Source: Actinomycetota bacterium
GTDB taxonomy: Bacteria > Actinomycetota > Actinomycetes > JACCUZ01
Length of the DNA: 64,000 nucleotides
NCBI GenBank assembly: GCA_030841035.1
Contig: JAVEDI010000022.1
Location: forward strand, 1 to 64,000
Direction of reading: 5' to 3'
A program made the translations under genes and the position numbers. Of the stretch, positions 1 to 64,000 are shown in pieces. How positions within the stretch are numbered: position 1 is the stretch's first letter; every line of letters starts with the position of its first letter. The notes under the pieces were generated by a model that did no database searches, was not told the DNA's origin, and saw only the letters and a program-made list of their open reading frames with translations.

Positions 1-25
1 TCCCGCGAGCGCACTCGGGCGACGC

Positions 26-68
26 GAAAGGGACGGCCCACCCGGCACCTGGGTGGACCGCCCCTTTC
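26..68 (-). terminator. Terminator-like hairpin after rplL
   Basis: An 18-bp imperfect stem (GAAAGGGACGGCCCACCC paired with GGGTGGACCGCCCCTTTC, two mismatches) around a 7-nt loop, 24 nt beyond the rplL stop. No long U-tract follows, which is common in GC-rich actinobacteria. It would end or attenuate the rplJL transcript before the next gene, probably rpoB, outside the window. The bases before it (1-25) show nothing recognisable. Confidence 0.75.
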
Positions 69-92
69 GTGTGGAGCTTCAGACGCGAGACG

Positions 93-485
93 TCACTTGA
101 CGGTGACGGTGGCGCCGGCGCCCTCGAGGGCCGCCTTGGCCTTCTCCGCAGCCTCCTTGTTGACCTTCTCCAGGACCGGCTTGGGCGCCCCGTCCACCAG
201 GTCCTTGGCCTCCTTCAGGCCGAGGCTGGTGAGCGAGCGCACCTCCTTGATGACCTGGATCTTCTTGTCGCCGGGCGCCTCGAGGATGACGTCGAACTCG
301 TCCTGCTCCTCGGCGGCAGCGGCGTCGCCGCCGCCACCACCGGCCGCGGCGGGCGCGGCGGCGACCACGGGAGCCGCGGCGGTGACGCCGAAGGTCTCCT
401 CGAACTGCTTCACGAACTCCGAGAGCTCGATGAGGGTCATCTCCTTGAACGACTCAAGGAGCTCGTCGGTGCTGAGCTTCGCCAT
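93..485 (-). CDS. rplL: 50S ribosomal protein L7/L12
   Basis: Stalk protein of the large ribosomal subunit, which recruits translation GTPases. It has 130 residues, the usual size. Order: N-terminal dimerisation helices (about 1-33), an Ala/Gly-rich hinge with a GGGGG run (about 37-58), then the globular C-terminal domain from about residue 63 with the conserved segment [21 protein letters not shown] strong ribosome site (GGAAGGACC) precedes the ATG. It follows rplJ by 85 nt in the standard rplJL operon. Identity is certain. Confidence 0.98.
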
Positions 486-570
486 GGTGGCGGGTCCTTC
501 CGTATCGGTCTGTCTGCAGATGTGTGGGACGTCGGTGGTGGTGCCGCGCGGTGCGGGTCGGGGTGAGGCC

Positions 571-1179
571 TCAGGCCTCGGTGGTCTGCTCGATCACCGC
601 GTCGTCGCTGGGTTCCACCGCGGCAGCGGCCGGCGTACCGGCCCCTCCCGCGAGGATGCTCGGGTCGGCCTCGGCCTTCGCCCGCAACGCCTCGATGACC
701 CGAGCCGTCTGGGCGAGCGGCGCAGCGAACAGCGACACCGCGGTCTGCAGCGACGCCTTCATGGCACCCGCCAGCTTGGCGAGCAGCACCTCGCGCGACT
801 CGAGGTCGGCGAGCGTCCTGATCTCCTCGGGCGTGAGGGACTTGCCCTCGAGCAGGCCGCCCTTGATGACGAGAAGCGGGTGGGCCCTGGAGAAGTCACG
901 CAGACCCTTGGCCGCCTCGACCGGGTCGCCCTTGACGAAGGCGATGGCCGACGGCCCCTGCAAGAGGCCGTCGAAGGCGGTCACGCCGGCCTCACGGGCG
1001 GCGATCCTGGTCAGCGTGTTCTTCACCACGGCATAGGTGGTCTCGGCACCGAGGGACCGCCGCAGCTCCTTGAGCTGGGCGACGGTGAGCCCGCGGTATT
1101 CGGTCAGCACGGCGGCGTTGGAGCTGCGGAAGTCCTCTGTCAGCTCGGCGACCGCTGCCGCCTTGTCAGGCCTCGCCAT
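571..1179 (-). CDS. rplJ: 50S ribosomal protein L10
   Basis: L10 anchors the L7/L12 dimers to 23S rRNA. At 202 residues it is slightly longer than the about 170-residue bacterial norm because of an Ala-rich acidic tail (about 175-202), common in actinobacteria. Core motifs include [16 protein letters not shown] near residue 25 and [10 protein letters not shown] near 51. A near-perfect Shine-Dalgarno (GGAAGGAGG) precedes the ATG. The mRNA upstream carries a structured L10 leader (about 1190-1405), so the L10-L12 complex probably represses its own operon. Confidence 0.97.
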
Positions 1180-1189
1180 ATGTCGGGTC

Positions 1190-1405
1190 AGCCCTCCTTC
1201 CGGGGTGGTGCGCCGGACGGGCCGCGCAGGAGCAGGAACGACGAACGCCCCGGCGCAGGCGCGCGGGGCGTCAGGTGACCGGCGCCGTGACGCGCGGTCC
1301 TGCTGTGCTCCATCGCCTACGCGGGTCGCCCGCTCTCGCGGGGCCTTCGGTCACCTCGGGTGAGATGACGACCGGCGGTCTGTGGCAGGCACGAGGGTAC
1401 GGCGA
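1190..1405 (-). promoter_or_regulatory. L10 leader (autoregulatory mRNA structure)
   Basis: The transcript before rplJ has the hallmarks of the actinobacterial L10 leader: an ACAGACCGCCGGTCG-like start (about 1365-1382), a segment reading CCGAAGGCCCCGCGAGAGCG (about 1333-1352) resembling the kink-turn/GTPase-centre mimic, and a GC hairpin (ACGCCCC paired with GGGGCGT, 1245-1271) nearer the gene. The family is known to bind the L10(L12)4 complex. This fills most of the space between rplJ and the upstream lipoprotein gene. Exact boundaries need a covariance model. Confidence 0.7.
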
Positions 1406-1442
1406 CGCGGGCCCCACCGGCAAATCCGTGCGCCGGGCCGGC

Positions 1443-2276
1443 TCAGCCGCGCTCGGGCGAACCCAGCTGGCCGGGCGCGGCGACCCGGTCGGCGCTCGGC
1501 GCCCTGATGGACACCGGCCTGCCCCAGTCGGCGAACTTGCTGCTCACGACCACCGTTGCATGCCCGGTCGCCACGGTGGTCGAGAACTTGCGCGGCAGCG
1601 ACTTGCCGTCGACCCACAGCGTGTAGCGCAGGCTCGTCACACCTGTGCGCAGCAGCGCCTCGTAGTGCCGCGCGAGGCTGCCCCCGGCGAGCCGCGCCGC
1701 TGTGGCGAGGTCGACCGTGGCGGCGTACCGCGTGGTCGAGACGCCGTCGACGTCGCGCCGCCCGGTGGGCGTGAGCCGGCTGGTCGCCCCCAGCAGGGCG
1801 AGGTAGCCGTCGGGGTCGAAGGACTGCCGTAGCTGGTCGAGCAGCGGGCCGAACGCCGTGCTGAGCGCGTCGTCGCCGGTGCGACCGATCTTCAGCCACG
1901 GCGTGGCCACGGGCAGGCCCGCGGCGGCCGGCAGCCGCAGGTAGCAGGCGGCGGGCAGCAGCACGACACGTACCTCGCCCTGCCCGGGCAGCGCCACCGA
2001 CAGGTCCGCCGCGAGCGCCGAGCCGAACCGGAAGGACCCGCGCCCCGTCACCCGCTGGCGGCCGAACGCGCTGGAAATGGTGACCCGCGCGGACTTCGCC
2101 CGAGCCATGGCCCTGGTCATGTCCGCGACCAGCGCGTCGCCGTGGCGAGCCGTCGGCGAGGCGGTGCGCGACCCTGCCGAGGCGGCACCCGCGCCGTCGG
2201 CCGCCGCGCCGCAGCCAGCGAGCCCGCCGGCAAGCAGCAGGGCGCCGGCGGCGGCGGCGAGGCGACGTGCGCTCAC
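1443..2276 (-). CDS. LppX/LprAFG-like lipoprotein
   Basis: Predicted secreted lipoprotein of 277 residues. The N-terminus from a GTG start (VSARRLAAAAGALLLAGGLA) is a lipoprotein signal peptide with lipobox LAGC, so the mature protein begins at Cys about residue 22. The rest has the look of the mycobacterial LppX/LprG fold: an N-terminal helix, then beta-rich segments such as ATPWLKIG and YTLWVDGKSLPRKFST. Related proteins carry lipids or bind hydrophobic molecules at the cell envelope. It starts 10 nt after rplA, with no clear ribosome site, suggesting coupling or weak expression. I recall lipoproteins between rplA and rplJ in other actinobacteria. Ligand unknown. Confidence 0.8.
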   Translation of the reverse strand: MSARRLAAAAGALLLAGGLAGCGAAADGAGAASAGSRTASPTARHGDALVADMTRAMARAKSARVTISSAFGRQRVTGRGSFRFGSALAADLSVALPGQGEVRVVLLPAACYLRLPAAAGLPVATPWLKIGRTGDDALSTAFGPLLDQLRQSFDPDGYLALLGATSRLTPTGRRDVDGVSTTRYAATVDLATAARLAGGSLARHYEALLRTGVTSLRYTLWVDGKSLPRKFSTTVATGHATVVVSSKFADWGRPVSIRAPSADRVAAPGQLGSPERG

Positions 2277-2286
2277 CGGCAGCCGA

Positions 2287-3003
2287 TCAGGCGTCCGCGG
2301 TGTCTTCGAGCAGGAACCGCGTCTTGCTCGGGTCGACCTGGATGCCAGGCCCCATCGTGGTGGCCATCGTGGCCTTGCGGATGTAGCGCCCCTTGGCCGC
2401 CGACGGCTTGAGCCGCAGGATCTCGTCCAGCGCCGCCGCGTAGTTCTCCACCAGCTGCGTCTCACCGAAGGACGCCTTGCCGATGATGAAGTGCAGGTTG
2501 GCGTTGCGGTCGACCCGGAACTCGATCTTGCCGCCCTTGATCTCCGAGACGGCCTTGGCCACGTCGGCGGTGACCGTGCCGGTCTTGGGGTTGGGCATCA
2601 GGCCACGCGGGCCGAGGACCCGCCCGAGGCGCCCGACCTTGCCCATCAGGTCGGGCGTCGCCACGACGGCGTCGAAGTCGAGGCGGCCCTTGTTGACCTC
2701 CTCGATCAGGGAGTCGTCGCCCACGATGTCGGCGCCGGCGGCCTTGGCTGCCTCGGCGCGCTCACCGGTCGCGAACACCAGGACCCGGGCGGTCTTGCCG
2801 GTGCCGTGCGGCAGGTTGACGGTGCCGCGGACCATCTGGTCGGCCTTGCGGGGGTCGACACCGAGCCGCATGGCGACCTCGACGGTCGCGTCGTACTTGG
2901 TGGTCGACGTCTCCTTGGCCAGGCGGACGGCCTGCAGAGGGGCGTAGAACGCGTCGGGATCGATCTTCTCGGCCGCGGCGCGGTAGGCCTTGCTGCGCTT
3001 CAT
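2287..3003 (-). CDS. rplA: 50S ribosomal protein L1
   Basis: L1 binds 23S rRNA at the E-site stalk and, in many bacteria, represses its own L11 operon. Length 238 residues, typical. Conserved L1 motifs are present, including the [15 protein letters not shown] segment around residues 133-147 and the RNA-binding region [10 protein letters not shown] around 176. It begins with ATG 77 nt downstream of rplK and shares that transcript. Confidence 0.98.
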
Positions 3004-3080
3004 TGCTGCTCCAGTGGTTCGAGTGAAGCCGTGGTACGACGGGCCAGCGCGGCCCTCCCACGGTGCTGCTGCGGGGTGGT

Positions 3081-3518
3081 TCAGGCGTGACCTTCGACGG
3101 TGATGCCCATCTGTCGCGCAGTGCCGGCGATGATCTTCTCGGCGGCGTCGAGGTCGTTGGCGTTCAGGTCGGGCATCTTGGTCTCGGCGATGGCCCGCAC
3201 CTGCTCCCTGGTGATCCGGGCGACCTTGGTCTTGTGCGGCTCTCCCGAGCCCTTCTCGATGCCCGCCGCGGCGAGGATGAGCCGGGCCGCGGGCGGCGTC
3301 TTGGTGATGAAGGTGAAGCTGCGGTCCTCGAAGACCGAGATCTCCACGGGCACGACCTGGCCACGCTGGGACTCGGTCGCGGCGTTGTAGGCCTTGCAGA
3401 ACTCCATGATGTTGACGCCGTGCTGGCCCAGCGCGGGGCCGACGGGCGGTGCGGGCGTGGCCGCACCGGCCTTGATCTGCAGCTTGATGACGGCTGCGAG
3501 CTTCTTCTTGGGGGGCAT
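3081..3518 (-). CDS. rplK: 50S ribosomal protein L11
   Basis: L11 forms the GTPase-associated centre with 23S rRNA and is needed for the RelA-type stringent response. The start at [20 protein letters not shown] gives 145 residues, the family length, with a GAGGA ribosome site just upstream; a longer in-frame start would add an unnatural Arg/Gln-rich extension. Signature [19 protein letters not shown] sits at about residue 24 onward. Order nusG-rplK-rplA is universal in bacteria. Confidence 0.98.
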
Positions 3519-3590
3519 TGCTGTTCCTCTTCTACGTTGCTGCTGGCTGGCGGCACGTCGGCGCACGCCCGGCGGCGCGCGTCGTACGTG

Positions 3591-4364
3591 TCAGATCTTC
3601 TGCACCTGGCTGAACGACAGCTCGACCGGCGTCTCGCGACCGAAGATCGACACCAGCACCTTGAGCTTCTGCGAATCGGCGTGGATCTCGTTGATCGATG
3701 CGGGCAGGGTGGCGAACGGGCCGTCCATCACCGTGACCGACTCGCCGACCTGGAAGTCGGCAGCCTTGGTCTCGACGACCTTCTGCTTCTTCTCCTCCTC
3801 GGGGGCGAGGAACTGCATGACCTCGTCGAGGGCGAGCGGGGAGGGGCGGTGAGTGTGCCCGACGAAGCCGGTGACACCGGGGGTGTTGCGCACCGCGGAC
3901 CAGGACTCGTCGGTCAGGTCCATACGCACCAGCACGTAGCCGGGCAACAGGTTGGCCTTGACCTGCTTGCGCTGGCCGTTCTTGATGACCGTCTCCTCGC
4001 GGGTCGGCACCTCGACCTGGAAGATGTAGTCCTCCATGTTCAGGGAGGAGGTCCGGGTCTCGAGGTTGGTCTTGACGCGGTTCTCGTAACCGGCGTAGGA
4101 GTGCACGACGTACCAGTCACCCGGAGCCCGGCGCAGCGCGTCGCGCATCTCCTGGACCGGGTCGACCTCGTCGTCGGTCGCCGGCCCGGCGTCGGCCTCG
4201 ACCGCGCCGGTGTCGCCGGCGAGGACGTCCTGCGGGGTGCCGTCGGACGCGACGGCGTCCTCGGTGACCGCGGGGGCCCCGTCCTGCGGACCCGCGGCAG
4301 CGGTCTCGGCGGTCGGCGCGTCGACAGGCTGCTCGACGAGCTCCTGGCTCGGGGTCTCAGACAC
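3591..4364 (-). CDS. nusG: Transcription antitermination factor NusG
   Basis: NusG binds RNA polymerase through its NGN domain and Rho or S10 through its KOW domain. Here it has 257 residues: an acidic, disordered N-terminal extension (about 1-75) typical of actinobacteria, then the NGN domain (from [19 protein letters not shown] near residue 84 to about 190) and a KOW domain starting near [18 protein letters not shown] start, with AGGAAG about 11 nt upstream. Cotranscribed with secE, 85 nt away. Confidence 0.97.
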
Positions 4365-4449
4365 GGTGCGGGCTACTTCCTGGCTATCGGGTGCGGGTGG
4401 AGGTGGGGGCGCCGGCCGGCGCGGCCTGCGGCCACGGCCGGGTGGCGGG

Positions 4450-4692
4450 TCAGCCGAAGACGCCGAGGACGGCCTTGCTGAAGCCGAAGTCGAGGACGGT
4501 GACGTAGGCGATGACGACGAGCACGAAGACCATCACGACGGTCGTGTAGGTCACCAGCTCCTTGCGCGTGGGCCAGATGACCTTGCGCAGCTCGGTGATC
4601 ACCTGGCGGTAGAACAGGGAGATGCGGGCCGGGAGAGGTTTCTTGTCCTCCCGCCCCTGGGCAGGGGTCGGAGTCGCGCGCGTCTCTGTCAC
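4450..4692 (-). CDS. secE: Preprotein translocase subunit SecE
   Basis: SecE clamps the SecY channel in the cytoplasmic membrane. It is the short single-span form (80 residues): a cytoplasmic amphipathic helix with the family signature [13 protein letters not shown] (about 34-46) and one transmembrane helix (about 48-70). GTG start with a GAGGATCCC ribosome site. It stands between tRNA-Trp and nusG, the usual order. Confidence 0.96.
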
Positions 4693-4749
4693 GGGATCCT
4701 CACCAGTCGGTCAGTGGAGCAACGTGCCCCCAGTGCGGGGGACGCCTTG

Positions 4750-4822
4750 CAGGGCCGGAGGGACTCGAACCCCCAACCACCGGTTTTGGAGACCGGGACT
4801 CTACCAATTGAGCTACGACCCT
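4750..4822 (-). tRNA. tRNA-Trp (CCA)
   Basis: A 73-nt cloverleaf on the minus strand: acceptor AGGGTCG pairing with CGGCCCT, D-arm TAGCTCAATTGGTAGAG, anticodon loop TCTCCAAAA with CCA, T-arm GGTTCGAGTCC. The discriminator is G, as expected for tRNA-Trp. CCA is not encoded. It lies immediately upstream of secE. Confidence 0.97.
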
Positions 4823-4980
4823 TCATGGTGTCCAACCGCACCGCCCCTGCACGACGTGCGCCCGTTTCCGGGCGTGCTGGCGCAGTGGCGAAGAGGCCAC
4901 CGGAGAGGCGAGTCTACGCGACAGCGGGCGCCGCGGTCGAACGCGGCGGAACTGCCCGACGGCGCGCGGGCGTCGTCTGC

Positions 4981-4986
4981 CACGAT
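4981..4986 (+). promoter_or_regulatory. -10-like hexamer CACGAT, leaderless aminotransferase start
   Basis: CACGAT (fits nAnnnT) stands 7 nt before the ATG at 4994, and there is no Shine-Dalgarno sequence. Transcription would begin at or next to the start codon. No convincing -35 box. Confidence 0.4.
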
Positions 4987-4993
4987 TGGTCCC

Positions 4994-6208
4994 ATGAGCG
5001 CCGCGCCCAGCCCACGCCTGTCCCACCGCATCGCGAGCATCTCCGAGTCGGCCACGCTGGCCGTGGACGCCAAGGCCAAGGCTCTCCAGGCCGCCGGTCG
5101 CCCGGTCATCGGGTTCGGAGCCGGCGAGCCGGACTTCCCCACCCCTGACTACATCGTCGAGGCGGCGGCGGCGGCCTGTCGCGAGCCTCGTTTCCACCGC
5201 TACACCCCCACGCCCGGCCTGCCGGAGCTGCGCGAGGCGATCGCCGAGAAGACCGCCCGCGACTCGGCCTACGAGGTGTCGCCGGCCCAGGTGCTGGTCA
5301 CCAACGGCGGCAAGCAGGCCCTCTACGAGACCTTCGCCACGCTGCTGGACCCGGGCGACGAGGCGATCCTGCCCGCGCCGTACTGGACGACCTACCCCGA
5401 GTCGATCCGGCTCGCCGGCGGCGTGCCGGTCGAGGTGCTCACCGACGAGCAGTCCGGCTTCCTGGCCAGTGTCGAGGCCCTGGAGGCGGCGCGCACCCCC
5501 CGCACCAAGCTGCTGGTGTTCGTCTCGCCGTCCAACCCCTCCGGCGCGGTCTACTCCCCCGTGCAGGTCGAGCAGATCGGCCGCTGGGCCGCCGAGCACG
5601 GCATCTGGGTGGTCACCGACGAGATCTACGAGCACCTGGTCTACGGCGACGCCCGGTTCGCCTCGATGCCGGCGCTGGTCCCCGAGCTGGCCGACCGGTG
5701 CGTGGTGGTCAACGGCGTCGCGAAGACCTACGCCATGACCGGCTGGCGGGTCGGCTGGGTGATCGGCCCCGCCGACGTGGTCCGGGCCGCCGCCAACCTG
5801 CAGTCGCACGCCACCTCGAACGTCGCGAACGTCAGCCAGGTGGCGGCGCTCGCCGCCCTGCGCGGCGACCTGTCGGCGGTCGCCGCGATGCGCAGCGCGT
5901 TCGACCGGCGCCGGCAGACCATCGTGGGGATGCTGCGCGAGATCCCGGGCGTGAACTGCGCCGAGCCGCAGGGCGCCTTCTACGCCTACCCGTCGGTCGC
6001 GGGCGTGATCGGCAAGGAGATCCGCGGCGTCCGGCCGCAGTCCAGCGCCGAGCTGTGCGAGCTGATCCTCGAGCAGGTCGAGGTCGCCGTGGTGCCCGGG
6101 GAGGCCTTCGGGACGCCCGGCTACGTGCGGATGTCCTACGCGCTGGGTGACGAGGACCTGGTCGAGGGCGTCTCGCGCATGCACAAGCTGCTGGCCGAGG
6201 CACGCTGA
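4994..6208 (+). CDS. PLP-dependent aminotransferase (AspC type)
   Basis: Class I aminotransferase of 404 residues, probably aspartate/2-oxoglutarate aminotransferase. Features: [14 protein letters not shown] near residue 38, [10 protein letters not shown] (cofactor phosphate site) near 98, the [10 protein letters not shown] segment near 178, the PLP lysine in [16 protein letters not shown] near 240, and a C-terminal [14 protein letters not shown] substrate-carboxylate site with its Arg. Cytosolic. Start at ATG 4994 ([10 protein letters not shown]) with a -10-like box 7 nt upstream. Its stop overlaps a possible CTG start of the next gene. Confidence 0.92.
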
Positions 6209-7263
6209 GCCAGCTCAGCGGTGCCGGGCGGGACCTGCGGACGCTGCCGAAGGCCCACCTGCACCTGCACTTCACCGGGTCGCTGCGTCCGGCGACCCTG
6301 CGGGAGATGGCCGCACTGCACCGGGTGCGGCTGCCCGACAGCCTGCGGGGTGCGCACCCGCCCGAGCTGCGCGCGACCGACGAACGGGGCTGGTTCCGTT
6401 TCCAACGGCTCTACGACGTGGCGCGCTCCGTGCTGCGCGGCGAGGACGACGTACGTCGGCTGGTCCTCGAGGCCGCGCAGGACGAGGCGGCCGAGGGGTC
6501 GGGCTGGCTGGAGATCCAGGTGGACCCCACCTCCTACGCGGCGCGGCTCGGCGGGCTGACGCCGACCCTGGAGATCGTGCTCGACGCCGCGAGGGTCGCG
6601 AGCGTGGCCACCGGCGTGGGGCTGGGCGTCGTGGTCGCGGCCAACCGGACCCGCCACCCGCTGGACGCGCGCACCCTGGCCCGGCTGGCCGCCCGGTACG
6701 CGGGTCGCGGCGTGGTCGGCTTCGGGCTGTCCAACGACGAGCGGCGCGGTCGGGCCGAGGACTTCGCGCCGGCCTTCCGCATCGCCGAGCGGGCCGGGCT
6801 GCTGGCGGTACCGCACGGCGGTGAGCTGGCCGGCCCGGCCAGCGTGGCGGCCTGCCTGGATGCGCTGGGCGCGCGGCGGATCGGGCACGGCGTGCGGGCC
6901 GCCGACGACCCGGCGCTGGTCGAGCGGCTGGCGAGCGCGGGTACGACGCTGGAGGTCTGCCCGATGTCCAACGTGCGGCTCGGCGTCTTCGACCGGCCGC
7001 AGGACGTGCCGCTGCTGGCGCTGCGCGAGGCCGGGGTGCGGGTGGCGCTGGGCGCCGACGACCCGTTGCTGTTCGGGTCGCGGCTGGTCGAGCAGTACGT
7101 CCTCGCGCGGGACTGCCTCGGCCTGGACGACGCGGCGCTCGCCGAGCTGGCCCGTGACTCGGTCCGGGGCTCCGCCGCGCCCGACGAGGTCCGCGCCCGG
7201 CTGCTGGCCGGCATCGACGACTGGCTCGCCACGCCCGCGGTGGCCGCGCCGGTCAGAGGCTGA
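6205..7263 (+). CDS. Adenosine deaminase-like amidohydrolase; non-ATG start
   Basis: Zinc amidohydrolase of the adenosine deaminase family, about 352 residues from the proposed start. Metal and catalytic motifs are all present: [11 protein letters not shown] at the N-terminus, VPHGGEL with the catalytic Glu, [19 protein letters not shown], and [10 protein letters not shown] carrying the metal Asp. The reading frame is open from 6151, but there is no ATG, GTG or TTG before the HLHLH motif; the first ATG (6307) would delete it. A CTG at 6205 overlapping the upstream TGA, with GAGG 4 nt before it, is the best candidate; CTG 6235 is another. HGGE replaces the usual HAGE, so the substrate may not be adenosine. 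Its end overlaps murB, on the other strand, by 11 nt. Confidence 0.82.
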
Positions 7264-8431
7264 CGCCGACCAGGACGGGCTCGTGGTCGAGCGTCACCCC
7301 GAAGCGCTCGCGCACCCCCTCGCGCAGCGTGCGGGCCAGCGCCAGCAGCTGCTCGGTGCTCGCGTCGCCGCGGTTGGTCAGCGCGAGGGTGTGCTTGGTC
7401 GAGAGCCGGACCGGCCCCTCGCCGTATCCCGGCGCGAAGCCTGCCTGCTCGATCAACCACGCCGCCGAGGTCTTGACCCGCCCGTCGGGCTCCGGCCAGC
7501 GCGGCGCGTCGGGCGGCAGCCGCGCCGCGTCGGCGGCGTCCAGGACCGGGTTGGTGAAGAACGACCCGGCACTCCAGGTGTCGTGGTCGGCCGGGTCCAG
7601 GACCATCCCCTTGCTCCGGCGCAGGTCCAGCACGGCCTCGCGTACCGCGGGTGCCGGAGCGAGGTCTCCGACCCGTAGCCCCAGGTGGCTGGCCAGCCCG
7701 GCGTAACGGAGCGGCCGGCCGGCCGGCGCGACCGGCAGGTCGAACGTGACGCCCAGCACGACGTAGCGCTGGCTGCCCTTGAACGCGCTGTGGCGGTAGC
7801 CGAACCGGCACTCGTCCGGCGTCAGCGCGCGGACCCTCCCCGACGTGCGGTCCAGGACGCGCACCGCGGTCACGGTCTGCGCGACGTCCTGCCCGTAGGC
7901 ACCGACGTTCTGGATGGGGGTCGCGCCCACCAGCCCGGGGATGCCCGACAGTGCCTCGACGCCCACCCGGCCGGCGGACAGGACGTCGAGGACGAAGCCG
8001 TCCCAGCCCTCCCCCGCCGCGACCGCGTGGTGATCGCCGTCGCGCGTCACGCCGCGGGTCGCGACCTGCACGACGACACCGGCGAAGCCGTCGTCGGACA
8101 CCACCAGGTTGCTGCCCGCGCCGAGGACCAGTACCGGCTCGCCGGACGCGTCGGCCTCGCGGACCACGTCGACGAGCTCGGCCTCGGTCTCCGCGCGCAC
8201 GAGGCGGCGGGCGGGTCCGCCCAGGCGCAGCGTCGTGTAGTCGGCCAGCGACCGCCCGGCCGGCTCGAGCGGGGTGCGCGGCTGCAGGGAGTAGCCGTCC
8301 GTGGTGTCGGACACCACCCAGCCCTGCGCCAGGATCTCGGTGGTGAGCCGCTGCGCAGCGGCCAGGTCGCGCCGCTCGACGGCCTGCTGGCGCGCCCGCG
8401 CGGCGTGGCGGACCGGCGGCGGCGGCTTCAC
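7253..8431 (-). CDS. murB: UDP-N-acetylenolpyruvoylglucosamine reductase MurB
   Basis: FAD enzyme reducing enolpyruvyl-UDP-GlcNAc to UDP-MurNAc with NADPH, for peptidoglycan. Signatures: TTLRLGGPARRLVRA and VLGAGSNLVVSDDGFAG (FAD domain), IPGLVGATPIQNVGAYGQ, YRHSAFKG, the catalytic Ser in SAGSFFTNPV and a C-terminal His-Glu near HEPVLVG. At 392 residues it is about 40 longer than most actinobacterial MurB because of an N-terminal helix-rich extension (about 1-62) before the FAD domain. The GTG start overlaps the upstream TGA (GTGA), supporting coupling and the long form; a shorter internal start cannot be excluded. Confidence 0.95.
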   Translation of the reverse strand: MKPPPPVRHAARARQQAVERRDLAAAQRLTTEILAQGWVVSDTTDGYSLQPRTPLEPAGRSLADYTTLRLGGPARRLVRAETEAELVDVVREADASGEPVLVLGAGSNLVVSDDGFAGVVVQVATRGVTRDGDHHAVAAGEGWDGFVLDVLSAGRVGVEALSGIPGLVGATPIQNVGAYGQDVAQTVTAVRVLDRTSGRVRALTPDECRFGYRHSAFKGSQRYVVLGVTFDLPVAPAGRPLRYAGLASHLGLRVGDLAPAPAVREAVLDLRRSKGMVLDPADHDTWSAGSFFTNPVLDAADAARLPPDAPRWPEPDGRVKTSAAWLIEQAGFAPGYGEGPVRLSTKHTLALTNRGDASTEQLLALARTLREGVRERFGVTLDHEPVLVGVSL

Positions 8432-8856
8432 GCCAGCGCGACCACGGCCTGCGCCCGGCCGAGCACCGTCGTCCCGGCATAGGTCGCCTTGAGGTCGACG
8501 CGGACGCGCCTGTCCGGCAGCTTCGCGGCCACCGCCGCCTCCACCTCGACCGTCGAGCCGACGTCGTCGTCGGGCACCGGGACCGGCCGGGTGAAGCGCA
8601 CACCGTAGTCCACCACGGCGCCCGGGTCGCCCGCCCAGTCGGTGACGACCCGGGCCGCCAGGGCCATCGTGAACATGCCGTGCGCGATGACGTCGGGCAG
8701 GCCCACGGAGCGCGCGACACGCTCGTTCCAGTGGATGACGTTGAAGTCGCCGGACGCGCCGCAGTAGCGCACCAGGTCCGCGCGGCGGACCGGGAACGTC
8801 TGGCCGGGCAGCGCCGAGCCGACCTCGACGTCGTCGTAGCGGATGGCGGCGGCCAT
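8428..8856 (-). CDS. MaoC-family dehydratase, HadB-like
   Basis: Single hot-dog-fold protein (142 residues) with the hydratase-2 motif GDFNVIHWNERVA near residue 36 and GLPDVIAHGMFTMALA near 52. In mycobacteria HadB is the catalytic half of the (3R)-hydroxyacyl-ACP dehydratase of fatty-acid synthase II. It follows the HadA-like gene with a TGATG overlap, so the pair probably forms a HadAB heterodimer. Whether it works in fatty-acid or another acyl pathway cannot be read from sequence. Confidence 0.88.
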   Translation of the reverse strand: MAAAIRYDDVEVGSALPGQTFPVRRADLVRYCGASGDFNVIHWNERVARSVGLPDVIAHGMFTMALAARVVTDWAGDPGAVVDYGVRFTRPVPVPDDDVGSTVEVEAAVAAKLPDRRVRVDLKATYAGTTVLGRAQAVVALA

Positions 8857-9302
8857 CAGCCCTCGCCCCTCACGACCAGTGTCGAGTACGCCGTCACCAC
8901 GTGCTCGCCCTCGACGGTCCGGACCTCGCTGGCGGTGGTCACCATGTCGTGGCCGCCCGCCGAACGGATGCTCTCGATGGTCAGCGTCACGGTCAGCGCG
9001 TCACCCGCACGGACCGGCCGGCTGTAGGCGAAGCGCTGCTCGCCGTGCACGACGCGGCTGTAGTCGATGCCCAGCTGCGGGTCCTCGACGATCACGTGGC
9101 CGGCCGGGTAGGTCACCACGATCGGGAACGTCGGCGGCGCCACCACGTCGGGATGCCCGAGGGCGCGGGCGGCCCCGGGGTCCCGGTAGAGGGGGTTGGG
9201 GTCGCCGATCGCGTCGGCGAACTCGCGGATCTTCGCCACGCCGACCTCGTAGGGCGGGGTGGCCGGGTAGCTGCGCCCGGCGTAGGAGCGATCGATCGGC
9301 AT
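8856..9302 (-). CDS. UPF0336/HadA-like MaoC N-terminal protein
   Basis: The 148-residue partner of the gene above, of the UPF0336 (FAS1-like dehydratase N-terminal) family. It begins MPIDRSYAGRSYPATPPYEV, with GDPNPLYRD near residue 33, where the hydratase-2 His is lacking, and APPTFPIVVT near 55. In HadAB and HadBC such subunits give stability and substrate binding rather than catalysis. It lies between rpmG and the HadB-like gene, an order I recall from many actinobacteria. Confidence 0.88.
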   Translation of the reverse strand: MPIDRSYAGRSYPATPPYEVGVAKIREFADAIGDPNPLYRDPGAARALGHPDVVAPPTFPIVVTYPAGHVIVEDPQLGIDYSRVVHGEQRFAYSRPVRAGDALTVTLTIESIRSAGGHDMVTTASEVRTVEGEHVVTAYSTLVVRGEG

Positions 9303-9358
9303 GGGGCGACGCTAACGCACCGGCGCCGGCGGCCCGGGCGCTGCCGGGCCGGTCGGGG

Positions 9359-9526
9359 CTAGCGAGTCTCGCGGTGCAGCGTGTGCCGGCGGTCGCGCGG
9401 GCAGAACTTCTTCAGCTCGAGCCGGTCAGGGTCGTTGCGCCGGTTCTTGCGAGTGATGTAGTTGCGTTCCTTGCACTCGACGCATGCCAGCGTGATCTTG
9501 GGTCGGATGTCGGTCTGCTTTGCCAC
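9359..9526 (-). CDS. rpmG: 50S ribosomal protein L33 with one zinc cysteine missing
   Basis: L33, 55 residues, GTG start with an AGGAG ribosome site 9 nt upstream. It starts [20 protein letters not shown] and ends [10 protein letters not shown]. The first zinc knuckle CVEC is intact, but the second reads CPRD where C-plus paralogues have CxxC, so only three of four cysteines remain. Most bacterial L33 are either four-cysteine or cysteine-free. It heads the rpmG-HadA-HadB-murB block, 57 nt before the HadA-like gene. Confidence 0.95.
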
Positions 9527-9639
9527 GGTGGCATCTCCTTGCCTTGTCCGGACGGGCCGGCAGGTGGTCTGCCGGCCCGGTGCGCCAGGGTGCGCCGGGC
9601 TGTTGTCGTGCGCCGAGCTGTGGTCGATCTGTCGTCCGG

Positions 9640-9713
9640 TAGCGGAGGCCGGACTTGAACCGGCGACACAGCGATTATGAGCCGCTTGCTCTACCAGGCT
9701 GAGCTACTCCGCC
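9640..9713 (-). tRNA. tRNA-Met (CAT)
   Basis: A 74-nt cloverleaf: GGCGGAG pairing with CTCCGCT, D-arm GTAGCTCAGCCTGGTAGAGC, anticodon CAT in GGCTCATAATC, T-arm CCGGTTCAAGTCCGG, discriminator A. The G1-U72 wobble pair and the absence of the GGG/CCC initiator anticodon-stem pairs favour elongator Met, though a CAT anticodon could also be lysidine-modified tRNA-Ile; neighbours and body favour Met. Confidence 0.93.
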
Positions 9714-9762
9714 GAGTCGGTCGCCCCCGTCCCAGGGACACTGGGTGGGAGCGACGTTCCAG

Positions 9763-9835
9763 AGCCCCCTTACGGAATCGAACCGTAGACCTTCTCCTTA
9801 CCATGGAGACGCTCTGCCGACTGAGCTAAGGGGGC
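9763..9835 (-). tRNA. tRNA-Thr (GGT)
   Basis: A 73-nt cloverleaf: acceptor GCCCCCT with AGGGGGC, D-arm TAGCTCAGTCGGCAGAGC, anticodon loop ATGGTAA (anticodon GGT, stem TCTCC/GGAGA), T-arm ACGGTTCGATTCCGT, discriminator T. It lies between tRNA-Tyr and tRNA-Met on the same strand and is probably cotranscribed with them. Confidence 0.96.
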
Positions 9836-9900
9836 ACGAGCGCGACGAGAATACACGGCGGTGGGTGGCCAGCCGAAATCGCGTCGGGCCGCCGTCAGAC

Positions 9901-9939
9901 GACGAGGAGGGCGCGACCGTCCGTCGCGCCCTCCTCGTG
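9901..9939 (-). terminator. Strong hairpin after tRNA-Tyr
   Basis: A perfect 16-bp stem (ACGAGGAGGGCGCGAC with GTCGCGCCCTCCTCGT) and a 5-nt loop, starting 2 nt beyond the tRNA-Tyr 3' end. It has no U-tract. It may separate or process tRNA-Tyr from tRNA-Thr downstream. Confidence 0.75.
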
Positions 9940-9941
9940 GG

Positions 9942-10023
9942 TGGCAGGTGAAGGATTCGAACCTTCGAAGGCTAAGCCGACGGATTTACAGTCCGCTCCC
10001 ATTGGCCACTCGGGCAACCTGCC
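9942..10023 (-). tRNA. tRNA-Tyr (GTA)
   Basis: An 82-nt class II tRNA with a long variable arm (about TCGGCTTAGCCTTCGA). Acceptor GGCAGGT with ACCTGCC, anticodon GTA in the loop CTGTAAA, T-arm AGGTTCGAATCCT, discriminator A. Confidence 0.95.
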
Positions 10024-10068
10024 GCGTGCCGTCCAAGCGACGGCGGCAGACAGGATAACCGAGGTCGC

Positions 10069-10326
10069 TCAGTGGTCGCAGGACGGCTCCTCCGTCCCGG
10101 ACTGCCGGTCGGCCGGCGCGCTCGGCCCGTCGGTCGAACGGTCCGGTCCCGCCCGGGTCGCCCCTATCAGGCCGATCGCGCCCAGCAGCATGAGCAGCGC
10201 GGGCAGCAGCCAGCGCAGGTCGAGGTCGTGGCCGGCGCCAGCGCCGGTCGCGAGGTACACGGCCGCGACGAGCAGGAACAGCCCGCCGACGCTCAGCGAG
10301 AACCAGTCGGTCTCATGGCGTCGCAC
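10069..10326 (-). CDS. Small two-helix membrane protein
   Basis: An unrecognised 85-residue protein with two predicted membrane helices (about 9-28 and 38-57) and a charged, Ser/Asp-rich tail after residue 58. It overlaps the 3' end of the upstream PspC-domain gene by 14 nt in another frame and so belongs to its operon; it may be an accessory subunit of that stress-sensing locus. The real coding strand is supported by the hydrophobic pattern and the tight overlap only. Confidence 0.65.
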   Translation of the reverse strand: MRRHETDWFSLSVGGLFLLVAAVYLATGAGAGHDLDLRWLLPALLMLLGAIGLIGATRAGPDRSTDGPSAPADRQSGTEEPSCDH

Positions 10327-11677
10327 GACGCACCTCCACGTCGCCAGCGCCCAGCTCGGCGTCGATCGTGATGGCCGGGAGCGCGCCGTCGCGCGGGTCG
10401 ACGTACCTGCGGTGCACGGAGGTCCCGTCGATCTCGGGGCTGTCCGGCAGCTGGATCACGCCCGCCCGCACGTCGGCGGCCACGTCGACCGGGACGCCGC
10501 TCGGCAGCACGATGATCATCTGGCCGACGCTCTGCCGCAGCCGCACGTGCACGGGCTCACCGGCGGCGGGCCGGAGCCGGCTGAGGTCCAGCGTCGAGCG
10601 GCCGAACGCGAGGCGGTAGGTCGCGCGGACGTCGGTGACCGTGCTGGGCGCCCAGATCCGGTCCCCGGTGCCGCCACGGAAGTCGCCGACGCCGAGCACC
10701 GCGGACACCGTCGTGGCCAGCAGCAGGAGCAGCCCCAGGAAGATCAGCCCGCGGGCGCGACCGAACACGGCGCCGACCACCAGGCCGGCCCCCACGACCG
10801 ACAGGCAGCAGGCCAGCACGATGTCGAGGGGGACGTCGTGGGTGGTCGCGACGTTCCAGGCGAGCAGCGCGCCGGCGGTGAGCAGGGTGAGGCTGACGGT
10901 GACCCGGCCCAGGGGGGAGCGCGGCCGCCGGGGCGGGGACGGGGGCAGGGCGTACCAGTCCCCGGGTGGCGGCGGTCCCTGGGGCAACGGTTGCGTCGGT
11001 GCGTCCGGCGTCGCGGTGGCCGCGGGGGGGTAGGCCGCACCGGGCACCGGCGGGTGGCCGGTGGCGGCGTACGACGCAGCGGCACCGGCGTACGCCGTGC
11101 CGGGGGTCTGGCCGTAGGCGCCGGGCGCGCTCGGTCCGGCGGCTGCCGACGGGGCGCTGTAGGGCGCTACCAGCGGACGGTTGCCCTCGCGCGAGATCAG
11201 GTAGGCGGCCACGCCGATCGCGACCAGGGCCGCGAAGCCGCCGAACCCGAAGCCGGTGCGGGCGAAGTTGCTCACGACCGCCAGCCCGACGATGGCCAGG
11301 ACGACCCCGCCGACCACCTTGGAGGTCGCCCGGCCGTTGATCAGCCGCGCGGCCTCGGACTCCTGCTCGCCCTCCTCGGGCACCAGCAGCCAGCCGACGG
11401 CGTACAGCAGCAGGCCCGAGCCGCCGAAGATCGCGAGGCTGACGAAGACCACCCGGAAGATCAGCGGGTCGATGCCGAAGTAGCGCCCGAGGCCGCCGGC
11501 CACACCGGCGATCTTGCGGTCGGTGACACTGCGCCGCAGCGGCGGCCGGGGGGCGGGCGGCGGCGCCGGGGGCTCGGCGGGCGGGGGCTGGGTGGTCGTG
11601 GACGTCGTCGCGCCGGGCGCCTCACCCGCCGGACCGGGGGGCTGGGGGGTGTCGGCGTTCTCCTGGTTCTCGCTCAT
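10313..11677 (-). CDS. PspC-domain, LiaF-like membrane protein
   Basis: A 454-residue membrane protein. Order: Pro-rich N-terminus (1-47), PspC domain (about 48-100, RSVTDRKIAGVAGGLGRYFG and VGWLLVPE), two further helices (about 118-165), a Pro/Ala/Tyr linker (about 168-255), three more membrane helices (about 257-340), and a beta-rich C-terminal domain (about 350-454) resembling LiaF/toast-rack proteins (STLDLSRLRP, VHVRLRQSVGQMIIVLPSGV). LiaF proteins inhibit a LiaSR-type two-component system until the envelope is damaged. It is divergent from a PspC-domain kinase and regulator starting 133 bp away, matching that role. Confidence 0.85.
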   Translation of the reverse strand: MSENQENADTPQPPGPAGEAPGATTSTTTQPPPAEPPAPPPAPRPPLRRSVTDRKIAGVAGGLGRYFGIDPLIFRVVFVSLAIFGGSGLLLYAVGWLLVPEEGEQESEAARLINGRATSKVVGGVVLAIVGLAVVSNFARTGFGFGGFAALVAIGVAAYLISREGNRPLVAPYSAPSAAAGPSAPGAYGQTPGTAYAGAAASYAATGHPPVPGAAYPPAATATPDAPTQPLPQGPPPPGDWYALPPSPPRRPRSPLGRVTVSLTLLTAGALLAWNVATTHDVPLDIVLACCLSVVGAGLVVGAVFGRARGLIFLGLLLLLATTVSAVLGVGDFRGGTGDRIWAPSTVTDVRATYRLAFGRSTLDLSRLRPAAGEPVHVRLRQSVGQMIIVLPSGVPVDVAADVRAGVIQLPDSPEIDGTSVHRRYVDPRDGALPAITIDAELGAGDVEVRRATP

Positions 11678-11809
11678 GGCCCCATGGTGGTCACCATCCG
11701 GGCCCGCTGCCCATCGGGCAGTGCCCCCTACTCACCCTGAGCCGACCCTGAGGGCCGCTCCAGGGTCCGCCTGATGCGGGCGCCCGCGTGCGCATGTGAC
11801 GATCGTCGC

Positions 11810-13024
11810 GTGAGCATCCCGCCCGGCACTGCAGCCGCACCGCCGGTGACCCCGCGGCTGGTGCGCGTCAGCCGCGGACGGCTGCTGGCCGGCGTCGCGC
11901 GCGGCCTGGCCGAGCACCTGGGCGTGGACGTGCTGCTGGTGCGCATCCTGTTCGTCGTGCTCTCGGTGGCCGGGGGCGCCGGCGTCCTGATGTACGGCGG
12001 CTTCTGGATCTTCGCGCCGCTGCAGCCCGACCCGGCGACCGAGAGCGCCCAGCCCGTCGGACGGGACCGCGACCTCGGCATGCTGCTCGCGCTGGGCTCC
12101 CTGGCACTCGGCGGCGCACTGCTGCTGTCCGCGCTCGGGATCGGGCTCAACCCGGACCTGGCGGTGCCGCTCGCCGTGGTGGGCGTCGGCGTGGTCATCC
12201 TCTGGCGCCAGGCCGACGACACCCAACGCGAGCGATGGCGCACGGCCACCGCCACCCACCGGTGGTCCGGCGCCGTGCGCGCCGGGGCGGGCGTCGCCCT
12301 CGTCGTGCTCGGCGGCGGCGCGATCCTCGTCGGGCCGGTCGACCTCAACGGGAGGTCCGGCGGCATCGTGGCCGCGCTGGTGGTGACCCTCGGCCTGGGG
12401 CTGGTGAGCGGGCCCTGGTGGATGCGCATGGTGCGTGACCTCAACGCCGAGCGCGGCGCCCGGATCCGCGAGCAGGAGCGGGCAGAGGTGGCCGCGCACG
12501 TGCACGACTCGGTGCTGCACACGCTCACCCTCATCCAGCGCAGCGTCGACGACCCCCGGGAGGTCGCCAGGCTGGCGCGCGCCCAGGAGCGGGAGCTGCG
12601 CAGCTGGCTCTACCGGCCGCGCGCCGACCCGGGCGCGACCGTGACCTCGGAGATCGAGCGTGTCGCCGCCGAGGTCGAGGACGCGCACGGCGTCGCGATC
12701 GAGGTCGTCGTCGTCGGCGACGCGGACCTCGACGAGCACCTGGGCGCCCTGCTGCACGCCACGCGGGAGGCGTTGGTCAATGCCGCGAAGTACGCCGGGC
12801 AGTGGCCGATCTCGGTCTACACCGAGGTGGAGCCGCAGCAGGTGACGGTGTTCGTGCGCGACCGCGGGCCGGGCTTCCAGGTCCAGTCGGTGCCCGAGGA
12901 CCGGCTCGGCCTGCGACAGTCGGTGGTGGGGCGCATGCAGCGCCACGGCGGACGGGCTACCGTGCGCAGCGAGCCAGGAGCCGGCACCGAGGTGCAGCTC
13001 GAGATGCCGAGGAGCTCGTCGTGA
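11810..13024 (+). CDS. PspC-domain sensor histidine kinase
   Basis: Membrane histidine kinase of 404 residues from GTG 11810. It carries an N-terminal PspC domain (about 20-75, VSRGRLLAGVARGLAEHLGV) as the likely sensor, further membrane helices (about 85-125 and 150-205), a HisKA_3 helix with phosphorylatable His in AAHVHDSVLHTLTLIQ (near 232), and an HATPase domain with REALVNAAKYAG, DRGPGF and GLRQSVVGRM. The stop overlaps the next GTG start (GTGA). GACGAT lies 6 nt before the start with no Shine-Dalgarno, suggesting a leaderless message. A start 12 codons upstream would add a Cys/Arg stretch and is less likely. Confidence 0.9.
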   Translation: MSIPPGTAAAPPVTPRLVRVSRGRLLAGVARGLAEHLGVDVLLVRILFVVLSVAGGAGVLMYGGFWIFAPLQPDPATESAQPVGRDRDLGMLLALGSLALGGALLLSALGIGLNPDLAVPLAVVGVGVVILWRQADDTQRERWRTATATHRWSGAVRAGAGVALVVLGGGAILVGPVDLNGRSGGIVAALVVTLGLGLVSGPWWMRMVRDLNAERGARIREQERAEVAAHVHDSVLHTLTLIQRSVDDPREVARLARAQERELRSWLYRPRADPGATVTSEIERVAAEVEDAHGVAIEVVVVGDADLDEHLGALLHATREALVNAAKYAGQWPISVYTEVEPQQVTVFVRDRGPGFQVQSVPEDRLGLRQSVVGRMQRHGGRATVRSEPGAGTEVQLEMPRSSS

Positions 13025-13695
13025 CCGACCAGCCACCCCGTCCGGGGGCCGTGCGGGTGGTGCTCGTGGACGACCACCGGATGTTCCGCAGCGGCGTGCG
13101 CGCCGAGCTGGCCTCCGCGCCCGAGAGCGCGATCGAGATCGTGGGCGAGGCCGAGGACGTCGACTCGGCGGTGCGGGTCATCGAGGCGGAGCAGCCCGAT
13201 GTGGTGCTGCTCGACGTGCACCTGCCCGGCGGCGGCGGGCGCGCCGTTCTCGCGGCGCTGGTGCCCCGGCTGCCCGACGTCCGGTTCCTCGCGCTGTCCG
13301 TGTCCGACGCCCCGGAGGACGTCATCAGCGTCATCCGGGGCGGCGCGCGGGGCTACGTGACCAAGTCGATCACCGGGCCCGAGCTGGCCGGCGCCGTACG
13401 GCGGGTGGCCGACGGAGACGCGGTGTTCTCCCCGCGGCTGGCCGGCTTCGTCCTTGACGCGTTCGCGGCCACGACCGACGTGGCGGCCGTCGACGAGGAC
13501 CTGGACCGGCTGACCCAGCGCGAGCGAGAGGTGCTGCGGCTGATCGCCCGCGGCTACACCTACAAGGAGGTCGGCAAGGCGCTGTTCATCTCGGTCAAGA
13601 CGGTCGAGACGCATGTCTCCGCGGTGCTGCGCAAGCTGCAGCTGTCCAACCGCTACGAGCTCTCGCGCTGGGCCACCGACCGCCGCCTCGTCTGA
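13021..13695 (+). CDS. NarL/LuxR-type response regulator
   Basis: Partner regulator of the PspC-domain kinase, 224 residues. The receiver domain (about 10-130) has acidic pocket VDDHRMF, phospho-Asp in [10 protein letters not shown] (near 60) and Lys in [12 protein letters not shown]. The LuxR helix-turn-helix (about 160-215) contains [20 protein letters not shown] and [15 protein letters not shown]. It overlaps the kinase stop by 4 nt. By analogy with LiaR it would control the divergent PspC/LiaF-like gene and its own operon. Confidence 0.93.
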
Positions 13696-13742
13696 CGCCG
13701 AGTCGACCACGTCGGGGGCGTGGGTCCGATAGCGTTCCGCGC

Positions 13743-14231
13743 ATGGCTGACTCCTCCTTCGACATCGTGAGCAAGGTCGACCGCCAGGAGGTCGACAACG
13801 CCCTCAACCAGGCGGCCAAGGAGATCTCGACGCGCTTCGACTTCAAGAACGTCGGCGCCGAGATCGCCTGGTCGGGCGAGAAGATCGAGATGAAGGCCAG
13901 CTCCGAGGAGCGGGTCAAGGCGGTCCTCGACGTGTTCGAGACCAAGCTGGTCAAGCGCGGCATCTCGCTCAAGGCGCTCGAGAAGGGCGACCCGGTGCTC
14001 TCGGGCAAGGAGTACCGGGTGAGCGCGTCGATCCAGGAGGGCATCTCCCAGGAGAACGCCAAGAAGGTCTCCAAGATCATCCGCGACGAGGGGCCGAAGT
14101 CGGTCAAGGCGCAGATCCAGGGCGACGAGCTGCGCGTGACCTCCAAGAGCCGCGACGACCTGCAGGCGGTGCAGGCCCTGGTCAAGGGCAAGGACCTCGA
14201 CTTCGCGGTGCAGTTCGTCAACTACCGCTGA
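13743..14231 (+). CDS. YajQ-family nucleotide-binding protein
   Basis: A 162-residue protein with two ferredoxin-like repeats. Features: [20 protein letters not shown] at the start, EISTRFDFK near 28, [14 protein letters not shown] near 72, and [12 protein letters not shown] at the end. YajQ proteins bind nucleic acid or tRNA, and a Xanthomonas member binds cyclic di-GMP; the role in actinobacteria is unclear. TAGCGT (13730-13735) lies 7 nt before the ATG with no ribosome site, so the mRNA is probably leaderless. Confidence 0.95.
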
Positions 14232-14250
14232 GCCGACCGCAGGTCGGCTC
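14230..14250. terminator. Bidirectional hairpin between yajQ and htpX
   Basis: A perfect 9-bp stem (GAGCCGACC with GGTCGGCTC) and a 3-nt loop beginning within the yajQ stop codon. The two genes converge here, so it could stop transcription from both sides. Confidence 0.7.
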
Positions 14251-14273
14251 GTGGCGCGGGAACGCCCGGCACG

Positions 14274-15137
14274 TCAGCGCCGGTAGCCGGCCATCTGCTC
14301 GAGGCGGGCGATGCGCTCGGCCATCGGCGGGTGCGTCGAGAACAGCTTGGCGACGCCTTCGCCGCGGAACGGGTTGGCGATCATCAACGCGCTGGTGGTC
14401 TCGAGCCGGGGCTCGGGCGGCAGGGGCAGCGCCCGGGTGCCGGCCTCGAGCTTGCGCAGCGCGCTGGCCAGAGCCAGGGGGTCGCCGGTCACGGCCGCAC
14501 CGGAGGCGTCCGCCTCGTACTCGCGCGAGCGGCTGATCGCCATCTGGATCAGGCCGGCCGCGACCGGGCCCAGGATCAGGACGGCGAGGGCGCCCAGCGG
14601 CCCGGGACCGTCGTCGTCGCTGCTGCGACCGATGGGGATGAACCACACCAGGTAGCCGAGGTACATGATCACGCTGGCCAGCGCGGCGGCCACCGAGGAG
14701 ATGAGGATGTCGCGGTTGTAGACGTGGGACAGCTCGTGGCCGAGCACCCCGCGCAGCTCCCGCTCGTCGAGGATGTCCAGGATGCCCGTGGTGCAGCAGA
14801 CGGCCGCGTTGCGCGGGTTGCGGCCGGTGGCGAACGCGTTGGGCGCCTGGGTCGGTGAGATGTAGAGGCGAGGCATCGGCTGCCGGGCGGCGGTCGAGAG
14901 CTCTCGCACCAGGCGGTACATGCCGGGTTGCTCGGCCTCGCTCACGGGCCGGGCGCGCATCGAGCGTAGCGCCAGCCGGTCGCTGTAGAAGTAGCTGATG
15001 CCGTTGGTCGCCAACGCGATCGCGATCGCCACGGTGAGACCCTGGGCGCCACCGATCGCCTGTCCGGCGAACAGGATGAGGCCGGAGAGCAGCGCCAGCA
15101 GGACTGCTGTCTTGACGCCGTTGTAGTGCCGGTGCAC
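14274..15137 (-). CDS. htpX: Membrane zinc metalloprotease HtpX
   Basis: HtpX degrades misfolded membrane proteins. It has 287 residues, two N-terminal helices (about 8-50), the zinc motif [11 protein letters not shown] (near 136, HExxH), two further helices (about 148-195) and the third ligand Glu in [11 protein letters not shown] (near 203). GTG start at 15137 preceded by GGAGGATCC. Convergent to yajQ. Envelope quality control fits the PspC two-component locus nearby, but no regulatory link is visible. Confidence 0.95.
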
Positions 15138-15238
15138 GGGATCCTCCGGGAGGCTCTTGCTCTCGCACGACCAAACGCGTCGCCGGGTCGGCGCGTTCCC
15201 GAGTCCTCGGCAGCGGGACCGCAGCGGACGGCACGGTT

Positions 15239-16741
15239 CTACCCGAGCGCGTCCAGCACCATGCGCGGCACCACCGAGAGCCACAGCGCCGCCCCCAGCG
15301 TGATGCCGATCGCCAGCCCGTCCGACCACGAGATGCGGTACGACGGCGGCCGTGACGCGCTCTCGGCCCCGGCGGGACCACCCAGCGGGCTGCGCACGTA
15401 CAGCGAGGCGGCCCAGCTCAGGTAGTAGTAGAGCCCGATCACGACGTTGACCGCCATGACGATCGCGAGCCAGCCGGTGCCCTGGGACACCGGCGCCTGG
15501 AACACGACCACCTTGGCGAACAGCCCGAGCAGCCCCGGCGGCAAGCCGGCCAGGCAGGCCAACGCGAACGCCAGCGCGAACGCGCTCAGCGGCTCCGTGC
15601 GCCCGAGACCGCGGTAGTCCTCGAGCCGGTTGGCCGGTCGATGGCGGCCGACCAGGGTGACGACCGCGAAGGCCCCCAGGTTCATGACGGCGTAGGCCAG
15701 CACGTAGGCCACGGTCGCGGGCAGCACTGCGGCCACGTCGCCCTTGCCGGCCGCCCCGAGCGGCACGAGCATGTAGCCGGACTGGGCGATCGACGACCAG
15801 GCCAGCAGCCGCACCGCCTGGCGCTGGCGCAGCGCGACGAGGTTCCCGACCGTCATCGACAGGGCGGCCAGCACCGCGATGACCGGCGCCCACACGTCGG
15901 CGTACGGCGCGAACCCCTGGGTCAGCAGTACGGCGAGGCCGACGAACCCGGCCGCCTTCGAGACCACGGACAGGTAGGCCGCCACCGGCACCGGCGCGCC
16001 CTCGTAGGTGTCGGGCGCCCAGAAGTGGAACGGCACCGCAGCGACCTTGAAGGCGAAGCCGGCGATGGCCAGCCCGACGCCCAGCACGAGGGCGGAGCTG
16101 CGCGTCGCGGGGTCGCCCAGCGCGGTCGCGATGCGGTCGAGGTGCACCGCCCCGGTGACGCCGTAGACGAGGCTCAGCCCGAACAGCGTGACCGCCGTGG
16201 AGACCACCGACACGAGGAAGAGCTTGAGCGCAGCCTCGCTGGCCCGCCCGTCGTAGCGCGGCAGGGCCACGAGCGCGAAGGCCGGCAGCGACACGACCTC
16301 GAGCGCCACGACCAGCGTGAGGACGTCGCGCGCCGCAGCCAGCGTGAGGGCGCCGGCGACGGACATCAGCAGCAGGAAGTAGTACTCCCCCGCAGGCAGC
16401 CGGGCCTCGGTCACCGTGTCGATCGAGAGCAGGACGACCACGAGGGCACCGAGCAGCACGAGCACCTGGAAGGCGAGGGTCAGGGAGTCGACGACGTAGG
16501 AGCACGACGGGAGGGCGAGCCCCTCACCAGGTACGCAGAACGTACGCCGGCTGTGGTCGGTGAGGGGGAGCAGCGTGGCCGTGGCCGCTGCCAGGCCGGC
16601 CAGCGTGACCCAGCCGGTGACCTGCTTGCGCTGTGTGCCGAGAAACGTGTCGAGAACCAGCACGGCCAGGCCGGCCAGCGCGACCACCAGCGGCGGGGTG
16701 ATCGCGACGTAGTCGATGGACTGCACCCCGCTCACGGTCAC
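15239..16741 (-). CDS. nuoN2: Complex I-like subunit N, second copy
   Basis: Antiporter-like membrane subunit, 500 residues and about 14 helices. The channel residues remain: Glu in [17 protein letters not shown], the first Lys in [15 protein letters not shown] and the second in [20 protein letters not shown]. It is clearly diverged from NuoN of the main operon (29224-30801). GTG start overlaps the nuoM2 stop (GTGA). It is the last gene of the operon A2 B2 C2 H2 I2 J2 K2 L2 M2 N2. Confidence 0.93.
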
Positions 16742-18231
16742 GCCCCGATCATGCGACGGACGACGGGCTCGGTGACGTCGAGCAGCAGCGCCGGCCACAG
16801 GCCGAGCGTGACGACCAGCAGCACGACGGGGCTCCACACCGCCAGCTCCAACGGCGTCGCGTCACGCATCAGCACCGCTTCACGCCACCGCTCGCTCGTG
16901 GTCCCTTGGGCGACGCGGCGCAGCAGCACGACAAGGTAGGTCGTGGTGAGCACGACCCCGATACCGGCCAGGGCCATCAGCACCAGGTAGTAGCCGCGGT
17001 CGAGCCCGGCAGCCGGGTCGAAGGCACCGAGCAGGGTGAGCATCTCGCCCCAGAAGCCGGCCAGCCCCGGCAGCCCGAGACTGGCGATCGCCGCGAAGGC
17101 GAGCAGGCCGCCGAGCCGGGGCAGCCGCTCGTAGAGCCCGCCGCCCAGCTCGTCGAGCAGTGCCGTGTGGTGGCGGTCCTTGATGGCGCCGGCGAGGAAG
17201 AAGAGCAACCCGGTGATGAGACCGTGGGCGACGTTGGCGAACAAAGCGCCGTTGAGGCCCACCGGGGTCAGGGTGGCGATGCCGAGCAGCACGAAGCCCA
17301 TGTGCCCGACGCTCGAGAACGCGATGAGCCGCTTGAGGTCGCGCTGCACGAGGCAGGCCAGCGCACCGTAGAGGATGCCGACGACGGCGAACGCGCCCAG
17401 CCACGGCGCCAGCGTCCGTGCACCGTCGGGCACGAGCGGCACCGCGATCCTGATCAGGCCGTAGGTGCCCATCTTCAGCAGGACGCCCGCCAGCAGCACC
17501 GAGCCGACGGTGGGCGCGGCGGTGTGCGCGTCGGGCAGCCACGAGTGCAGCGGCCACATGGGCGTCTTGACTGCGAAGCCGAGCGCCAGTGCGGCGAACG
17601 CGAGGACCTGGACGCCGTGCGAGAGGCCGCCACCGCCACGCTCGGTCAGCGCTTCGATGTCGAAGGTCCCGGCCTTGAAGCCCACCAGCAGGATGCCGAG
17701 CAGCATCACGGCGCTGCCGAGCAGCGTGTAGAGGATGAACGTGTTCGCCGCGCGCACCCGGGCGACCGCGTCGCTGGTGTCGCCCCACTGGGCGATCACG
17801 AACCACATCGGCACGAGCACGACCTCGAAGAACACGAAGAACAACAGGAGGTCGAGGGCGACGAAGGTCCCGAGCATGCCGACCTCGAGCAGCAGGAGCA
17901 GGCCGATCAGGCCGCGCGGCCGGCCGGCCTCGGGCAGCACCTTGAGCGAGTAGACCGTGCACAGCAGCGTGAGACCCGCCGTGAGCAGCACCAGCGGCGA
18001 CGAGATGCCGTCCACACCGAGGTGCAGGCGCAGTCCGAGGCTCGGCACCCATGCGACGTCGGTGCTCGGCTCGACCGCGACGACCCAGCACGCGAGCAGC
18101 GCGGTGACGCCCGTCGTGACGACGCCCAGGCGTACGGCGACCCGGTCGCCGAGCCGGGGCGGGGCCAGCAGCAGCGCGACGGAGCCGGCCAGCGGTATCC
18201 CGAGCAGCAGCGGGATCAGCGCGCCCGTCAT
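16738..18231 (-). CDS. nuoM2: Complex I-like subunit M, second copy
   Basis: Proton-pumping antiporter-like subunit, 497 residues. The conserved Glu is in FFVFFEVVLVPMWFVI (near 135) and the pump Lys in AVKTPMWPLHSWLPDAHT (near 223), with the quinol-oxidoreductase family signature GLPGLAGFWGEMLTLLGAF late in the protein. So the membrane arm looks functional for proton transport. ATG start overlaps the nuoL2 stop (ATGA). Confidence 0.95.
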   Translation of the reverse strand: MTGALIPLLLGIPLAGSVALLLAPPRLGDRVAVRLGVVTTGVTALLACWVVAVEPSTDVAWVPSLGLRLHLGVDGISSPLVLLTAGLTLLCTVYSLKVLPEAGRPRGLIGLLLLLEVGMLGTFVALDLLLFFVFFEVVLVPMWFVIAQWGDTSDAVARVRAANTFILYTLLGSAVMLLGILLVGFKAGTFDIEALTERGGGGLSHGVQVLAFAALALGFAVKTPMWPLHSWLPDAHTAAPTVGSVLLAGVLLKMGTYGLIRIAVPLVPDGARTLAPWLGAFAVVGILYGALACLVQRDLKRLIAFSSVGHMGFVLLGIATLTPVGLNGALFANVAHGLITGLLFFLAGAIKDRHHTALLDELGGGLYERLPRLGGLLAFAAIASLGLPGLAGFWGEMLTLLGAFDPAAGLDRGYYLVLMALAGIGVVLTTTYLVVLLRRVAQGTTSERWREAVLMRDATPLELAVWSPVVLLVVTLGLWPALLLDVTEPVVRRMIGA

Positions 18232-20135
18232 GTCAGCGTCACCACCCCGACCGCGAGCAGGACGACGCCCGCCAGCAGCCCGGTGAGATAGGTCTGCACG
18301 TTGCCGGCCTGAGCCCGGCGGAGCAGCCCGGCGACGCGGGTCGCCTCGGTGCCCGAACCCGCGACGGCGGCGCCGATGACCCCGTCATCGGTCCAGCGGA
18401 CCGAACGCGCAGCGAGCCGGACCGGCCGCACGAACAGCCGGTCGTAGAGGTCGTCGACCCAGAAGGCCTCTTCGAGCGCTGGCCGCAGCCGCTGCAGCCG
18501 CAGGCTCGGGTCCCGCGAGGGGGCGCGCCGCCACACGGCCAGCACCGCGGCGAAGCCGCCGAGCGCCAGGACGATCGACAGCACCGAGGTGACCGCGCCG
18601 ATGTGCAGCGGCCTCGCCGGGAAGGCGGGGTCGAGCGGTGTGATGCCACCGGGCACCCGCTCGTCGAGGGACAGCCAGTGCGGCAACCAGCCGTGCCCGA
18701 GGCCCGCGAACCCGAGCAGAGCAGCCGGGACGGCAAGGACGACCAGCGGCCAGCGCATCGCCGGCGAGGACTCGTGCACCGCGATCCCGCTGCGGGGGGC
18801 GTCGAAGAACGTCATGAGCCACAGGCGGGTGACGTACGCCGCGGTCACGGCGATCGTGAGCAGGCCCACCACCAGCACCAGCCACGCCGCCCACGACGCC
18901 ACCGGCCCCTCGTGCAGCGCCGCCTCCTCGGCGGCACCGAGCACCGCCTCCTTGGAGAAGTAGCCGGAGAACGGAGGCAGGCCGGTGAGGGCGGCGAGGC
19001 CGACCGTCATGGTCGCGAAGGTGACCGGCATCGCCTTGCGCAGGCCACCCATGTCGCGCAGCAGGTTGGTGCCGACGGCATGGATCACCGAGCCGGCGGC
19101 CAGGAAGAGCAGCGCCTTGAAGGCCGCGTGGGTCAGCAGGTGGAAGACCGCCGCGGTCGCGGAACCCACCGCGAGGGCCGCCAGCATGTAGGCGAGCTGG
19201 CTGACCGTCGAGTAGGCCAGCACCCGCTTGATGTCGTCCTGGGCCAGGGCCGCGAGGGCCGCGCCGAGCATCGTGACGCAGGCGATGACCGCCATGACGG
19301 CCAGCGTGACGGGAGCCGCGAGGAAGACCGGATAGAGCCGGGCGACGAGGTAGATGCCGGCCGCCACCATCGTCGCCGCGTGGATCAGGGCGCTGATCGG
19401 AGTGGGGCCGGCCATCGCGTCGGGCAGCCACACGTGCAAGGGGAACTGCGCCGACTTGCCGACCACACCGCACAGCAGCAGCAGCGTCGCGACCGTGACC
19501 GTGTGCTCGGACAGGCGCCCGGCCTCGCCGACGGCGTGGCTGATCCGGAAGCTGCCTGCGGCGACTCCGAGGGTGAAGATGCCGAAGAGGAAGCCGACGT
19601 CACCGAGCCGGGTGACCACGAACGCCTTGACCGCGCTGCGCTGCGCGTCGGGCTGCTCCCAGTGGTGGCCGATCAGGAAGTAGGAGCAGACCCCCATGAC
19701 CTCCCAGCCGACGAGCAGGACGAGCAGGTCGTCGGCGAAGACCACCAGCATCATCGCGGCGGTGAACAGGGAGACGAACGCGGCGTAGGAGGAGTAGCGC
19801 GGGTCGCCCTTGAGGTAGGCGACGGAGTAGACCTGCACCGCCAGCGCGACGACGCCGACCGCGACCGCGACCAGGGCCGCGAGACCGTCGACGCGCAGGT
19901 CGACGCCGATCGGCAACGTGCCCGTCGGCACCGAGGCGAGGTGCGCCGAGTCGCCGTAGCGGCCCGTCGCGCCGGCGGTCACCGCTTGCGCGGCGGGCCA
20001 GAGCACCGCGAGCAGGGCGACAGCCGCGCCGCTGACCGCGACGGGAACCGCCGTGCGCGGCCGGCGCCCTCCGGTGAAGAACCCGGCCACCGCCGCGAGG
20101 AACGGCGCGAGGACGGCCACGTAGACCGGCGTCAC
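18228..20135 (-). CDS. nuoL2: Complex I-like subunit L, second copy
   Basis: Largest antiporter-like subunit, 635 residues, with the C-terminal lateral helix region expected of NuoL. Key motifs: [17 protein letters not shown] with the conserved Glu near 145, [18 protein letters not shown] with the Lys near 225, and [21 protein letters not shown] start within the nuoK2 stop (GTGA overlap). Compared with the main-operon NuoL (643 residues) it is similar in length but clearly different in sequence. Confidence 0.95.
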
Positions 20136-20491
20136 GTGGCGACCGCCTGCTCGTCAGCCGTCACGGGCAGCGCCGTCGGCGGGTCGGTCTCGCGCAGGTC
20201 GGTGAGGCCGTCGAGCTCCACCGTGGCCCGGTTGCGGAAGACGAGCAGCACGATCGCGAGCCCCAGCCCGATCTCGGCGGCCGCGATGGTGATGACGAAG
20301 AGCGTGAACACCTGCCCGGCGAGCAGGCCGTCGCGCAGGTAGACGTCGAACGCGACGAGGTTCAGATTGACCGCGTTGAGCATCAGCTCGACCGCCATGA
20401 GCACGAGGATCGCGTTGCGCCGGGCCAGGACGCCGTAGACCCCCAGGGCGAACAGCAGAGCCCCCACCATCAGCGGCATCAACAGCGGCAT
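20132..20491 (-). CDS. nuoK2: Complex I-like subunit K, second copy
   Basis: Small membrane subunit, 119 residues, three helices. The two buried glutamates are present in [15 protein letters not shown] (helix 2) and [15 protein letters not shown] (helix 3). About 20 residues longer than the main NuoK owing to a hydrophilic tail (about 95-119). The ATG overlaps the nuoJ2 stop. Confidence 0.95.
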
Positions 20492-21039
20492 CAGTCACCG
20501 CTGCGGGTGTCGAGGGGAACGGGGTCAGGCGAGATGTCGCGCCGGGACAGCACGATGGCGCCGACCAGGGCGGCCAGCAGCAGGAGGGAGAGCACCTCGA
20601 ACGGCAGCACCCAGCTGCCGAAGATGGCCTCGCCCGCCTGCCGTGCCGATCCGGCGACGTGGTCACCCGACAGGTCGATGCGCGCGCCACGGAAGGAGTC
20701 GACCAGCGACGCGACGAGCACTCCGGCGACCGCGGCGGCAGTGACGGCCGCGGCGACCTGCTGGCCGCGGGAGGAGTCCAGCTCGTCGGACGCCCCGATC
20801 GGCGCGCGCGTGAGCATCAGGCCGAACAGCAGCAGCACGACCACCGCACCGACATAGATGAGCACCTGCACCCACGCGACGAACTCAGCCGAGAGCAGCA
20901 GGAAGCAGCCGGCCACCGCTCCGAGCGTCAGCACCAGCCACAGTGCCGCGTGCACGAGGTGGCGGGTGGTGACGACCAGCACGCCGGAGCCGACGGCGAC
21001 CACGCCGAGCAGCGCGAACAGCACCTCGACCGTGCTCAC
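20491..21039 (-). CDS. nuoJ2: Complex I-like subunit J, second copy
   Basis: Membrane subunit, 182 residues and five helices, with the family segment [20 protein letters not shown] (TM3, near 57), whose pi-bulge region couples quinone chemistry to proton transfer. It lacks the long C-terminal extension of the main-operon NuoJ (265 residues). GTG start overlaps the nuoI2 stop (GTGA). Confidence 0.94.
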
Positions 21040-21569
21040 CCGTCGGCCGGCTCGGGGCGGTCCGGCTTCTCGAGCGACTTGAGCGCCGCGTCGAGCTCCT
21101 TGGGGGGTGGGCCCTGGCTGTCCAGCGCGGGCGGGGCGGGCACGGTGGCCATCCAGTCGCCGAGCCGGCCCTTCTCGTGCGTCAGGTTGCGGATGTCGAG
21201 CTCGGCGTACTCGAACTCGGGTGACCAGAACAACGCGTCGAACGGGCAGACCTCGATGCAGATGCCGCAGTACATGCACAGCGAGAAGTCGATGGCGAAC
21301 CGGCCCAGCACGTTGCGCTGCCGCTCGCGCCCGCCGGGCGCCGCGGGGATGGTCTCCTTGTGCGAGTCGATGTAGATGCACCAGTCCGGGCACTCGCGCG
21401 CGCACAGCATGCACACGGTGCAGTTCTCCTCGAGCAGCGCGATCACGCCGCGGCTGCGCGGCGGCAGCTCGGGCTTGACGTCGGGGTACTGGTCCGTGAC
21501 CGCCGGCCGCGTCATCGTGCGCAGCGTGACGGCCAGTCCCCTGACCAGTCCGGTTCCCGGCACCTTCAT
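21036..21569 (-). CDS. nuoI2: Complex I-like subunit I, second copy (2 x 4Fe-4S)
   Basis: Peripheral iron-sulphur subunit of 177 residues. Both ferredoxin motifs are complete: [18 protein letters not shown] (near 50) and [16 protein letters not shown] (near 97), so clusters N6a and N6b should form and pass electrons towards NuoB2. In complexes without NuoEFG this subunit is a likely entry point for ferredoxin electrons. 14 nt separate it from nuoH2. Confidence 0.95.
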
Positions 21570-21582
21570 CGGGTCACGTCCC

Positions 21583-22542
21583 TCATGTGATGAGCACCTC
21601 CACGACGCCGGTCAGCGCCAGCTGCAGCAGGGCGACCGGTACCAGACCCTGCCACGAGAGCCGCTGCAGCTGGTCCTCGCGCAGCCGCGGGTAGGACACC
21701 CGCAGCCAGATCACGACGAAGGCCAGCACCATCGTCTTGATCAGCGTCCACAGCCAGCCGAGCGACTCGGCGTACGGCCCGTGCCACCCGCCCAGGAAGA
21801 GGACCGTCGTCAACGCGCACAGCACGACGATGCCGGCGTACTCGGCGAGCAGGAACAGCGCGAACCGCAGCCCGGTGTACTCGGTGTAGGCCCCGAAGAT
21901 GATCTCGCTGTCGGCGACCGGCATGTCGAACGGGGGTCGCTGCAGCTCGGCCAGGCCCGCGACGAAGAAGACGACCGCGCCAGGCAGCTGCCACAGCAGC
22001 CACCACGGCTGCCACTGCTGCACGATGCCCGACAGGGACAGCGTGCCGGCCGCCATCGCGACCGAGGCGGCCGCGAGGAGGAACGGAAGCTCGTAGGCCA
22101 TCAGCTGGGCCGCCGTGCGCAGGCCGCCCAGCAGGGAGAACTTGTTCGCGCTCGCCCAGCCCGCCATCAGCGAGCCGAGCACCCCGACGCCCATGACCGC
22201 GACCACGAAGAACAGGCCGAGGTCCAGGTCCTGCGCGACCAGGCCCGGCCCTACCGGGATCGCAACCAGCACGACGAGGTAGGGGATGAGCGCCACCGCC
22301 GGAGCGAGCTTGAACACCGTGGCGTCGGCCGCGGCCGGCACGATGTCCTCCTTCTGCGCGAACTTCACCCCGTCGGCCACCAGCTGGGCCCAGCCGTGGA
22401 AGCCGCCGGCGTACATCGGGCCGAGCCGTGACTGCATGTGCGCCATCGCCTTGTGCTCCGTCTGCCCGACCACCAGCGGCAGCACGAGGAAGGCCCCGAG
22501 CACCAGGAGCACCCGCAGTGCGCCCTCGAGCACGTCGATCAC
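21583..22542 (-). CDS. nuoH2: Complex I-like subunit H, second copy, altered glutamate loop
   Basis: Membrane subunit joining the two arms and forming the quinone chamber, 319 residues, about eight helices. Start GTG 22542 overlaps nuoC2. Most of the family pattern is kept ([51 protein letters not shown]). However, the cytoplasmic loop that normally reads [11 protein letters not shown] (as in the main NuoH) is [11 protein letters not shown] here: the first of the three glutamates is Val and the second Asp. Those residues shape the quinone site and the E-channel, so this copy may use another quinone geometry or couple differently. Confidence 0.94.
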
Positions 22543-23159
22543 GGCGCCGCCTCGGGTCGCGGGCCCCATGCCTGCGGGTCGGGGACGCCGGGCGGGCGGG
22601 TCTTGCGCCGCCCGGGTGACCCCGACCCTCGGGCCGGGAGCCCGACGTCCGCGTCGGACTCGCCCGGCTCCTTGGCTCCTGGCCACGCCTTCGCGGCCCG
22701 GGCGGCGAGCACGAAGCTCTTGCGCAGCGGGTGCCCCTCGAAACCGTCGGGCAGCAGCAGCGGCACGAGGTGCGGGTGACCGTCGAAGACCAGGCCGAAC
22801 ATCTCGAAGGTCTCCCGCTCGTGCCAGGACGCGCCCTTGAAGACCCCGGTCACGGTGGGCAGGCGCAGGTCGTCGGCCGGCACCCGCGTGCGCAGCAACA
22901 GGTGCTCACGACGCTCGACGCACCACAGGTGCGCCACGACGTCCAGCCCGGGCGCCTCGGCGACGTCGAGCTGGTCGACCGCGGTCAGCCAGTCGAAGAA
23001 GGTGAACCCGAGCGCGCGCGCCGCGGTGATCGCCTCGACCCAACGACCGGGGGGGACGTCGACGGTGTCCTGGCCGAGCGCTGACTCGACGGCGCAGTCG
23101 GGGCCGAGCCCCGCGACGAGGGCGTCACCCGGGCGCGCGCCGGGAGGCTCAGTCGTCAT
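22539..23159 (-). CDS. nuoC2: Complex I-like subunit C, second copy
   Basis: 30-kDa-type subunit of 206 residues from ATG 23159. The family signature [20 protein letters not shown] (near 115) is followed by [16 protein letters not shown]. The Pro/Gly/Arg-rich tail (about 165-206) is short and contains no NuoD-like sequence, so this is not a fused NuoCD. Its start lies inside the nuoB2 stop region (11-nt overlap) and its stop overlaps nuoH2, leaving no room for nuoD. Confidence 0.93.
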
Positions 23160-23721
23160 CGCCGGCGGCGACCGAGCCGACGGTGGTCGAGGGGGCGTGG
23201 CCGGCGTACCGCTCCGGCAGCGACTCGGCGGCGATCTTGTCCTGCAGCCGCAGGATGCCCTGCAGCAGCGCCTCGGGCCGCGGCGGGCAGCCAGGGACGT
23301 AGACGTCGACGGGCACGATCTGGTCGACGCCCTTGGTGACGCAGTAGGAGTCCCAGTAGGGGCCGCCCGAGTTGGAACAGGCACCGAACGAGATGACGTA
23401 CTTGGGCTCGGGCATCTGGTCGTAGAGCCGCTGGATCGCCGGCGCCATCTTGTCGGTCACCGTGCCGGAGACCACCATCAGGTCGGCCTGGCGAGGTCCG
23501 GGCGCGAACGGGATGACACCCAGCCGGATGAAGTCGTGGCGCGACATCGACGACGCGATGAACTCGATCGCGCAGCACGCCAGCCCGAAGTTGAAGACCC
23601 AGAGGCTGTAGCGACGTCCCCAGTTGAGGATCAGCCGCATCGGCTCCGGCGCCAGCCGCTGCAGCGGCCCCAGCGTGGGGTGCGGCAGCTCCACCGCACT
23701 CACGACACGTTCCTGAGGCAC
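23149..23721 (-). CDS. nuoB2: Complex I-like subunit B, second copy (cluster N2)
   Basis: Holds the terminal cluster N2. It has 190 residues from GTG 23721; a GTG six codons later (23703) is an alternative. All four cysteines are present: the tandem pair in [10 protein letters not shown] (near 49), one in [12 protein letters not shown] (near 114) and one in [12 protein letters not shown] (near 143). Cluster N2 should therefore assemble, although the usual NuoD partner is not encoded in this operon. Confidence 0.95.
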
Positions 23722-23722
23722 G

Positions 23723-24094
23723 TCAGGTCCATGTCAGTACTCCCTTGCGCCAGGCGTAGAGCAGGCCGACGGCGATGAAGCCGAGGAAGACGAACATCTC
23801 GGCGAGCGTCGTCGCGCCGTAACCGGGCGCCGCGAAGACCGTCGCCCACGGGAACAGGTAGATCGCGTCGACGGCGAAGATGACGTAGAGGTAGGCGAAC
23901 ACGTAGTAGCGGATGTGGCTCTGGGCCCAGCCCTCCCCGACCGGGTCGACGCCGCATTCGTAGGTCGTGCGCTTGCCGGGCGCCGGCGCCGAGGGTCTCA
24001 GCAGGCGGTTCGCGGTGAGGGCAGCGGTGACGAACGACACTCCGACCAGCAGCACGACCCCGACGAGGGCGTAGTCACCGTAGAAGTCGTGCAT
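23723..24094 (-). CDS. nuoA2: Complex I-like subunit A, second copy
   Basis: First gene of the second operon: 123 residues, three helices (about 8-30, 65-85, 95-115). Family motifs [11 protein letters not shown] (near 47) and [20 protein letters not shown] (near 70) are kept, including the Cys of the switch loop. ATG 24094; CGGAGGTGCGAGCGG upstream provides a plausible ribosome site. It diverges from korA, whose start is 136 bp away. Confidence 0.94.
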
Positions 24095-24218
24095 CCGCTC
24101 GCACCTCCGCTCGCTTGCGCGGCAGCCTAGCCCGTACGGCGGCCCGGCCCCGCGAGGCCTCCGGACAGGCCTCGAAGACACCCGCTGGACACCGGCCCTG
24201 CGCCGCGACACGCCGACG

Positions 24219-24224
24219 TAGAGT
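24219..24224 (+). promoter_or_regulatory. -10 box TAGAGT for leaderless kor operon
   Basis: TAGAGT (TAnnnT) ends 6 nt before the GTG of korA at 24231, and the 30 nt before the start contain no Shine-Dalgarno sequence. Transcription should begin at or beside the G of GTG. A -35 box is not obvious. Confidence 0.6.
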
Positions 24225-24230
24225 GCTGGT

Positions 24231-26090
24231 GTGGCCAAGGACGTCCAGCAGCTCGACCGGGTGATCATCCGCTTCGCCGGTGACTCCGGCGACGGCATGC
24301 AGCTCACCGGTGACCGGTTCACCACCGAGACGGCGTCGTTCGGCAACGACCTGTCCACGTTGCCGGACTTCCCCGCGGAGATCCGCGCGCCGGCCGGCAC
24401 GCTGCCCGGCGTCTCGGCGTTCCAGCTGCACTTCGCCGACCACGACATCATGACCCCCGGTGACCGGCCCGACGTGCTCGTCGCGATGAACCCCGCCGCG
24501 CTCAAGGCCAACCTGCGCGACCTGCCGCGCGGCGCCGACATCATCGTGAACACCGACGAGTTCACCAAGCGCAACCTCGCCAAGGTCGGCTACGAGACCA
24601 ACCCGCTCGAAGACGACTCCCTGCACGCCTACAACGTGCACTCGATCGGTCTCACCTCGATGACCGTCGAGGCCCTGAAGGGCATCGCGATCACCAAGAA
24701 GGAGGCCGAGCGGGCGAAGAACATGTTCGCGCTCGGCCTGCTGTCGTGGCTGTACAACCGGCCGACCGAGGGCACCATCAAGTTCCTCGAGTCCAAGTTC
24801 GCCCGCAACGCGGCGATCATGAAGGCGAACATCACCGCCTTCAACGCCGGGTGGAACTTCGGGGAGACGACCGAGGACTTCTCCGTCTCCTACGAGGTCA
24901 AGCCGGCTGCCCTGCCGGCGGGAAACTACCGGAACATGTCCGGCAACCTCGCGCTCGCCTACGGCCTGGTGGCCGCGTCGCAGCAGTCCGGGCTGCCGCT
25001 GTTCCTCGGCTCCTACCCGATCACGCCCGCCTCCGACGTCCTGCACGAGCTGTCCAAGCACAAGCGCTTCGGTGTGCGCACGTTCCAGGCAGAGGATGAG
25101 ATCGCCGCGGTCGGCGCCGCGCTGGGGGCGGCGTACGGCGGGTCGCTGGCCGTGACATCGACCTCCGGGCCCGGTCTGGCACTCAAGCAGGAGACCATCG
25201 GGCTGGGCGTCTCCCTGGAGCTGCCGCTCATCGTCATCGACGTGCAGCGCGCCGGGCCGTCGACCGGCATGCCCACCAAGACCGAGCAGGCCGACCTGTT
25301 GCAGGCGATGTTCGGGCGCAACGGCGAGGCCCCGGTGCCGATCGTCGCCCCGCGCTCGCCCGCCGACTGCTTCGAGACCGCACTGGAGGCGGTGCGGATC
25401 GCGACGACGTACCGGGTGCCCGTCATCATCCTGTCCGACGGTTACCTCGCGAACGGGTCCGAGCCGTGGCGCATCCCGGACGTCGAGGACCTGCCCGACC
25501 TGCGGGTGCCGTTCGCCACCGAGCACAACAAGACCTTCGAGGACGGCGCCACCGCCTTCTGGCCCTACCTGCGCGACCCGGAGACGCTCGCGCGGCCATG
25601 GGCGGTCCCCGGGACCGCCGGGCTCGAGCACCGCATCGGCGGCATCGAGAAGGCCGACGGCACCGGCAACATCTCCTACGACCCTGCCAACCACGACTTC
25701 ATGGTGCGCATCCGGCAGGCCAAGGTCGACGGAGTCGCGGCCACCATCCCGCCTCTGGAGGTCGACGACCCCAGCGGGCGCGCACGGGTGCTCGTGCTCG
25801 GGTGGGGATCTACCTACGGGCCGATCGGGGCAGCGTGCCGGATCGTGCGCGCGGACGGAGTCGACGTGGCGCAGGCCCATCTACGCCATCTGAACCCCTT
25901 CCCGAGCAACCTGGGCGAGGTGCTGCGGGGCTACGACACGGTGCTGGTACCGGAGATGAACCTCGGGCAGCTGGCCATGCTGGTGCGCGCGAAGTTCCTG
26001 GTCGACGCCATCGGCTACAACCAGGTGCGGGGTCTGCCGTTCAGCGCGGAGGAGCTCGCATCGGTGATCGAGGAGGTCGCGAAGCGGTGA
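24231..26090 (+). CDS. korA: 2-oxoacid:ferredoxin oxidoreductase, gamma-alpha fusion
   Basis: Large subunit, 619 residues. The gamma domain (about 1-200, VIIRFAGDSGDGMQLTGDRF) is fused to the alpha domain (about 225-600, GSYPITPASDVLHELS, TSTSGPGLALKQETIGL, QRAGPSTGMPTKTEQADL). This architecture matches 2-oxoglutarate:ferredoxin oxidoreductase (KorA) of aerobic actinobacteria, which makes succinyl-CoA and reduces ferredoxin, an oxygen-tolerant bypass of 2-oxoglutarate dehydrogenase. Other 2-oxoacids cannot be excluded. GTG start, leaderless. Divergent from the second nuo operon; no ferredoxin gene is seen in the window. Confidence 0.93.
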   Translation: MAKDVQQLDRVIIRFAGDSGDGMQLTGDRFTTETASFGNDLSTLPDFPAEIRAPAGTLPGVSAFQLHFADHDIMTPGDRPDVLVAMNPAALKANLRDLPRGADIIVNTDEFTKRNLAKVGYETNPLEDDSLHAYNVHSIGLTSMTVEALKGIAITKKEAERAKNMFALGLLSWLYNRPTEGTIKFLESKFARNAAIMKANITAFNAGWNFGETTEDFSVSYEVKPAALPAGNYRNMSGNLALAYGLVAASQQSGLPLFLGSYPITPASDVLHELSKHKRFGVRTFQAEDEIAAVGAALGAAYGGSLAVTSTSGPGLALKQETIGLGVSLELPLIVIDVQRAGPSTGMPTKTEQADLLQAMFGRNGEAPVPIVAPRSPADCFETALEAVRIATTYRVPVIILSDGYLANGSEPWRIPDVEDLPDLRVPFATEHNKTFEDGATAFWPYLRDPETLARPWAVPGTAGLEHRIGGIEKADGTGNISYDPANHDFMVRIRQAKVDGVAATIPPLEVDDPSGRARVLVLGWGSTYGPIGAACRIVRADGVDVAQAHLRHLNPFPSNLGEVLRGYDTVLVPEMNLGQLAMLVRAKFLVDAIGYNQVRGLPFSAEELASVIEEVAKR

Positions 26091-27181
26091 GCACACACGG
26101 AGCTGACAGGCCGGACACCCGGGCCGGACGGCTCGGGGCACTGGACCTGGTGCCGAAGGCGCGAGACGCACAGTCGGCCAAGGACTTCAAGACCGACCAG
26201 GAGGTGCGTTGGTGCCCGGGCTGCGGCGACTACGCGATCCTCGCGGCGGTGCAGTCCTTCATGCCCGAGCTCGGGCTCGCCAGGGAGAACATCGTCTTCG
26301 TGTCGGGCATCGGGTGCTCGTCGCGTTTCCCCTACTACATGGACACCTTCGGGATGCACTCCATCCATGGCCGGGCCCCGGCCATCGCGACCGGTCTGGC
26401 CGCGTCACGGCCCGACCTGTCCGTGTGGGTGGTGACGGGTGACGGTGACGCGCTCTCGATCGGCGGCAACCACCTCATCCACGCGCTGCGCCGCAACGTC
26501 AACCTCAAGATCCTGCTGTTCAACAACCGCATCTACGGGCTGACCAAGGGCCAGTACTCCCCCACGTCCGAGCTGGGCAAGATCACCAAGTCGACCCCGA
26601 TGGGCTCTCTCGACGCGCCGTTCAACCCGGTATCCCTCGCCCTCGGCGCGGAGGCGAGCTTCGTCGCCCGCTCCATCGACTCCGACCGCAAGCACCTCAC
26701 CTCGGTGCTGCGCGCAGCCGCCGAGCACCGGGGAACGGCTCTCGTCGAGATCTACCAGAACTGCAACATCTTCAACGACAACGCGTTCGAGGCCCTCAAG
26801 GACCCCGAGACCCGCGAGGACTTCACGATCCGCCTCGAGCACGGCCAGCCGGTCCGGTGGGGCGAGCAGGGGCAGCACGCCGTCGTGCGCGCGATCGACT
26901 CGTCGCTGAAGGTCGTCGACTCGGCCGACGTTGACCCGTCCGAGATCGTGGTCCACGACGCGCACGCCGAGGACCCGTCGCACGCCTTCGACCTGTCCCG
27001 CCTGGCCGACCAGACGCTCGCCCGCACGCCGATCGGGGTGTTCCGGGCGGTCGACCGTCCGGTGTACGACGACCTGATGCGCGCGCAGCTCGAGGAAGCC
27101 GCGCAGACGCAGGGCGCGGGCAACGCCACCGACCAGCTGACCGGGCTGCTGCAGGGCAGCGACACGTGGCGGGTCGGCTGA
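26087..27181 (+). CDS. korB: 2-oxoacid:ferredoxin oxidoreductase, beta subunit
   Basis: Thiamine-diphosphate subunit of 364 residues. Motifs: RWCPGCGDYAIL (near 42) and SGIGCSSRFPYYM carrying cluster cysteines, the TPP motif TGDGDALSIGGNHLIHALRR to NNRIYGLTKGQ (near 115-150), and a further Cys in YQNCNIFND. There is no fused ferredoxin domain, so reduced ferredoxin must be a separate protein. The GTG start overlaps the korA stop (GTGA), so subunits are made in equal amounts. Confidence 0.94.
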   Translation: MSTHGADRPDTRAGRLGALDLVPKARDAQSAKDFKTDQEVRWCPGCGDYAILAAVQSFMPELGLARENIVFVSGIGCSSRFPYYMDTFGMHSIHGRAPAIATGLAASRPDLSVWVVTGDGDALSIGGNHLIHALRRNVNLKILLFNNRIYGLTKGQYSPTSELGKITKSTPMGSLDAPFNPVSLALGAEASFVARSIDSDRKHLTSVLRAAAEHRGTALVEIYQNCNIFNDNAFEALKDPETREDFTIRLEHGQPVRWGEQGQHAVVRAIDSSLKVVDSADVDPSEIVVHDAHAEDPSHAFDLSRLADQTLARTPIGVFRAVDRPVYDDLMRAQLEEAAQTQGAGNATDQLTGLLQGSDTWRVG

Positions 27182-27246
27182 CAGCGGGCCCCTCCGCCGA
27201 GGTTCGACAGGATCAAACCGGTTAGACACTCCTGACGTCGTCGGGT

Positions 27247-27252
27247 TAGCGT
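27247..27252 (+). promoter_or_regulatory. -10 box TAGCGT for rarD
   Basis: TAGCGT is 6 nt before the GTG of rarD. A weak -35-like TTAGAC lies at 27222-27227, 19 nt upstream. No ribosome site, so probably leaderless and separate from korAB. Confidence 0.45.
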
Positions 27253-27258
27253 GAGGAC

Positions 27259-28182
27259 GTGACGGCGACGCGGCGGGGGACGGCGTACGGCGTCGCGGCG
27301 TACGTCATCTGGGGACTGTTCCCGCTGTACTGGCCGCTGCTGGAGCCGGCGTCCTCGCTGGAGATCGTCGCCAACCGCATCGTGTGGTCGCTGATCGTGG
27401 TCCTGGTGATCCTCGCGCTCACGCACGACTGGGCGTGGTTGCGGCCGTTCGCCCGCGACCGGGCGTCACAGTGGCGGCTGGCAGCGGCAGCGGTGCTCAT
27501 CACCATCAACTGGGTCGTGTTCATCTACGGCGTCAACAGCGGCCGGGTGGTCGAGACCTCACTGGGGTACTTCATCAACCCTCTCGTCACGGTGCTGATG
27601 GGCGTGTTCCTCCTCGGCGAGCGGTTGAGCCGCGCCCAGTGGGTCGCCGTGGCGCTGGGCGCCGCCGCGGTGCTCGTGCTGACGGTGGACTACGGGCGGC
27701 CACCGTGGATCGCGCTCGGGCTGGCCTTCTCCTTCGGCACCTACGGGTTGTTGAAGAAGCAGGTCGGGGCCAGGGTCGGGGCGGTCGCCTCGTTGTCGGT
27801 CGAGACCGCCATGATGTGTATGCCGGCCCTGGCAGTGCTCGTCGCCCTGGAGCTGCACGGCAGCAGCCACCTCGGGCACGAGGGCGTGGGCCACGCGGCG
27901 CTGCTGGCCAGCTCCGGAGTCGTGACCGCGATCCCGCTGCTGTTCTTCGCGGCGGCGGCGAGCCGGGTGCCGCTGACCGTGCTGGGGCTGATGCAGTACT
28001 TCGCGCCCGTGATGCAGTTCCTGATCGGCGTCCTCGTCTACGCCGAGCCGATGCCGCCGTCGCGGCTCGCCGGCTTCGCACTGGTGTGGGTGGCCCTCGT
28101 GGTGCTCTCGGTCGACGGGCTGCGCAACCGGCGTACCCGCCGCCGCGCCGCGGCGGGCGCCCAGGCCGAGGCACTCGTCTGA
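27259..28182 (+). CDS. rarD: RarD-type EamA/DMT transporter
   Basis: Inner-membrane permease of 307 residues with ten predicted helices in two EamA halves. RarD hallmarks are the N-terminal GVAAYVIWGLFPLYWPLL, NWVVFIYGVNSGRVVETSLG (near 83) and FFAAAASRVPLTVLGLMQYF (near 230). First named for a chloramphenicol-sensitivity phenotype; the true substrate is unknown. It converges on the polyprenyl synthase gene, with 24 nt between stops. Confidence 0.9.
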   Translation: MTATRRGTAYGVAAYVIWGLFPLYWPLLEPASSLEIVANRIVWSLIVVLVILALTHDWAWLRPFARDRASQWRLAAAAVLITINWVVFIYGVNSGRVVETSLGYFINPLVTVLMGVFLLGERLSRAQWVAVALGAAAVLVLTVDYGRPPWIALGLAFSFGTYGLLKKQVGARVGAVASLSVETAMMCMPALAVLVALELHGSSHLGHEGVGHAALLASSGVVTAIPLLFFAAAASRVPLTVLGLMQYFAPVMQFLIGVLVYAEPMPPSRLAGFALVWVALVVLSVDGLRNRRTRRRAAAGAQAEALV

Positions 28183-28206
28183 TGCCGGAGGAGCGACCCG
28201 CACGGA

Positions 28207-29205
28207 TCAGGTGGAGCGGGTGACCACCGAGTCGCACAGGGACTCCAGGGCCGCACGGGCCGACCCGGCGGGCAGCGGCTCGAGCACCGAGCGGGCGTCA
28301 TCGGCTATCCGTCGCAGGTCGGCCCGGGCGGCGTCCAGTGCCGGGTGGACGCGCAGCAGCGCCAGCGCCTCGCGGTGGCGGGCGTCGTCGGTGAGGTCGC
28401 CGTCGAGCAGCTCGAGCAGCCGCTGGTCCGACGGGTGCTCGCCCGCGGTACGCCGCGCGTGCAGCACCGGCAGCGTCGAGACGCCCTCGCGCAGGTCGGT
28501 GCCGGGCACCTTGCCCGACTGCACGCTCTCGGAGGCCACGTCGATGATGTCGTCGGAGAGCTGGAACGCCACGCCGAACCGCTCGCCGAAACGGCTCATC
28601 ACGTCGACGTAGGCGTCATCGGCGCCCGAGAGCAGTGCCCCGAAGCGGCCGGAGGTCGCGATCAGCGACCCCGTCTTGTCGGCCAGCACCGAGAGGTAGT
28701 GCTCCACCGGGTCCTGGTCGCCGGGGCCCAGCGTCTCGCGGATCTGCCCGGTCACCAGCCGCTCGAAGGTGCGCGCCTGCAGCCGCACCGCCTCCGGCCC
28801 GAGGTCGGCGAGCAGGTCGGAGGCCCGGGCGAAGAGGAAGTCACCGGTGAGGATCGCGACGGTGTTGTCCCACCGCGCGTTGGCACTGGCCGCGCCCCGG
28901 CGCAGCGCCGCCTCGTCCATGACGTCGTCGTGGTAGAGCGTCGCCAGGTGGGTGAGCTCGACCACGACCGCCGCGGGTACGACGCCGGGTGCGCTCGGAT
29001 CACCGAACTGGGCGGCGAGCAGCACCAGCAACGGCCGGAACCGCTTGCCGCCGGCGTCGACGAGGTGCCGTGACGTCTCGGCGACGAACGGGAAGTCGCT
29101 CTTGACCGCCTCGTGCAAGGCCGCCTCCACCGAGCCCATGCCGGCGCGCAGGTCCGCCTCGAGCACCGGGTCGATGCTCGAGAGGCCGAACGGGCCAGTG
29201 GTCAC
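28207..29205 (-). CDS. Long-chain polyprenyl diphosphate synthase
   Basis: Trans-prenyltransferase of 332 residues making the C35-C50-type tail for menaquinone. First Asp-rich motif LYHDDVMDEAALRRG (near 92) with a small residue (Ala) five before it, consistent with long products; second motif QLSDDIIDVASE (near 215); GGKRFRPLLVLL near 52. GTG start with GGAAGGA, only 18 nt after nuoN, so it is the last gene of the nuoA-N operon. That ties tail synthesis to the enzyme that uses the quinone. Chain length cannot be read exactly. Confidence 0.9.
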   Translation of the reverse strand: MTTGPFGLSSIDPVLEADLRAGMGSVEAALHEAVKSDFPFVAETSRHLVDAGGKRFRPLLVLLAAQFGDPSAPGVVPAAVVVELTHLATLYHDDVMDEAALRRGAASANARWDNTVAILTGDFLFARASDLLADLGPEAVRLQARTFERLVTGQIRETLGPGDQDPVEHYLSVLADKTGSLIATSGRFGALLSGADDAYVDVMSRFGERFGVAFQLSDDIIDVASESVQSGKVPGTDLREGVSTLPVLHARRTAGEHPSDQRLLELLDGDLTDDARHREALALLRVHPALDAARADLRRIADDARSVLEPLPAGSARAALESLCDSVVTRST

Positions 29206-29223
29206 GGGTCACATCCTTCCCGG

Positions 29224-30801
29224 TCAGCGCACGAACTGCGAGGCCTGGGCCGCCAGGTCGAGCACCTGCGTGGGCCACACGCCCAGCAGCACCGTCACCC
29301 CGGCGCTCAGCGCGATCGTCATGGTCGTGAGCGCGCTGGGCACCGCGACCGCCGGTCCGTCGGGGGCCGGCGCCGAGAAGAACATCAGCACCACGACGCG
29401 GAAGTAGAAGAAGGCGGCGACGGCACTCATCACCACGCCGACGATGACCAGGGGCGTCGCGCCACCGGCGATCGCGGCCGAGAAGACCGCGAACTTCCCG
29501 GTGAAGCCGCTGGTCAGCGGGATGCCGGCGAAGGCGGCGAGGAACAGCGTGAAGACGGCGGCCACCAGCGGCGAGCGCTTGGCGAGACCGGCCCACTGCG
29601 ACAAGTGGGTGGCCTCCCCACCCGCGTCCCTCACGAGGGTGACGACAGCGAAGGCGCCGATCGTGGTGAACCCGTAGGCCAGCAGGTAGAAGAGCACGCT
29701 CGAGACGCCGAGGATCTCGCCGGTCCTCGCATCGACGGTGTCGGTCGCCACCATCCCGGTCAGGATGAAGCCGGCGTGCGCGATCGAGGAGTAGGCCAGC
29801 ATGCGCTTGACGTCGGTCTGGGTGATGGCGATGACCGAGCCCACCACCATGGTGAGGATCGCGATGGCCCAGATCAGCGGCTGCCACTCCCACACCAGCC
29901 CGCCCAGGCCGACGTAGAACACCCGCATCAGGGCACCGAAGGCGGCGACCTTGGTGCAGGCAGCCATGAAGCCGGTCACCGGCGTGGGCGCCCCTTGGTA
30001 GACGTCAGGCGTCCACGAGTGGAAGGGCGCCGCACCGACCTTGAACAGCAGGCCGACGGCCAGCAGCGCCGTGCCGACCACGAGCAGCGTGTCGGAACCC
30101 GAGCCGTTGCTGACGGCCGCCGCGATGCCCGAGAGACGCACGGTGCCGGCGTAGCCGTAGAGCAGCGCGATGCCGTACAGGAAGAACGCCGAGGAGAACG
30201 CGCCGAGCAGGAAGTACTTGAGCGAGGCCTCCTGGCTGAGCAGCCGGCGACGGCGCGACAGCCCGCACAGCAGGTAGAGCGGCAACGAGAGGACCTCGAG
30301 GGCCACGAACATGGTCAACAGGTCGTTGGCCGCGGGGAACAGCAGCATGCCGCCGATGGCGAACATCGTCAGCGGGAAGACCTCGGTCTGGGTGACCCCA
30401 GTGGCCGTGAGCACCCGCTCGTGCTCGGAGCCGGGCACCGACGAGCCGGCGGAGGTGAACACCCCGCCGCGGTCGAGCGAGGGCTCCGCCATCGCCAGCA
30501 CGGCGGGGACGGCCAGGACCAGGATGGTGCCCTGCAGGAACAGCGCGGGTCCGTCGATGGCCACCGCGCCCATGACCGCGACGCCATAGTGACCGGCCAG
30601 CCCCACCACCGCCACGAACGCGGCGACCAGCCCACCCACCGCGAGCACCAGCTGCACGTGCTGCCGGGCGGTGCGTCCCATGAAGGCCTCGACGAGCACG
30701 CCCAGGAGCGCGACGCCGAAGACGATGAGCATCGGCAGCAGCTGGCGGTACTCGACCGAGGGCGTCTGGAAGGTCGCCGCGGAAAGCGTCACGACGTTCA
30801 C
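29224..30801 (-). CDS. nuoN: NADH-quinone oxidoreductase subunit N
   Basis: Antiporter-like subunit of complex I, 525 residues and about 14 helices. Glu in MFVALEVLSLPLYLLCGLSR, Lys in EASLKYFLLGAFSSAFFLYG, and Lys in LLFKVGAAPFHSWTPDVYQG match the pump residues. GTG start overlaps the nuoM stop by 4 nt. It is the last nuo gene, followed closely by the polyprenyl synthase. Confidence 0.97.
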   Translation of the reverse strand: MNVVTLSAATFQTPSVEYRQLLPMLIVFGVALLGVLVEAFMGRTARQHVQLVLAVGGLVAAFVAVVGLAGHYGVAVMGAVAIDGPALFLQGTILVLAVPAVLAMAEPSLDRGGVFTSAGSSVPGSEHERVLTATGVTQTEVFPLTMFAIGGMLLFPAANDLLTMFVALEVLSLPLYLLCGLSRRRRLLSQEASLKYFLLGAFSSAFFLYGIALLYGYAGTVRLSGIAAAVSNGSGSDTLLVVGTALLAVGLLFKVGAAPFHSWTPDVYQGAPTPVTGFMAACTKVAAFGALMRVFYVGLGGLVWEWQPLIWAIAILTMVVGSVIAITQTDVKRMLAYSSIAHAGFILTGMVATDTVDARTGEILGVSSVLFYLLAYGFTTIGAFAVVTLVRDAGGEATHLSQWAGLAKRSPLVAAVFTLFLAAFAGIPLTSGFTGKFAVFSAAIAGGATPLVIVGVVMSAVAAFFYFRVVVLMFFSAPAPDGPAVAVPSALTTMTIALSAGVTVLLGVWPTQVLDLAAQASQFVR

Positions 30802-32330
30802 TTGCGCGTCCCCTCTGCGACCGGCACCACCGGCTTGGGGTCAGTCTGGCCGATCTGCTGCATCGTGCGCTCCACGGCGGGGTTGATGACGTCGAGCACC
30901 GGCTTGGGATAGAAACCCAGCCCGATGATGACCGCCAGCAGCGGTGCCACGACCCAGGCCTCGCGGGCCGTCAGGTCGCGCAGCAGCCGGGTGCCCTCGG
31001 TGGGCTGGCCGGTCATCGTGCGCTGGTACATCAGCAGGATGTAGATCGACGCCAGGATGATGCCGCCGGTCGCGATGATCGCCGCTGCCTGGTAACGGGT
31101 GAACGTGCCGACCAGCACCAGGAACTCGCTCACGAACGTCGAGAGTCCGGGCAGCGCGAGGCTGGACAGGCCCGCGACGAGGAAGGTGCCGGCCAGCATC
31201 GGCGCCACGCGCTGCACGCCGCCGTAGTCGGCGATCAGGCGCGAGCCGCGCCGGCTGATCAGGAAGCCGACGATGAGGAACAGCGCTGCGGTCGAGAACC
31301 CGTGGTTGACCATGTACAGGGTCGAGCCGGACTGGCCCTGGGTGGTCATCGCGAAGATGCCCAGAGCGATGAAACCGAAGTGTGAGATCGACGTGTAGGC
31401 GATCAGCCGCTTCATGTCGGTCTGGCCGATGGCCAGCAACGCGCCGTAGATGACGCCGATGACGCACAGGGTGATGACCACGGGCGTGGCCCACCGCGAC
31501 GCGTCGGGGAACAGCGGCAGGCAGAAGCGCAGCATGCCGAACGTGCCCACCTTGTCGAGGACCCCGACGAGCAGTACGGCGCCCCCGGGCGGGGCCTCGG
31601 CCGCCGCGTCGGGCAGCCACGTGTGCACCGGCCACAGCGGCGCCTTGATCGCGAACGCCGTGAAGAACCCGACGAACAGCAGCTTCTCGGTCGCCGGGGT
31701 GAAGTCGAGGTTGAGCATGTTCTGGAACAGGAACGCCTTCTCGCCGCCGTCGGAGACGACGAACAGCCCGATGACCGCGGCCAGCATGAGCAGGCCGCCG
31801 AAGAGGCTGTAGAGCAGGAACTTCACCGCCGCGTAGGAGCGCTGGGCGCCGCCGTAGGACCCGATGATGAAGTACATCGGGACGAGCATCGCCTCGAACA
31901 GGATGTAGAAGAGGAACACGTCGGTGGCGGCGAACACCCCGACCATGAACGTCTCGAGCAGCAGCAGGAGCGCGAAGTAGCCCTTGACGCTTCTGCGCGT
32001 GTCGTCGACGTCGTGCCACGAGGCGAGGATGCACACCGGCGTGAGGACCGCCGCCAGGGCGATGAGCACCAGCGCGATGCCGTCGACGCCGAGCGCGTAG
32101 CTCACGCCGAACTGCGGGATCCACGGGTGGACCTCGGAGAACTGGAACATCGCCTTGGCGTCGGGGTCGAACTGCAGCGACATCAGGACCGTGACGACGA
32201 GCACCACCAGCGAGATGGCCAGCGCAAGCTGCTTGGCCAGCAGGTCGCGCCCCTTGGGCAGCGCCGCCACCGCCACCGATCCCACGAGGGGGATCGCGGC
32301 GAGCGTGCTCAGCCACGGGAAGTCGGTCAC
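30798..32330 (-). CDS. nuoM: NADH-quinone oxidoreductase subunit M
   Basis: Proton-pumping subunit, 510 residues. Conserved Glu in FYILFEAMLVPMYFIIGSYG (near 148) and pump Lys in FAIKAPLWPVHTWLPDAAAE (near 236); LPGLSTFVSEFLVLVGTF late. The GTG at 32330 has a GAGGGA ribosome site and overlaps the stop of a 16-codon frame that fills the gap from nuoL. A larger start in the same frame would add Cys/Trp-rich unnatural sequence. Confidence 0.97.
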   Translation of the reverse strand: MTDFPWLSTLAAIPLVGSVAVAALPKGRDLLAKQLALAISLVVLVVTVLMSLQFDPDAKAMFQFSEVHPWIPQFGVSYALGVDGIALVLIALAAVLTPVCILASWHDVDDTRRSVKGYFALLLLLETFMVGVFAATDVFLFYILFEAMLVPMYFIIGSYGGAQRSYAAVKFLLYSLFGGLLMLAAVIGLFVVSDGGEKAFLFQNMLNLDFTPATEKLLFVGFFTAFAIKAPLWPVHTWLPDAAAEAPPGGAVLLVGVLDKVGTFGMLRFCLPLFPDASRWATPVVITLCVIGVIYGALLAIGQTDMKRLIAYTSISHFGFIALGIFAMTTQGQSGSTLYMVNHGFSTAALFLIVGFLISRRGSRLIADYGGVQRVAPMLAGTFLVAGLSSLALPGLSTFVSEFLVLVGTFTRYQAAAIIATGGIILASIYILLMYQRTMTGQPTEGTRLLRDLTAREAWVVAPLLAVIIGLGFYPKPVLDVINPAVERTMQQIGQTDPKPVVPVAEGTRK

Positions 32331-32377
32331 GTCTGTCCCTCGATCGTCGTCACAGCTGCCTCGAATGCCGTCGTCAC
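32327..32377 (-). CDS. Possible 16-residue coupling ORF between nuoL and nuoM
   Basis: GTG 2 nt after the nuoL TAG opens a frame reading VTTAFEAAVTTIEGQT whose TGA overlaps the nuoM GTG (GTGA). The frame spans a 12-bp direct repeat GTCGTCACAGCT (32346-32357 and 32370-32381, 24 bp apart), suggesting a small local duplication. It could keep ribosomes moving from nuoL to nuoM. No protein family; may be chance. Confidence 0.3.
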   Translation of the reverse strand: MTTAFEAAVTTIEGQT

Positions 32378-32381
32378 AGCT
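32346..32381. repeat. 12-bp direct repeat at the nuoL-nuoM junction
   Basis: GTCGTCACAGCT occurs at 32346-32357 and 32370-32381 with a period of 24 bp. The second copy includes part of the nuoL stop codon. Probably a replication-slippage duplication. Confidence 0.6.
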
Positions 32382-34311
32382 AGACCCCCACCAACAGCAT
32401 GATGCCGACCAGCACGGCGGCACCCACCAACATCGACAGTGCGTAGGAGCGGACGAACCCCGTCTGCAGCCGGCGGAACCGGCCGGAGGTGCCCCCGATC
32501 AACGCCGCGACACCGTTGACCGCCCCGTCGACACCGCGGTTGTCGAAGTAGACGAGGGAACGGGTGAGGTACTGGCCGGGCCGCATCAGCAGCGACTCGT
32601 TGACCGCGTCCTGGTAGAGGTCGCGTCGGGCCGCCCGGGTCAGCGCGGTACCGACCGGGGCCGTGGCCGGGACCGGGCGTCGTAGGTACATGCTCCACGC
32701 CAGTCCGATGCCGACGGCGACGAGCAGCACCGTCAGGGTGGTCAGCACGCTCACCGGCAGCGCGGTGGTCTGCTCGCCGTGGCTGCCCACCACCGGCTCC
32801 AGCCAGTGCTGGATGGCCCCGGTCGGACCCAGCAGCAGGCCCAGGAACGCCGAGCCGATCGCCAGGACCACGAGCGGCACCGTCATCACCGCTGGCGACT
32901 CGTGGGGGTGCACGTCCTCGGTCCAGCGCCGCTCGCCGTGGAAGGTCATGAGGAACAGGCGGGTCATGTAGAACGCCGTGACACCGGCACCGATGAGCGC
33001 CGCGATCCCGAACACCCACGGCCGCCAGCCGTCACCGACGAACGCCGCCTCGATGATCTTGTCCTTGCTCCAGAACCCCGAGAGGCCGGGGAACCCGATG
33101 ATGGCCAGCCAGCCCAGCAGGAAGGTGAACCAGGTGACCTTCATGACCGAGGACAGTCCACCGAAGCGGCGCATGTCGACCTGGTCGTTCATGCCGTGCA
33201 TGACCGATCCGGCGCCGAGGAACATGCCGGCCTTGAAGAACCCGTGGGTGAGCAGGTGGAAGATCGCGAACGCGTAGCCGACCGGGCCGAGGCCGGCAGC
33301 GAGGATCATGTAGCCGATCTGCGACATGGTCGAGGCGGCGAGCGCCTTCTTGATGTCGTCCTTGGCGGTGCCGATGATCGCACCGAAGAGCAGCGTGATG
33401 GCGCCGACGATGACCACGACGAGCTGTGCGTCCGGCGCTCCCTCGAAGACCGGCGCCGACCTGATGATGAGGTAGACACCAGCGGTGACCATCGTCGCCG
33501 CGTGGATGAGCGCGGACACCGGCGTCGGGCCCGCCATGGCGTCACCGAGCCAGGACTGCAGCGGGAACTGGGCCGACTTGCCGCACGCAGCGAGCAGCAG
33601 CATCAGGCCGATCGCGGTAAGCGCTGCCTCGCTCGCGCGGTCGGCGGCGCCGAAGACCCCTGCGAAGCTCACCGTGCCGAGCTGCCAGAACATGATCATG
33701 ATTGCGACCGAGAGCCCGAAGTCACCGACCCGGTTGGCCACGAACGCCTTCTTCGCCGCGGCGGCGTACTCGGGAACGTGGTTCCAGAAGCCGATCAACA
33801 GGTAGGACGCCAGGCCGACACCCTCCCAGCCGACGTACAGCACCAGGTAGCTGTCGGCGAGAACGAGCAACAGCATCGCCGCGACGAACAGGTTGAGGTA
33901 GCCGAAGAACCGGCGCCGCTCGGTGTCGTGCGCCATGTAGCCGATGGAGTAGATGTGGATCAGCGTGCCGACACCGGTGATGAGCAGCACGAAGCACATC
34001 GAGAGCTGGTCGACCAGCAGCCCGGCGTCGACCTGGAAGCTGCCGACGGAGATCCAGCTGTAGAGGTGCTGGCTGACGGCCCGGTCCTCGGCGTCGCGCC
34101 CGAGCAGCGCGAAGAACTGCACGAGACCGATCACGAACGACGCCGCGGGCATCGCCGTTCCGAGGAGGTGGCCGAACCGGTCGGTGCGTCGACCGCCGAG
34201 GATCAGCACTGCGGCGCCGAAGAGCGGCAGGGCGATCAGCAGCCAGCTCAGCGAGAAGACGCCGGTGGCGGCGGCGCCCTGCACGGACTGGGACGCGAAG
34301 GTCGTGGGCAC
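32380..34311 (-). CDS. nuoL: NADH-quinone oxidoreductase subunit L
   Basis: Largest pump subunit, 643 residues. Motifs [18 protein letters not shown] with the conserved Glu (near 164), [20 protein letters not shown] with Lys (near 240), [18 protein letters not shown], and a long C-terminal amphipathic/TM16 region as in E. coli NuoL. GTG start 10 nt after nuoK. Unlike most neighbours it is not directly overlapped by the next gene but followed by a 49-nt gap. Confidence 0.97.
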
Positions 34312-34321
34312 GGTGGCAGTC

Positions 34322-34621
34322 CTAGTACTTCAGCAGGTTGGCGCCGTCGACGGAGGCCGATCGGCGGGCACGGAAGATGGTCATGATGATGGCGAGACCG
34401 ACGACGACCTCGGCCGCCGCGACGACCATCACGAAGAATGCGATCACCTGGCCGTCGAGGTTGCCGTGCATGCGGGCGAACGCCACGAAGGTGAGGTTGG
34501 TGGCGTTGAGCATCAGCTCGACGGACATGAACACCACGATCGCGTTGCGCCGCAGCAGCACGCCTGCGGCGCCGATGGAGAACAGCAGCGCGGACAGGTA
34601 GACGTAGTTCATGGGGTTCAT
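34322..34621 (-). CDS. nuoK: NADH-quinone oxidoreductase subunit K
   Basis: Three-helix membrane subunit of 99 residues, standard length. Buried Glu residues in [20 protein letters not shown] and [21 protein letters not shown] overlaps the nuoJ stop (ATGA). Confidence 0.97.
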
Positions 34622-35415
34622 CGATCGTCACCGTCCCCTTCGATCTGGCTGGCGTCGCGCACGACGACGTCGGCACCCGGAGCCTGGCGTACGTCGCCGC
34701 GGGCGATGAGCACGCGCGAGACCGAGGTCTCTGCCGGGCTGCCGTCGGGCAACAGCGCGGGGGTGTCGACCGCGTTGTGCCGGGCGTAGACGCCGGGGCC
34801 CGGCAGGGGCGCCGGGTGCATGCCACCGCGGAAGCGCTGCACCGACAGCTCGCGCTGGGAGAGCGGACGCTCGATGCGCTCGCGGTGGGCGAGCACCATC
34901 GCCCCCAGCGCCGCCGTGATGAGCAACGCGCTGGTCACCTCGAAGGCGAAGACGTAGCGGGAGAAGATCAGCGCCGCGAGGCCCTGCACGTTGCCGTCCC
35001 GGTTGGCCTGGTCGAGCCCGGCGTTGTCGACGACGACGTCACCGATGGCGAACATCAGCAGCGCACCGAAGCCGAGCGCGGCCGCGACGGCGGCCACCCG
35101 CTGCCCGCGCAGCGTCTCGACCAGCGAGTCGCTCGAGTCCACGCCGACGAGCATGAGCACGAACAGGAACAGCATCATCACGGCGCCGGTGTAGACCACG
35201 ATCTGCACGACACCGAGGAACGGCGCGTCCTGGGCGAGGTAGAACCCCGCCAGGCACAGCATCGTGAGCGCCAGCAGCAGCGCGCTGTGCACGGCCTTGC
35301 GGCTGAGGAGCATCCCCAGAGAGGCGAGGACGGCGACCGGTGCCAGGACCCAGAACAGGACCGCCTCACCGGTGCCCGTGTCGGTCGCCGCGAGCAGCAG
35401 GCCGGTCCCGCTCAT
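34618..35415 (-). CDS. nuoJ: NADH-quinone oxidoreductase subunit J
   Basis: Five-helix membrane subunit, 265 residues. Core segment [20 protein letters not shown] (TM3, near 70). After the last helix (about 183) there is an 80-residue cytoplasmic extension rich in Arg/Pro/Asp that the second copy lacks; similar tails occur in other actinobacterial NuoJ, function unknown. ATG overlaps the nuoI stop. Confidence 0.96.
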
Positions 35416-35981
35416 CGGGGCACATCCTGCCCGGACCGGGCGCGGTCGGCGACGTACTGCTCCTGCTCCGGGGTCGCCCGGGTGACCTTGCCGCGGTAGT
35501 AGTCCTGCTCGTCCGTGCCCTCGACCATCGGGTGCGGCGCGGGCGCCATGCCCGCCAGCATCGGGGCGAGCAGGTCGTGCTTCTCGAAGATGAGGCTCTC
35601 GCGGCTGACGTCGGCCAGCTCGTACTCGTTGCTCATCGTGAGCGCCCGCGTGGGGCAGGCCTCGATGCACAGCCCGCAGAAGATGCAGCGCAGGTAGTTG
35701 ATCTGGTAGACGCGGCCGTAGCGCTCACCGGGCGAGTAGCGCTCGTCGACGGTGTTGTCGGCGCCCTCGACGTAGATCGCGTCGGCCGGGCAGGCCCACG
35801 CGCACAGCTCGCACCCGATGCACTTCTCGAGGCCGTCGGGGTGCCGGTTGAGCACGTGCCGGCCGTGGAAGCGCGGCTCGGTCGGCTTCTTCTCCTCGGG
35901 GTACTGCTCCGTGACGACCTTCTTGAACATGGTCGCGAAGGTGACACCGAACCCCTTGACCTGGCTCAGCAAATCGGTCAC
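35412..35981 (-). CDS. nuoI: NADH-quinone oxidoreductase subunit I
   Basis: Two-cluster ferredoxin-like subunit, 189 residues. [16 protein letters not shown] (near 54) and [16 protein letters not shown] (near 99) bind N6a and N6b. GTG start overlaps the nuoH stop. Its sequence is distinct from NuoI2 ([12 protein letters not shown] form). Confidence 0.97.
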
Positions 35982-37309
35982 CGGTCATCCTCCGACGTGA
36001 GGGTCTCGTCCTCGATCTCGGCCGGTGCGCTCGCACCGACCCGCGCCAGCGGTGGCAGCTGCTGGCCTGGCAGCGGCGGCACGGGGTGCCCTCCTGCCAT
36101 CGGGTCGAACGGGGACTCCTCCGCCACCGCCTCGGGCTGCGGCCTGCGGGCCGCGACCAGGTCCCACACGAAGGTCAGGCCGATGGCCACTGCGAGGATC
36201 CCGCCACCGTAGAGGAGCACCTGCTGCGTGCGGAAGTGGTACTCGGTGTTGAGGGCTCGCACTGTCGCGACCATCATCAGCCAGGCGAGCGCGACGGGGA
36301 TCAGGATCTTCCAGCCGAACTTCATGAACTGGTCGTAGCGCAGGCGAGGCAGCGTGCCGCGCAGCCAGATGAAGACGAACAGGAACATCAGCAGCTTGCC
36401 GACGAACCACAGCACCGGCCACCAGCCCTCGTTCGCCCCGTGCCACAGCGACAGCGGCCACGGTGCGCGCCACCCACCGAGGAACAAGGTGGTGGCCAGC
36501 GCGGAGACCGTGACCATGTTGACGTACTCGGCGAGGAAGAACAGCGCGAACTTCAAGGACGAGTACTCGGTGTGGAACCCACCCACCAGCTCGCCCTCGG
36601 CCTCGGGCAGGTCGAAGGGTGCGCGGTTGGTCTCGCCCACCATCGAGATGACGTAGATGACGAACGACGGCGCAAGAAGCACGGCGTACCACACGTGCGA
36701 CTGGGCCGCGACGATCTGGGACGTCGACATCGAGCCGGCGTAGAGGAAGACACCCACGAAGGACAGGCCCATGGCGACCTCGTAGGAGATCATCTGGGCC
36801 GACGAGCGGAGGCCGCCGAGCAGCGGATAGGTCGACCCGCTCGACCAGCCCGCCAGCACGATGCCGTAGATGCCCACCGAGGCGACGGCGAGGACGTACA
36901 GCACCGCGACGGGAAGATCGGTCAGCTGCACCGCGGTCCGGTGACCGAAGATCGTCACCTCGGGCCCGAAGGGGATGACGGCGAAGGTGAGGAACGCGGG
37001 CGCCACCGAGATGATCGGGGCCAGGATGAAGACCACCCGGTCGGCGGCCTTCGGGACGATGTCCTCCTTGAGAGCGAGCTTGACGCCGTCGGCGAGGCTC
37101 TGCAGAAGGCCGAACGGGCCCACCCGGTTGGGGCCGATGCGCTGCTGCATGCGCCCGACCACGCGCCGCTCGGCGTAGATGGCGAACAGCGTCATCACGA
37201 CGAGGAACACGAAGATGGCGACGGCCTTCAGCAGCACCAGCCACCACGGGTCGCGACCGAAGCCGGGGACCTCCGGCGAGGCGAGGATCGTGCCTGCGAA
37301 ACCGGTCAT
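35978..37309 (-). CDS. nuoH: NADH-quinone oxidoreductase subunit H
   Basis: Membrane subunit forming the quinone chamber, 443 residues, longer than E. coli NuoH (about 325) because of a C-terminal Pro/Glu-rich tail (about 385-443). Canonical motifs [20 protein letters not shown] and [20 protein letters not shown] with all three loop glutamates, and [22 protein letters not shown] overlaps the nuoG stop. Confidence 0.97.
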
Positions 37310-39753
37310 CGGGCACCTCCGTCGCCGGCGGCGAGCCGCACGACCGCTCCCGGAGCAGCGGCGAGGTCGCGGCGCACTGCGCTCCCGGTGGAGTTGGTGG
37401 GCAACCACACGACCCCGTCGGGCATGTCGGTCATGACCAACGGCACCGTGACGGAGCCGCGATCTGTGCTGACGGTCACGAGGTCCCCGTCGACCACACC
37501 GAGCGCCTGCGCCGTGCCCGTCGACAGCCGCGCGTGGGCGGCGCGTGCCGTTCCGGCGAGGTAGGGCTCGTCGTCCTGGAGGCGGCCGGCGTCCAGCAGG
37601 AGCGACCACGTCGCGAGCACCGCCTCGCCGGAGGACGGCTGCGGCGGCTCGGCAGGGTCGCGGTGCTCGAGAGCGACGCGCTCGCCGTCCCAGGGACCCA
37701 GCTCGGCGATCTCGACCCGGGCGGCCGCCACGTCGGGCAGGCCGAGGTCGACGTCCATGGCGGCGGCGAGGACGTGCAGCGCGCGTACGTCCGCCAGTGC
37801 GTTGGTGCCGCGCAGCACCTCGGCGAACGGCCGCTCGCGGCCCTCCCAGTCGACGTACGTCCCGGCCTTCTCCACGGCAGGTGCCACCGGGAGGACCACG
37901 TCGGCGCGCTCCGTCACGGCCGAGGCGCGCAGCTCGAGGCTGACCACGAAGCGTGCCGCGTCGAGGGCCGCCCGCGCGGCCAGCGGGTCGGGAAGGTCGT
38001 CGGGGTCGACGCCGCCGACCACCAGGGCACGCACCTGCCCCTGGTGCACCGCCTCGAGGATCTGCGAGGTCGAGCGGCCGGTCTGCGAGGGCAGCGACTC
38101 GACGCCCCACGCGGCGGCGAGGTCCGCCCGCGCCGACGGGTCGGCGACGGGACGGCCGCCGGCCAGCACGCAGGGCAGGGCCCCCGCCTCGAGCGCGCCG
38201 CGCTCACCGGCGCGCCGGGGTACCCAGGCGAGCCGGGCACCCGACGCCTCGGCGAGCGCCACCAGGGAGGAGAGACCACCGGGCACCTCGGCCAGCCGCT
38301 CGCCCACCAGGAGGACCGAGCCCGCGCCGTGCACCAGCGCGGCCGCCTCAGACACGCGGGAGTCACGGGCGGCCAGCGCGTCGAGGATCTCGGGCTCGGT
38401 GCCCGGGGCGCTCACCAGGAGTCGTCCCGAGAGCTTCTCCAGCCCCCGGGTCGCGAACGGCGCCACGGAGTGGACGGCCAGGCCGTTCTTGCGGACCGCC
38501 TTGCGCAGCCGCAGGAAGAGGATCGGCGACTCCTCCTCGGGCTCCAGGCCGACGAGCAGCACGGACCGGGCCGTCTCGAGCTCGGCGTAGGTGACGCCCA
38601 GGCCGGTGCCGGCAACACGGGCCGCGAGGAACTCGGCCTCCTCGGCGGAGTGCGGACGGGCGCGGAAGTCCACATCGTTGGTCGCGAGTGCGACGCGGGC
38701 GAACTTGGCGTAGGCGTAGGCGTCCTCGAGGGTGGCCCGACCACCGACGAGTACGCCGGTGGCACCGTGGGCAGCGCGTAGGCCCTCGGCCGCGAGGTGC
38801 AGCGCCTCGGACCACGACGTCGGCACGAGGGTGCCCTCGTCGTCACGCACCAGCGGCGTCGTGAGCCGGTCCTGCGCCGTCGCGTACTGGAAGGCCCAGC
38901 GGCCCTTGTCGCAGTTCCACTCCTCGTTGACCGCCGGGTCGTCACCGGCGAGCCGGCGCAACACCTTGCCGCGCCGGTGGTCGGTGCGGATCGCGCATCC
39001 CGACGCGCAGTGCTCACAGACGCCAGGCGTCGACACGAGGTCGAAGGGGCGCGACCGGAACCGATAGGCCGCACCGGTGAGGGCACCCACCGGGCAGATC
39101 TGCACGGTGTTGCCGGAGAAGTAGGACGCGAAGGGGTCGGCCTCGTAGATGCCGACCTGCTGAAGGGCGCCGCGCTCGAGCATCTCGATGAACGGGTCGC
39201 CCGCGATCTGGGCCGAGAAGCGGGTGCACCGTGCGCAGAGCACGCAACGCTCCCGGTCGAGCAGCACCTGACTGGAGATGTTGATGGGCTTGGGGAAGGT
39301 CCGCTTGACGTCGTGGAAGCGCGACTCGCCCCGGCCGTTGCTCATCGCCTGGTTCTGCAGGGGGCACTCGCCACCCTTGTCGCAGACCGGGCAGTCGAGG
39401 GGGTGGTTGATGAGCAACAGCTCCATGACGCCCTGCTGCGCCTTGTCGGCGACCGGCGAGGTCAGCTGTGTCTTGACGACCATGCCGTCGGTGACCGTGG
39501 TGGTGCAGGACGCGAGCGGCTTGGCCTGTCCCTCCACCTCGACCAGGCACTGCCGGCAGGCACCGACCGGGTCGAGCAGCGGGTGGTCACAGAAGCGGGG
39601 CACCTGGATGCCGATCAGCTCGGCGGCCCGGATGACCAGGGTGCCCTTCGGCACGCTGACCTCGAAACCGTCGATCGTGACGGAGACCAGGTCCTCGGCC
39701 TTGACCATCGGTGCCGCCTGGCCGGCCGCCTGGGAGTTGGTGGTGACCGTCAT
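37306..39753 (-). CDS. nuoG: NADH-quinone oxidoreductase subunit G
   Basis: Large iron-sulphur subunit, 815 residues. N-terminal 2Fe-2S site ([19 protein letters not shown] near 54, fourth Cys near 84), then [20 protein letters not shown] (His-Cys3 cluster N5), [14 protein letters not shown] with a late Cys in VQICPVGAL (N4), CEHCASGC (extra N7-type motif), and a degenerate molybdopterin-oxidoreductase-like C-terminal half. ATG at 39753 overlaps the nuoF stop. Confidence 0.96.
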
Positions 39754-41093
39754 CGTGTCCTGGCTCCTCCGGAACCGCTGCCCACGGGGGCGAACAGCGT
39801 CGACGCGACGGGGTCGAAGGGACAACCCCCGTGAGCGAAGTGGGCGACGTACTCGTCGCGGAAGTACTGCAGCGACGAGGTGATCGGGCTGGTGGCGCCG
39901 TCACCGAGCGCGCAGAACGACCGACCGAGGATGTTGTCGCTGATGTCGAGCAGCTTCTCGAGGTCCTCGTCGGTGCCCTGTCCCTGCTCGAGCCGGCGCA
40001 GGATCTGCACCAGCCAGAACGTGCCCTCGCGACAGGGCGTGCACTTGCCACAGGACTCGTGGGCGTAGAACTCGGTCCACCGCAGGACGGCCCGCACGAC
40101 ACACGTCGTCTCGTCGAAGATCTGCAGCGCCTTGGTGCCGAGCATGGACCCGACGGAGGCGATGCCCTCGTAGGACAGCGGCACGTCGAGGTGCTCGGCG
40201 GTCAGCAGCGGCGTCGAGGAGCCACCGGGGGTCCAGAACTTCAGCTCGTGGCCCTCGCGCACACCGCCGGAGAGGTCGAGCAGCTCGCGCAGCGTGACGC
40301 CCATGGGCGCCTCGTACTGGCCCGGCCGCGTCACGTGGCCCGACAGCGAGTAGAGGGTCATGCCCTTGGACCGCTTGCGGGGGTCGTCGTTGTCGGTGCC
40401 CATCGACCGGAACCACTCCGCGCCGTTGCGCACGATGCTGGGCACGCTCGCGATCGACTCGACGTTGTTGATGACGGTCGGCGAGGCGTACAGCCCGGCG
40501 ATCGCGGGGAACGGCGGGCGGAGCCGCGGCTGGCCGCGACGCCCCTCGAGGGAGTCGAGGAGGGCGGTCTCCTCGCCGCAGATGTAGGCACCGGCCCCCG
40601 CGTGCACGACCACCTCGAGGTCGTAGCCCGAGCCGAGGATGTCGGTGCCGAGATAGCCCGCGTCGCGCGCCTCTGCGACGGCACTCTGCAGCCGCCGCAG
40701 CACGTGCACGACCTCACCGCGCACGTAGATGAACGCGCGGGAGGCCCGGATGGCGTACGACGCGATGATCACGCCCTCGATGAGCTCGTGAGGGTTGGCC
40801 ATCATCAGCGGGATGTCCTTGCAGGTGCCCGGCTCCGACTCGTCGGCGTTGACCACCAGGTAGACCGGCTTGTCGCCGCCCTGCGGGATGAAGCCCCACT
40901 TGTTGCCTGTAGGGAAGCCGGCGCCGCCGCGACCGCGCAGCTCGGAGTCCTTGACGATCTGCACGATGTCGCCAGGCTGCTTCTGCAGCGCGGCGCGCAG
41001 GCCCTGGTAGCCGTCGAAGCGCTCGTAGACCTCGCGGGTCCACGACCCCGGCTGGTCCCACAAGCGGCTGAGCACCGGTGTCAGGACGGTCAT
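39750..41093 (-). CDS. nuoF: NADH-quinone oxidoreductase subunit F
   Basis: NADH- and FMN-binding subunit, 447 residues. Gly-rich [20 protein letters not shown] (near 52), [14 protein letters not shown] (near 82), [14 protein letters not shown] (FMN site, near 172), and cluster N3 cysteines in [16 protein letters not shown] (near 345) plus a Cys near 392. No Shine-Dalgarno is seen; the ATG overlaps the stop of an 18-codon frame that links it to nuoE. Confidence 0.97.
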
Positions 41094-41146
41094 GCCAGGT
41101 CACCGCGCATGCAGGGACGAAGCGAGCGACAGCGTGGGGTGCTCAT
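41090..41146 (-). CDS. Possible 18-residue coupling ORF between nuoE and nuoF
   Basis: ATG at 41146 overlaps the nuoE TGA (ATGA), and the 18-codon frame [18 protein letters not shown] ends with a TGA overlapping the nuoF ATG (ATGA). It therefore bridges the 49-nt gap exactly. nuoF has no Shine-Dalgarno sequence, so stop-start coupling through this frame could explain its translation. No known family; may be chance. Confidence 0.35.
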   Translation of the reverse strand: MSTPRCRSLRPCMRGDLA

Positions 41147-41958
41147 GCTTCGGTGCCCTTCTCCTTGTCGGACGGGGTGGCGTCGTGATCGGGATCGGAG
41201 TGTGACGTGCTGGCCGGGGCATCGCTCTCGCTGGGTCCGCCGGCGCGACCGTAGCCGGTGCCGGAACCGCCGGACGCCGGTGCCGTACGTCGGGTGGCGG
41301 CGTCGCCGTCCTGGTGGCCGCGGTCCTGCTGCTGGGCGATCTGCAGGCCGACCAGCGTCGCGGGACCCGCCGATGGTCCCTCGTCAGCCAGCCCGTCGGG
41401 GAAGCCGGCGAGCACCCGGGAGACCTGCCTGAACGTGCACAGCCGCGGACCCCGCGTGGGCTGCACATCGCGACCCGCGCGCAGGGCGTCGACGAGGTCG
41501 GTCGCCGACTGCGGCGTCTGGTTGTCGAAGAACTCCCAGTTGACCATCACGACCGGCGCGTAGTCGCATGCCGCGTTGCACTCGAGGTGCTCGAGGGTGA
41601 CGATGCCGTCCTCGGTGGTCTCGTCGTGACCGACGCCCAGGTGTTCCTTGAGCCGGGCGAAGATCTCGTCGCCGCCCATGATCGCGCACAGCGTGTTGGT
41701 GCACACGCCGACGGTGTAGTCGCCGTTGGGCCGCCGCTTGTACTGCGAGTAGAAGGTGGCGACCGCGGCGACCTCTGCCGTCGTGAGGTCCAGCAGCTCG
41801 GCGCACAGCTCGATGCCGCGCGGGCTGACGTAGCCCTCCTCCGACTGCATCAGGTGCAGCAGGGGCAGCAACGCCGACCGGCTCCTGGGGTAACGGCCGA
41901 TGATCTCCTTGGCGTCGACCTCGAGCCGAGCCCGCAGCTCGGTGTCAAAGCCGCTCAA
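41143..41958 (-). CDS. nuoE: NADH-quinone oxidoreductase subunit E
   Basis: 2Fe-2S (N1a) subunit of the NADH module, 271 residues from TTG 41958, which overlaps the nuoD TGA (TTGA). Motifs [13 protein letters not shown] (near 96) and [16 protein letters not shown] (near 137) supply the four cysteines. A disordered C-terminal tail (about 200-271, rich in Ser, Asp, Gly) exceeds the E. coli protein (about 166 residues). No ATG or GTG fits better at the start. Confidence 0.94.
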
Positions 41959-43310
41959 CGGTCCACTCCCCCCATCACCGGGTCGATCGACGCGATCGCT
42001 GCGATCACGTCGGCGACCATGCTGCCCTCGGACATGGCGGGGGCGGCCTGCAGGTTGTTGAACGACGGGTCGCGGAAGTGCACCCGGTAGGGCCGCGTGC
42101 CGCCGTCGCTGACCAGGTGCACGCCGAGCTCGCCGCGCGGCGACTCGATCGCGGAGTAGACCTGGCCGGGCGGCACCCGGAAGCCCTCGGTCACGAGCTT
42201 GAAGTGGTGGATGAGGGCCTCCATCGACTGGCCCATGATGTGCTTGATGTGGTCGAGGCTGTTGCCGAGACCGTCGCCGCCGAGCGCGAGCTGGGCCGGC
42301 CAGGCGATCTTCCTGTCCTCGATCATCACCGGCCCGGGCTGCAGCTTGTCGAGGCACTGCTCGACGATCTTCAGCGACTCCTTCATCTCGGTCATCCGGA
42401 TGAGGAAGCGGCCGTAGGCGTCGCAGGTCGTCTCGGTCACGACGTCGAACTCGTACTGCTCGTAGCCGGCGTAGGGCTGGGACTTGCGCAGGTCGTGGGG
42501 CAGGCCGGTCGCGCGCAGGATCGGCCCGGTGACCCCGAGCGCCATGCAGCCGGTCAGGTCGAGGTATCCGACGCCAACCGTGCGCTCCATCCAGATCTTG
42601 TTGCCGATCAGCAGCTTCTCGGTGTCCGACAGCCGCTCGGGCAGCAGCTTGAGCAGGTCGCGCACCCGGTCGACGGCACCGGGCGGCAGGTCCTGGGCCA
42701 CGCCGCCCGGACGGAAGTAGGCGTGGTTCATGCGCAGCCCGGTGATCATCTCGAAGATGTCGAGGATCAGCTCGCGCTCGCGGAAGCCGAACGTCATGGC
42801 GGTGAGGGCACCGAGCTCCATGCCGCCGGTGGCGACCGCCACCAGGTGGGAGGAGATGCGGTTGAGCTCCATGAGCATCACGCGGATCACGTTGGCCCGC
42901 TCGGGCACCTCGTCCTCGATGCCGAGCAGTCGCTCGACGCCGCGCACGTAGGCGTACTCGTTGAACAGCGGCGCGAGGTAGTCCATGCGCGTGACGAACG
43001 TGACGCCCTGGGTCCAGTTGCGGTACTCGCAGTTCTTCTCGATGCCGGTGTGCAGGTAGCCGATGCCCAGCCGGCACTCGGTGACCGTCTCGCCGTCGAG
43101 CTCGAGGATGAGCCGGAGCACCCCGTGCGTCGATGGGTGCTGCGGGCCCATGTTGACGACGATGCGCTCCTCGGCGGTCTCTCCGAGGGCCGCCGTGATG
43201 TCGTCCCAGTCCTGGCCACCGACCGTGTAGACGGTGCCCTCGGTCGTCTCGCGCGACGCCGAGTAGGGATCGCCGTCCGCCGTGGGGACGTTGATGATCT
43301 TGTCGCTCAT
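41955..43310 (-). CDS. nuoD: NADH-quinone oxidoreductase subunit D
   Basis: 49-kDa subunit related to the hydrogenase large subunit, 451 residues; forms the quinone pocket with NuoB. Signatures [20 protein letters not shown] with the quinone His (near 65), [34 protein letters not shown] and the C-terminal GGVDR. ATG joins the nuoC stop as TGATG. It is the only nuoD in the window, which matters for the D-less second operon. Confidence 0.97.
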
Positions 43311-44029
43311 CAGTTGTAGGACCTCCGCTCGTCCGGCGGCGGGATCTGGGCGCCCTTGTACTCCACCGGGATGCCCCCCAGCGGGTAGTCCTTGCGCTGC
43401 GGGTGGCCGGGCCAGTCGTCGGGCATCTCGATGCGGGTGAGGCCGGGGTGCCCGTCGAAGACGATGCCGAAGAAGTCCCACGTCTCGCGCTCGTGCCAGT
43501 CGTTGCCGGGGTAGACCGACACGATCGAGGGGATGTGCGGGTCGCCGTCGGGACAGGTGACCTCGACGCGCACCCGCCGGTTGTGGGTGACCGACATCAG
43601 CGGGTAGACGGCGTGCAGCTCGCGACCGGTCTCGGTGGGGTAGTGCGCACCCGAGACGCCCATGCACATCTCGAAGCGCAGCGAGGGGTCGTCGCGCAGC
43701 GCCTGCATGACGGTGACCAGCGAGGCGCGACGTACGTGGAAGGTGAGCTCGCCGCGGTCGACGACCACGCGCTCCACGGCATCGCCGTAGCCGAGGTCAC
43801 CGCCCTCGCCGAGCGCCCGCTCGAGCGTGTCGGCGACGTCGTCGAACCAGCCGCCGTAGGGCCGCGGCGTCGCGCCGGGCAGCTGGACCGGGCGGACCAG
43901 CCGGCCGTAGCCGGACGTGTCGCCGCTGCCCTGGGCCCCGAACATGCCGTGCCGTACGTCGACCGTCTCGGCCTCCGCGGGGGCAACCGGCGGCTGGGTC
44001 TCGGGCAGCGACCGGTCGAGCTCACTCAT
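43310..44029 (-). CDS. nuoC: NADH-quinone oxidoreductase subunit C
   Basis: 30-kDa subunit, 239 residues. The signature [18 protein letters not shown] (near 195) and [20 protein letters not shown] (near 213) are present. N-terminal 80 residues are low-complexity and poorly conserved, as in other actinobacteria. Separate from NuoD, not fused. Confidence 0.96.
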
Positions 44030-44038
44030 CGCAGGACC

Positions 44039-44593
44039 TCATCGCAGCAGGCCCTTCATCTGCGCGGTCGGCTTGGCGGTCAGCGCGAGCGCCTCGTTCT
44101 CCTTGACCTCCGCGGCCCGGTGGGCGCCGAGCTTGGTGTTGCTGATCTGGTCGTGGAGCTTGATGATGGCGTCCATCAGCATCTCGGGTCGTGGTGGGCA
44201 GCCGGGGAGGTAGATGTCGACCGGGACGACGTGGTCGACGCCCTGCACGATGGCGTAGTTGTTGAACATGCCGCCGCTGGAGGCGCAGACGCCCATGGCC
44301 AGCACCCACTTGGGGCCGGGCATCTGGTCGTAGATCTGGCGCAGCACCGGCGCCATCTTCTGGCTGACCCGACCGGCCACGATCATCAGGTCGGCCTGGC
44401 GTGGCGAGGCGCGGAAGACCTCCATGCCGAAGCGCGCGAGGTCGTAGCGCGGCGTCCCCACCGCCATCATCTCGATGGCGCAGCACGCCAGGCCGAACGT
44501 CGCGGGCCACAGTGAGCTCTTGCGCATGTAGCCGGCGAGCTTCTCGACCGACGTCAGCAGCACACCGCTAGGGAGCTTCTCTTCGATACCCAT
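44039..44593 (-). CDS. nuoB: NADH-quinone oxidoreductase subunit B
   Basis: N2-cluster subunit, 184 residues, starting [20 protein letters not shown]. Four cluster cysteines in [11 protein letters not shown] (near 37), [13 protein letters not shown] (near 102) and [12 protein letters not shown] (near 132). The start at 44593 is preferred; a GTG/ATG 17 codons upstream would overlap nuoA and add a Gly/Ser-rich leader. Confidence 0.96.
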
Positions 44594-44609
44594 CCGTCCG
44601 GTCGCCTCC

Positions 44610-44969
44610 CTAGTCCCACTCGAGCCCGCCGCGCCGCCAGACATAGGCGTAGGCGGCGAGCAGGGTCAGGATGAACAGCACCATCTCGACGAGACCGAAG
44701 ATGCCCAGCGAGTCGAAGTACACGGCCCACGGGTAGAGGAAGACGATCTCGATGTCGAAGACGATGAACAGCATCGCCGTCAGGTAGTACTTCACCGGGA
44801 AGCGGCCCCCGCCCACGGGCTGCGGCGTGGGCTCGATGCCGCACTCGTAGGCATCGAGGCGGGCCCGGTTGTAGCGCTTCGGGCCGGTCAGGGCTCCCGC
44901 GGCGATGGAGAATGCCGCGAACCCCAACGAGAGAGCGCCGAGCACGAGGATCGGGACGTAGCTGTCCAC
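44610..44969 (-). CDS. nuoA: NADH-quinone oxidoreductase subunit A
   Basis: First gene of the complete nuoA-N operon: 119 residues, three helices. [18 protein letters not shown] (near 38) contains the switch-loop Cys, and [20 protein letters not shown] (near 64) the conserved acidic residues. GTG start. The 144-bp upstream gap to the flavoprotein gene contains a possible promoter (about 45044). Confidence 0.96.
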
Positions 44970-45043
44970 GCCGGGCTCACTCCCCTCTGTCGTCGCGCCC
45001 GTGCAGCGCGAGCCGTCGCACCCGGCGCGTGGCCGGGCTTGCC

Positions 45044-45073
45044 ATCCTAGGAGCGCGCCCGTCGACGGCCGAA
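45044..45073 (-). promoter_or_regulatory. Candidate promoter for nuoA-N
   Basis: On the minus strand TAGGAT (45044-45049) makes a good -10 box, with a weak TTCGGC (45068-45073) 18 nt upstream as -35. The start of transcription would be about 70 nt before the nuoA GTG. Tentative; the operon might also be read through from the flavoprotein gene. Confidence 0.35.
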
Positions 45074-45113
45074 CCGGGGTTGTGCAGGTCTCGCCTGCTG
45101 GTCGCGCCCATCC

Positions 45114-46391
45114 TCAGGCCGCCGGCGCGAGCCGGGACAGTGCGTTGACGACGCGGTCCATGGCGTCGCCGCCGCGCGGGTCGCTGAGGTTGGCCATCAG
45201 CTTGAGGACGAAGCGCATCAGCACCGGATGCGGCAGGCCGTGACGGGTCGCGAGCTTCATCACCCGGTCGTCGCCGATCAGCTTCACGAACATCCGGCCC
45301 ACGGTGTAGTAGCCGCCGTAGCTGGCCTTGAGCGCCTGCGGGTACGCCGCCAGGGCGCGCTCGCGACCGTCGTCGGTGGGCCGGGCCAGTGCCTGGGCGA
45401 TGACCTCGGCGGCCAGCTGACCCGACTCCATGGCGTAGGCGATGCCCTCACCGTTGAAGGGGTTGACCATGCCGCCCGAGTCGCCCACGAGCAGCATCCC
45501 GCGCGCGTAGTGGGGCTGCCGGTTGAAGCCCATCGGCAGTGCGGCGCCGCGCACCGGCTGGGTACGGTTGTCCTCCCGGAACCCCCACTCCTCGGGCGTC
45601 TGGTCGAGCCAGCGGCGCAGCAGGTCCTTGTAGTCGACCTTGCCCCACGCCGTGCTGGTGTTGAGGATGCCGAGGCCGACGTTCGAGGTGCCGTCACCGA
45701 CGCCGAAGACCCAGCCGTAGCCGGGCAGCAGCCGCTCGCGACCGTCGCTGCCCCTGTCCCACAGCTCCAGCCACGACTCGAGCCAGTCGTCGTCGTGGCG
45801 CGGGCTCGTGTAGTAGGTGCGGACCGCGACACCCATCGGGCGGTCGTCGCGCTTGTGCAGGCCCATGGCGAGGGACAGGCGGCTGGAGTTGCCGTCGGCC
45901 GCCACGACCAGCGGCGCGCGGTACGTCACCTCGCTGCCGTCCTCGTCCGTGGCGGTGACCCCGGTGATCCGGCCCGTGCGGTCGTCGAGCACCGGACCCT
46001 GGACGTTGGTGTTCTCCCGCAGCACCACGCCGGCCTTGACCGCCTGCCGCGCCAGCAGGTCGTCGAAGTCCGAGCGGGGGCGCACCAGGCCGTAGGCCGG
46101 GTAGCTGGCGAGGTCGGGCCAGGGCAGCTCCAGCCGCATGCCTCCGCCGATGATGCGCAGGCCCTTGTTGTGCAGCCAGCCGGCCGGCTCGCTGGTGTCG
46201 ATGCCCATGGCCGTGAGGGACCTGACCGCGCGGGGGGTCAGGCCGTCGCCGCAGACCTTCTCCCGCGGGAACGCGGACTTCTCGAGCAGCAGGACGTCGA
46301 CGCCGGCCTGGGCCAGGTGGTAAGCGGTCGTCGAGCCACCGGGGCCGGCCCCGACGACGATCACGTCGGCGTCGTTCGGGGCGCTGCTCAC
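45114..46391 (-). CDS. Geranylgeranyl reductase family flavoprotein (MenJ-like)
   Basis: FAD-dependent oxidoreductase, 425 residues. Dinucleotide motif ADVIVVGAGPGGSTTAYHLA (near 8), the CGDGLTPRAV segment (near 48), and LLVGDSGGMVNPFNGEGIAY (near 290). The actinobacterial homologue MenJ reduces one isoprene of menaquinone; geranylgeranyl-lipid reduction is the alternative. Start: GTG 46391 has an excellent GGAGGTGGACACC ribosome site; the GTG ten codons upstream has none. It precedes nuoA and follows csbD/menG. A Rex-like operator lies 36-54 bp upstream. Confidence 0.9.
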   Translation of the reverse strand: MSSAPNDADVIVVGAGPGGSTTAYHLAQAGVDVLLLEKSAFPREKVCGDGLTPRAVRSLTAMGIDTSEPAGWLHNKGLRIIGGGMRLELPWPDLASYPAYGLVRPRSDFDDLLARQAVKAGVVLRENTNVQGPVLDDRTGRITGVTATDEDGSEVTYRAPLVVAADGNSSRLSLAMGLHKRDDRPMGVAVRTYYTSPRHDDDWLESWLELWDRGSDGRERLLPGYGWVFGVGDGTSNVGLGILNTSTAWGKVDYKDLLRRWLDQTPEEWGFREDNRTQPVRGAALPMGFNRQPHYARGMLLVGDSGGMVNPFNGEGIAYAMESGQLAAEVIAQALARPTDDGRERALAAYPQALKASYGGYYTVGRMFVKLIGDDRVMKLATRHGLPHPVLMRFVLKLMANLSDPRGGDAMDRVVNALSRLAPAA

Positions 46392-46427
46392 GGTGTCCAC
46401 CTCCGCGGCACGGGTTGGCACGTGCGC

Positions 46428-46445
46428 TTGTGAAATGTTTCACGA
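46428..46445. promoter_or_regulatory. Rex-like redox operator
   Basis: TTGTGAAATGTTTCACGA is an inverted repeat (GTGAAA-TG-TTTCAC) matching the Rex consensus TTGTGAAnnnnTTCACAA with one mismatch near the end. Rex represses respiratory genes when NADH/NAD is low and is known to control nuo and cyd genes in Streptomyces. The site lies just downstream of a -10-like TAGACT (46461-46466), an expected place for repression of the flavoprotein gene and perhaps nuo. Confidence 0.65.
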
Positions 46446-46473
46446 TCTACGACGGGCGTCAGTCTACGACGGG
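46446..46473. repeat. 11-bp direct repeat in the flavoprotein promoter
   Basis: TCTACGACGGG occurs at 46446-46456 and 46463-46473, starts 17 bp apart, directly beside the Rex-like site. The minus-strand -10-like boxes TAGACT and TAGATC fall in the two copies, so it may be a duplicated promoter or a second activator site. Confidence 0.6.
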
Positions 46474-46510
46474 GTGCGGGCGCCGGGCCATCGGGCTACC
46501 GGATCGCGAA

Positions 46511-46540
46511 GGCCCGCTCCGCGTGGGCACGGAGCGGGCC
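46511..46540 (-). terminator. Terminator after the CsbD-like gene
   Basis: A perfect 11-bp stem GGCCCGCTCCG/CGGAGCGGGCC with an 8-nt loop, flanked on the minus strand by AGG before it and TTCGC after it. It lies 43 nt past the csbD-like stop and would separate that gene from the flavoprotein promoter. Confidence 0.85.
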
Positions 46541-46582
46541 TCGACCGCGGCTCCGGCAGTCGTCACCGGAGCGGGATCCTGC

Positions 46583-46756
46583 TCAGTTCTTGAAGGCGTC
46601 CTTGACCTTCTCGCCGGCCTGCTTGAGGTCAGCCTTGCTCTGGTCGCGCTCGCCCTGGTGACGCAACGCGTCGTCGCCGGTCGCCGATCCCACAGCCTCC
46701 TTGGCCTTGCCGCCGAGCTCCTCGAGCTTGTTGTCGGCCTTGTCGTCCATGCCCAT
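46583..46756 (-). CDS. CsbD-family small stress protein
   Basis: A 57-residue hydrophilic protein: MGMDDKADNKLEELGGKAKE followed by AVGSATGDD and a second repeat QSKADLKQAGEKVKDAF, the CsbD pattern. Such proteins are induced by general stress sigma factors; biochemical role unknown. ATG 46756 has a GAGGAG site 6 nt upstream. Confidence 0.9.
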   Translation of the reverse strand: MGMDDKADNKLEELGGKAKEAVGSATGDDALRHQGERDQSKADLKQAGEKVKDAFKN

Positions 46757-46831
46757 GTCGACTCCTCGTTGCCCGACCGCCGTTGCGGGTCGCCGACGGT
46801 GCTGCCACACCCCTTGCCGAGCAGGCGCCGA

Positions 46832-47524
46832 TCAAACCCTCCGGGCCCGGTGCAGGGCGACGATGCCGTAGCTGAGGTCCGCCCAGGCCACGTCCGCCCA
46901 GCCCGCGCCCTGCAGCCGGGCAGCGAGCCCGGGCTGGTCGGGCCAGGCCCGGATCGACTCGGCCAGATAGACGTAGGCGTCGGGGTTGCTCGACACCCGG
47001 CGCGCCACGGACGGCAGCGCCCGCATCAGGTAGCCGCTGTAGAGCGTGCGGAACGGTCGCCAGGTCGGATGGCTGAACTCGCAGACCACCAGCCGTCCAC
47101 CCGGACGGGTCACGCGCGCAAGCTCCCCCAGGGCGGCGTCGACGTCGGTCACGTTGCGCAGCCCGAAGGAGATCGTCGAGGTGTCGAAGCTCGCGTCGGC
47201 GAACGGCAGCCGCAGCGCGTCACCGGCCACCAGCGACAGCTCGGGATGAGCCTGCTTGCCGACGCGCAGCATGCCGAGCGAGAAGTCGCACGCCACCACG
47301 AAGGCCCCCGCGGCGACGAACGGCAGGGACGACGAGCCGGTGCCGGCCGCCAGGTCCAGGACACGGTCGCCGGGCCGCGCATCGACGGCGCGGGCAACCG
47401 CACGGCGCCAGGCCCTGGTCTGCCCCAGGGACAGGACATCGTTCGTGAGGTCGTACCGGCTGGCGACGGCATCGAACATCGCGGCGACCTCGTGCGGCTC
47501 CTTCTCCAGGTCGGCTCGGGTCAC
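46832..47524 (-). CDS. menG: Demethylmenaquinone methyltransferase
   Basis: SAM-dependent C-methyltransferase (UbiE/MenG family), 230 residues, last step of menaquinone synthesis. Family signatures [20 protein letters not shown] (near 11), SAM motif [15 protein letters not shown] (near 53) and [14 protein letters not shown] (near 122). GTG at 47524 chosen; upstream sequence in this frame is unlike MenG. Same strand as and 75 nt before csbD; the sigma factor gene diverges 137 bp away. Confidence 0.95.
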
Positions 47525-47661
47525 CCGCCCAGCCTGCCAGGTCGCCCGCCGCGCCACGTCGACCGGCTGGACACGCGGCTCCGACGCGGGTGCGCCCGCC
47601 CGCCGACGTGGGGCAGACTGATGGACGTCCGTGCCCGGCACATGACCCCCGACAGGCCTTG

Positions 47662-48237
47662 ATGACACCCGATGAGGACGTCGCGCTGCTGGTCAAGCGC
47701 GCCGCGGCCGGCGACCAGGGCGCCTGGGACGTCCTGGTCGACCGCTACACCAACCTCCTCTGGTCGGTCGCCCGCGGCTACCGGCTGGAACGCTCCGACG
47801 CCGCGGACGTGGTGCAGGTCGCCTGGCTGCGCCTGGTCGAGCACCTGCCGAGCCTGCGCGAGCCCGAGCGGGTGGGCAGCTGGCTGGCCACCACGGTCCG
47901 GCGCGAGTGCCTCCAGCTGCTCGCCACGCGCAAGCGGCGTGGTACGACGGTCGACGACCAGATCCTCGAGGGCGTACCGGCCCAGGTCGCGCCGGTCGAC
48001 TCGCAGCTGCTGACCCGTGAACGGCACGCCGAGCTGTGGCAGGCCTTCACCGGGCTGACCGAGCGCTGCCAGAAGCTGCTGCGTGTGCTGATGGTCGACC
48101 CGCCGCCGAGCTACCAGGACGTGTCGGCGTCTCTCGCGATGCCGATCGGCAGCATCGGGCCGACCCGGGCGCGGTGCCTCGACCGGCTGCGCGCACTGCT
48201 CGAGGAGTCCGTCTCCGGGGCAGGTGCGTCGTCGTGA
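47662..48237 (+). CDS. ECF-type RNA polymerase sigma factor
   Basis: Sigma factor of 191 residues with region 2 (about 8-75: [40 protein letters not shown]) and region 4 (about 125-178: [30 protein letters not shown]). Start ATG 47662 chosen; a GTG 24 codons earlier is in frame but reads like non-coding sequence. The ATG joins, as TGATG, the stop of a 13-codon frame that begins at 47621. The next gene overlaps by 4 nt and is the likely regulator, though it is not a zinc anti-sigma factor. Confidence 0.9.
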
Positions 48238-48674
48238 ACGACGAGGAGCTACTCGAGGAGCTGCGACGCACCGTCGTGGTGCACGACCCCCCACCGCCGA
48301 CGCTGCGGGCCGCGGCGCGGGACGCCTTCGGGCTCGAGCGGCTCTCCGAGGAGCTGGTCCGGCTCATCGAGGACAGCGACCTGCAGCCCGCCGGGACGCG
48401 GGGCGCCGGCGACGTACGCCTGCTGTCCTTCGCCACCGAGGACGTCGAGGCCAGCGTCCAGGTGACCTCGGCCGGCGGCGCCTTCGACGTCACCGGTGTC
48501 GTCACCGGAGCGGTGAGCGCGATCGTCCTGCAGACACCCGCGGGGGCCCACGACGTGATCCTCGACGAGCAGGGCCGGTTCCACCGGGCCGGGCTCGTCG
48601 GTCGGATGCTGCGGGTCGGGCTGCGCATGCCCGCCGGGCGCACCGCCGCGTCCGCCTGGGTGCTGCTGGGCTGA
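48234..48674 (+). CDS. Unknown soluble partner of the sigma factor
   Basis: An unrecognised 146-residue soluble protein, GTG start overlapping the sigma factor stop (GTGA). The N-terminal acidic helix (DEELLEELRRTVV) and the following segment (about 20-55) resemble short anti-sigma-like regions, then a beta-rich half (about 60-146: ASVQVTSAGGAFDVTGVV, HDVILDEQGRFHRAGL). There is no membrane helix and no HxxxCxxC zinc anti-sigma motif. Coupling to the sigma gene suggests it controls or serves that sigma factor. Confidence 0.75.
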   Translation: MNDEELLEELRRTVVVHDPPPPTLRAAARDAFGLERLSEELVRLIEDSDLQPAGTRGAGDVRLLSFATEDVEASVQVTSAGGAFDVTGVVTGAVSAIVLQTPAGAHDVILDEQGRFHRAGLVGRMLRVGLRMPAGRTAASAWVLLG

Positions 48675-48680
48675 GCACCG

Positions 48681-48707
48681 GGGCGCGGGCGTGCTCAGCC
48701 CGCGCCC
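48681..48707. terminator. Bidirectional hairpin
   Basis: Ten-bp perfect stem GGGCGCGGGC/GCCCGCGCCC with a 7-nt loop, 7 nt beyond the stop of the sigma-partner gene. The stop codon of the convergent small gene (48695-48697) lies in its loop. It could end both transcripts. Confidence 0.7.
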
Positions 48708-48946
48708 GCCTGCCCCTCCTCGCCGGGCAGGGCCGCCTGCTCGGCGCGGTCGCGGTCGGAGGGGTCGAAGCCGGGGGCATCGGCCGAGGTCCCCTGGCTG
48801 CCCTCGACGTCCTGCGGGTGGGAGACGGCCCGCCTCTCGTGCGCGTGCGCGACCCGCTGCGGGTCGACGTTCTCCCGGTCGATGTTGCGGGGGTCGTCGC
48901 CCTCGGCGGGATGGACGTAGCGATCCTCTCCGGCTCCACCTGTCAT
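48695..48946 (-). CDS. Small acidic hydrophilic protein
   Basis: An 83-residue, highly charged protein without hydrophobic segments, starting MTGGAGEDRYVHPAEGDDPR. A GAGGAG ribosome site lies 7 nt before the ATG, which argues that it is real. Family not recognised; it looks disordered. It converges on the sigma-partner gene. Confidence 0.6.
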   Translation of the reverse strand: MTGGAGEDRYVHPAEGDDPRNIDRENVDPQRVAHAHERRAVSHPQDVEGSQGTSADAPGFDPSDRDRAEQAALPGEEGQAGAG

Positions 48947-48996
48947 TGGACTGCTCCTCGTGTCATGCCCGGCGCTTACCCGGGTAGGAGGGTCCC

Positions 48997-49272
48997 ATGC
49001 CAGAACTGGACATCACGGCGTCGGACGAACACGTGTACGACGTCACCGTGACCGCCGACGACGCGACCGAGACCCACCACCGCGTCACCGTGCCCGAGCG
49101 CTTCCTCACCGAGCACGGGCTCGCCGCGTCGCAGGAGCCGGTCCTGGTGCGCTCCTCGATGCAGTACCTGCTCGAGCGCGAGCCGCCCTCGGCCATCATG
49201 GCGGCCTTCACCCTCGAGGACATCGGCCGGCACTTCCCCGGCTACCCCGACGAGATCATGGCCCTGATCTAG
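48997..49272 (+). CDS. Conserved-looking 91-residue protein
   Basis: Small soluble protein with an AGGAGG ribosome site 5 nt upstream. It reads as a beta-rich first half (DVTVTADDATETHHRVTVPE) and a helical second half ending AFTLEDIGRHFPGYPDEIMA. No family recognised. It lies 32 nt before menF on the same strand, but menF has its own promoter-like box. Confidence 0.75.
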   Translation: MPELDITASDEHVYDVTVTADDATETHHRVTVPERFLTEHGLAASQEPVLVRSSMQYLLEREPPSAIMAAFTLEDIGRHFPGYPDEIMALI

Positions 49273-49290
49273 GGCCCGGCGGACCAGACG

Positions 49291-49296
49291 TAGGCT
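49291..49296 (+). promoter_or_regulatory. -10 box TAGGCT for leaderless menF
   Basis: TAGGCT ends 8 nt before the menF ATG (49305), with no ribosome site between. No -35 box recognised. Confidence 0.5.
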
Positions 49297-49304
49297 CCTG
49301 ACCC

Positions 49305-50579
49305 ATGACGGACGCTTCGGGACCGCCCGCCGCGGCGGCCCCTGGGGCGGACAGCACGCAGCCGCTCCCGGTGCGCTCGGAGGCCATCGACCTCACCGGG
49401 GGGCTGCTGCGCCGGCTGCCCTCCGCCGCAGGCGCGCTGGCCTGGCTGCGGCACGGGCAGGGGCTGGTCGGCTGGGGCGAGGTGGCCCGCCTCGAGGTGA
49501 CCGGGCCGGACCGTTTCGCCCTCGGCCAGCGGTGGTGGCGCGAGCAGGTCGAGCGCTTCAACGTCGAGGACGAGGTCGGCGTCGCCGGCAGCGGTCCGGT
49601 CGCCTTCGGCAGCTTCACCTTCGACGACGAGTCCGGCGAGCTGTCCGTGCTGGTGGTGCCCGAGGTGGTCCTCGGCCGTCGCGACGGCGTGGCCTGGCTC
49701 ACGACGATCGGTACGCCGCCGCGGCTCTCCTCGCCGCAGCCGCTGTCGGGTCCGGGACGGCTGACCTACTCCCGCGGCCAGACGTCGGTCACCGAGTTCG
49801 GCGCCGCGGTGGCCGAGGCGCTGGGGCACATCGCGGCCGGCGACCTGGCCAAGGTGGTGCTGGCCCACGACCTGCTGGCGACGGCCGAGGAGCCGATCGA
49901 CCCGCGCTACCTGCTGGCCGGTCTCGCCGAGCGCTACCCCGACTGCTGGACCTTCGCCGTGGGGGCGCTCGTCGGCGCCACTCCCGAGCTGCTGGTCGCG
50001 CTGCACGACGGCGAGGTCAGCGCGCGGGTGCTGGCCGGCACCACCGCGAGGGGCGGCGACGAGGCCGACGACCGGCGCCGGCACGCAGCACTCCTGGGCT
50101 CGGCCAAGGACCAGGAGGAGCACCGCTACGCCGCGGAGTCGCTGGTGGCCTCGCTGCGCCCGCGCTGCGTCTCGCTGTCCGACACCGGCGACCCCTACCT
50201 GCTGGACCTGTCCAACGTCGCGCACCTCGCGACCGACGTACGGGGCACGGTCGCGCCGGGCACCGACGTGCTCGACCTGGTGGCCGCGGTGCACCCCACG
50301 GCGGCCGTCGGTGGTACGCCGACACCGGCCGCGGTGGCGATGATCCGCGCGCTGGAGTCCATGGACCGGGGCCGCTACGCCGGCCCGGTCGGGTGGGTCG
50401 ACGCTGCCGGCGACGGCGAGTGGGGCATCGCGCTGCGCTGCGCCCAGCTCGAGGGGCGCACAGCGCGGCTGTTCGCCGGTTGCGGCATCGTGGCCGACTC
50501 GGACCCCGGTGGCGAGATGGCGGAGGCGCAGGCCAAGTTCCTGCCGGTCCGCGACGCCCTGGAGGGTGTCCGCTCCTAG
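49305..50579 (+). CDS. menF: Isochorismate synthase
   Basis: Chorismate-using enzyme, 424 residues, first step of menaquinone head-group synthesis. C-terminal chorismate-binding domain (about 160-424): GDLAKVVLAHDLLATAEEPI with the general-base Lys, VGATPELLVALHDGEVSARV, LAGTTARGGDE, AVHPTAAVGGTPTPAAVAMI and AGCGIVADSDPGGEMAEAQA with Mg-binding Glu residues. No glutamine amidotransferase partner nearby, so isochorismate rather than anthranilate or ADC synthase. Converges on menD with 19 nt between. Confidence 0.93.
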   Translation: MTDASGPPAAAAPGADSTQPLPVRSEAIDLTGGLLRRLPSAAGALAWLRHGQGLVGWGEVARLEVTGPDRFALGQRWWREQVERFNVEDEVGVAGSGPVAFGSFTFDDESGELSVLVVPEVVLGRRDGVAWLTTIGTPPRLSSPQPLSGPGRLTYSRGQTSVTEFGAAVAEALGHIAAGDLAKVVLAHDLLATAEEPIDPRYLLAGLAERYPDCWTFAVGALVGATPELLVALHDGEVSARVLAGTTARGGDEADDRRRHAALLGSAKDQEEHRYAAESLVASLRPRCVSLSDTGDPYLLDLSNVAHLATDVRGTVAPGTDVLDLVAAVHPTAAVGGTPTPAAVAMIRALESMDRGRYAGPVGWVDAAGDGEWGIALRCAQLEGRTARLFAGCGIVADSDPGGEMAEAQAKFLPVRDALEGVRS

Positions 50580-50598
50580 CCCGGCCGCTCGTCCCGCC

Positions 50599-52299
50599 TC
50601 AGCGGGGGATCGCCGCGGTCACGGCGGCAGCGAGGCGCTGCTCGAGGTCGCGGCGGCCCGCGCGGTCGGTGCGCACCTCGACCACCGAGATGCCGGCTCG
50701 CGGGCACAGCGCCTCGCGCAGCCCGTCGAGCGAGGTGGCGAGCGTGTAGGGCGTATGCGTCGCGGCGCACCACGCCGCGAGGTCGACGCCGTGCGGGGTG
50801 CCGAACAGCCGCTCGAACGGGGTCGCGTGCTCGCGAGCGCCCTGCTCCAGCGTGGTGAAGATGCCTCCGCCGTCGTCGTTGTTGACCACGATCGTGAGGT
50901 CCGGGCGTGGCTCGTCGGGGCCGATGACCAGGCCGGTGCCGTCGTGCAGGAACGTCAGGTCACCCACCAGGGCGTAGCCGTGCCCGCCCTGGTGCGCGAG
51001 GGCTGCCCCGACGGCCGTCGACACGGTCCCGTCGATGCCTGCCGCTCCCCTGTTGGCCAGCGCCAGCCGGTGCTCCCCGGCCCCGGGGCCGGTGGGCTCG
51101 CCGGGGGGCAGCGGGTCGTCCCACGGGTCGGCCAGGTCGAGGTCGCGGATGGAGGCCGACGAGCCGGCCACCAGCAGCCCCTGCGGCGGGACGGCAGCGC
51201 TGACCAGCCGTGCCAGGGACGGTCCCGACACCTCGTCGCCCAGCACGTGGGCGACTGCGGCGCACGCGGCCCGGTCGGCGTCCAGCCACCGGCCCAGCCA
51301 GCCGTCCGGAACGGCCCGCGCGGCGCCCGGGGTGACCCAGGAGGGCGCCACGGCCGAGGTCGTGACCGCGTGGGGGCGCCGCAGGTCCGACCAGGGGTTC
51401 CCGCGCGCCACCACGATCAGCTCGGCGTCGAGGCGGTCGAGCAGCCGGGTCACCGGCCGCGACAAGGTCGGCCGGCCGAACACGACGACCCGTTCGACCT
51501 GCGGTCCCAGCTCCTGCAGCAGCAACCGGTAGGTCGCGAGCGCGTTCGGGCCGCTGCGGGCCCCCGAGGCCGGCTCCGCGAGCAACGGCCAGCTCGCTGC
51601 CTCGGCCACCCGGCGCGCCTCCCACCCCGCGCCGTCACCCGCGACGACCACGGTGCGCGGCCCGGGATCGAGCAGCGTCACGGGCGGCCCGTCACCTGCC
51701 GGCTGGTCGCCGTCCCCCGGGTGCGGGTCGCCGTCCAGCGGCTCGGGCCAGGTCTGCGTGCCCTCGGGCAGCAGCGGGTCGCGGAAGGAGATGTTGAGCT
51801 GGACCGGTCCCCCGCGCCGTGCGTCGAGCAGTGCCGTCGCGACGGCACTGCGCCAGCCCGGCAGCTGGCCGCTCGACGCGTCGGGCGCCGGGATGTCGGC
51901 GTACGACACGACCGCGCGGCCGTAGAGGCGCTCCTGGTCGATCGTCTGGTTGGCACCGACGCGACGCAGCTCCGCGGGACGGTCGGCGGTGATCGCGACG
52001 AGCGGCACGCCGGCGTACGCCGCTTCGACGACGGCCGGGTGCAGGTTGACCGCCGCGGTGCCCGAGGTCGTCACGACCGGCACCGGGGTGCCGGACGCCT
52101 TGGCCAGCCCGAGGGCCAGGAACCCGGCAGTGCGCTCGTCGATGCGCACGTGCAGCCGCAGCCGGCGTTGCGCGTCGGCGGCGTGCAGCGCCAGGGCCAG
52201 CGGCGCCGATCGCGAGCCCGGGGACAGCACCGCCTCGCGGACCCCGCCGCGCACCAGCTCGTCGACGACCACCACGGCGAGCGCGGTCGAGGGGTTCAC
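50599..52299 (-). CDS. menD: SEPHCHC synthase MenD
   Basis: Thiamine-diphosphate enzyme, 566 residues, joining 2-oxoglutarate to isochorismate. N-terminal VLSPGSRSAPLALALH (near 24), the TPP-activating Glu in RIDERTAGFLALGLAKASGT (near 52), TTSGTAAVNLHPAVVEA, RPAELRRVGANQTIDQ, and the TPP/Mg motif GDLTFLHDGTGLV to VVNNDDGGGIF near the end. GTG start with TAGGGT 8 nt upstream (52308-52313), so probably leaderless. Confidence 0.95.
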   Translation of the reverse strand: MNPSTALAVVVVDELVRGGVREAVLSPGSRSAPLALALHAADAQRRLRLHVRIDERTAGFLALGLAKASGTPVPVVTTSGTAAVNLHPAVVEAAYAGVPLVAITADRPAELRRVGANQTIDQERLYGRAVVSYADIPAPDASSGQLPGWRSAVATALLDARRGGPVQLNISFRDPLLPEGTQTWPEPLDGDPHPGDGDQPAGDGPPVTLLDPGPRTVVVAGDGAGWEARRVAEAASWPLLAEPASGARSGPNALATYRLLLQELGPQVERVVVFGRPTLSRPVTRLLDRLDAELIVVARGNPWSDLRRPHAVTTSAVAPSWVTPGAARAVPDGWLGRWLDADRAACAAVAHVLGDEVSGPSLARLVSAAVPPQGLLVAGSSASIRDLDLADPWDDPLPPGEPTGPGAGEHRLALANRGAAGIDGTVSTAVGAALAHQGGHGYALVGDLTFLHDGTGLVIGPDEPRPDLTIVVNNDDGGGIFTTLEQGAREHATPFERLFGTPHGVDLAAWCAATHTPYTLATSLDGLREALCPRAGISVVEVRTDRAGRRDLEQRLAAAVTAAIPR

Positions 52300-52307
52300 G
52301 GGTCGTG

Positions 52308-52313
52308 ACCCTA
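52308..52313 (-). promoter_or_regulatory. -10 box TAGGGT for leaderless menD
   Basis: On the minus strand TAGGGT lies 8 nt before the menD GTG (52299). The gap between menD and menC (52300-52386) holds no other recognisable signal. Confidence 0.5.
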
Positions 52314-52386
52314 CCGACGGGTCGGGAGCGCCCGGAGATCCCGCGGCTGTGCCCTCGTCGATGCGCAGCGCGGCGCGGCGCTCCTG

Positions 52387-53337
52387 TCAGACCAGGCGCA
52401 CCTCGTGCAGCCGGTCGTGCCAGCGTCGCGCGGTGGGGTCGTCGGCGGCGACAGCGGCAGCGAGGTCCGGCTCGGGGCGGGACACCTCCAGCGCGCCGTC
52501 GACCACCTGCCAGGGCGTAGAGGTCACATCCCCGTCCAGCAGCGAGAGGGTCGCCAGCCCGCAGGCGTGGTCCAGCTCGGGCAGCGCGGCCGCCAGCGCG
52601 ACCCCGGCGGCGATGCCGACCGAGGTCTCCAGCGCGGAGGACACGACGACGGGCAGGCCGATCCGCTCGGCGACGCGCAGGCTCGCCGCGACCCCGCCGA
52701 GGGGAGCCACCTTGAGCACGGCGATGTCGGCGGCACCGAGGGCAGCCACGCGCAGCGGGTCCTCGGCCCGGCGGATCGACTCGTCGGCCGCGACCGGCAC
52801 GTCGACCCGGCGGCGTACCGCGGCCAGCTCCTCGACGGTGCGGCACGGCTGCTCGACGTACTCCAGGCCGCCGGCCGCCCGGTCGAGCAGCCGCACCATG
52901 CGCAGCGCCGTGTCGACGTCCCAGGCCCCGTTGGCGTCGACGCGCACCCGTCCCCCCGCGCCCAGCGCGTCGCGCACCGCTTCGACGCGGGCCAGGTCGT
53001 CGGCCTCGGACTGGCCGGGCTCGGCGACCTTCACCTTGGCCGTGCGGCAGCCCCGGGAGGCGAGCACCACCTCGCGCGCGAGGTCCGGGCCGACGGCGGG
53101 CACCGTGACGTTGACCGGCACCGACGTGCGCCGCGGCGACGGCCAGCCGACGTACGCCGCTTCGTGCGCCGCCCGCAGCCAGGGCGCGCTCTGCGCAGCG
53201 TCGTAGTCCCAGAACGGCGAGAACTCGCCCCAGCCGGAAGGACCGTGCAGCAGCATCCCCTCGCGTACGTCCACGCCGCGGAAGCGGGTGCGCATCGGGA
53301 TGGAGTAGACGAGGGGGTGCTCCTCGGACGCGGCCAC
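52387..53337 (-). CDS. menC: o-Succinylbenzoate synthase
   Basis: Enolase-superfamily dehydratase, 316 residues. Catalytic Lys pair in TAKVKVAEPG (near 120), metal ligands Asp in VRVDANGAWDVDTAL (near 150), Glu in EYVEQPCRTVEEL (near 175) and Asp in PVAADESIRR (near 200), and second Lys in DIAVLKVAPLGGVAA (near 222). GTG start 18 bp from the menB start on the other strand. Same strand as menD, downstream of it are 73 nt of spacer. Confidence 0.93.
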   Translation of the reverse strand: MAASEEHPLVYSIPMRTRFRGVDVREGMLLHGPSGWGEFSPFWDYDAAQSAPWLRAAHEAAYVGWPSPRRTSVPVNVTVPAVGPDLAREVVLASRGCRTAKVKVAEPGQSEADDLARVEAVRDALGAGGRVRVDANGAWDVDTALRMVRLLDRAAGGLEYVEQPCRTVEELAAVRRRVDVPVAADESIRRAEDPLRVAALGAADIAVLKVAPLGGVAASLRVAERIGLPVVVSSALETSVGIAAGVALAAALPELDHACGLATLSLLDGDVTSTPWQVVDGALEVSRPEPDLAAAVAADDPTARRWHDRLHEVRLV

Positions 53338-53342
53338 CGGCC

Positions 53343-53349
53343 TATCCTC
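53343..53349. promoter_or_regulatory. Overlapping divergent -10 boxes of menB and menC
   Basis: In the 18-bp gap, TATCCT (53343-53348, plus) lies 7 nt before the menB GTG, and GAGGAT (53344-53349, minus) lies 6 nt before the menC GTG. They share five base pairs. Neither gene has a Shine-Dalgarno sequence. -35 contacts would fall inside the opposite coding region. Confidence 0.5.
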
Positions 53350-53355
53350 GCGGAC

Positions 53356-54303
53356 GTGCCGAACGAGCCCCGAGATGACCAGGTGTCCGAGCTCTTCGAC
53401 CCCTCCGTGTGGCAGGCGGTGCCCGGCTTCGAGCTGACGGACCTGACCTATCACCGCTGCGTCGCGCAGGGACCGGCCGGTGCCACGGTGCGCATCGCGT
53501 TCGACCGGCCGCAGGTGCGAAACGCGTTCCGCCCGCACACGGTCGACGAGCTCTACCGCGTGCTCGACCACGCGCGCATGACGCCGGACGTCGGCTGCGT
53601 GCTGCTCACCGGCAACGGGCCCTCGCCGCGCGACGGCGGCTGGGCGTTCTGCAGCGGCGGGGACCAGCGGATCCGTGGCCGGTCCGGCTACCAGTACGCG
53701 ACGGGTGAGACGGCCGACACGGTCGACGCGGCGCGGGTCAAGGCCGCGGGCGGCCGGCTGCACATCCTCGAGGTGCAGCGGCTGATCCGCACGATGCCCA
53801 AGGTGGTGGTGGCCGTGGTGCCCGGGTGGGCGGCGGGCGGCGGCCACTCGCTGCACGTCGTGTGCGACCTGACGATCGCCTCGCGCGAGCACGCCCGGTT
53901 CAAGCAGACCGATGCCGACGTGGGCTCGTTCGACGCGGGCTACGGGTCGGCGTACCTCGCGAAGATGGTGGGCCAGAAGCGGGCGCGGGAGATCTTCTTC
54001 CTCGGCCGCACGTACGACGCCGAGACGATGCAGCAGATGGGCGCGGTCAACCTCGTCGCCGACCACGCCCTGCTGGAGCAGGTCGCGCTCGAGGTGGCCG
54101 CCGAGATCAACGGCAAGAGCCCGACCGCGCAGCGGATGCTGAAGTTCGCGTTCAACCTGCTCGACGACGGCTTGACGGGCCAGCAGGTGTTCGCGGGCGA
54201 GGCGACCCGGCTGGCCTACATGACCGACGAGGCCGTCGAAGGACGCGACTCCTTCCTGCAGAAGCGCGACCCCGACTGGTCGCCCTACCCGTGGTACTTC
54301 TGA
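53356..54303 (+). CDS. menB: 1,4-Dihydroxy-2-naphthoyl-CoA synthase
   Basis: Crotonase-family ring-closing enzyme, 315 residues. Features: RIAFDRPQVRNAFRPHTVDE (near 51), oxyanion-hole region CSGGDQRIRGRSGY (near 100), VVPGWAAGGGHSLHVVCDLT (near 155), and DVGSFDAGYGSAYLAKMVGQ with the catalytic Asp/Ser region (near 190). C-terminal DPDWSPYPWYF. GTG start 53356, leaderless by sequence. Confidence 0.95.
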   Translation: MPNEPRDDQVSELFDPSVWQAVPGFELTDLTYHRCVAQGPAGATVRIAFDRPQVRNAFRPHTVDELYRVLDHARMTPDVGCVLLTGNGPSPRDGGWAFCSGGDQRIRGRSGYQYATGETADTVDAARVKAAGGRLHILEVQRLIRTMPKVVVAVVPGWAAGGGHSLHVVCDLTIASREHARFKQTDADVGSFDAGYGSAYLAKMVGQKRAREIFFLGRTYDAETMQQMGAVNLVADHALLEQVALEVAAEINGKSPTAQRMLKFAFNLLDDGLTGQQVFAGEATRLAYMTDEAVEGRDSFLQKRDPDWSPYPWYF

Positions 54304-54403
54304 GCCCGACGGGGGTCGTGCGCGGGCGACCGACGACGCCGCGGGAGCACGTCGGCGACCGCGCGGACGAGACGGGCGGGCAACACCGGCGGCTGCGGCG
54401 CGG

Positions 54404-55585
54404 GTGCACCATCGACCCGGCGCAGCTGTCGACGCCTCCGACGGACCAGCCCTGAGCGCCCGGCCGCTGCGAGCACTCGGCGCGCGCCCGGGCGAGCTGA
54501 TAGCGGCGCTGCCGAGCGCGCTGGACGGGACAGGACCCGCGCTGCTGCCGCTGCCGTCGGGTCCCGCACGGGGCCCCGTGCGCGCCATGGGCCGGCCCGA
54601 GGTGCAGCTCGAGCGCGACGACGTGGCCCTCGTCGTGCCGACGTCCGGCTCGACCGGCGAGCCCAAGGGCGCACTGCTCACCACGGACGCGCTGCTGCAC
54701 TCGGCGCGCGCGACCCTCGACCGGCTCGGTGGCCCGGGGCACTGGCTGCTCGCGCTGCCGGTCACGCACATCGCGGGGCTGCAGGTGCTGGTGCGCTCGC
54801 TGGTGGGCGACCGCGAGCCCGAGGTGCTCGACCTCGACGAGGGCTTCGACGTCGACGCCTTCGCGGCGGCCACCGCACGGCTCGACCCGTCCGGCCGGCG
54901 CTACACCTCGTTGGTGCCGACACAGCTGCGCCGGCTGATGGACGCAGGCGTCGACCTCTCGCCGTACGACGCCGTGCTCGTGGGGGGTGCCGCGCTGCCC
55001 TTCGTGGCACCACCGAACGTCGTGCACACCTACGGGATGACCGAGACGTGCGGGGGCTGCGTCTACGACGGGTGGCCGCTGGACGGGGTCGATGTGCGCA
55101 TCGAGGCCGACCGCCGGGTCAGCCTCGGCGGGACGGTGGTCTTCGCGGGCTACCGGCTGCGTCCCGACCTCACTGCCGCGGCGCTGGCGGAGGGTCGCCA
55201 CGTCACTCAGGACCTCGGCCGGCTGCACCCGGACGGCCGGCTGGAGGTCCTCGGCCGGGCCGACGACGTGGTGCTCAGCGGCGGCGTCAACGTGGCGGCC
55301 GCGCTGGTGGAGCGGGCGCTGAGCGGTCATCCGGCGGTGGCAGCCGTCGCGGTGGTGGGTGCTCCCGACCGCGAGTGGGGCGAGCGGGTGGTGGCGGTCG
55401 TGCAGCCGAGGTACGTCGGCGGTGGTCCTGCGCTCGAGCAGCTGCGGGCGTTCGCCGCCGATCGGCTCGAACCGGCCGCCCTCCCGAGACAGGTGGTGGT
55501 CGTCGACACGCTGCCCCTGCTGCCCTCCGGCAAGCCGGACAGGTCGGCCCTGCGTACCCTCGTCGCCGGCACCCCCGCCCCCTGA
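54404..55585 (+). CDS. menE: o-Succinylbenzoate-CoA ligase
   Basis: ANL-family adenylating ligase, 393 residues, short like other actinobacterial MenE. ATP loop VVPTSGSTGEPKGALLTT (near 76), VHTYGMTETCGGCVYDGWPL (A5 motif, near 207), LGRADDVVLSGGVNVAAALV (A8 hinge, near 284) and the catalytic Lys in LPLLPSGKPDRSAL near the end. GTG 54404 is the best start but the first 20 residues are weakly supported. The 100 nt after menB hold no other clear gene. Confidence 0.92.
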   Translation: MHHRPGAAVDASDGPALSARPLRALGARPGELIAALPSALDGTGPALLPLPSGPARGPVRAMGRPEVQLERDDVALVVPTSGSTGEPKGALLTTDALLHSARATLDRLGGPGHWLLALPVTHIAGLQVLVRSLVGDREPEVLDLDEGFDVDAFAAATARLDPSGRRYTSLVPTQLRRLMDAGVDLSPYDAVLVGGAALPFVAPPNVVHTYGMTETCGGCVYDGWPLDGVDVRIEADRRVSLGGTVVFAGYRLRPDLTAAALAEGRHVTQDLGRLHPDGRLEVLGRADDVVLSGGVNVAAALVERALSGHPAVAAVAVVGAPDREWGERVVAVVQPRYVGGGPALEQLRAFAADRLEPAALPRQVVVVDTLPLLPSGKPDRSALRTLVAGTPAP

Positions 55586-55615
55586 CACCGAGCGGCGACA
55601 CCCCCGAGGAGACCG

Positions 55616-56485
55616 ATGGCCAGCGCCGGACAGTGGCTCGAGGGCGCCCGCCCCCGCACCCTGCCCGCCGCGATCGCACCGGTGACGGCGGGCACCGGGG
55701 CAGCGGCCGCGGCGGAGGGCTTCGTGGCCTGGAAGGCGCTGCTCGCGCTGCTCGTCGCGCTCGCGCTGCAGGTCGGGGTCAACTACGCCAACGACTACAG
55801 CGACGGGCTGCGCGGCACCGACGCGCAACGGGTCGGCCCGCTGCGGCTGGTCGGCTCGGGAGCGGCGCGCGCGTCGACCGTCCGTGCCGCGGCACTGGCC
55901 TGCTTCGGAGTCGCGGCCGTGCTCGGCCTCGTGCTCGCGCTCGCGTCGTCGTGGTGGCTCCTCCTGATCGGGGCGGCGGCCATCGTGGCGGCGTGGTTCT
56001 ACACCGGGGGCCGGCGCCCCTACGGCTACCAGGGGCTCGGCGAGCTCTCGGTCTTCGTGTTCTTCGGGCTCGTCGCCACCGTCGGCACGACGTTCGTCCA
56101 GGCCGGGGACGTCACCACCGCCTCGGTGCTGGCCGGCGTCGGCTGCGGGGCGCTCGCGTGCGCCATCCTCGTCGCCAACAACCTGCGTGACGTGGACACC
56201 GACCGCACGGCCGGCAAGCACACGCTCGCGGTGCGGCTGGGCGAGTCCCGCACCCGGGTGCTGTACGTCGTCCTGGTGGCGCTGCCCTTCGCCGCGCTGG
56301 TGCCCGTAGCGCTGGCTCACCCACCCGCGCTGGCGGCGCTGGCCGGCGCGGGCGTGCTGGTCCGCCCGGTGCGCGCCGTGCTGGGTGGGGCACGTGGCCG
56401 CACCCTGGTGCCGGTGCTCACGTCGACCGGCAGCGCGCTGCTGCTCTACGGCGTGCTCCTGGGCGCCGGCCTGGCCCTGGGCTGA
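55616..56485 (+). CDS. menA: 1,4-Dihydroxy-2-naphthoate polyprenyltransferase
   Basis: UbiA-superfamily membrane enzyme, 289 residues, about eight helices, attaching the polyprenyl tail. First Asp motif VNYANDYSDGLRGTDAQR (near 58) and second NNLRDVDTDRTAGKHTLAVR (near 186). N-terminal WLEGARPRTLPAAIAPVTAG is typical of MenA. GAGGAG ribosome site; 30 nt after menE, probably the same transcript. Confidence 0.95.
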   Translation: MASAGQWLEGARPRTLPAAIAPVTAGTGAAAAAEGFVAWKALLALLVALALQVGVNYANDYSDGLRGTDAQRVGPLRLVGSGAARASTVRAAALACFGVAAVLGLVLALASSWWLLLIGAAAIVAAWFYTGGRRPYGYQGLGELSVFVFFGLVATVGTTFVQAGDVTTASVLAGVGCGALACAILVANNLRDVDTDRTAGKHTLAVRLGESRTRVLYVVLVALPFAALVPVALAHPPALAALAGAGVLVRPVRAVLGGARGRTLVPVLTSTGSALLLYGVLLGAGLALG

Positions 56486-56533
56486 GGCCGAGCCGAGACA
56501 GCGAAAAGCGTGGTGGCCGGGCTACGCTCAGGC

Positions 56534-56557
56534 ATGAGGTACCTGCACCCATGGTGA
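56534..56557 (+). CDS. Possible 7-residue leader peptide
   Basis: ATG 56534 opens MRYLHPW, ending in a TGA that overlaps GTG 56554 of the following gene (GTGA). A -10 hexamer TACGCT (56523-56528) ends 5 nt before its ATG, so the leader would be translated from a leaderless message. Could be chance, but the arrangement suits stop-start coupling. Confidence 0.3.
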   Translation: MRYLHPW

Positions 56558-56994
56558 GAGTTCTGGTCTACGCCCTGCCGATGATGCTGGCCGTCTACGC
56601 CCTGGTGGACTGCCTGCAGACGCCCACCGACGAGGTGCGGACGCTGCCCCGGATCGCCTGGCTGGCCGTGATCGTGGTGTTCGTGTTCGTCGGCCCGATC
56701 GCCTGGCTGCTCGCCGGCCGCGAGCGCAGCGCCCTCGGCGCCCTGTTCCGGCCCGCCCAGCAGGCCGGCGTCCCGAGGCCGGCCGCGCGACGGACTCTCG
56801 CGCCCGACGACGACCCCGACTTCCTGCGCAAGCTCGGGCGCGGCCGGCCGAGCGCCCCCCGGCGGCCCCCGAGCACCGACGAGGACGCCCTGCTCGAGGA
56901 GTGGGAGCGCGACCTGCGCCGCCCGGAGCCCCGCGACGGGGGCCCGGACGACGAGGGCCCGGCCACGGCCGGCGACGGCGCCCCGCGCGCCTGA
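56551..56994 (+). CDS. PLDc_N-domain membrane protein
   Basis: A 147-residue protein: one helix at the N-terminus (about 3-20, VRVLVYALPMMLAVYALVDC), a second (about 35-55, IAWLAVIVVFVFVGPIAWLL), then a long disordered Arg/Pro/Asp tail. The two-helix part matches the PLDc_N domain (phospholipase D-nuclease N-terminal), found as stand-alone actinobacterial proteins of unknown function. ATG 56551 or GTG 56554. Downstream of menA by 65 nt. Confidence 0.85.
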   Translation: MVRVLVYALPMMLAVYALVDCLQTPTDEVRTLPRIAWLAVIVVFVFVGPIAWLLAGRERSALGALFRPAQQAGVPRPAARRTLAPDDDPDFLRKLGRGRPSAPRRPPSTDEDALLEEWERDLRRPEPRDGGPDDEGPATAGDGAPRA

Positions 56995-57013
56995 CGCCCC
57001 CGAGCACCGACGC

Positions 57014-57880
57014 TCACGCGCGTGGTCGGCTGCGGTGACCGGGGGGCGGGTCGGGCAGGACGAGGTCGGCAAGGACGCCGTAGTGGTCGCTGGCCCATAC
57101 CCCCTCGACCGGGCCGTCCAGGATGCGTCGGCAGTCCGCGACCCGCAGGGTCGGCCCGTGCAGGCCGCTGCGCACCAGGATGTGGTCGATCTTTCGTGTG
57201 ACGGCGGTGGCGACCTCACCCTCGCGGACCAGCGGGTTGGCCAGCTCGAAGGTGTGTCCGGGGTCGCCGGGATGGACGTACTCCCAGGCGTCCTGATAGC
57301 ACACGCTCATCCCCTCGGCCGGCCGCCGCCCGCGCCAGAACAGCATGCTGGCCGAGTCCGGCGTGGCATCGAAGTCGCCCAGCACGACGACGTGGGTGTC
57401 ACGGGAGCCGACGTGGTCCTCGAGCACCCTCGCGGCGAGCAGCGCCTGCCGCTCCCGTTCCAGCTCGAAGGGGAAGGGCCAGCTCGGTTTGTGGTGCGCC
57501 ACCACGACGGGACCCACCGGGGTGGCGAGCTCGACCACGACCGTGGCGCACCAAGGCAGCGTGTCACGGCTGCGGTCGCTGATCCGCAGGTCGATCTCGG
57601 TGATGACGCGATGCGGCCACCGGGTCGCCAGCGTGCCGCCCACCCCGTCCTCGGACACGCGCGAGAAGTGGGTGAGATGGTGATCGGCCCCGAGCAACCG
57701 CTCGACGACCTCCGCCGACGTGACCGGGATCTCCTGCAGGGCGACCACATCGGGGTCAAGCGCGCGGATGGTCTCGCCCACCAGTCGGTGACGGCGCTCC
57801 CAGTCGGGGTTCGCGGGGCCGTAGACGTTCATCGTCAGCACCCGAAGACACGGTCCTGGTGGGCGCGAGGAATCAACCAT
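57014..57880 (-). CDS. Endonuclease/exonuclease/phosphatase family protein
   Basis: DNase I-like fold, 288 residues from ATG 57880. Motifs: VLTMNVYGPANPDWERRH with the Asn, VVALQEIPVTSAE with metal Glu (near 53), VVLGDFDATPDS with Asp (near 176), and the C-terminal SDHYGVLADL with the catalytic Asp-His pair. Substrate unknown (nucleic acid, phospholipid or inositol phosphate). CAGAAT lies 7 nt before the ATG, no ribosome site; the GTG 19 codons upstream is less likely. Confidence 0.85.
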   Translation of the reverse strand: MVDSSRPPGPCLRVLTMNVYGPANPDWERRHRLVGETIRALDPDVVALQEIPVTSAEVVERLLGADHHLTHFSRVSEDGVGGTLATRWPHRVITEIDLRISDRSRDTLPWCATVVVELATPVGPVVVAHHKPSWPFPFELERERQALLAARVLEDHVGSRDTHVVVLGDFDATPDSASMLFWRGRRPAEGMSVCYQDAWEYVHPGDPGHTFELANPLVREGEVATAVTRKIDHILVRSGLHGPTLRVADCRRILDGPVEGVWASDHYGVLADLVLPDPPPGHRSRPRA

Positions 57881-57975
57881 GCGGCAGATTCTGACAAGCA
57901 ACGTCAACCGCCGGCGCGGGATCGCGCCGACGCGCACCCGTCGGACACGGTGGTCGCCGTCCCGCAGTTGCCGAC

Positions 57976-58416
57976 CTACGAGTCCCCCGACGTGAAGAAC
58001 GTGGCGAAGCTACCGGTCACGGCCGTGACGACGAGGATCGCCCACAGCTCCAGGAATACGTCCACGATCTTGCCGCCGGCGGTGAGCGGGTTGGAGAACG
58101 ATGACGAGACCGTGAGCAGCTGAACAGCGGTGAAGAATGCCGAATCGCCCACGCCGTGGATGTCGCCGCCCTTGCGGCCACTCTCCAACGCCCACATCGC
58201 GACGGTGCCGATGACGAAGACCACGAGCGAGAGCCCGAGGGCTACCACGAGACGGGCGAACAGCCTTCTGTGCCGTTCCTCGACGCGGAACAGCCTCGAA
58301 AGCTCGTTGCCGATCACCATGCCCTCCAACTGGATCCACGGCGGCTGGGCCGATGGGTCGTCCCAGGACCCGTCGGTCGAGTACACCAGCGCGCCCGCCC
58401 CCACCGCCCTCGACAC
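57976..58416 (-). CDS. Two-helix ion-channel-like protein with altered pore
   Basis: A 146-residue membrane protein arranged like a two-helix potassium channel: TM1 (about 52-76, LVVALGLSLVVFVIGTVAMW), a re-entrant region (GDSAFFTAVQLLTVSSSFSN), and TM2 (about 115-140). Where potassium channels have TVGYGD the sequence is TVSSSFSNP. It is therefore channel-shaped but not expected to select potassium in the usual way. The true start may be ATG 58320 (MVIGNELSRL). Part of the minus-strand cluster with UPF0303 and the Gfo/Idh gene. Confidence 0.7.
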   Translation of the reverse strand: MSRAVGAGALVYSTDGSWDDPSAQPPWIQLEGMVIGNELSRLFRVEERHRRLFARLVVALGLSLVVFVIGTVAMWALESGRKGGDIHGVGDSAFFTAVQLLTVSSSFSNPLTAGGKIVDVFLELWAILVVTAVTGSFATFFTSGDS

Positions 58417-58467
58417 GCAGGCGGGTGAGGTGTCGGGGACACCGGACGCCGACCAGCGCAGGCACCT

Positions 58468-58947
58468 TCACTCGCGCAGCACTGCCCGCAGCACCTCGAC
58501 CACCAGGGCGTGGTCCTGCAGCTGCGGCAGGCCGGAGACGGCCACGGCGCCCACGACGCCGACCCCGACGACCGTCAGGGGGAAGGCTCCGCCGTGAGCG
58601 GCGAACTCGCCCCTGGGGAGCAGGAACATCTCCTCCAGGGTCCGGTCCGCGTCGCGACAGAGCTGGCCCACGTGCAGAGAGCTTCGGTGAAAGCGCCTCA
58701 CGACCCGCGCCTTGCGCAGCAACCAGGCGTCGTTGTCCGGCGAGCTACCCGCAAGCGCCGCGTGGAAGAGCTGGTGGTCACCGCGAGAGATGTCGATCGC
58801 CACGGGCGCGTGCCGGGCACGCGCCTGCTCGGCGAGCGCTACCCCCAGCCGCCAGGCGTCGTCCTCATCGAAGCGTCGCCAACGCAGCTCCCGCTCCTGC
58901 GCGGCCAGCTCGGCCACGGACGGCCAAGGCGTCCCTGCCGCGCTCAC
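58468..58947 (-). CDS. UPF0303 (heme-degrading domain-like) protein
   Basis: A 159-residue soluble protein of the UPF0303/DUF336-type family: LRWRRFDEDDAWRLGVALAE (near 19), APVAIDISRGDHQLFHAALA (near 44), RVVRRFHRSSLHVGQLCRD (near 76) and EFAAHGGAFPLTVVGVGVVG (near 112). The wider family includes HbpS/GlcG proteins that bind heme. GTG start overlaps the upstream oxidoreductase stop (GTGA), so the two are coupled. Confidence 0.88.
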   Translation of the reverse strand: MSAAGTPWPSVAELAAQERELRWRRFDEDDAWRLGVALAEQARARHAPVAIDISRGDHQLFHAALAGSSPDNDAWLLRKARVVRRFHRSSLHVGQLCRDADRTLEEMFLLPRGEFAAHGGAFPLTVVGVGVVGAVAVSGLPQLQDHALVVEVLRAVLRE

Positions 58948-59990
58948 CGGGGCGGCGTCGGTACGTCGACGCTGCGACCCTCGGCGGCGCTGCGCCGCGC
59001 CGCGTCGAGGACCGTCGCGGTGGCCACCGCGTCCCACGGGTCGACGGGAACGGCGCCTGCGCCGCGTACCGCGCGGGCGAACCGCTCGTAGAACAGGTCC
59101 CAGCGACCCCGCTCGCTGGGGATGGTCCGGACCTCGTCCCCGCGGCACAGCTTTCCCCACGCCGCCTCCGGCTCACGTCCCCAGTCCTCGCCCTCGGTGG
59201 CAGGGGTGCGGCCGTTCAGGAGCGCTTCCTCCTGGCCGTCCATCGGCCCGGCGACCACGAAGCTCCCCTCGCTGCCGGTGACCCGCAGCCGAGGCGCCGG
59301 AGCACCCTGTCGCCATGCGCCGGACAGGTGTGAGCGCATCCCGCTGCTGTGCTGCATCAGCAGCACGAAGTCGTTCTCCAGCTGCGCCCCCACCGCGTGG
59401 CTCTCGGCGTAGACACCGTGCACCGGACCGAACAGGAGCAACGCCTGGTCGACCAGGTGGCTGCCGAAGTCGAGCAGCAGGCCCCCGCCGGCCGCCGGCG
59501 GCTCCGGTTGCGGGGCCCAGCGCTCGAAGGTGGACTCCATGCGCAGGACCTGCCCCAGCTCCGCCGAGTCCAGCAGTCGGCGCAGCGTCAGAAAGTCCGA
59601 GTCCCAGCGCCGGTTCTGGTAGACGCTGAGGAGCACCCCGAGGCGCTCGGCGAGCTCCACGGTGCTCCGGGCGGCCTCCGCGTCCATCGCGAACGGCTTG
59701 TCACACACGACCGGGAGTCCTCGTTGGAGCAGCTCGTCGGTCACCGCTGTGTGCGTCGCCGCGGGGGTGCTGACGGTGACCGCGTCCACCCCGGCAGCGA
59801 CCAGGTCCCCGACCGAGTCGAACGCCGGGACACCAGGGTGCTCGGCCGCCAGCTCGGCGCGCCGGGCCGGCGAACCGGTCACGACTCCCGCCAACGTGCA
59901 ACCGCGAGCACCGGCGATCAGGGGAGCGTGGAAGTAGCGTCCCCCGAAGCCGTAACCCACCAGGCCGATCCGCACATCGCTGTCAGGCAC
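58944..59990 (-). CDS. Gfo/Idh/MocA-family oxidoreductase
   Basis: NAD(P)-dependent dehydrogenase of 348 residues. Rossmann motif RIGLVGYGFGGRYFHAPLIA (near 6), VTVSTPAATHT (near 68), the family Lys in GLPVVCDKPFAMDAEAARST (near 92), GGGLLLDFGSHLVDQALLLF with catalytic Asp/His (near 162). The substrate is a sugar or polyol by family; not determinable. GTG 59990, with TAGGAT (59998-60003) 7 nt upstream and no ribosome site: leaderless. Confidence 0.9.
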   Translation of the reverse strand: MPDSDVRIGLVGYGFGGRYFHAPLIAGARGCTLAGVVTGSPARRAELAAEHPGVPAFDSVGDLVAAGVDAVTVSTPAATHTAVTDELLQRGLPVVCDKPFAMDAEAARSTVELAERLGVLLSVYQNRRWDSDFLTLRRLLDSAELGQVLRMESTFERWAPQPEPPAAGGGLLLDFGSHLVDQALLLFGPVHGVYAESHAVGAQLENDFVLLMQHSSGMRSHLSGAWRQGAPAPRLRVTGSEGSFVVAGPMDGQEEALLNGRTPATEGEDWGREPEAAWGKLCRGDEVRTIPSERGRWDLFYERFARAVRGAGAVPVDPWDAVATATVLDAARRSAAEGRSVDVPTPPR

Positions 59991-59997
59991 ATCCGGG

Positions 59998-60003
59998 ATC
60001 CTA
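59998..60003 (-). promoter_or_regulatory. -10 box TAGGAT for leaderless oxidoreductase
   Basis: A good TAnnnT box 7 nt before GTG 59990 on the minus strand, in the 50-nt gap after the DUF1906-like gene. It gives the oxidoreductase-UPF0303 pair its own promoter. Confidence 0.55.
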
Positions 60004-60040
60004 GGGGTGGCGGGCGCGGGGAAGTCCCACCGCAGCGGCC

Positions 60041-61144
60041 TCAGCAGCGGTGGTCGGCGTCCAACCCGGCCGGAGCCCGGCTTGCGTACTGCGCCATCCG
60101 GACCGGCCCGCCCGTGAACGACACCGCGCAGTGCGCCAGCGCGCTCGTCGGGGAGCCCACACCGGCGTACCAGACCGGGGCGCTGGACCACCGGGCACCG
60201 CCGGTCACGACGTCCCACTGGTGCCCGGTGCTGTAGACGCCGACGGTCCGCACGCCCTGACCCTTGAGGTAGGCGCTCATGCCCTGCAGCACCGCGAGGT
60301 CGTGGCGCAGGTGACGCGGCGCGGCACCCGGCTGCTCGGCCTCCCAGGTGTTGCGCAGCTCGACGTCGAGCCACCAGGTGGACAGGCTGACCGCTGGCGC
60401 ACCCACCGAGGCCGCCGCGGCGGACGCGCGGGCGTAGGAGCTCGCCGCGGCGTTCCAGCCGTAGTCGAACGCGCAGGCCGTCGAGTCGTTCGCGGGGTAG
60501 GTGGCCGCGCACGCGCGCGGGGAGGCCTGGCCGCTCGGCCAGAACGACGAGAGCTGCGGACCGGGGTTCGCCGTGTTGACGTAGTAGGCGGGGGCACCGG
60601 TCGGCAGCGCCCAGGCGATCTGCTGCGCGAGGCAGCCGTTGACGTCGAACGGCTTGCCCCCGTCGACGCCGATCAGCGTGAACGGCGCACCGGCCGGAAG
60701 CACCGCCCCGCACTGCGGGTAGGACACGTCGAAGCCGGGCGCCACCGTGCGCACCGTGCGGGCTCGGGAGATGCCGACCCGGTGGTCGCGGTGGGCAGGC
60801 AGGACCACGCGCAGCGTCTCGACCGCGCCGGCCGTGCGATACGTGCGGTGGAAGGTGTACGTCGACCGCCGGCTGACCCGGGCGGTCGCCACCCGCTGCC
60901 ACCGGCCGGCGACCTCGACCTGCAGCTGCAGCCGGCGACCGGCGTGCCCGGGTGTGACGTGACCGGTGAGTGGGGCGCGGGCGCCGGGAGGCACTCGCGC
61001 CGCGACAGCGAGGGTGAGGTGGGAGTGCGGTGCTGTGGGCGCCAACGGGACCGGAGCAGCCGCCGCCGGCCCGGCTGCGCCGGCGAGCAGCAGGCCGCAG
61101 AGCGCCGCCGTCACGGCAGCCCCGCGACGCAGGTCGGTTCTCAC
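60041..61144 (-). CDS. Secreted DUF1906/GH25-like protein
   Basis: A 367-residue exported protein: signal peptide (about 1-30, TAALCGLLLAGAAGPAAAAP), an Ig-like beta domain (about 40-130) and a C-terminal TIM-barrel-like domain (about 137-367) beginning GFDVSYPQCGAVLPAG with VNTANPGP, SLSTWWLDVELRNTW and GVYSTGHQWDVVTGGA. The GFDVS, WLDVE and Y-S patterns recall glycoside-hydrolase-like DUF1906/GH25 proteins acting on cell-wall glycans. GTG start 7 nt after ccsB. Catalysis unproven. Confidence 0.82.
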   Translation of the reverse strand: MRTDLRRGAAVTAALCGLLLAGAAGPAAAAPVPLAPTAPHSHLTLAVAARVPPGARAPLTGHVTPGHAGRRLQLQVEVAGRWQRVATARVSRRSTYTFHRTYRTAGAVETLRVVLPAHRDHRVGISRARTVRTVAPGFDVSYPQCGAVLPAGAPFTLIGVDGGKPFDVNGCLAQQIAWALPTGAPAYYVNTANPGPQLSSFWPSGQASPRACAATYPANDSTACAFDYGWNAAASSYARASAAAASVGAPAVSLSTWWLDVELRNTWEAEQPGAAPRHLRHDLAVLQGMSAYLKGQGVRTVGVYSTGHQWDVVTGGARWSSAPVWYAGVGSPTSALAHCAVSFTGGPVRMAQYASRAPAGLDADHRC

Positions 61145-61151
61145 GGCCCGG

Positions 61152-62168
61152 TCAGCCCACGCCGGCGTAGGAGTGCAGGCCCACCAGGAAGATGTTCACG
61201 ACGAGGTAGTTGAACAGGAACGTGCCGTAGCCCAGGAGCGCGATGTACGCCGCCTTGCGTCCGCGCCAGCCGGCCGTGGCCCGGGCGTGCAGGTAGCACG
61301 CGTAGACGACCCAGGTGATGAACGCCCACGTCTCCTTGGGGTCCCAGCCCCAGTACCGGCCCCACGCGTTCTCGGCCCAGATCGCACCGGCGATGACGGC
61401 GAACGTCCAGATCGGGAACGCGAAAGCGTGCATCCGGTAGGCCGCGCGGTCCAGGGCGGCGGCGCTGGGGAACCGTGCCATGAATGCGGGACCGTCGCCG
61501 CGGCGCTCGAGACGGTCCTGCACGAGATAGCAGATGGTCTGGGCGAAGCCGAGGGTGAGGATGCCCGAGGCGATGATCGCAGCGGTCACGTGGATGACCA
61601 GCCACACCGACTTGAGCGCCGGCACGAGCTGCTCGGAGTCGGTGTAGAGCACCGTGACCGCGAGACCGAGGGTGAGCAGGACCGGCCCGACGACGAACAG
61701 CCCCAGGTAGCGCACCGGGTAGCGCGGGTCGCGGCGGGCGAGCAGCACGAGGAAGACCGTGGTCACCGCGAGCGCACCCGCGGTCGAGAACTCGAACATG
61801 TTGCCCCACGGCGCCCGCCCCGCGGACAGGCCGCGGGCCACGACGGCGCCCAGGTGCAGCGCGAAGGCCAGGACCGTGAGCGCCACGCCGACGCGCCCGA
61901 CCCGGTCGGCTCGTGCCGTGCCGTGCGTGCCGGTAGGCGGTGCTGGCGCGCGGCCCCCGTCCACGGCGGTGCGGGGCGCGGCGTCGTACGCCGTCGGGGT
62001 CCTTGCCACCGTCGCCATGGACCGCTCGGCGACGGGGACGGCACGGGTCTGCTGACGCCGCGGTGCGAAGGCCATCTCGGCGGCGTAGCAGTACATCGCG
62101 CCGGCGTAGACCGCCATCGAGCTGTAGAGCAGGTTGTTGCTGAGCTGCGCGAGCGTCTCGCCGGCCAC
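61152..62168 (-). CDS. ccsB: Cytochrome c biogenesis protein CcsB (CcsA/ResC type)
   Basis: Heme-handling membrane protein of System II, 338 residues, about eight helices. The WWD-like signature WGRYWGWDPKETWAFITWVV (near 270) with flanking His residues (VIHVTAAIIASGILTLGFAQ near 185) is present. It ends 7 nt before the DUF1906-like start. GTG start directly abuts the resB stop. With ResB it forms the cytochrome c synthetase. Confidence 0.94.
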   Translation of the reverse strand: MAGETLAQLSNNLLYSSMAVYAGAMYCYAAEMAFAPRRQQTRAVPVAERSMATVARTPTAYDAAPRTAVDGGRAPAPPTGTHGTARADRVGRVGVALTVLAFALHLGAVVARGLSAGRAPWGNMFEFSTAGALAVTTVFLVLLARRDPRYPVRYLGLFVVGPVLLTLGLAVTVLYTDSEQLVPALKSVWLVIHVTAAIIASGILTLGFAQTICYLVQDRLERRGDGPAFMARFPSAAALDRAAYRMHAFAFPIWTFAVIAGAIWAENAWGRYWGWDPKETWAFITWVVYACYLHARATAGWRGRKAAYIALLGYGTFLFNYLVVNIFLVGLHSYAGVG

Positions 62169-63794
62169 TCAGTCCTCCTCGCCGATCGTGCTGGTGGTCG
62201 GTCCCGCACCCTCGTGGCCGAGCGACGACACGACGCCGGTGACCTCGTCGTGGAGACCGTCGCGGTCCTCGCCCTCCACGCGCGCCAGGGCCGCGACCTC
62301 GACGAGGCTACGCCCGCCGCCCGCCGCGGTCGCCCGCACCCAGACCCGGCGCCGCTTGACGAACAGCGAGAGCATCAGCCCGAGCAGCGCGCAGGCCGCG
62401 GCGAGCAGGGCCGGGGACTTGCCCGGGTCGTGCGCGACCTGCAGCGTCGCGTAGCGACGCACCCCGTCGAAGCGGATGCTGCCCTGCCTGTCGGGCAGCA
62501 CCATCTCCTGGCCGGGGCGCAGCGCCCCCGCCAGCGGCTTGCCGGTCGGCCCCGTGAACTGGGTCATCGCGCGGGTGTCGAGCTTGTAGATCGACTGCGG
62601 TACGCCGGAGCCGGTGCCCAGGTCGCCCCGGAAGGCCGTGAGCACCGCGGTCGGCAGCAGGAGGTCCGGGTAGGTCGAGATCGGTCCGCGCGCGTCGATG
62701 GTCCCCGTCGGCAGGAAGAAGCCCTGGAAGCCGAGCTGCTCGGGCGTCGCACCCTCCACCTTGACGACGCCGACCGAGGTGTTGTTGCCGTCCTGCGGCA
62801 GGAACGGCACCGGACCGGAGAACACCTGCTCGCCGGTGCTGTCGCGCACCGTGAAGATCGGTGCGTAGCCGTTGCCGATGAGAAAGACCTTGGTGCCGTC
62901 GAGGACGAGCGGGTGGTTGACGCGCAGGGCATACCGGCGCGTCGCAGCGGTGGGCGCGGACTGGTAGGACAGCGTGGCGCGGAAGTCGCGCGGGGCGCCG
63001 CGCTGGTCACCGGTGGCCTGGTAGCGCACCCGCAGGCGGTCGAGCTCGACGGTGAACGGCGCGAGCTTGTCCTCGTCGAAGCCGGCACCGTGGGAGAACG
63101 AGTCGTAGGCCGCCAGTGTGTTGCTGAAGCCGGCCTTCTCGACCACGAGCACCGAGCCCTTGTAGCCGTACAGGTTGCCGACGGCCACGGCGACGAGCAA
63201 CCCGATGAGGGCGGTGTGGAAGAGCAGGTTGCCGGTCTCGCGCAGGTAGCCCTTCTCCGCGCTGACCGCGTCCTCATGGCGCACCACCCGGTAGTGGCGG
63301 CTGCGCAGCTCCCGCGCGGCCTCGTCGAGGACCGACGCCGGGTCACGCCCGGCACGCCATCCCACGTGGACCGGCAGCCGCTCGAGGTTGCGCGGCGGGC
63401 GCGGCGGCGCGGCGCGCATCGCCCGCCAGTGCGCCTTGCTGCGCGGCAGCACGCACCCCGCGAGCGACACGAACAGCAGCAGGTAGATCGCGGCGAACCA
63501 GGGAGCCGAGAAGACGCTGAACAGCGAGAGCCGCTCGTACCACGGCGCGAGCCCGGGATGGGCTGCTTTGAACTGCGCGACGCGCACCGGATCGATGCCC
63601 GACTGGGGCACCAGTGAGCCGGGCACGGAGGCCATCGCGAGCAGGAACAGCAGCGCCAGCGCCGTACGCATCGAGGTGAGCTGCCGCCACGCCCAGCGCA
63701 CCAGCTCGGCGGGCCGCATCGCGGAGGGCGGACCGGGCGGCTCGCTCTCCGCCTGCGGCGCGCTCGTCAGGCGCTCGGTCGCCGCGTCGGTCAT
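62169..63794 (-). CDS. resB: Cytochrome c biogenesis protein ResB
   Basis: System II partner of CcsB, 541 residues. Helices near 40-62, 95-113 and 195-213, a long extracytoplasmic domain (about 215-455) and a last helix near 462-482. Family segments RTALALLFLLAMASVPGSLV and GYLRETGNLLFHTALIGLLV (near 185, with the heme-associated His) are present. ATG 63794, overlapped closely by the ccdA-like gene upstream. Confidence 0.94.
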   Translation of the reverse strand: MTDAATERLTSAPQAESEPPGPPSAMRPAELVRWAWRQLTSMRTALALLFLLAMASVPGSLVPQSGIDPVRVAQFKAAHPGLAPWYERLSLFSVFSAPWFAAIYLLLFVSLAGCVLPRSKAHWRAMRAAPPRPPRNLERLPVHVGWRAGRDPASVLDEAARELRSRHYRVVRHEDAVSAEKGYLRETGNLLFHTALIGLLVAVAVGNLYGYKGSVLVVEKAGFSNTLAAYDSFSHGAGFDEDKLAPFTVELDRLRVRYQATGDQRGAPRDFRATLSYQSAPTAATRRYALRVNHPLVLDGTKVFLIGNGYAPIFTVRDSTGEQVFSGPVPFLPQDGNNTSVGVVKVEGATPEQLGFQGFFLPTGTIDARGPISTYPDLLLPTAVLTAFRGDLGTGSGVPQSIYKLDTRAMTQFTGPTGKPLAGALRPGQEMVLPDRQGSIRFDGVRRYATLQVAHDPGKSPALLAAACALLGLMLSLFVKRRRVWVRATAAGGGRSLVEVAALARVEGEDRDGLHDEVTGVVSSLGHEGAGPTTSTIGEED

Positions 63795-63795
63795 C

Positions 63796-64000
63796 TCACA
63801 CCGCCGGGGTGAAGCCGTTGACCCACACCTGCAGCTGCACCGTCAGGTCGTTCCAGACACCCGTGACGAGCAGCAGGCCGATGACGACCAGCATCGCGCC
63901 ACCGGCACGCACCACCCATGCGTGGTGCCGCTTCACCCAGCCCATCGCGCCCATCGCGCTGCGGAACGCCAGCGCGGTCGCGATGAACGGCAGCCCCAGC
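63796..64000 (-). CDS. ccdA: CcdA-like thiol-disulphide membrane protein (partial)
   Basis: Only the last 67 codons are in the window; the gene continues beyond 64000. It reads LGLPFIATALAFRSAMGAMG, then a basic loop VKRHHAWVVRAGG and a last helix AMLVVIGLLLVTGVW. This matches the end of actinobacterial CcdA/DsbD-type proteins that deliver reducing power to apocytochrome c, and the ccdA-resB-ccsB order supports it. The stop is one base from the resB start. Confidence 0.8.
   Translation of the reverse strand, partial: LGLPFIATALAFRSAMGAMGWVKRHHAWVVRAGGAMLVVIGLLLVTGVWNDLTVQLQVWVNGFTPAV

Follow-up and report, generated by a model that had tools for sequence, protein, structure and literature searches.

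A predicted Rex operator at the head of a proposed menJ-like–nuo transcription unit and its order-dependent place among actinomycetes

In a 64,000-nt stretch of Actinomycetota bacterium DNA (GenBank assembly GCA_030841035.1, contig JAVEDI010000022.1, positions 1 to 64,000; hereafter the window), a menJ-like gene stands ahead of complex I genes, and the palindrome upstream of it is, judging from its letters and its conservation, very probably a Rex operator. We consider it likely that this site is the Rex operator of a menJ-like–nuo transcription unit gated by NADH, with a second nuoA promoter giving a base level. The operator and the genes concerned are as follows.

46428 to 46445, no strand assigned: predicted Rex operator, an 18-bp imperfect palindrome, from motif match and conserved place in relatives
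45114 to 46391, minus strand: menJ-like gene, geranylgeranyl reductase family (TIGR02032, 270 bits, cut-off 159)
44610 to 44969, minus strand: nuoA, first complex I gene of the cluster (NF005922, 210 bits, cut-off 155)
44039 to 44644, minus strand: nuoB open frame (NF005012, 254 bits, cut-off 116)
43310 to 44029, minus strand: nuoC (NF005856, 414 bits, cut-off 224)
41955 to 43667, minus strand: open frame with nuoD, in which residues 170–570 match (NF004739, 584 bits, cut-off 360)

TTGTGAAATGTTTCACGA occupies positions 46428–46445, and the menJ coding strand reads TCGTGAAACATTTCACAA. The site differs from the Rex consensus TTGTGAANNNNTTCACAA at one position, which bears out the match claimed by the sequence-only reading, and it was the sole match in the window at up to three mismatches. 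The menJ-like gene probably begins with a GTG at 46391 that has GGAGG upstream; this corrects the start at 46421 and thus places the operator's end 36 nt before the start codon. The same palindrome is retained in 68 menJ-side sites of relatives, where GTGAA and TTCAC are invariant save for one T12. Directly after the operator, GCG is found in 36 of these 68 sites, and CGC directly precedes it in 24; these flanks hint that in some families the Rex palindrome is longer.

Searching the genome, a 3.95-Mb draft of 120 contigs with the window inside contig 50, we found a single rex gene (C50:72739), which lies outside the window, 8.7 kb beyond its end, and is followed by hemA. The closest named matches of the organism are actinobacterial. 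The Rex protein scored 362 bits on the Rex equivalog model (cut-off 226) and matched solved Rex structures at E 1e-44, so the absence of a rex gene, which the sequence-only reading had listed against its own proposal, is excluded. That reading had also suggested looking for the motif elsewhere in the genome. Across the 3.95 Mb, TTGTGAANNNNTTCACAA occurred in two places at one mismatch and in three at up to two mismatches (reversed control, none at up to two), with 15 further places at exactly three mismatches (reversed control, one). Beside the menJ site, the three comprise C50:73026, 50 nt upstream of the likely rex start (rex-hemA), and C20:15540, 90 nt upstream of an 83-aa WhiB-family gene that lies beside a histidine-kinase-like gene. 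A classical Rex target is cydA; this gene is present (G000:C73:31766, L200), and the 4 kb around it held no Rex-like site, the best match having six mismatches. Both rex and wblE of Streptomyces avermitilis are Rex targets by gel shift, ChIP and footprint (PMC5355995).

A chance origin of the palindrome can be ruled out on three counts and has a negligible probability. In dinucleotide-shuffled versions of the window, 0.08 matches to TTGTGAANNNNTTCACAA were expected at up to three mismatches (at least one match in 7 of 100 shuffles), the genome-wide control was nearly empty, and the palindrome is conserved before menJ in 21 numbered families.

We then searched a sample of 118 genomes of the class for rex, menJ and nuoA and examined 117 pieces that surround menJ, nuoA or both. 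Four genomes with neither a menJ nor a nuoA match (G029, G080, G090 and G100) were left out, giving 114 testable genomes; second, weaker full-length menJ matches (G026:C1:1468375 and G035:C17:123304) were left out of the pieces, two partial menJ genes (L155, L178) were excluded from the menJ-side counts, and G043, whose PF06971 match fell short of the cut-off, was classed as rex-negative. Among rex-positive genomes, 90 of 97 have an operator in front of the first gene of the menJ-nuo or nuo unit; among rex-negative ones, 1 of 17 does (n = 114; Fisher P = 3e-13, uncorrected for kinship). Operator-positive genomes span 27 numbered families, and the rex-negative genomes are confined to five (f4, f7, f12, f19 and f21). 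The reversed pattern was found in none of the 117 pieces within three mismatches. Seven rex-positive genomes were misses: in G002 and G110 menJ has no adjoining nuoA, in G004 the contig ends inside menJ, and in three f4 genomes and G069 (whose menJ-like gene is 55% identical) nuoA is present and the operator absent. Among rex-negative genomes the only hit was G059 (94% complete), which carries the operator with no rex match; rex is found in two congeners (G012, G031).

The Rex consensus overlaps that of CRP-family regulators, and two PF13545 matches over cut-off show that CRP-family proteins are encoded in this genome. We therefore considered whether the palindrome is instead a CRP/FNR-family (GlxR-like) site, TGTGA-N6-TCACA, in which the inner bases are free and the outer T and A fixed. 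The columns behave otherwise: A7 is kept in 68 of 68 menJ sites and T12 in 67 of 68, though both are free in a CRP site, and 42 of 68 have C at base 2, where a CRP site has a fixed T. Since operator presence also tracks rex across the genomes, we rejected the CRP/GlxR identity, which we regard as very improbable. The Rex identity proposed from the window's letters is, by comparison, well supported by the presence of rex, by rex's own site and by the tracking of rex. Separately, a CRP-like palindrome with central TA (TGTG..TA..CACA) replaces the Rex operator in the nuoA pieces of four of eight f4 genomes (loci L185, L197, L205 and L214), two of which are rex-positive (G027, G091); it is possible that the regulator at nuo has changed in this family.

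The place of the operator depends on gene order. Where menJ abuts nuoA (gap <500 nt), the operator lay before menJ in 65 of 66 rex-positive pieces. In pieces with a displaced menJ (family f16, whose nuoA sites equal those of the named Streptomyces loci described below), it lay before nuoA in 9 of 9 and at menJ in none, and where no menJ stands upstream it preceded nuoA in 15 of 18 rex-positive pieces. Two operators are present in four of nine f14 genomes (L165, L164, L134 and L152), the one at menJ and a weaker one at nuoA with two or three mismatches.

A second set comprised named loci: relatives of the menJ-like gene were confirmed at 583, of which the best 80 were used, with operators called at up to three mismatches; this set is Streptomyces-rich, includes near-duplicates (L042, L044 and L057 share an identical operator) and may overlap the 118-genome sample. 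Among these best 80 of 583, nuoA lay within 200 nt of menJ in 24 loci, with the operator before menJ in 22 and before nuoA in none; nuoA lay at least 551 nt away in 21, with the operator before nuoA in all 21 and at menJ in none; and nuoA was not found in the remaining 35, none of which had an operator at menJ. Culturable relatives with menJ first and the operator ahead of it include Thermobifida cellulosilytica (L090) and Actinopolymorpha (L027, L036). At 16 of the 21 displaced loci in this best 80 of 583, the nuoA site is TTGTGACCTGCTTCACAT, which equals, letter for letter, the footprinted Rex operator (ROP) of S. avermitilis nuoA1 (PMC5355995). One named locus, L042, is titled a Bifidobacterium breve MAG and has the operator and spacing of the freshwater-type actinobacterial MAGs L044 and L057; it is probably misnamed or mis-binned.

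In both sets, then, the operator goes with the first gene of the nuo unit, be it menJ or nuoA, and the simplest interpretation is that Rex control over nuo is maintained by selection. The tracking of the unit's head also argues for read-through from menJ into nuoA.

Two predicted elements on the minus strand describe the menJ promoter region.

46461 to 46466, minus strand: TAGACT, the predicted −10 element of the menJ promoter, 15 nt upstream of the operator; TA[GC][AG][CA]T is conserved
46511 to 46540, minus strand: strong hairpin behind the csbD-like gene, a probable transcript end, with no T-run

Among the 68 menJ-side sites, TANNNT occurs 7–17 nt upstream of the operator in 65 (shuffled mean 6.4); 59 have an upstream match to the stricter TA[GC][AG][CA]T (shuffled mean 1.3), the controls for these hexamer counts being mononucleotide shuffles. 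Given the 15-nt spacing from TAGACT, Rex would sit just after the start point, and the operator would span about +9 to +27, with the transcription start read from the −10. The sequence-only reading had placed the site 'at the promoter'. The conserved −10-like TAGACT and a predicted start upstream of the operator favour this, and a sigma-70 consensus scan of 44800–46850, which returned no promoters, does not. Of 28 nuoA-side operators, 21 have TANNNT within 30 nt on their upstream side and 1 has it on the downstream side, a placement that sits uneasily with the published map of S. avermitilis nuoA1 (PMC5355995).

Upstream of the menJ unit come a demethylmenaquinone methyltransferase gene and then the csbD-like gene. 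The region 46490–46560 folds at −52.8 kcal/mol (z −6.4) and went unflagged by the T-run terminator scan. Because this stable hairpin, which has no T-run, follows the csbD-like gene, menJ probably heads its own transcription unit.

The arrangement within the unit is as the sequence-only reading had it, the menJ-like gene being followed on the minus strand by nuo: nuoA starts (44969) 144 nt beyond the end of the menJ-like ORF (45114). Its naming of the enzyme as a menaquinone reductase is not established. Membership of the broad geranylgeranyl reductase family (TIGR02032) stands, and no other gene of the genome matches MenJ better, but the MenJ equivalog NF045655, whose cut-off is 700 bits, gave its protein 257 (256 when searched genome-wide). 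It thus shares the superfamily of MenJ and lies far under the equivalog cut-off; its substrate is putative, and the 'saturation state of its quinone' is something we infer.

The window also holds a second complex I set (nuoA-, J-, L-, M- and N-like genes) at 15242–24058 on the minus strand, about 20 kb from the first. A scan of the window at up to three mismatches found no Rex-like site at this second cluster and no site in the window other than the one at menJ, and Rex control of the second cluster was rejected.

Whether one operator serves both menJ and nuo turns on the gap between them, which contains one further candidate element.

45044 to 45049, minus strand: −10-like TAGGAT in a conserved block of the menJ-nuoA gap, a possible operator-free second nuoA promoter

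Hexamers of the TAGGAT/TAGACT type occur in 35 of 69 menJ-nuoA gaps (shuffled mean 6.2). Among the five closest sequences the block CTCCTAGGATGGCAAGCCCGG is conserved in an otherwise diverged gap, with TAGGAT in four and TACTCT in one. This suggests a second nuoA promoter, without an operator, in the gap, and on account of the conserved TAGGAT Rex may gate nuo only partly. Following TAGGAT, at 45016–45049 on the minus strand, there is a GC-rich stem-loop (CCCGG...CCGGG) that most of the closest sequences share and that may form the 5′ end of a nuoA leader. The gap fold showed no extra stability over shuffles (z +0.8).

The same hexamers could mean that the Rex site governs the menJ-like gene only, while the gap promoter (TAGGAT, 45049–45044) drives nuo without response to Rex; the second operator before nuoA in the four f14 genomes, as if the first were insufficient, points the same way. 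We find this unlikely. If the menJ-like gene alone were the target, the operator should not move to nuoA where menJ is displaced (9/9) or absent (15/18), nor should displaced menJ genes lack it, as they do in the genome pieces (0/9) and, among the best 80 of 583 named loci, both where nuoA is distant (0/21) and where it was not found in the locus (0/35). In family f17, moreover, none of nine gaps (53–96 nt) has such a hexamer, yet the operator is still at menJ, and the T-run terminator scan of 44800–46850, gap included, returned none. The earlier suggestion of a single operator for menJ and nuo is supported indirectly by the site's position at whichever gene heads the nuo unit and weakened by TAGGAT in the gap.

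We favour a shared menJ-nuo unit, which would work as follows. At low NADH/NAD, Rex would occupy the 18-bp palindrome just downstream of the start and block initiation or escape of RNA polymerase. A rise in NADH would release Rex and allow the reductase to be made; read-through of the 144-nt gap, in which no T-run terminator is recognisable, would then lead to complex I, helping to restore NAD. The second nuoA promoter probably keeps a Rex-independent base level, to which Rex control would add, with no on/off switch. In the menJ-first order, Rex would thus reach nuo by way of the menJ promoter and of transcription that runs on into nuoA.

Rex control of nuo is known in Streptomyces (PMC5355995), and the S. 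avermitilis nuoA1-N1 ROP shares with the site described here the regulator family, the palindrome and the target complex. It differs in place: the S. avermitilis operator is at nuoA, mapped from −42 to −16 (PMC5355995), whereas here it precedes a menJ-like gene adjoining nuoA and lies past the predicted start. A closer match to the geometry predicted here is S. avermitilis cydA1B1CD, with a protected region from −3 to +25 that covers the start and the bases after it (PMC5355995), although the target is another one, and cydA of this genome is without a site. In that study nuoA1 expression was higher without rex and under oxygen limitation rose only slightly and then fell in both strains (PMC5355995).

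The coaggregation class of Actinomyces oris that includes insertions in nuoA also includes those in a geranylgeranyl reductase gene 163 bp away, along with nuoJ, nuoG and two unrelated genes (PMC5478893). The reductase gene adjoins nuoA, as here, and the relevant passages of that paper do not mention Rex; the insertions do not distinguish a polar effect from an effect of the enzyme (PMC5478893). The shared phenotype class fits either a shared unit or a shared function. Our literature search, which covered few subscription journals, found no paper with a menJ or geranylgeranyl reductase gene under Rex or with the menJ-first arrangement, and comparative work on Rex regulons may list the site. 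To the Rex–nuo link already known from Streptomyces, the present site adds an order-dependent place of the operator.

More broadly, we put forward tentatively, with somewhat more doubt than conviction, that in most of the rex-bearing actinomycetes sampled one Rex operator couples the amount of complex I to menaquinone saturation, NADH/NAD setting both, atop a Rex-independent nuoA promoter, and that where the gene order is split the operator remains at complex I, leaving the reductase free of redox control. The observed placement yields a testable rule, namely that actinobacterial complex I would be fitted to NADH load through an operator to be sought at the head of the unit, whatever gene stands there. 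Scans just upstream of nuoA alone would miss it in menJ-first genomes. The arrangement would also place a probable quinone-modifying enzyme under Rex, so that menaquinone saturation under redox control becomes a direct question.
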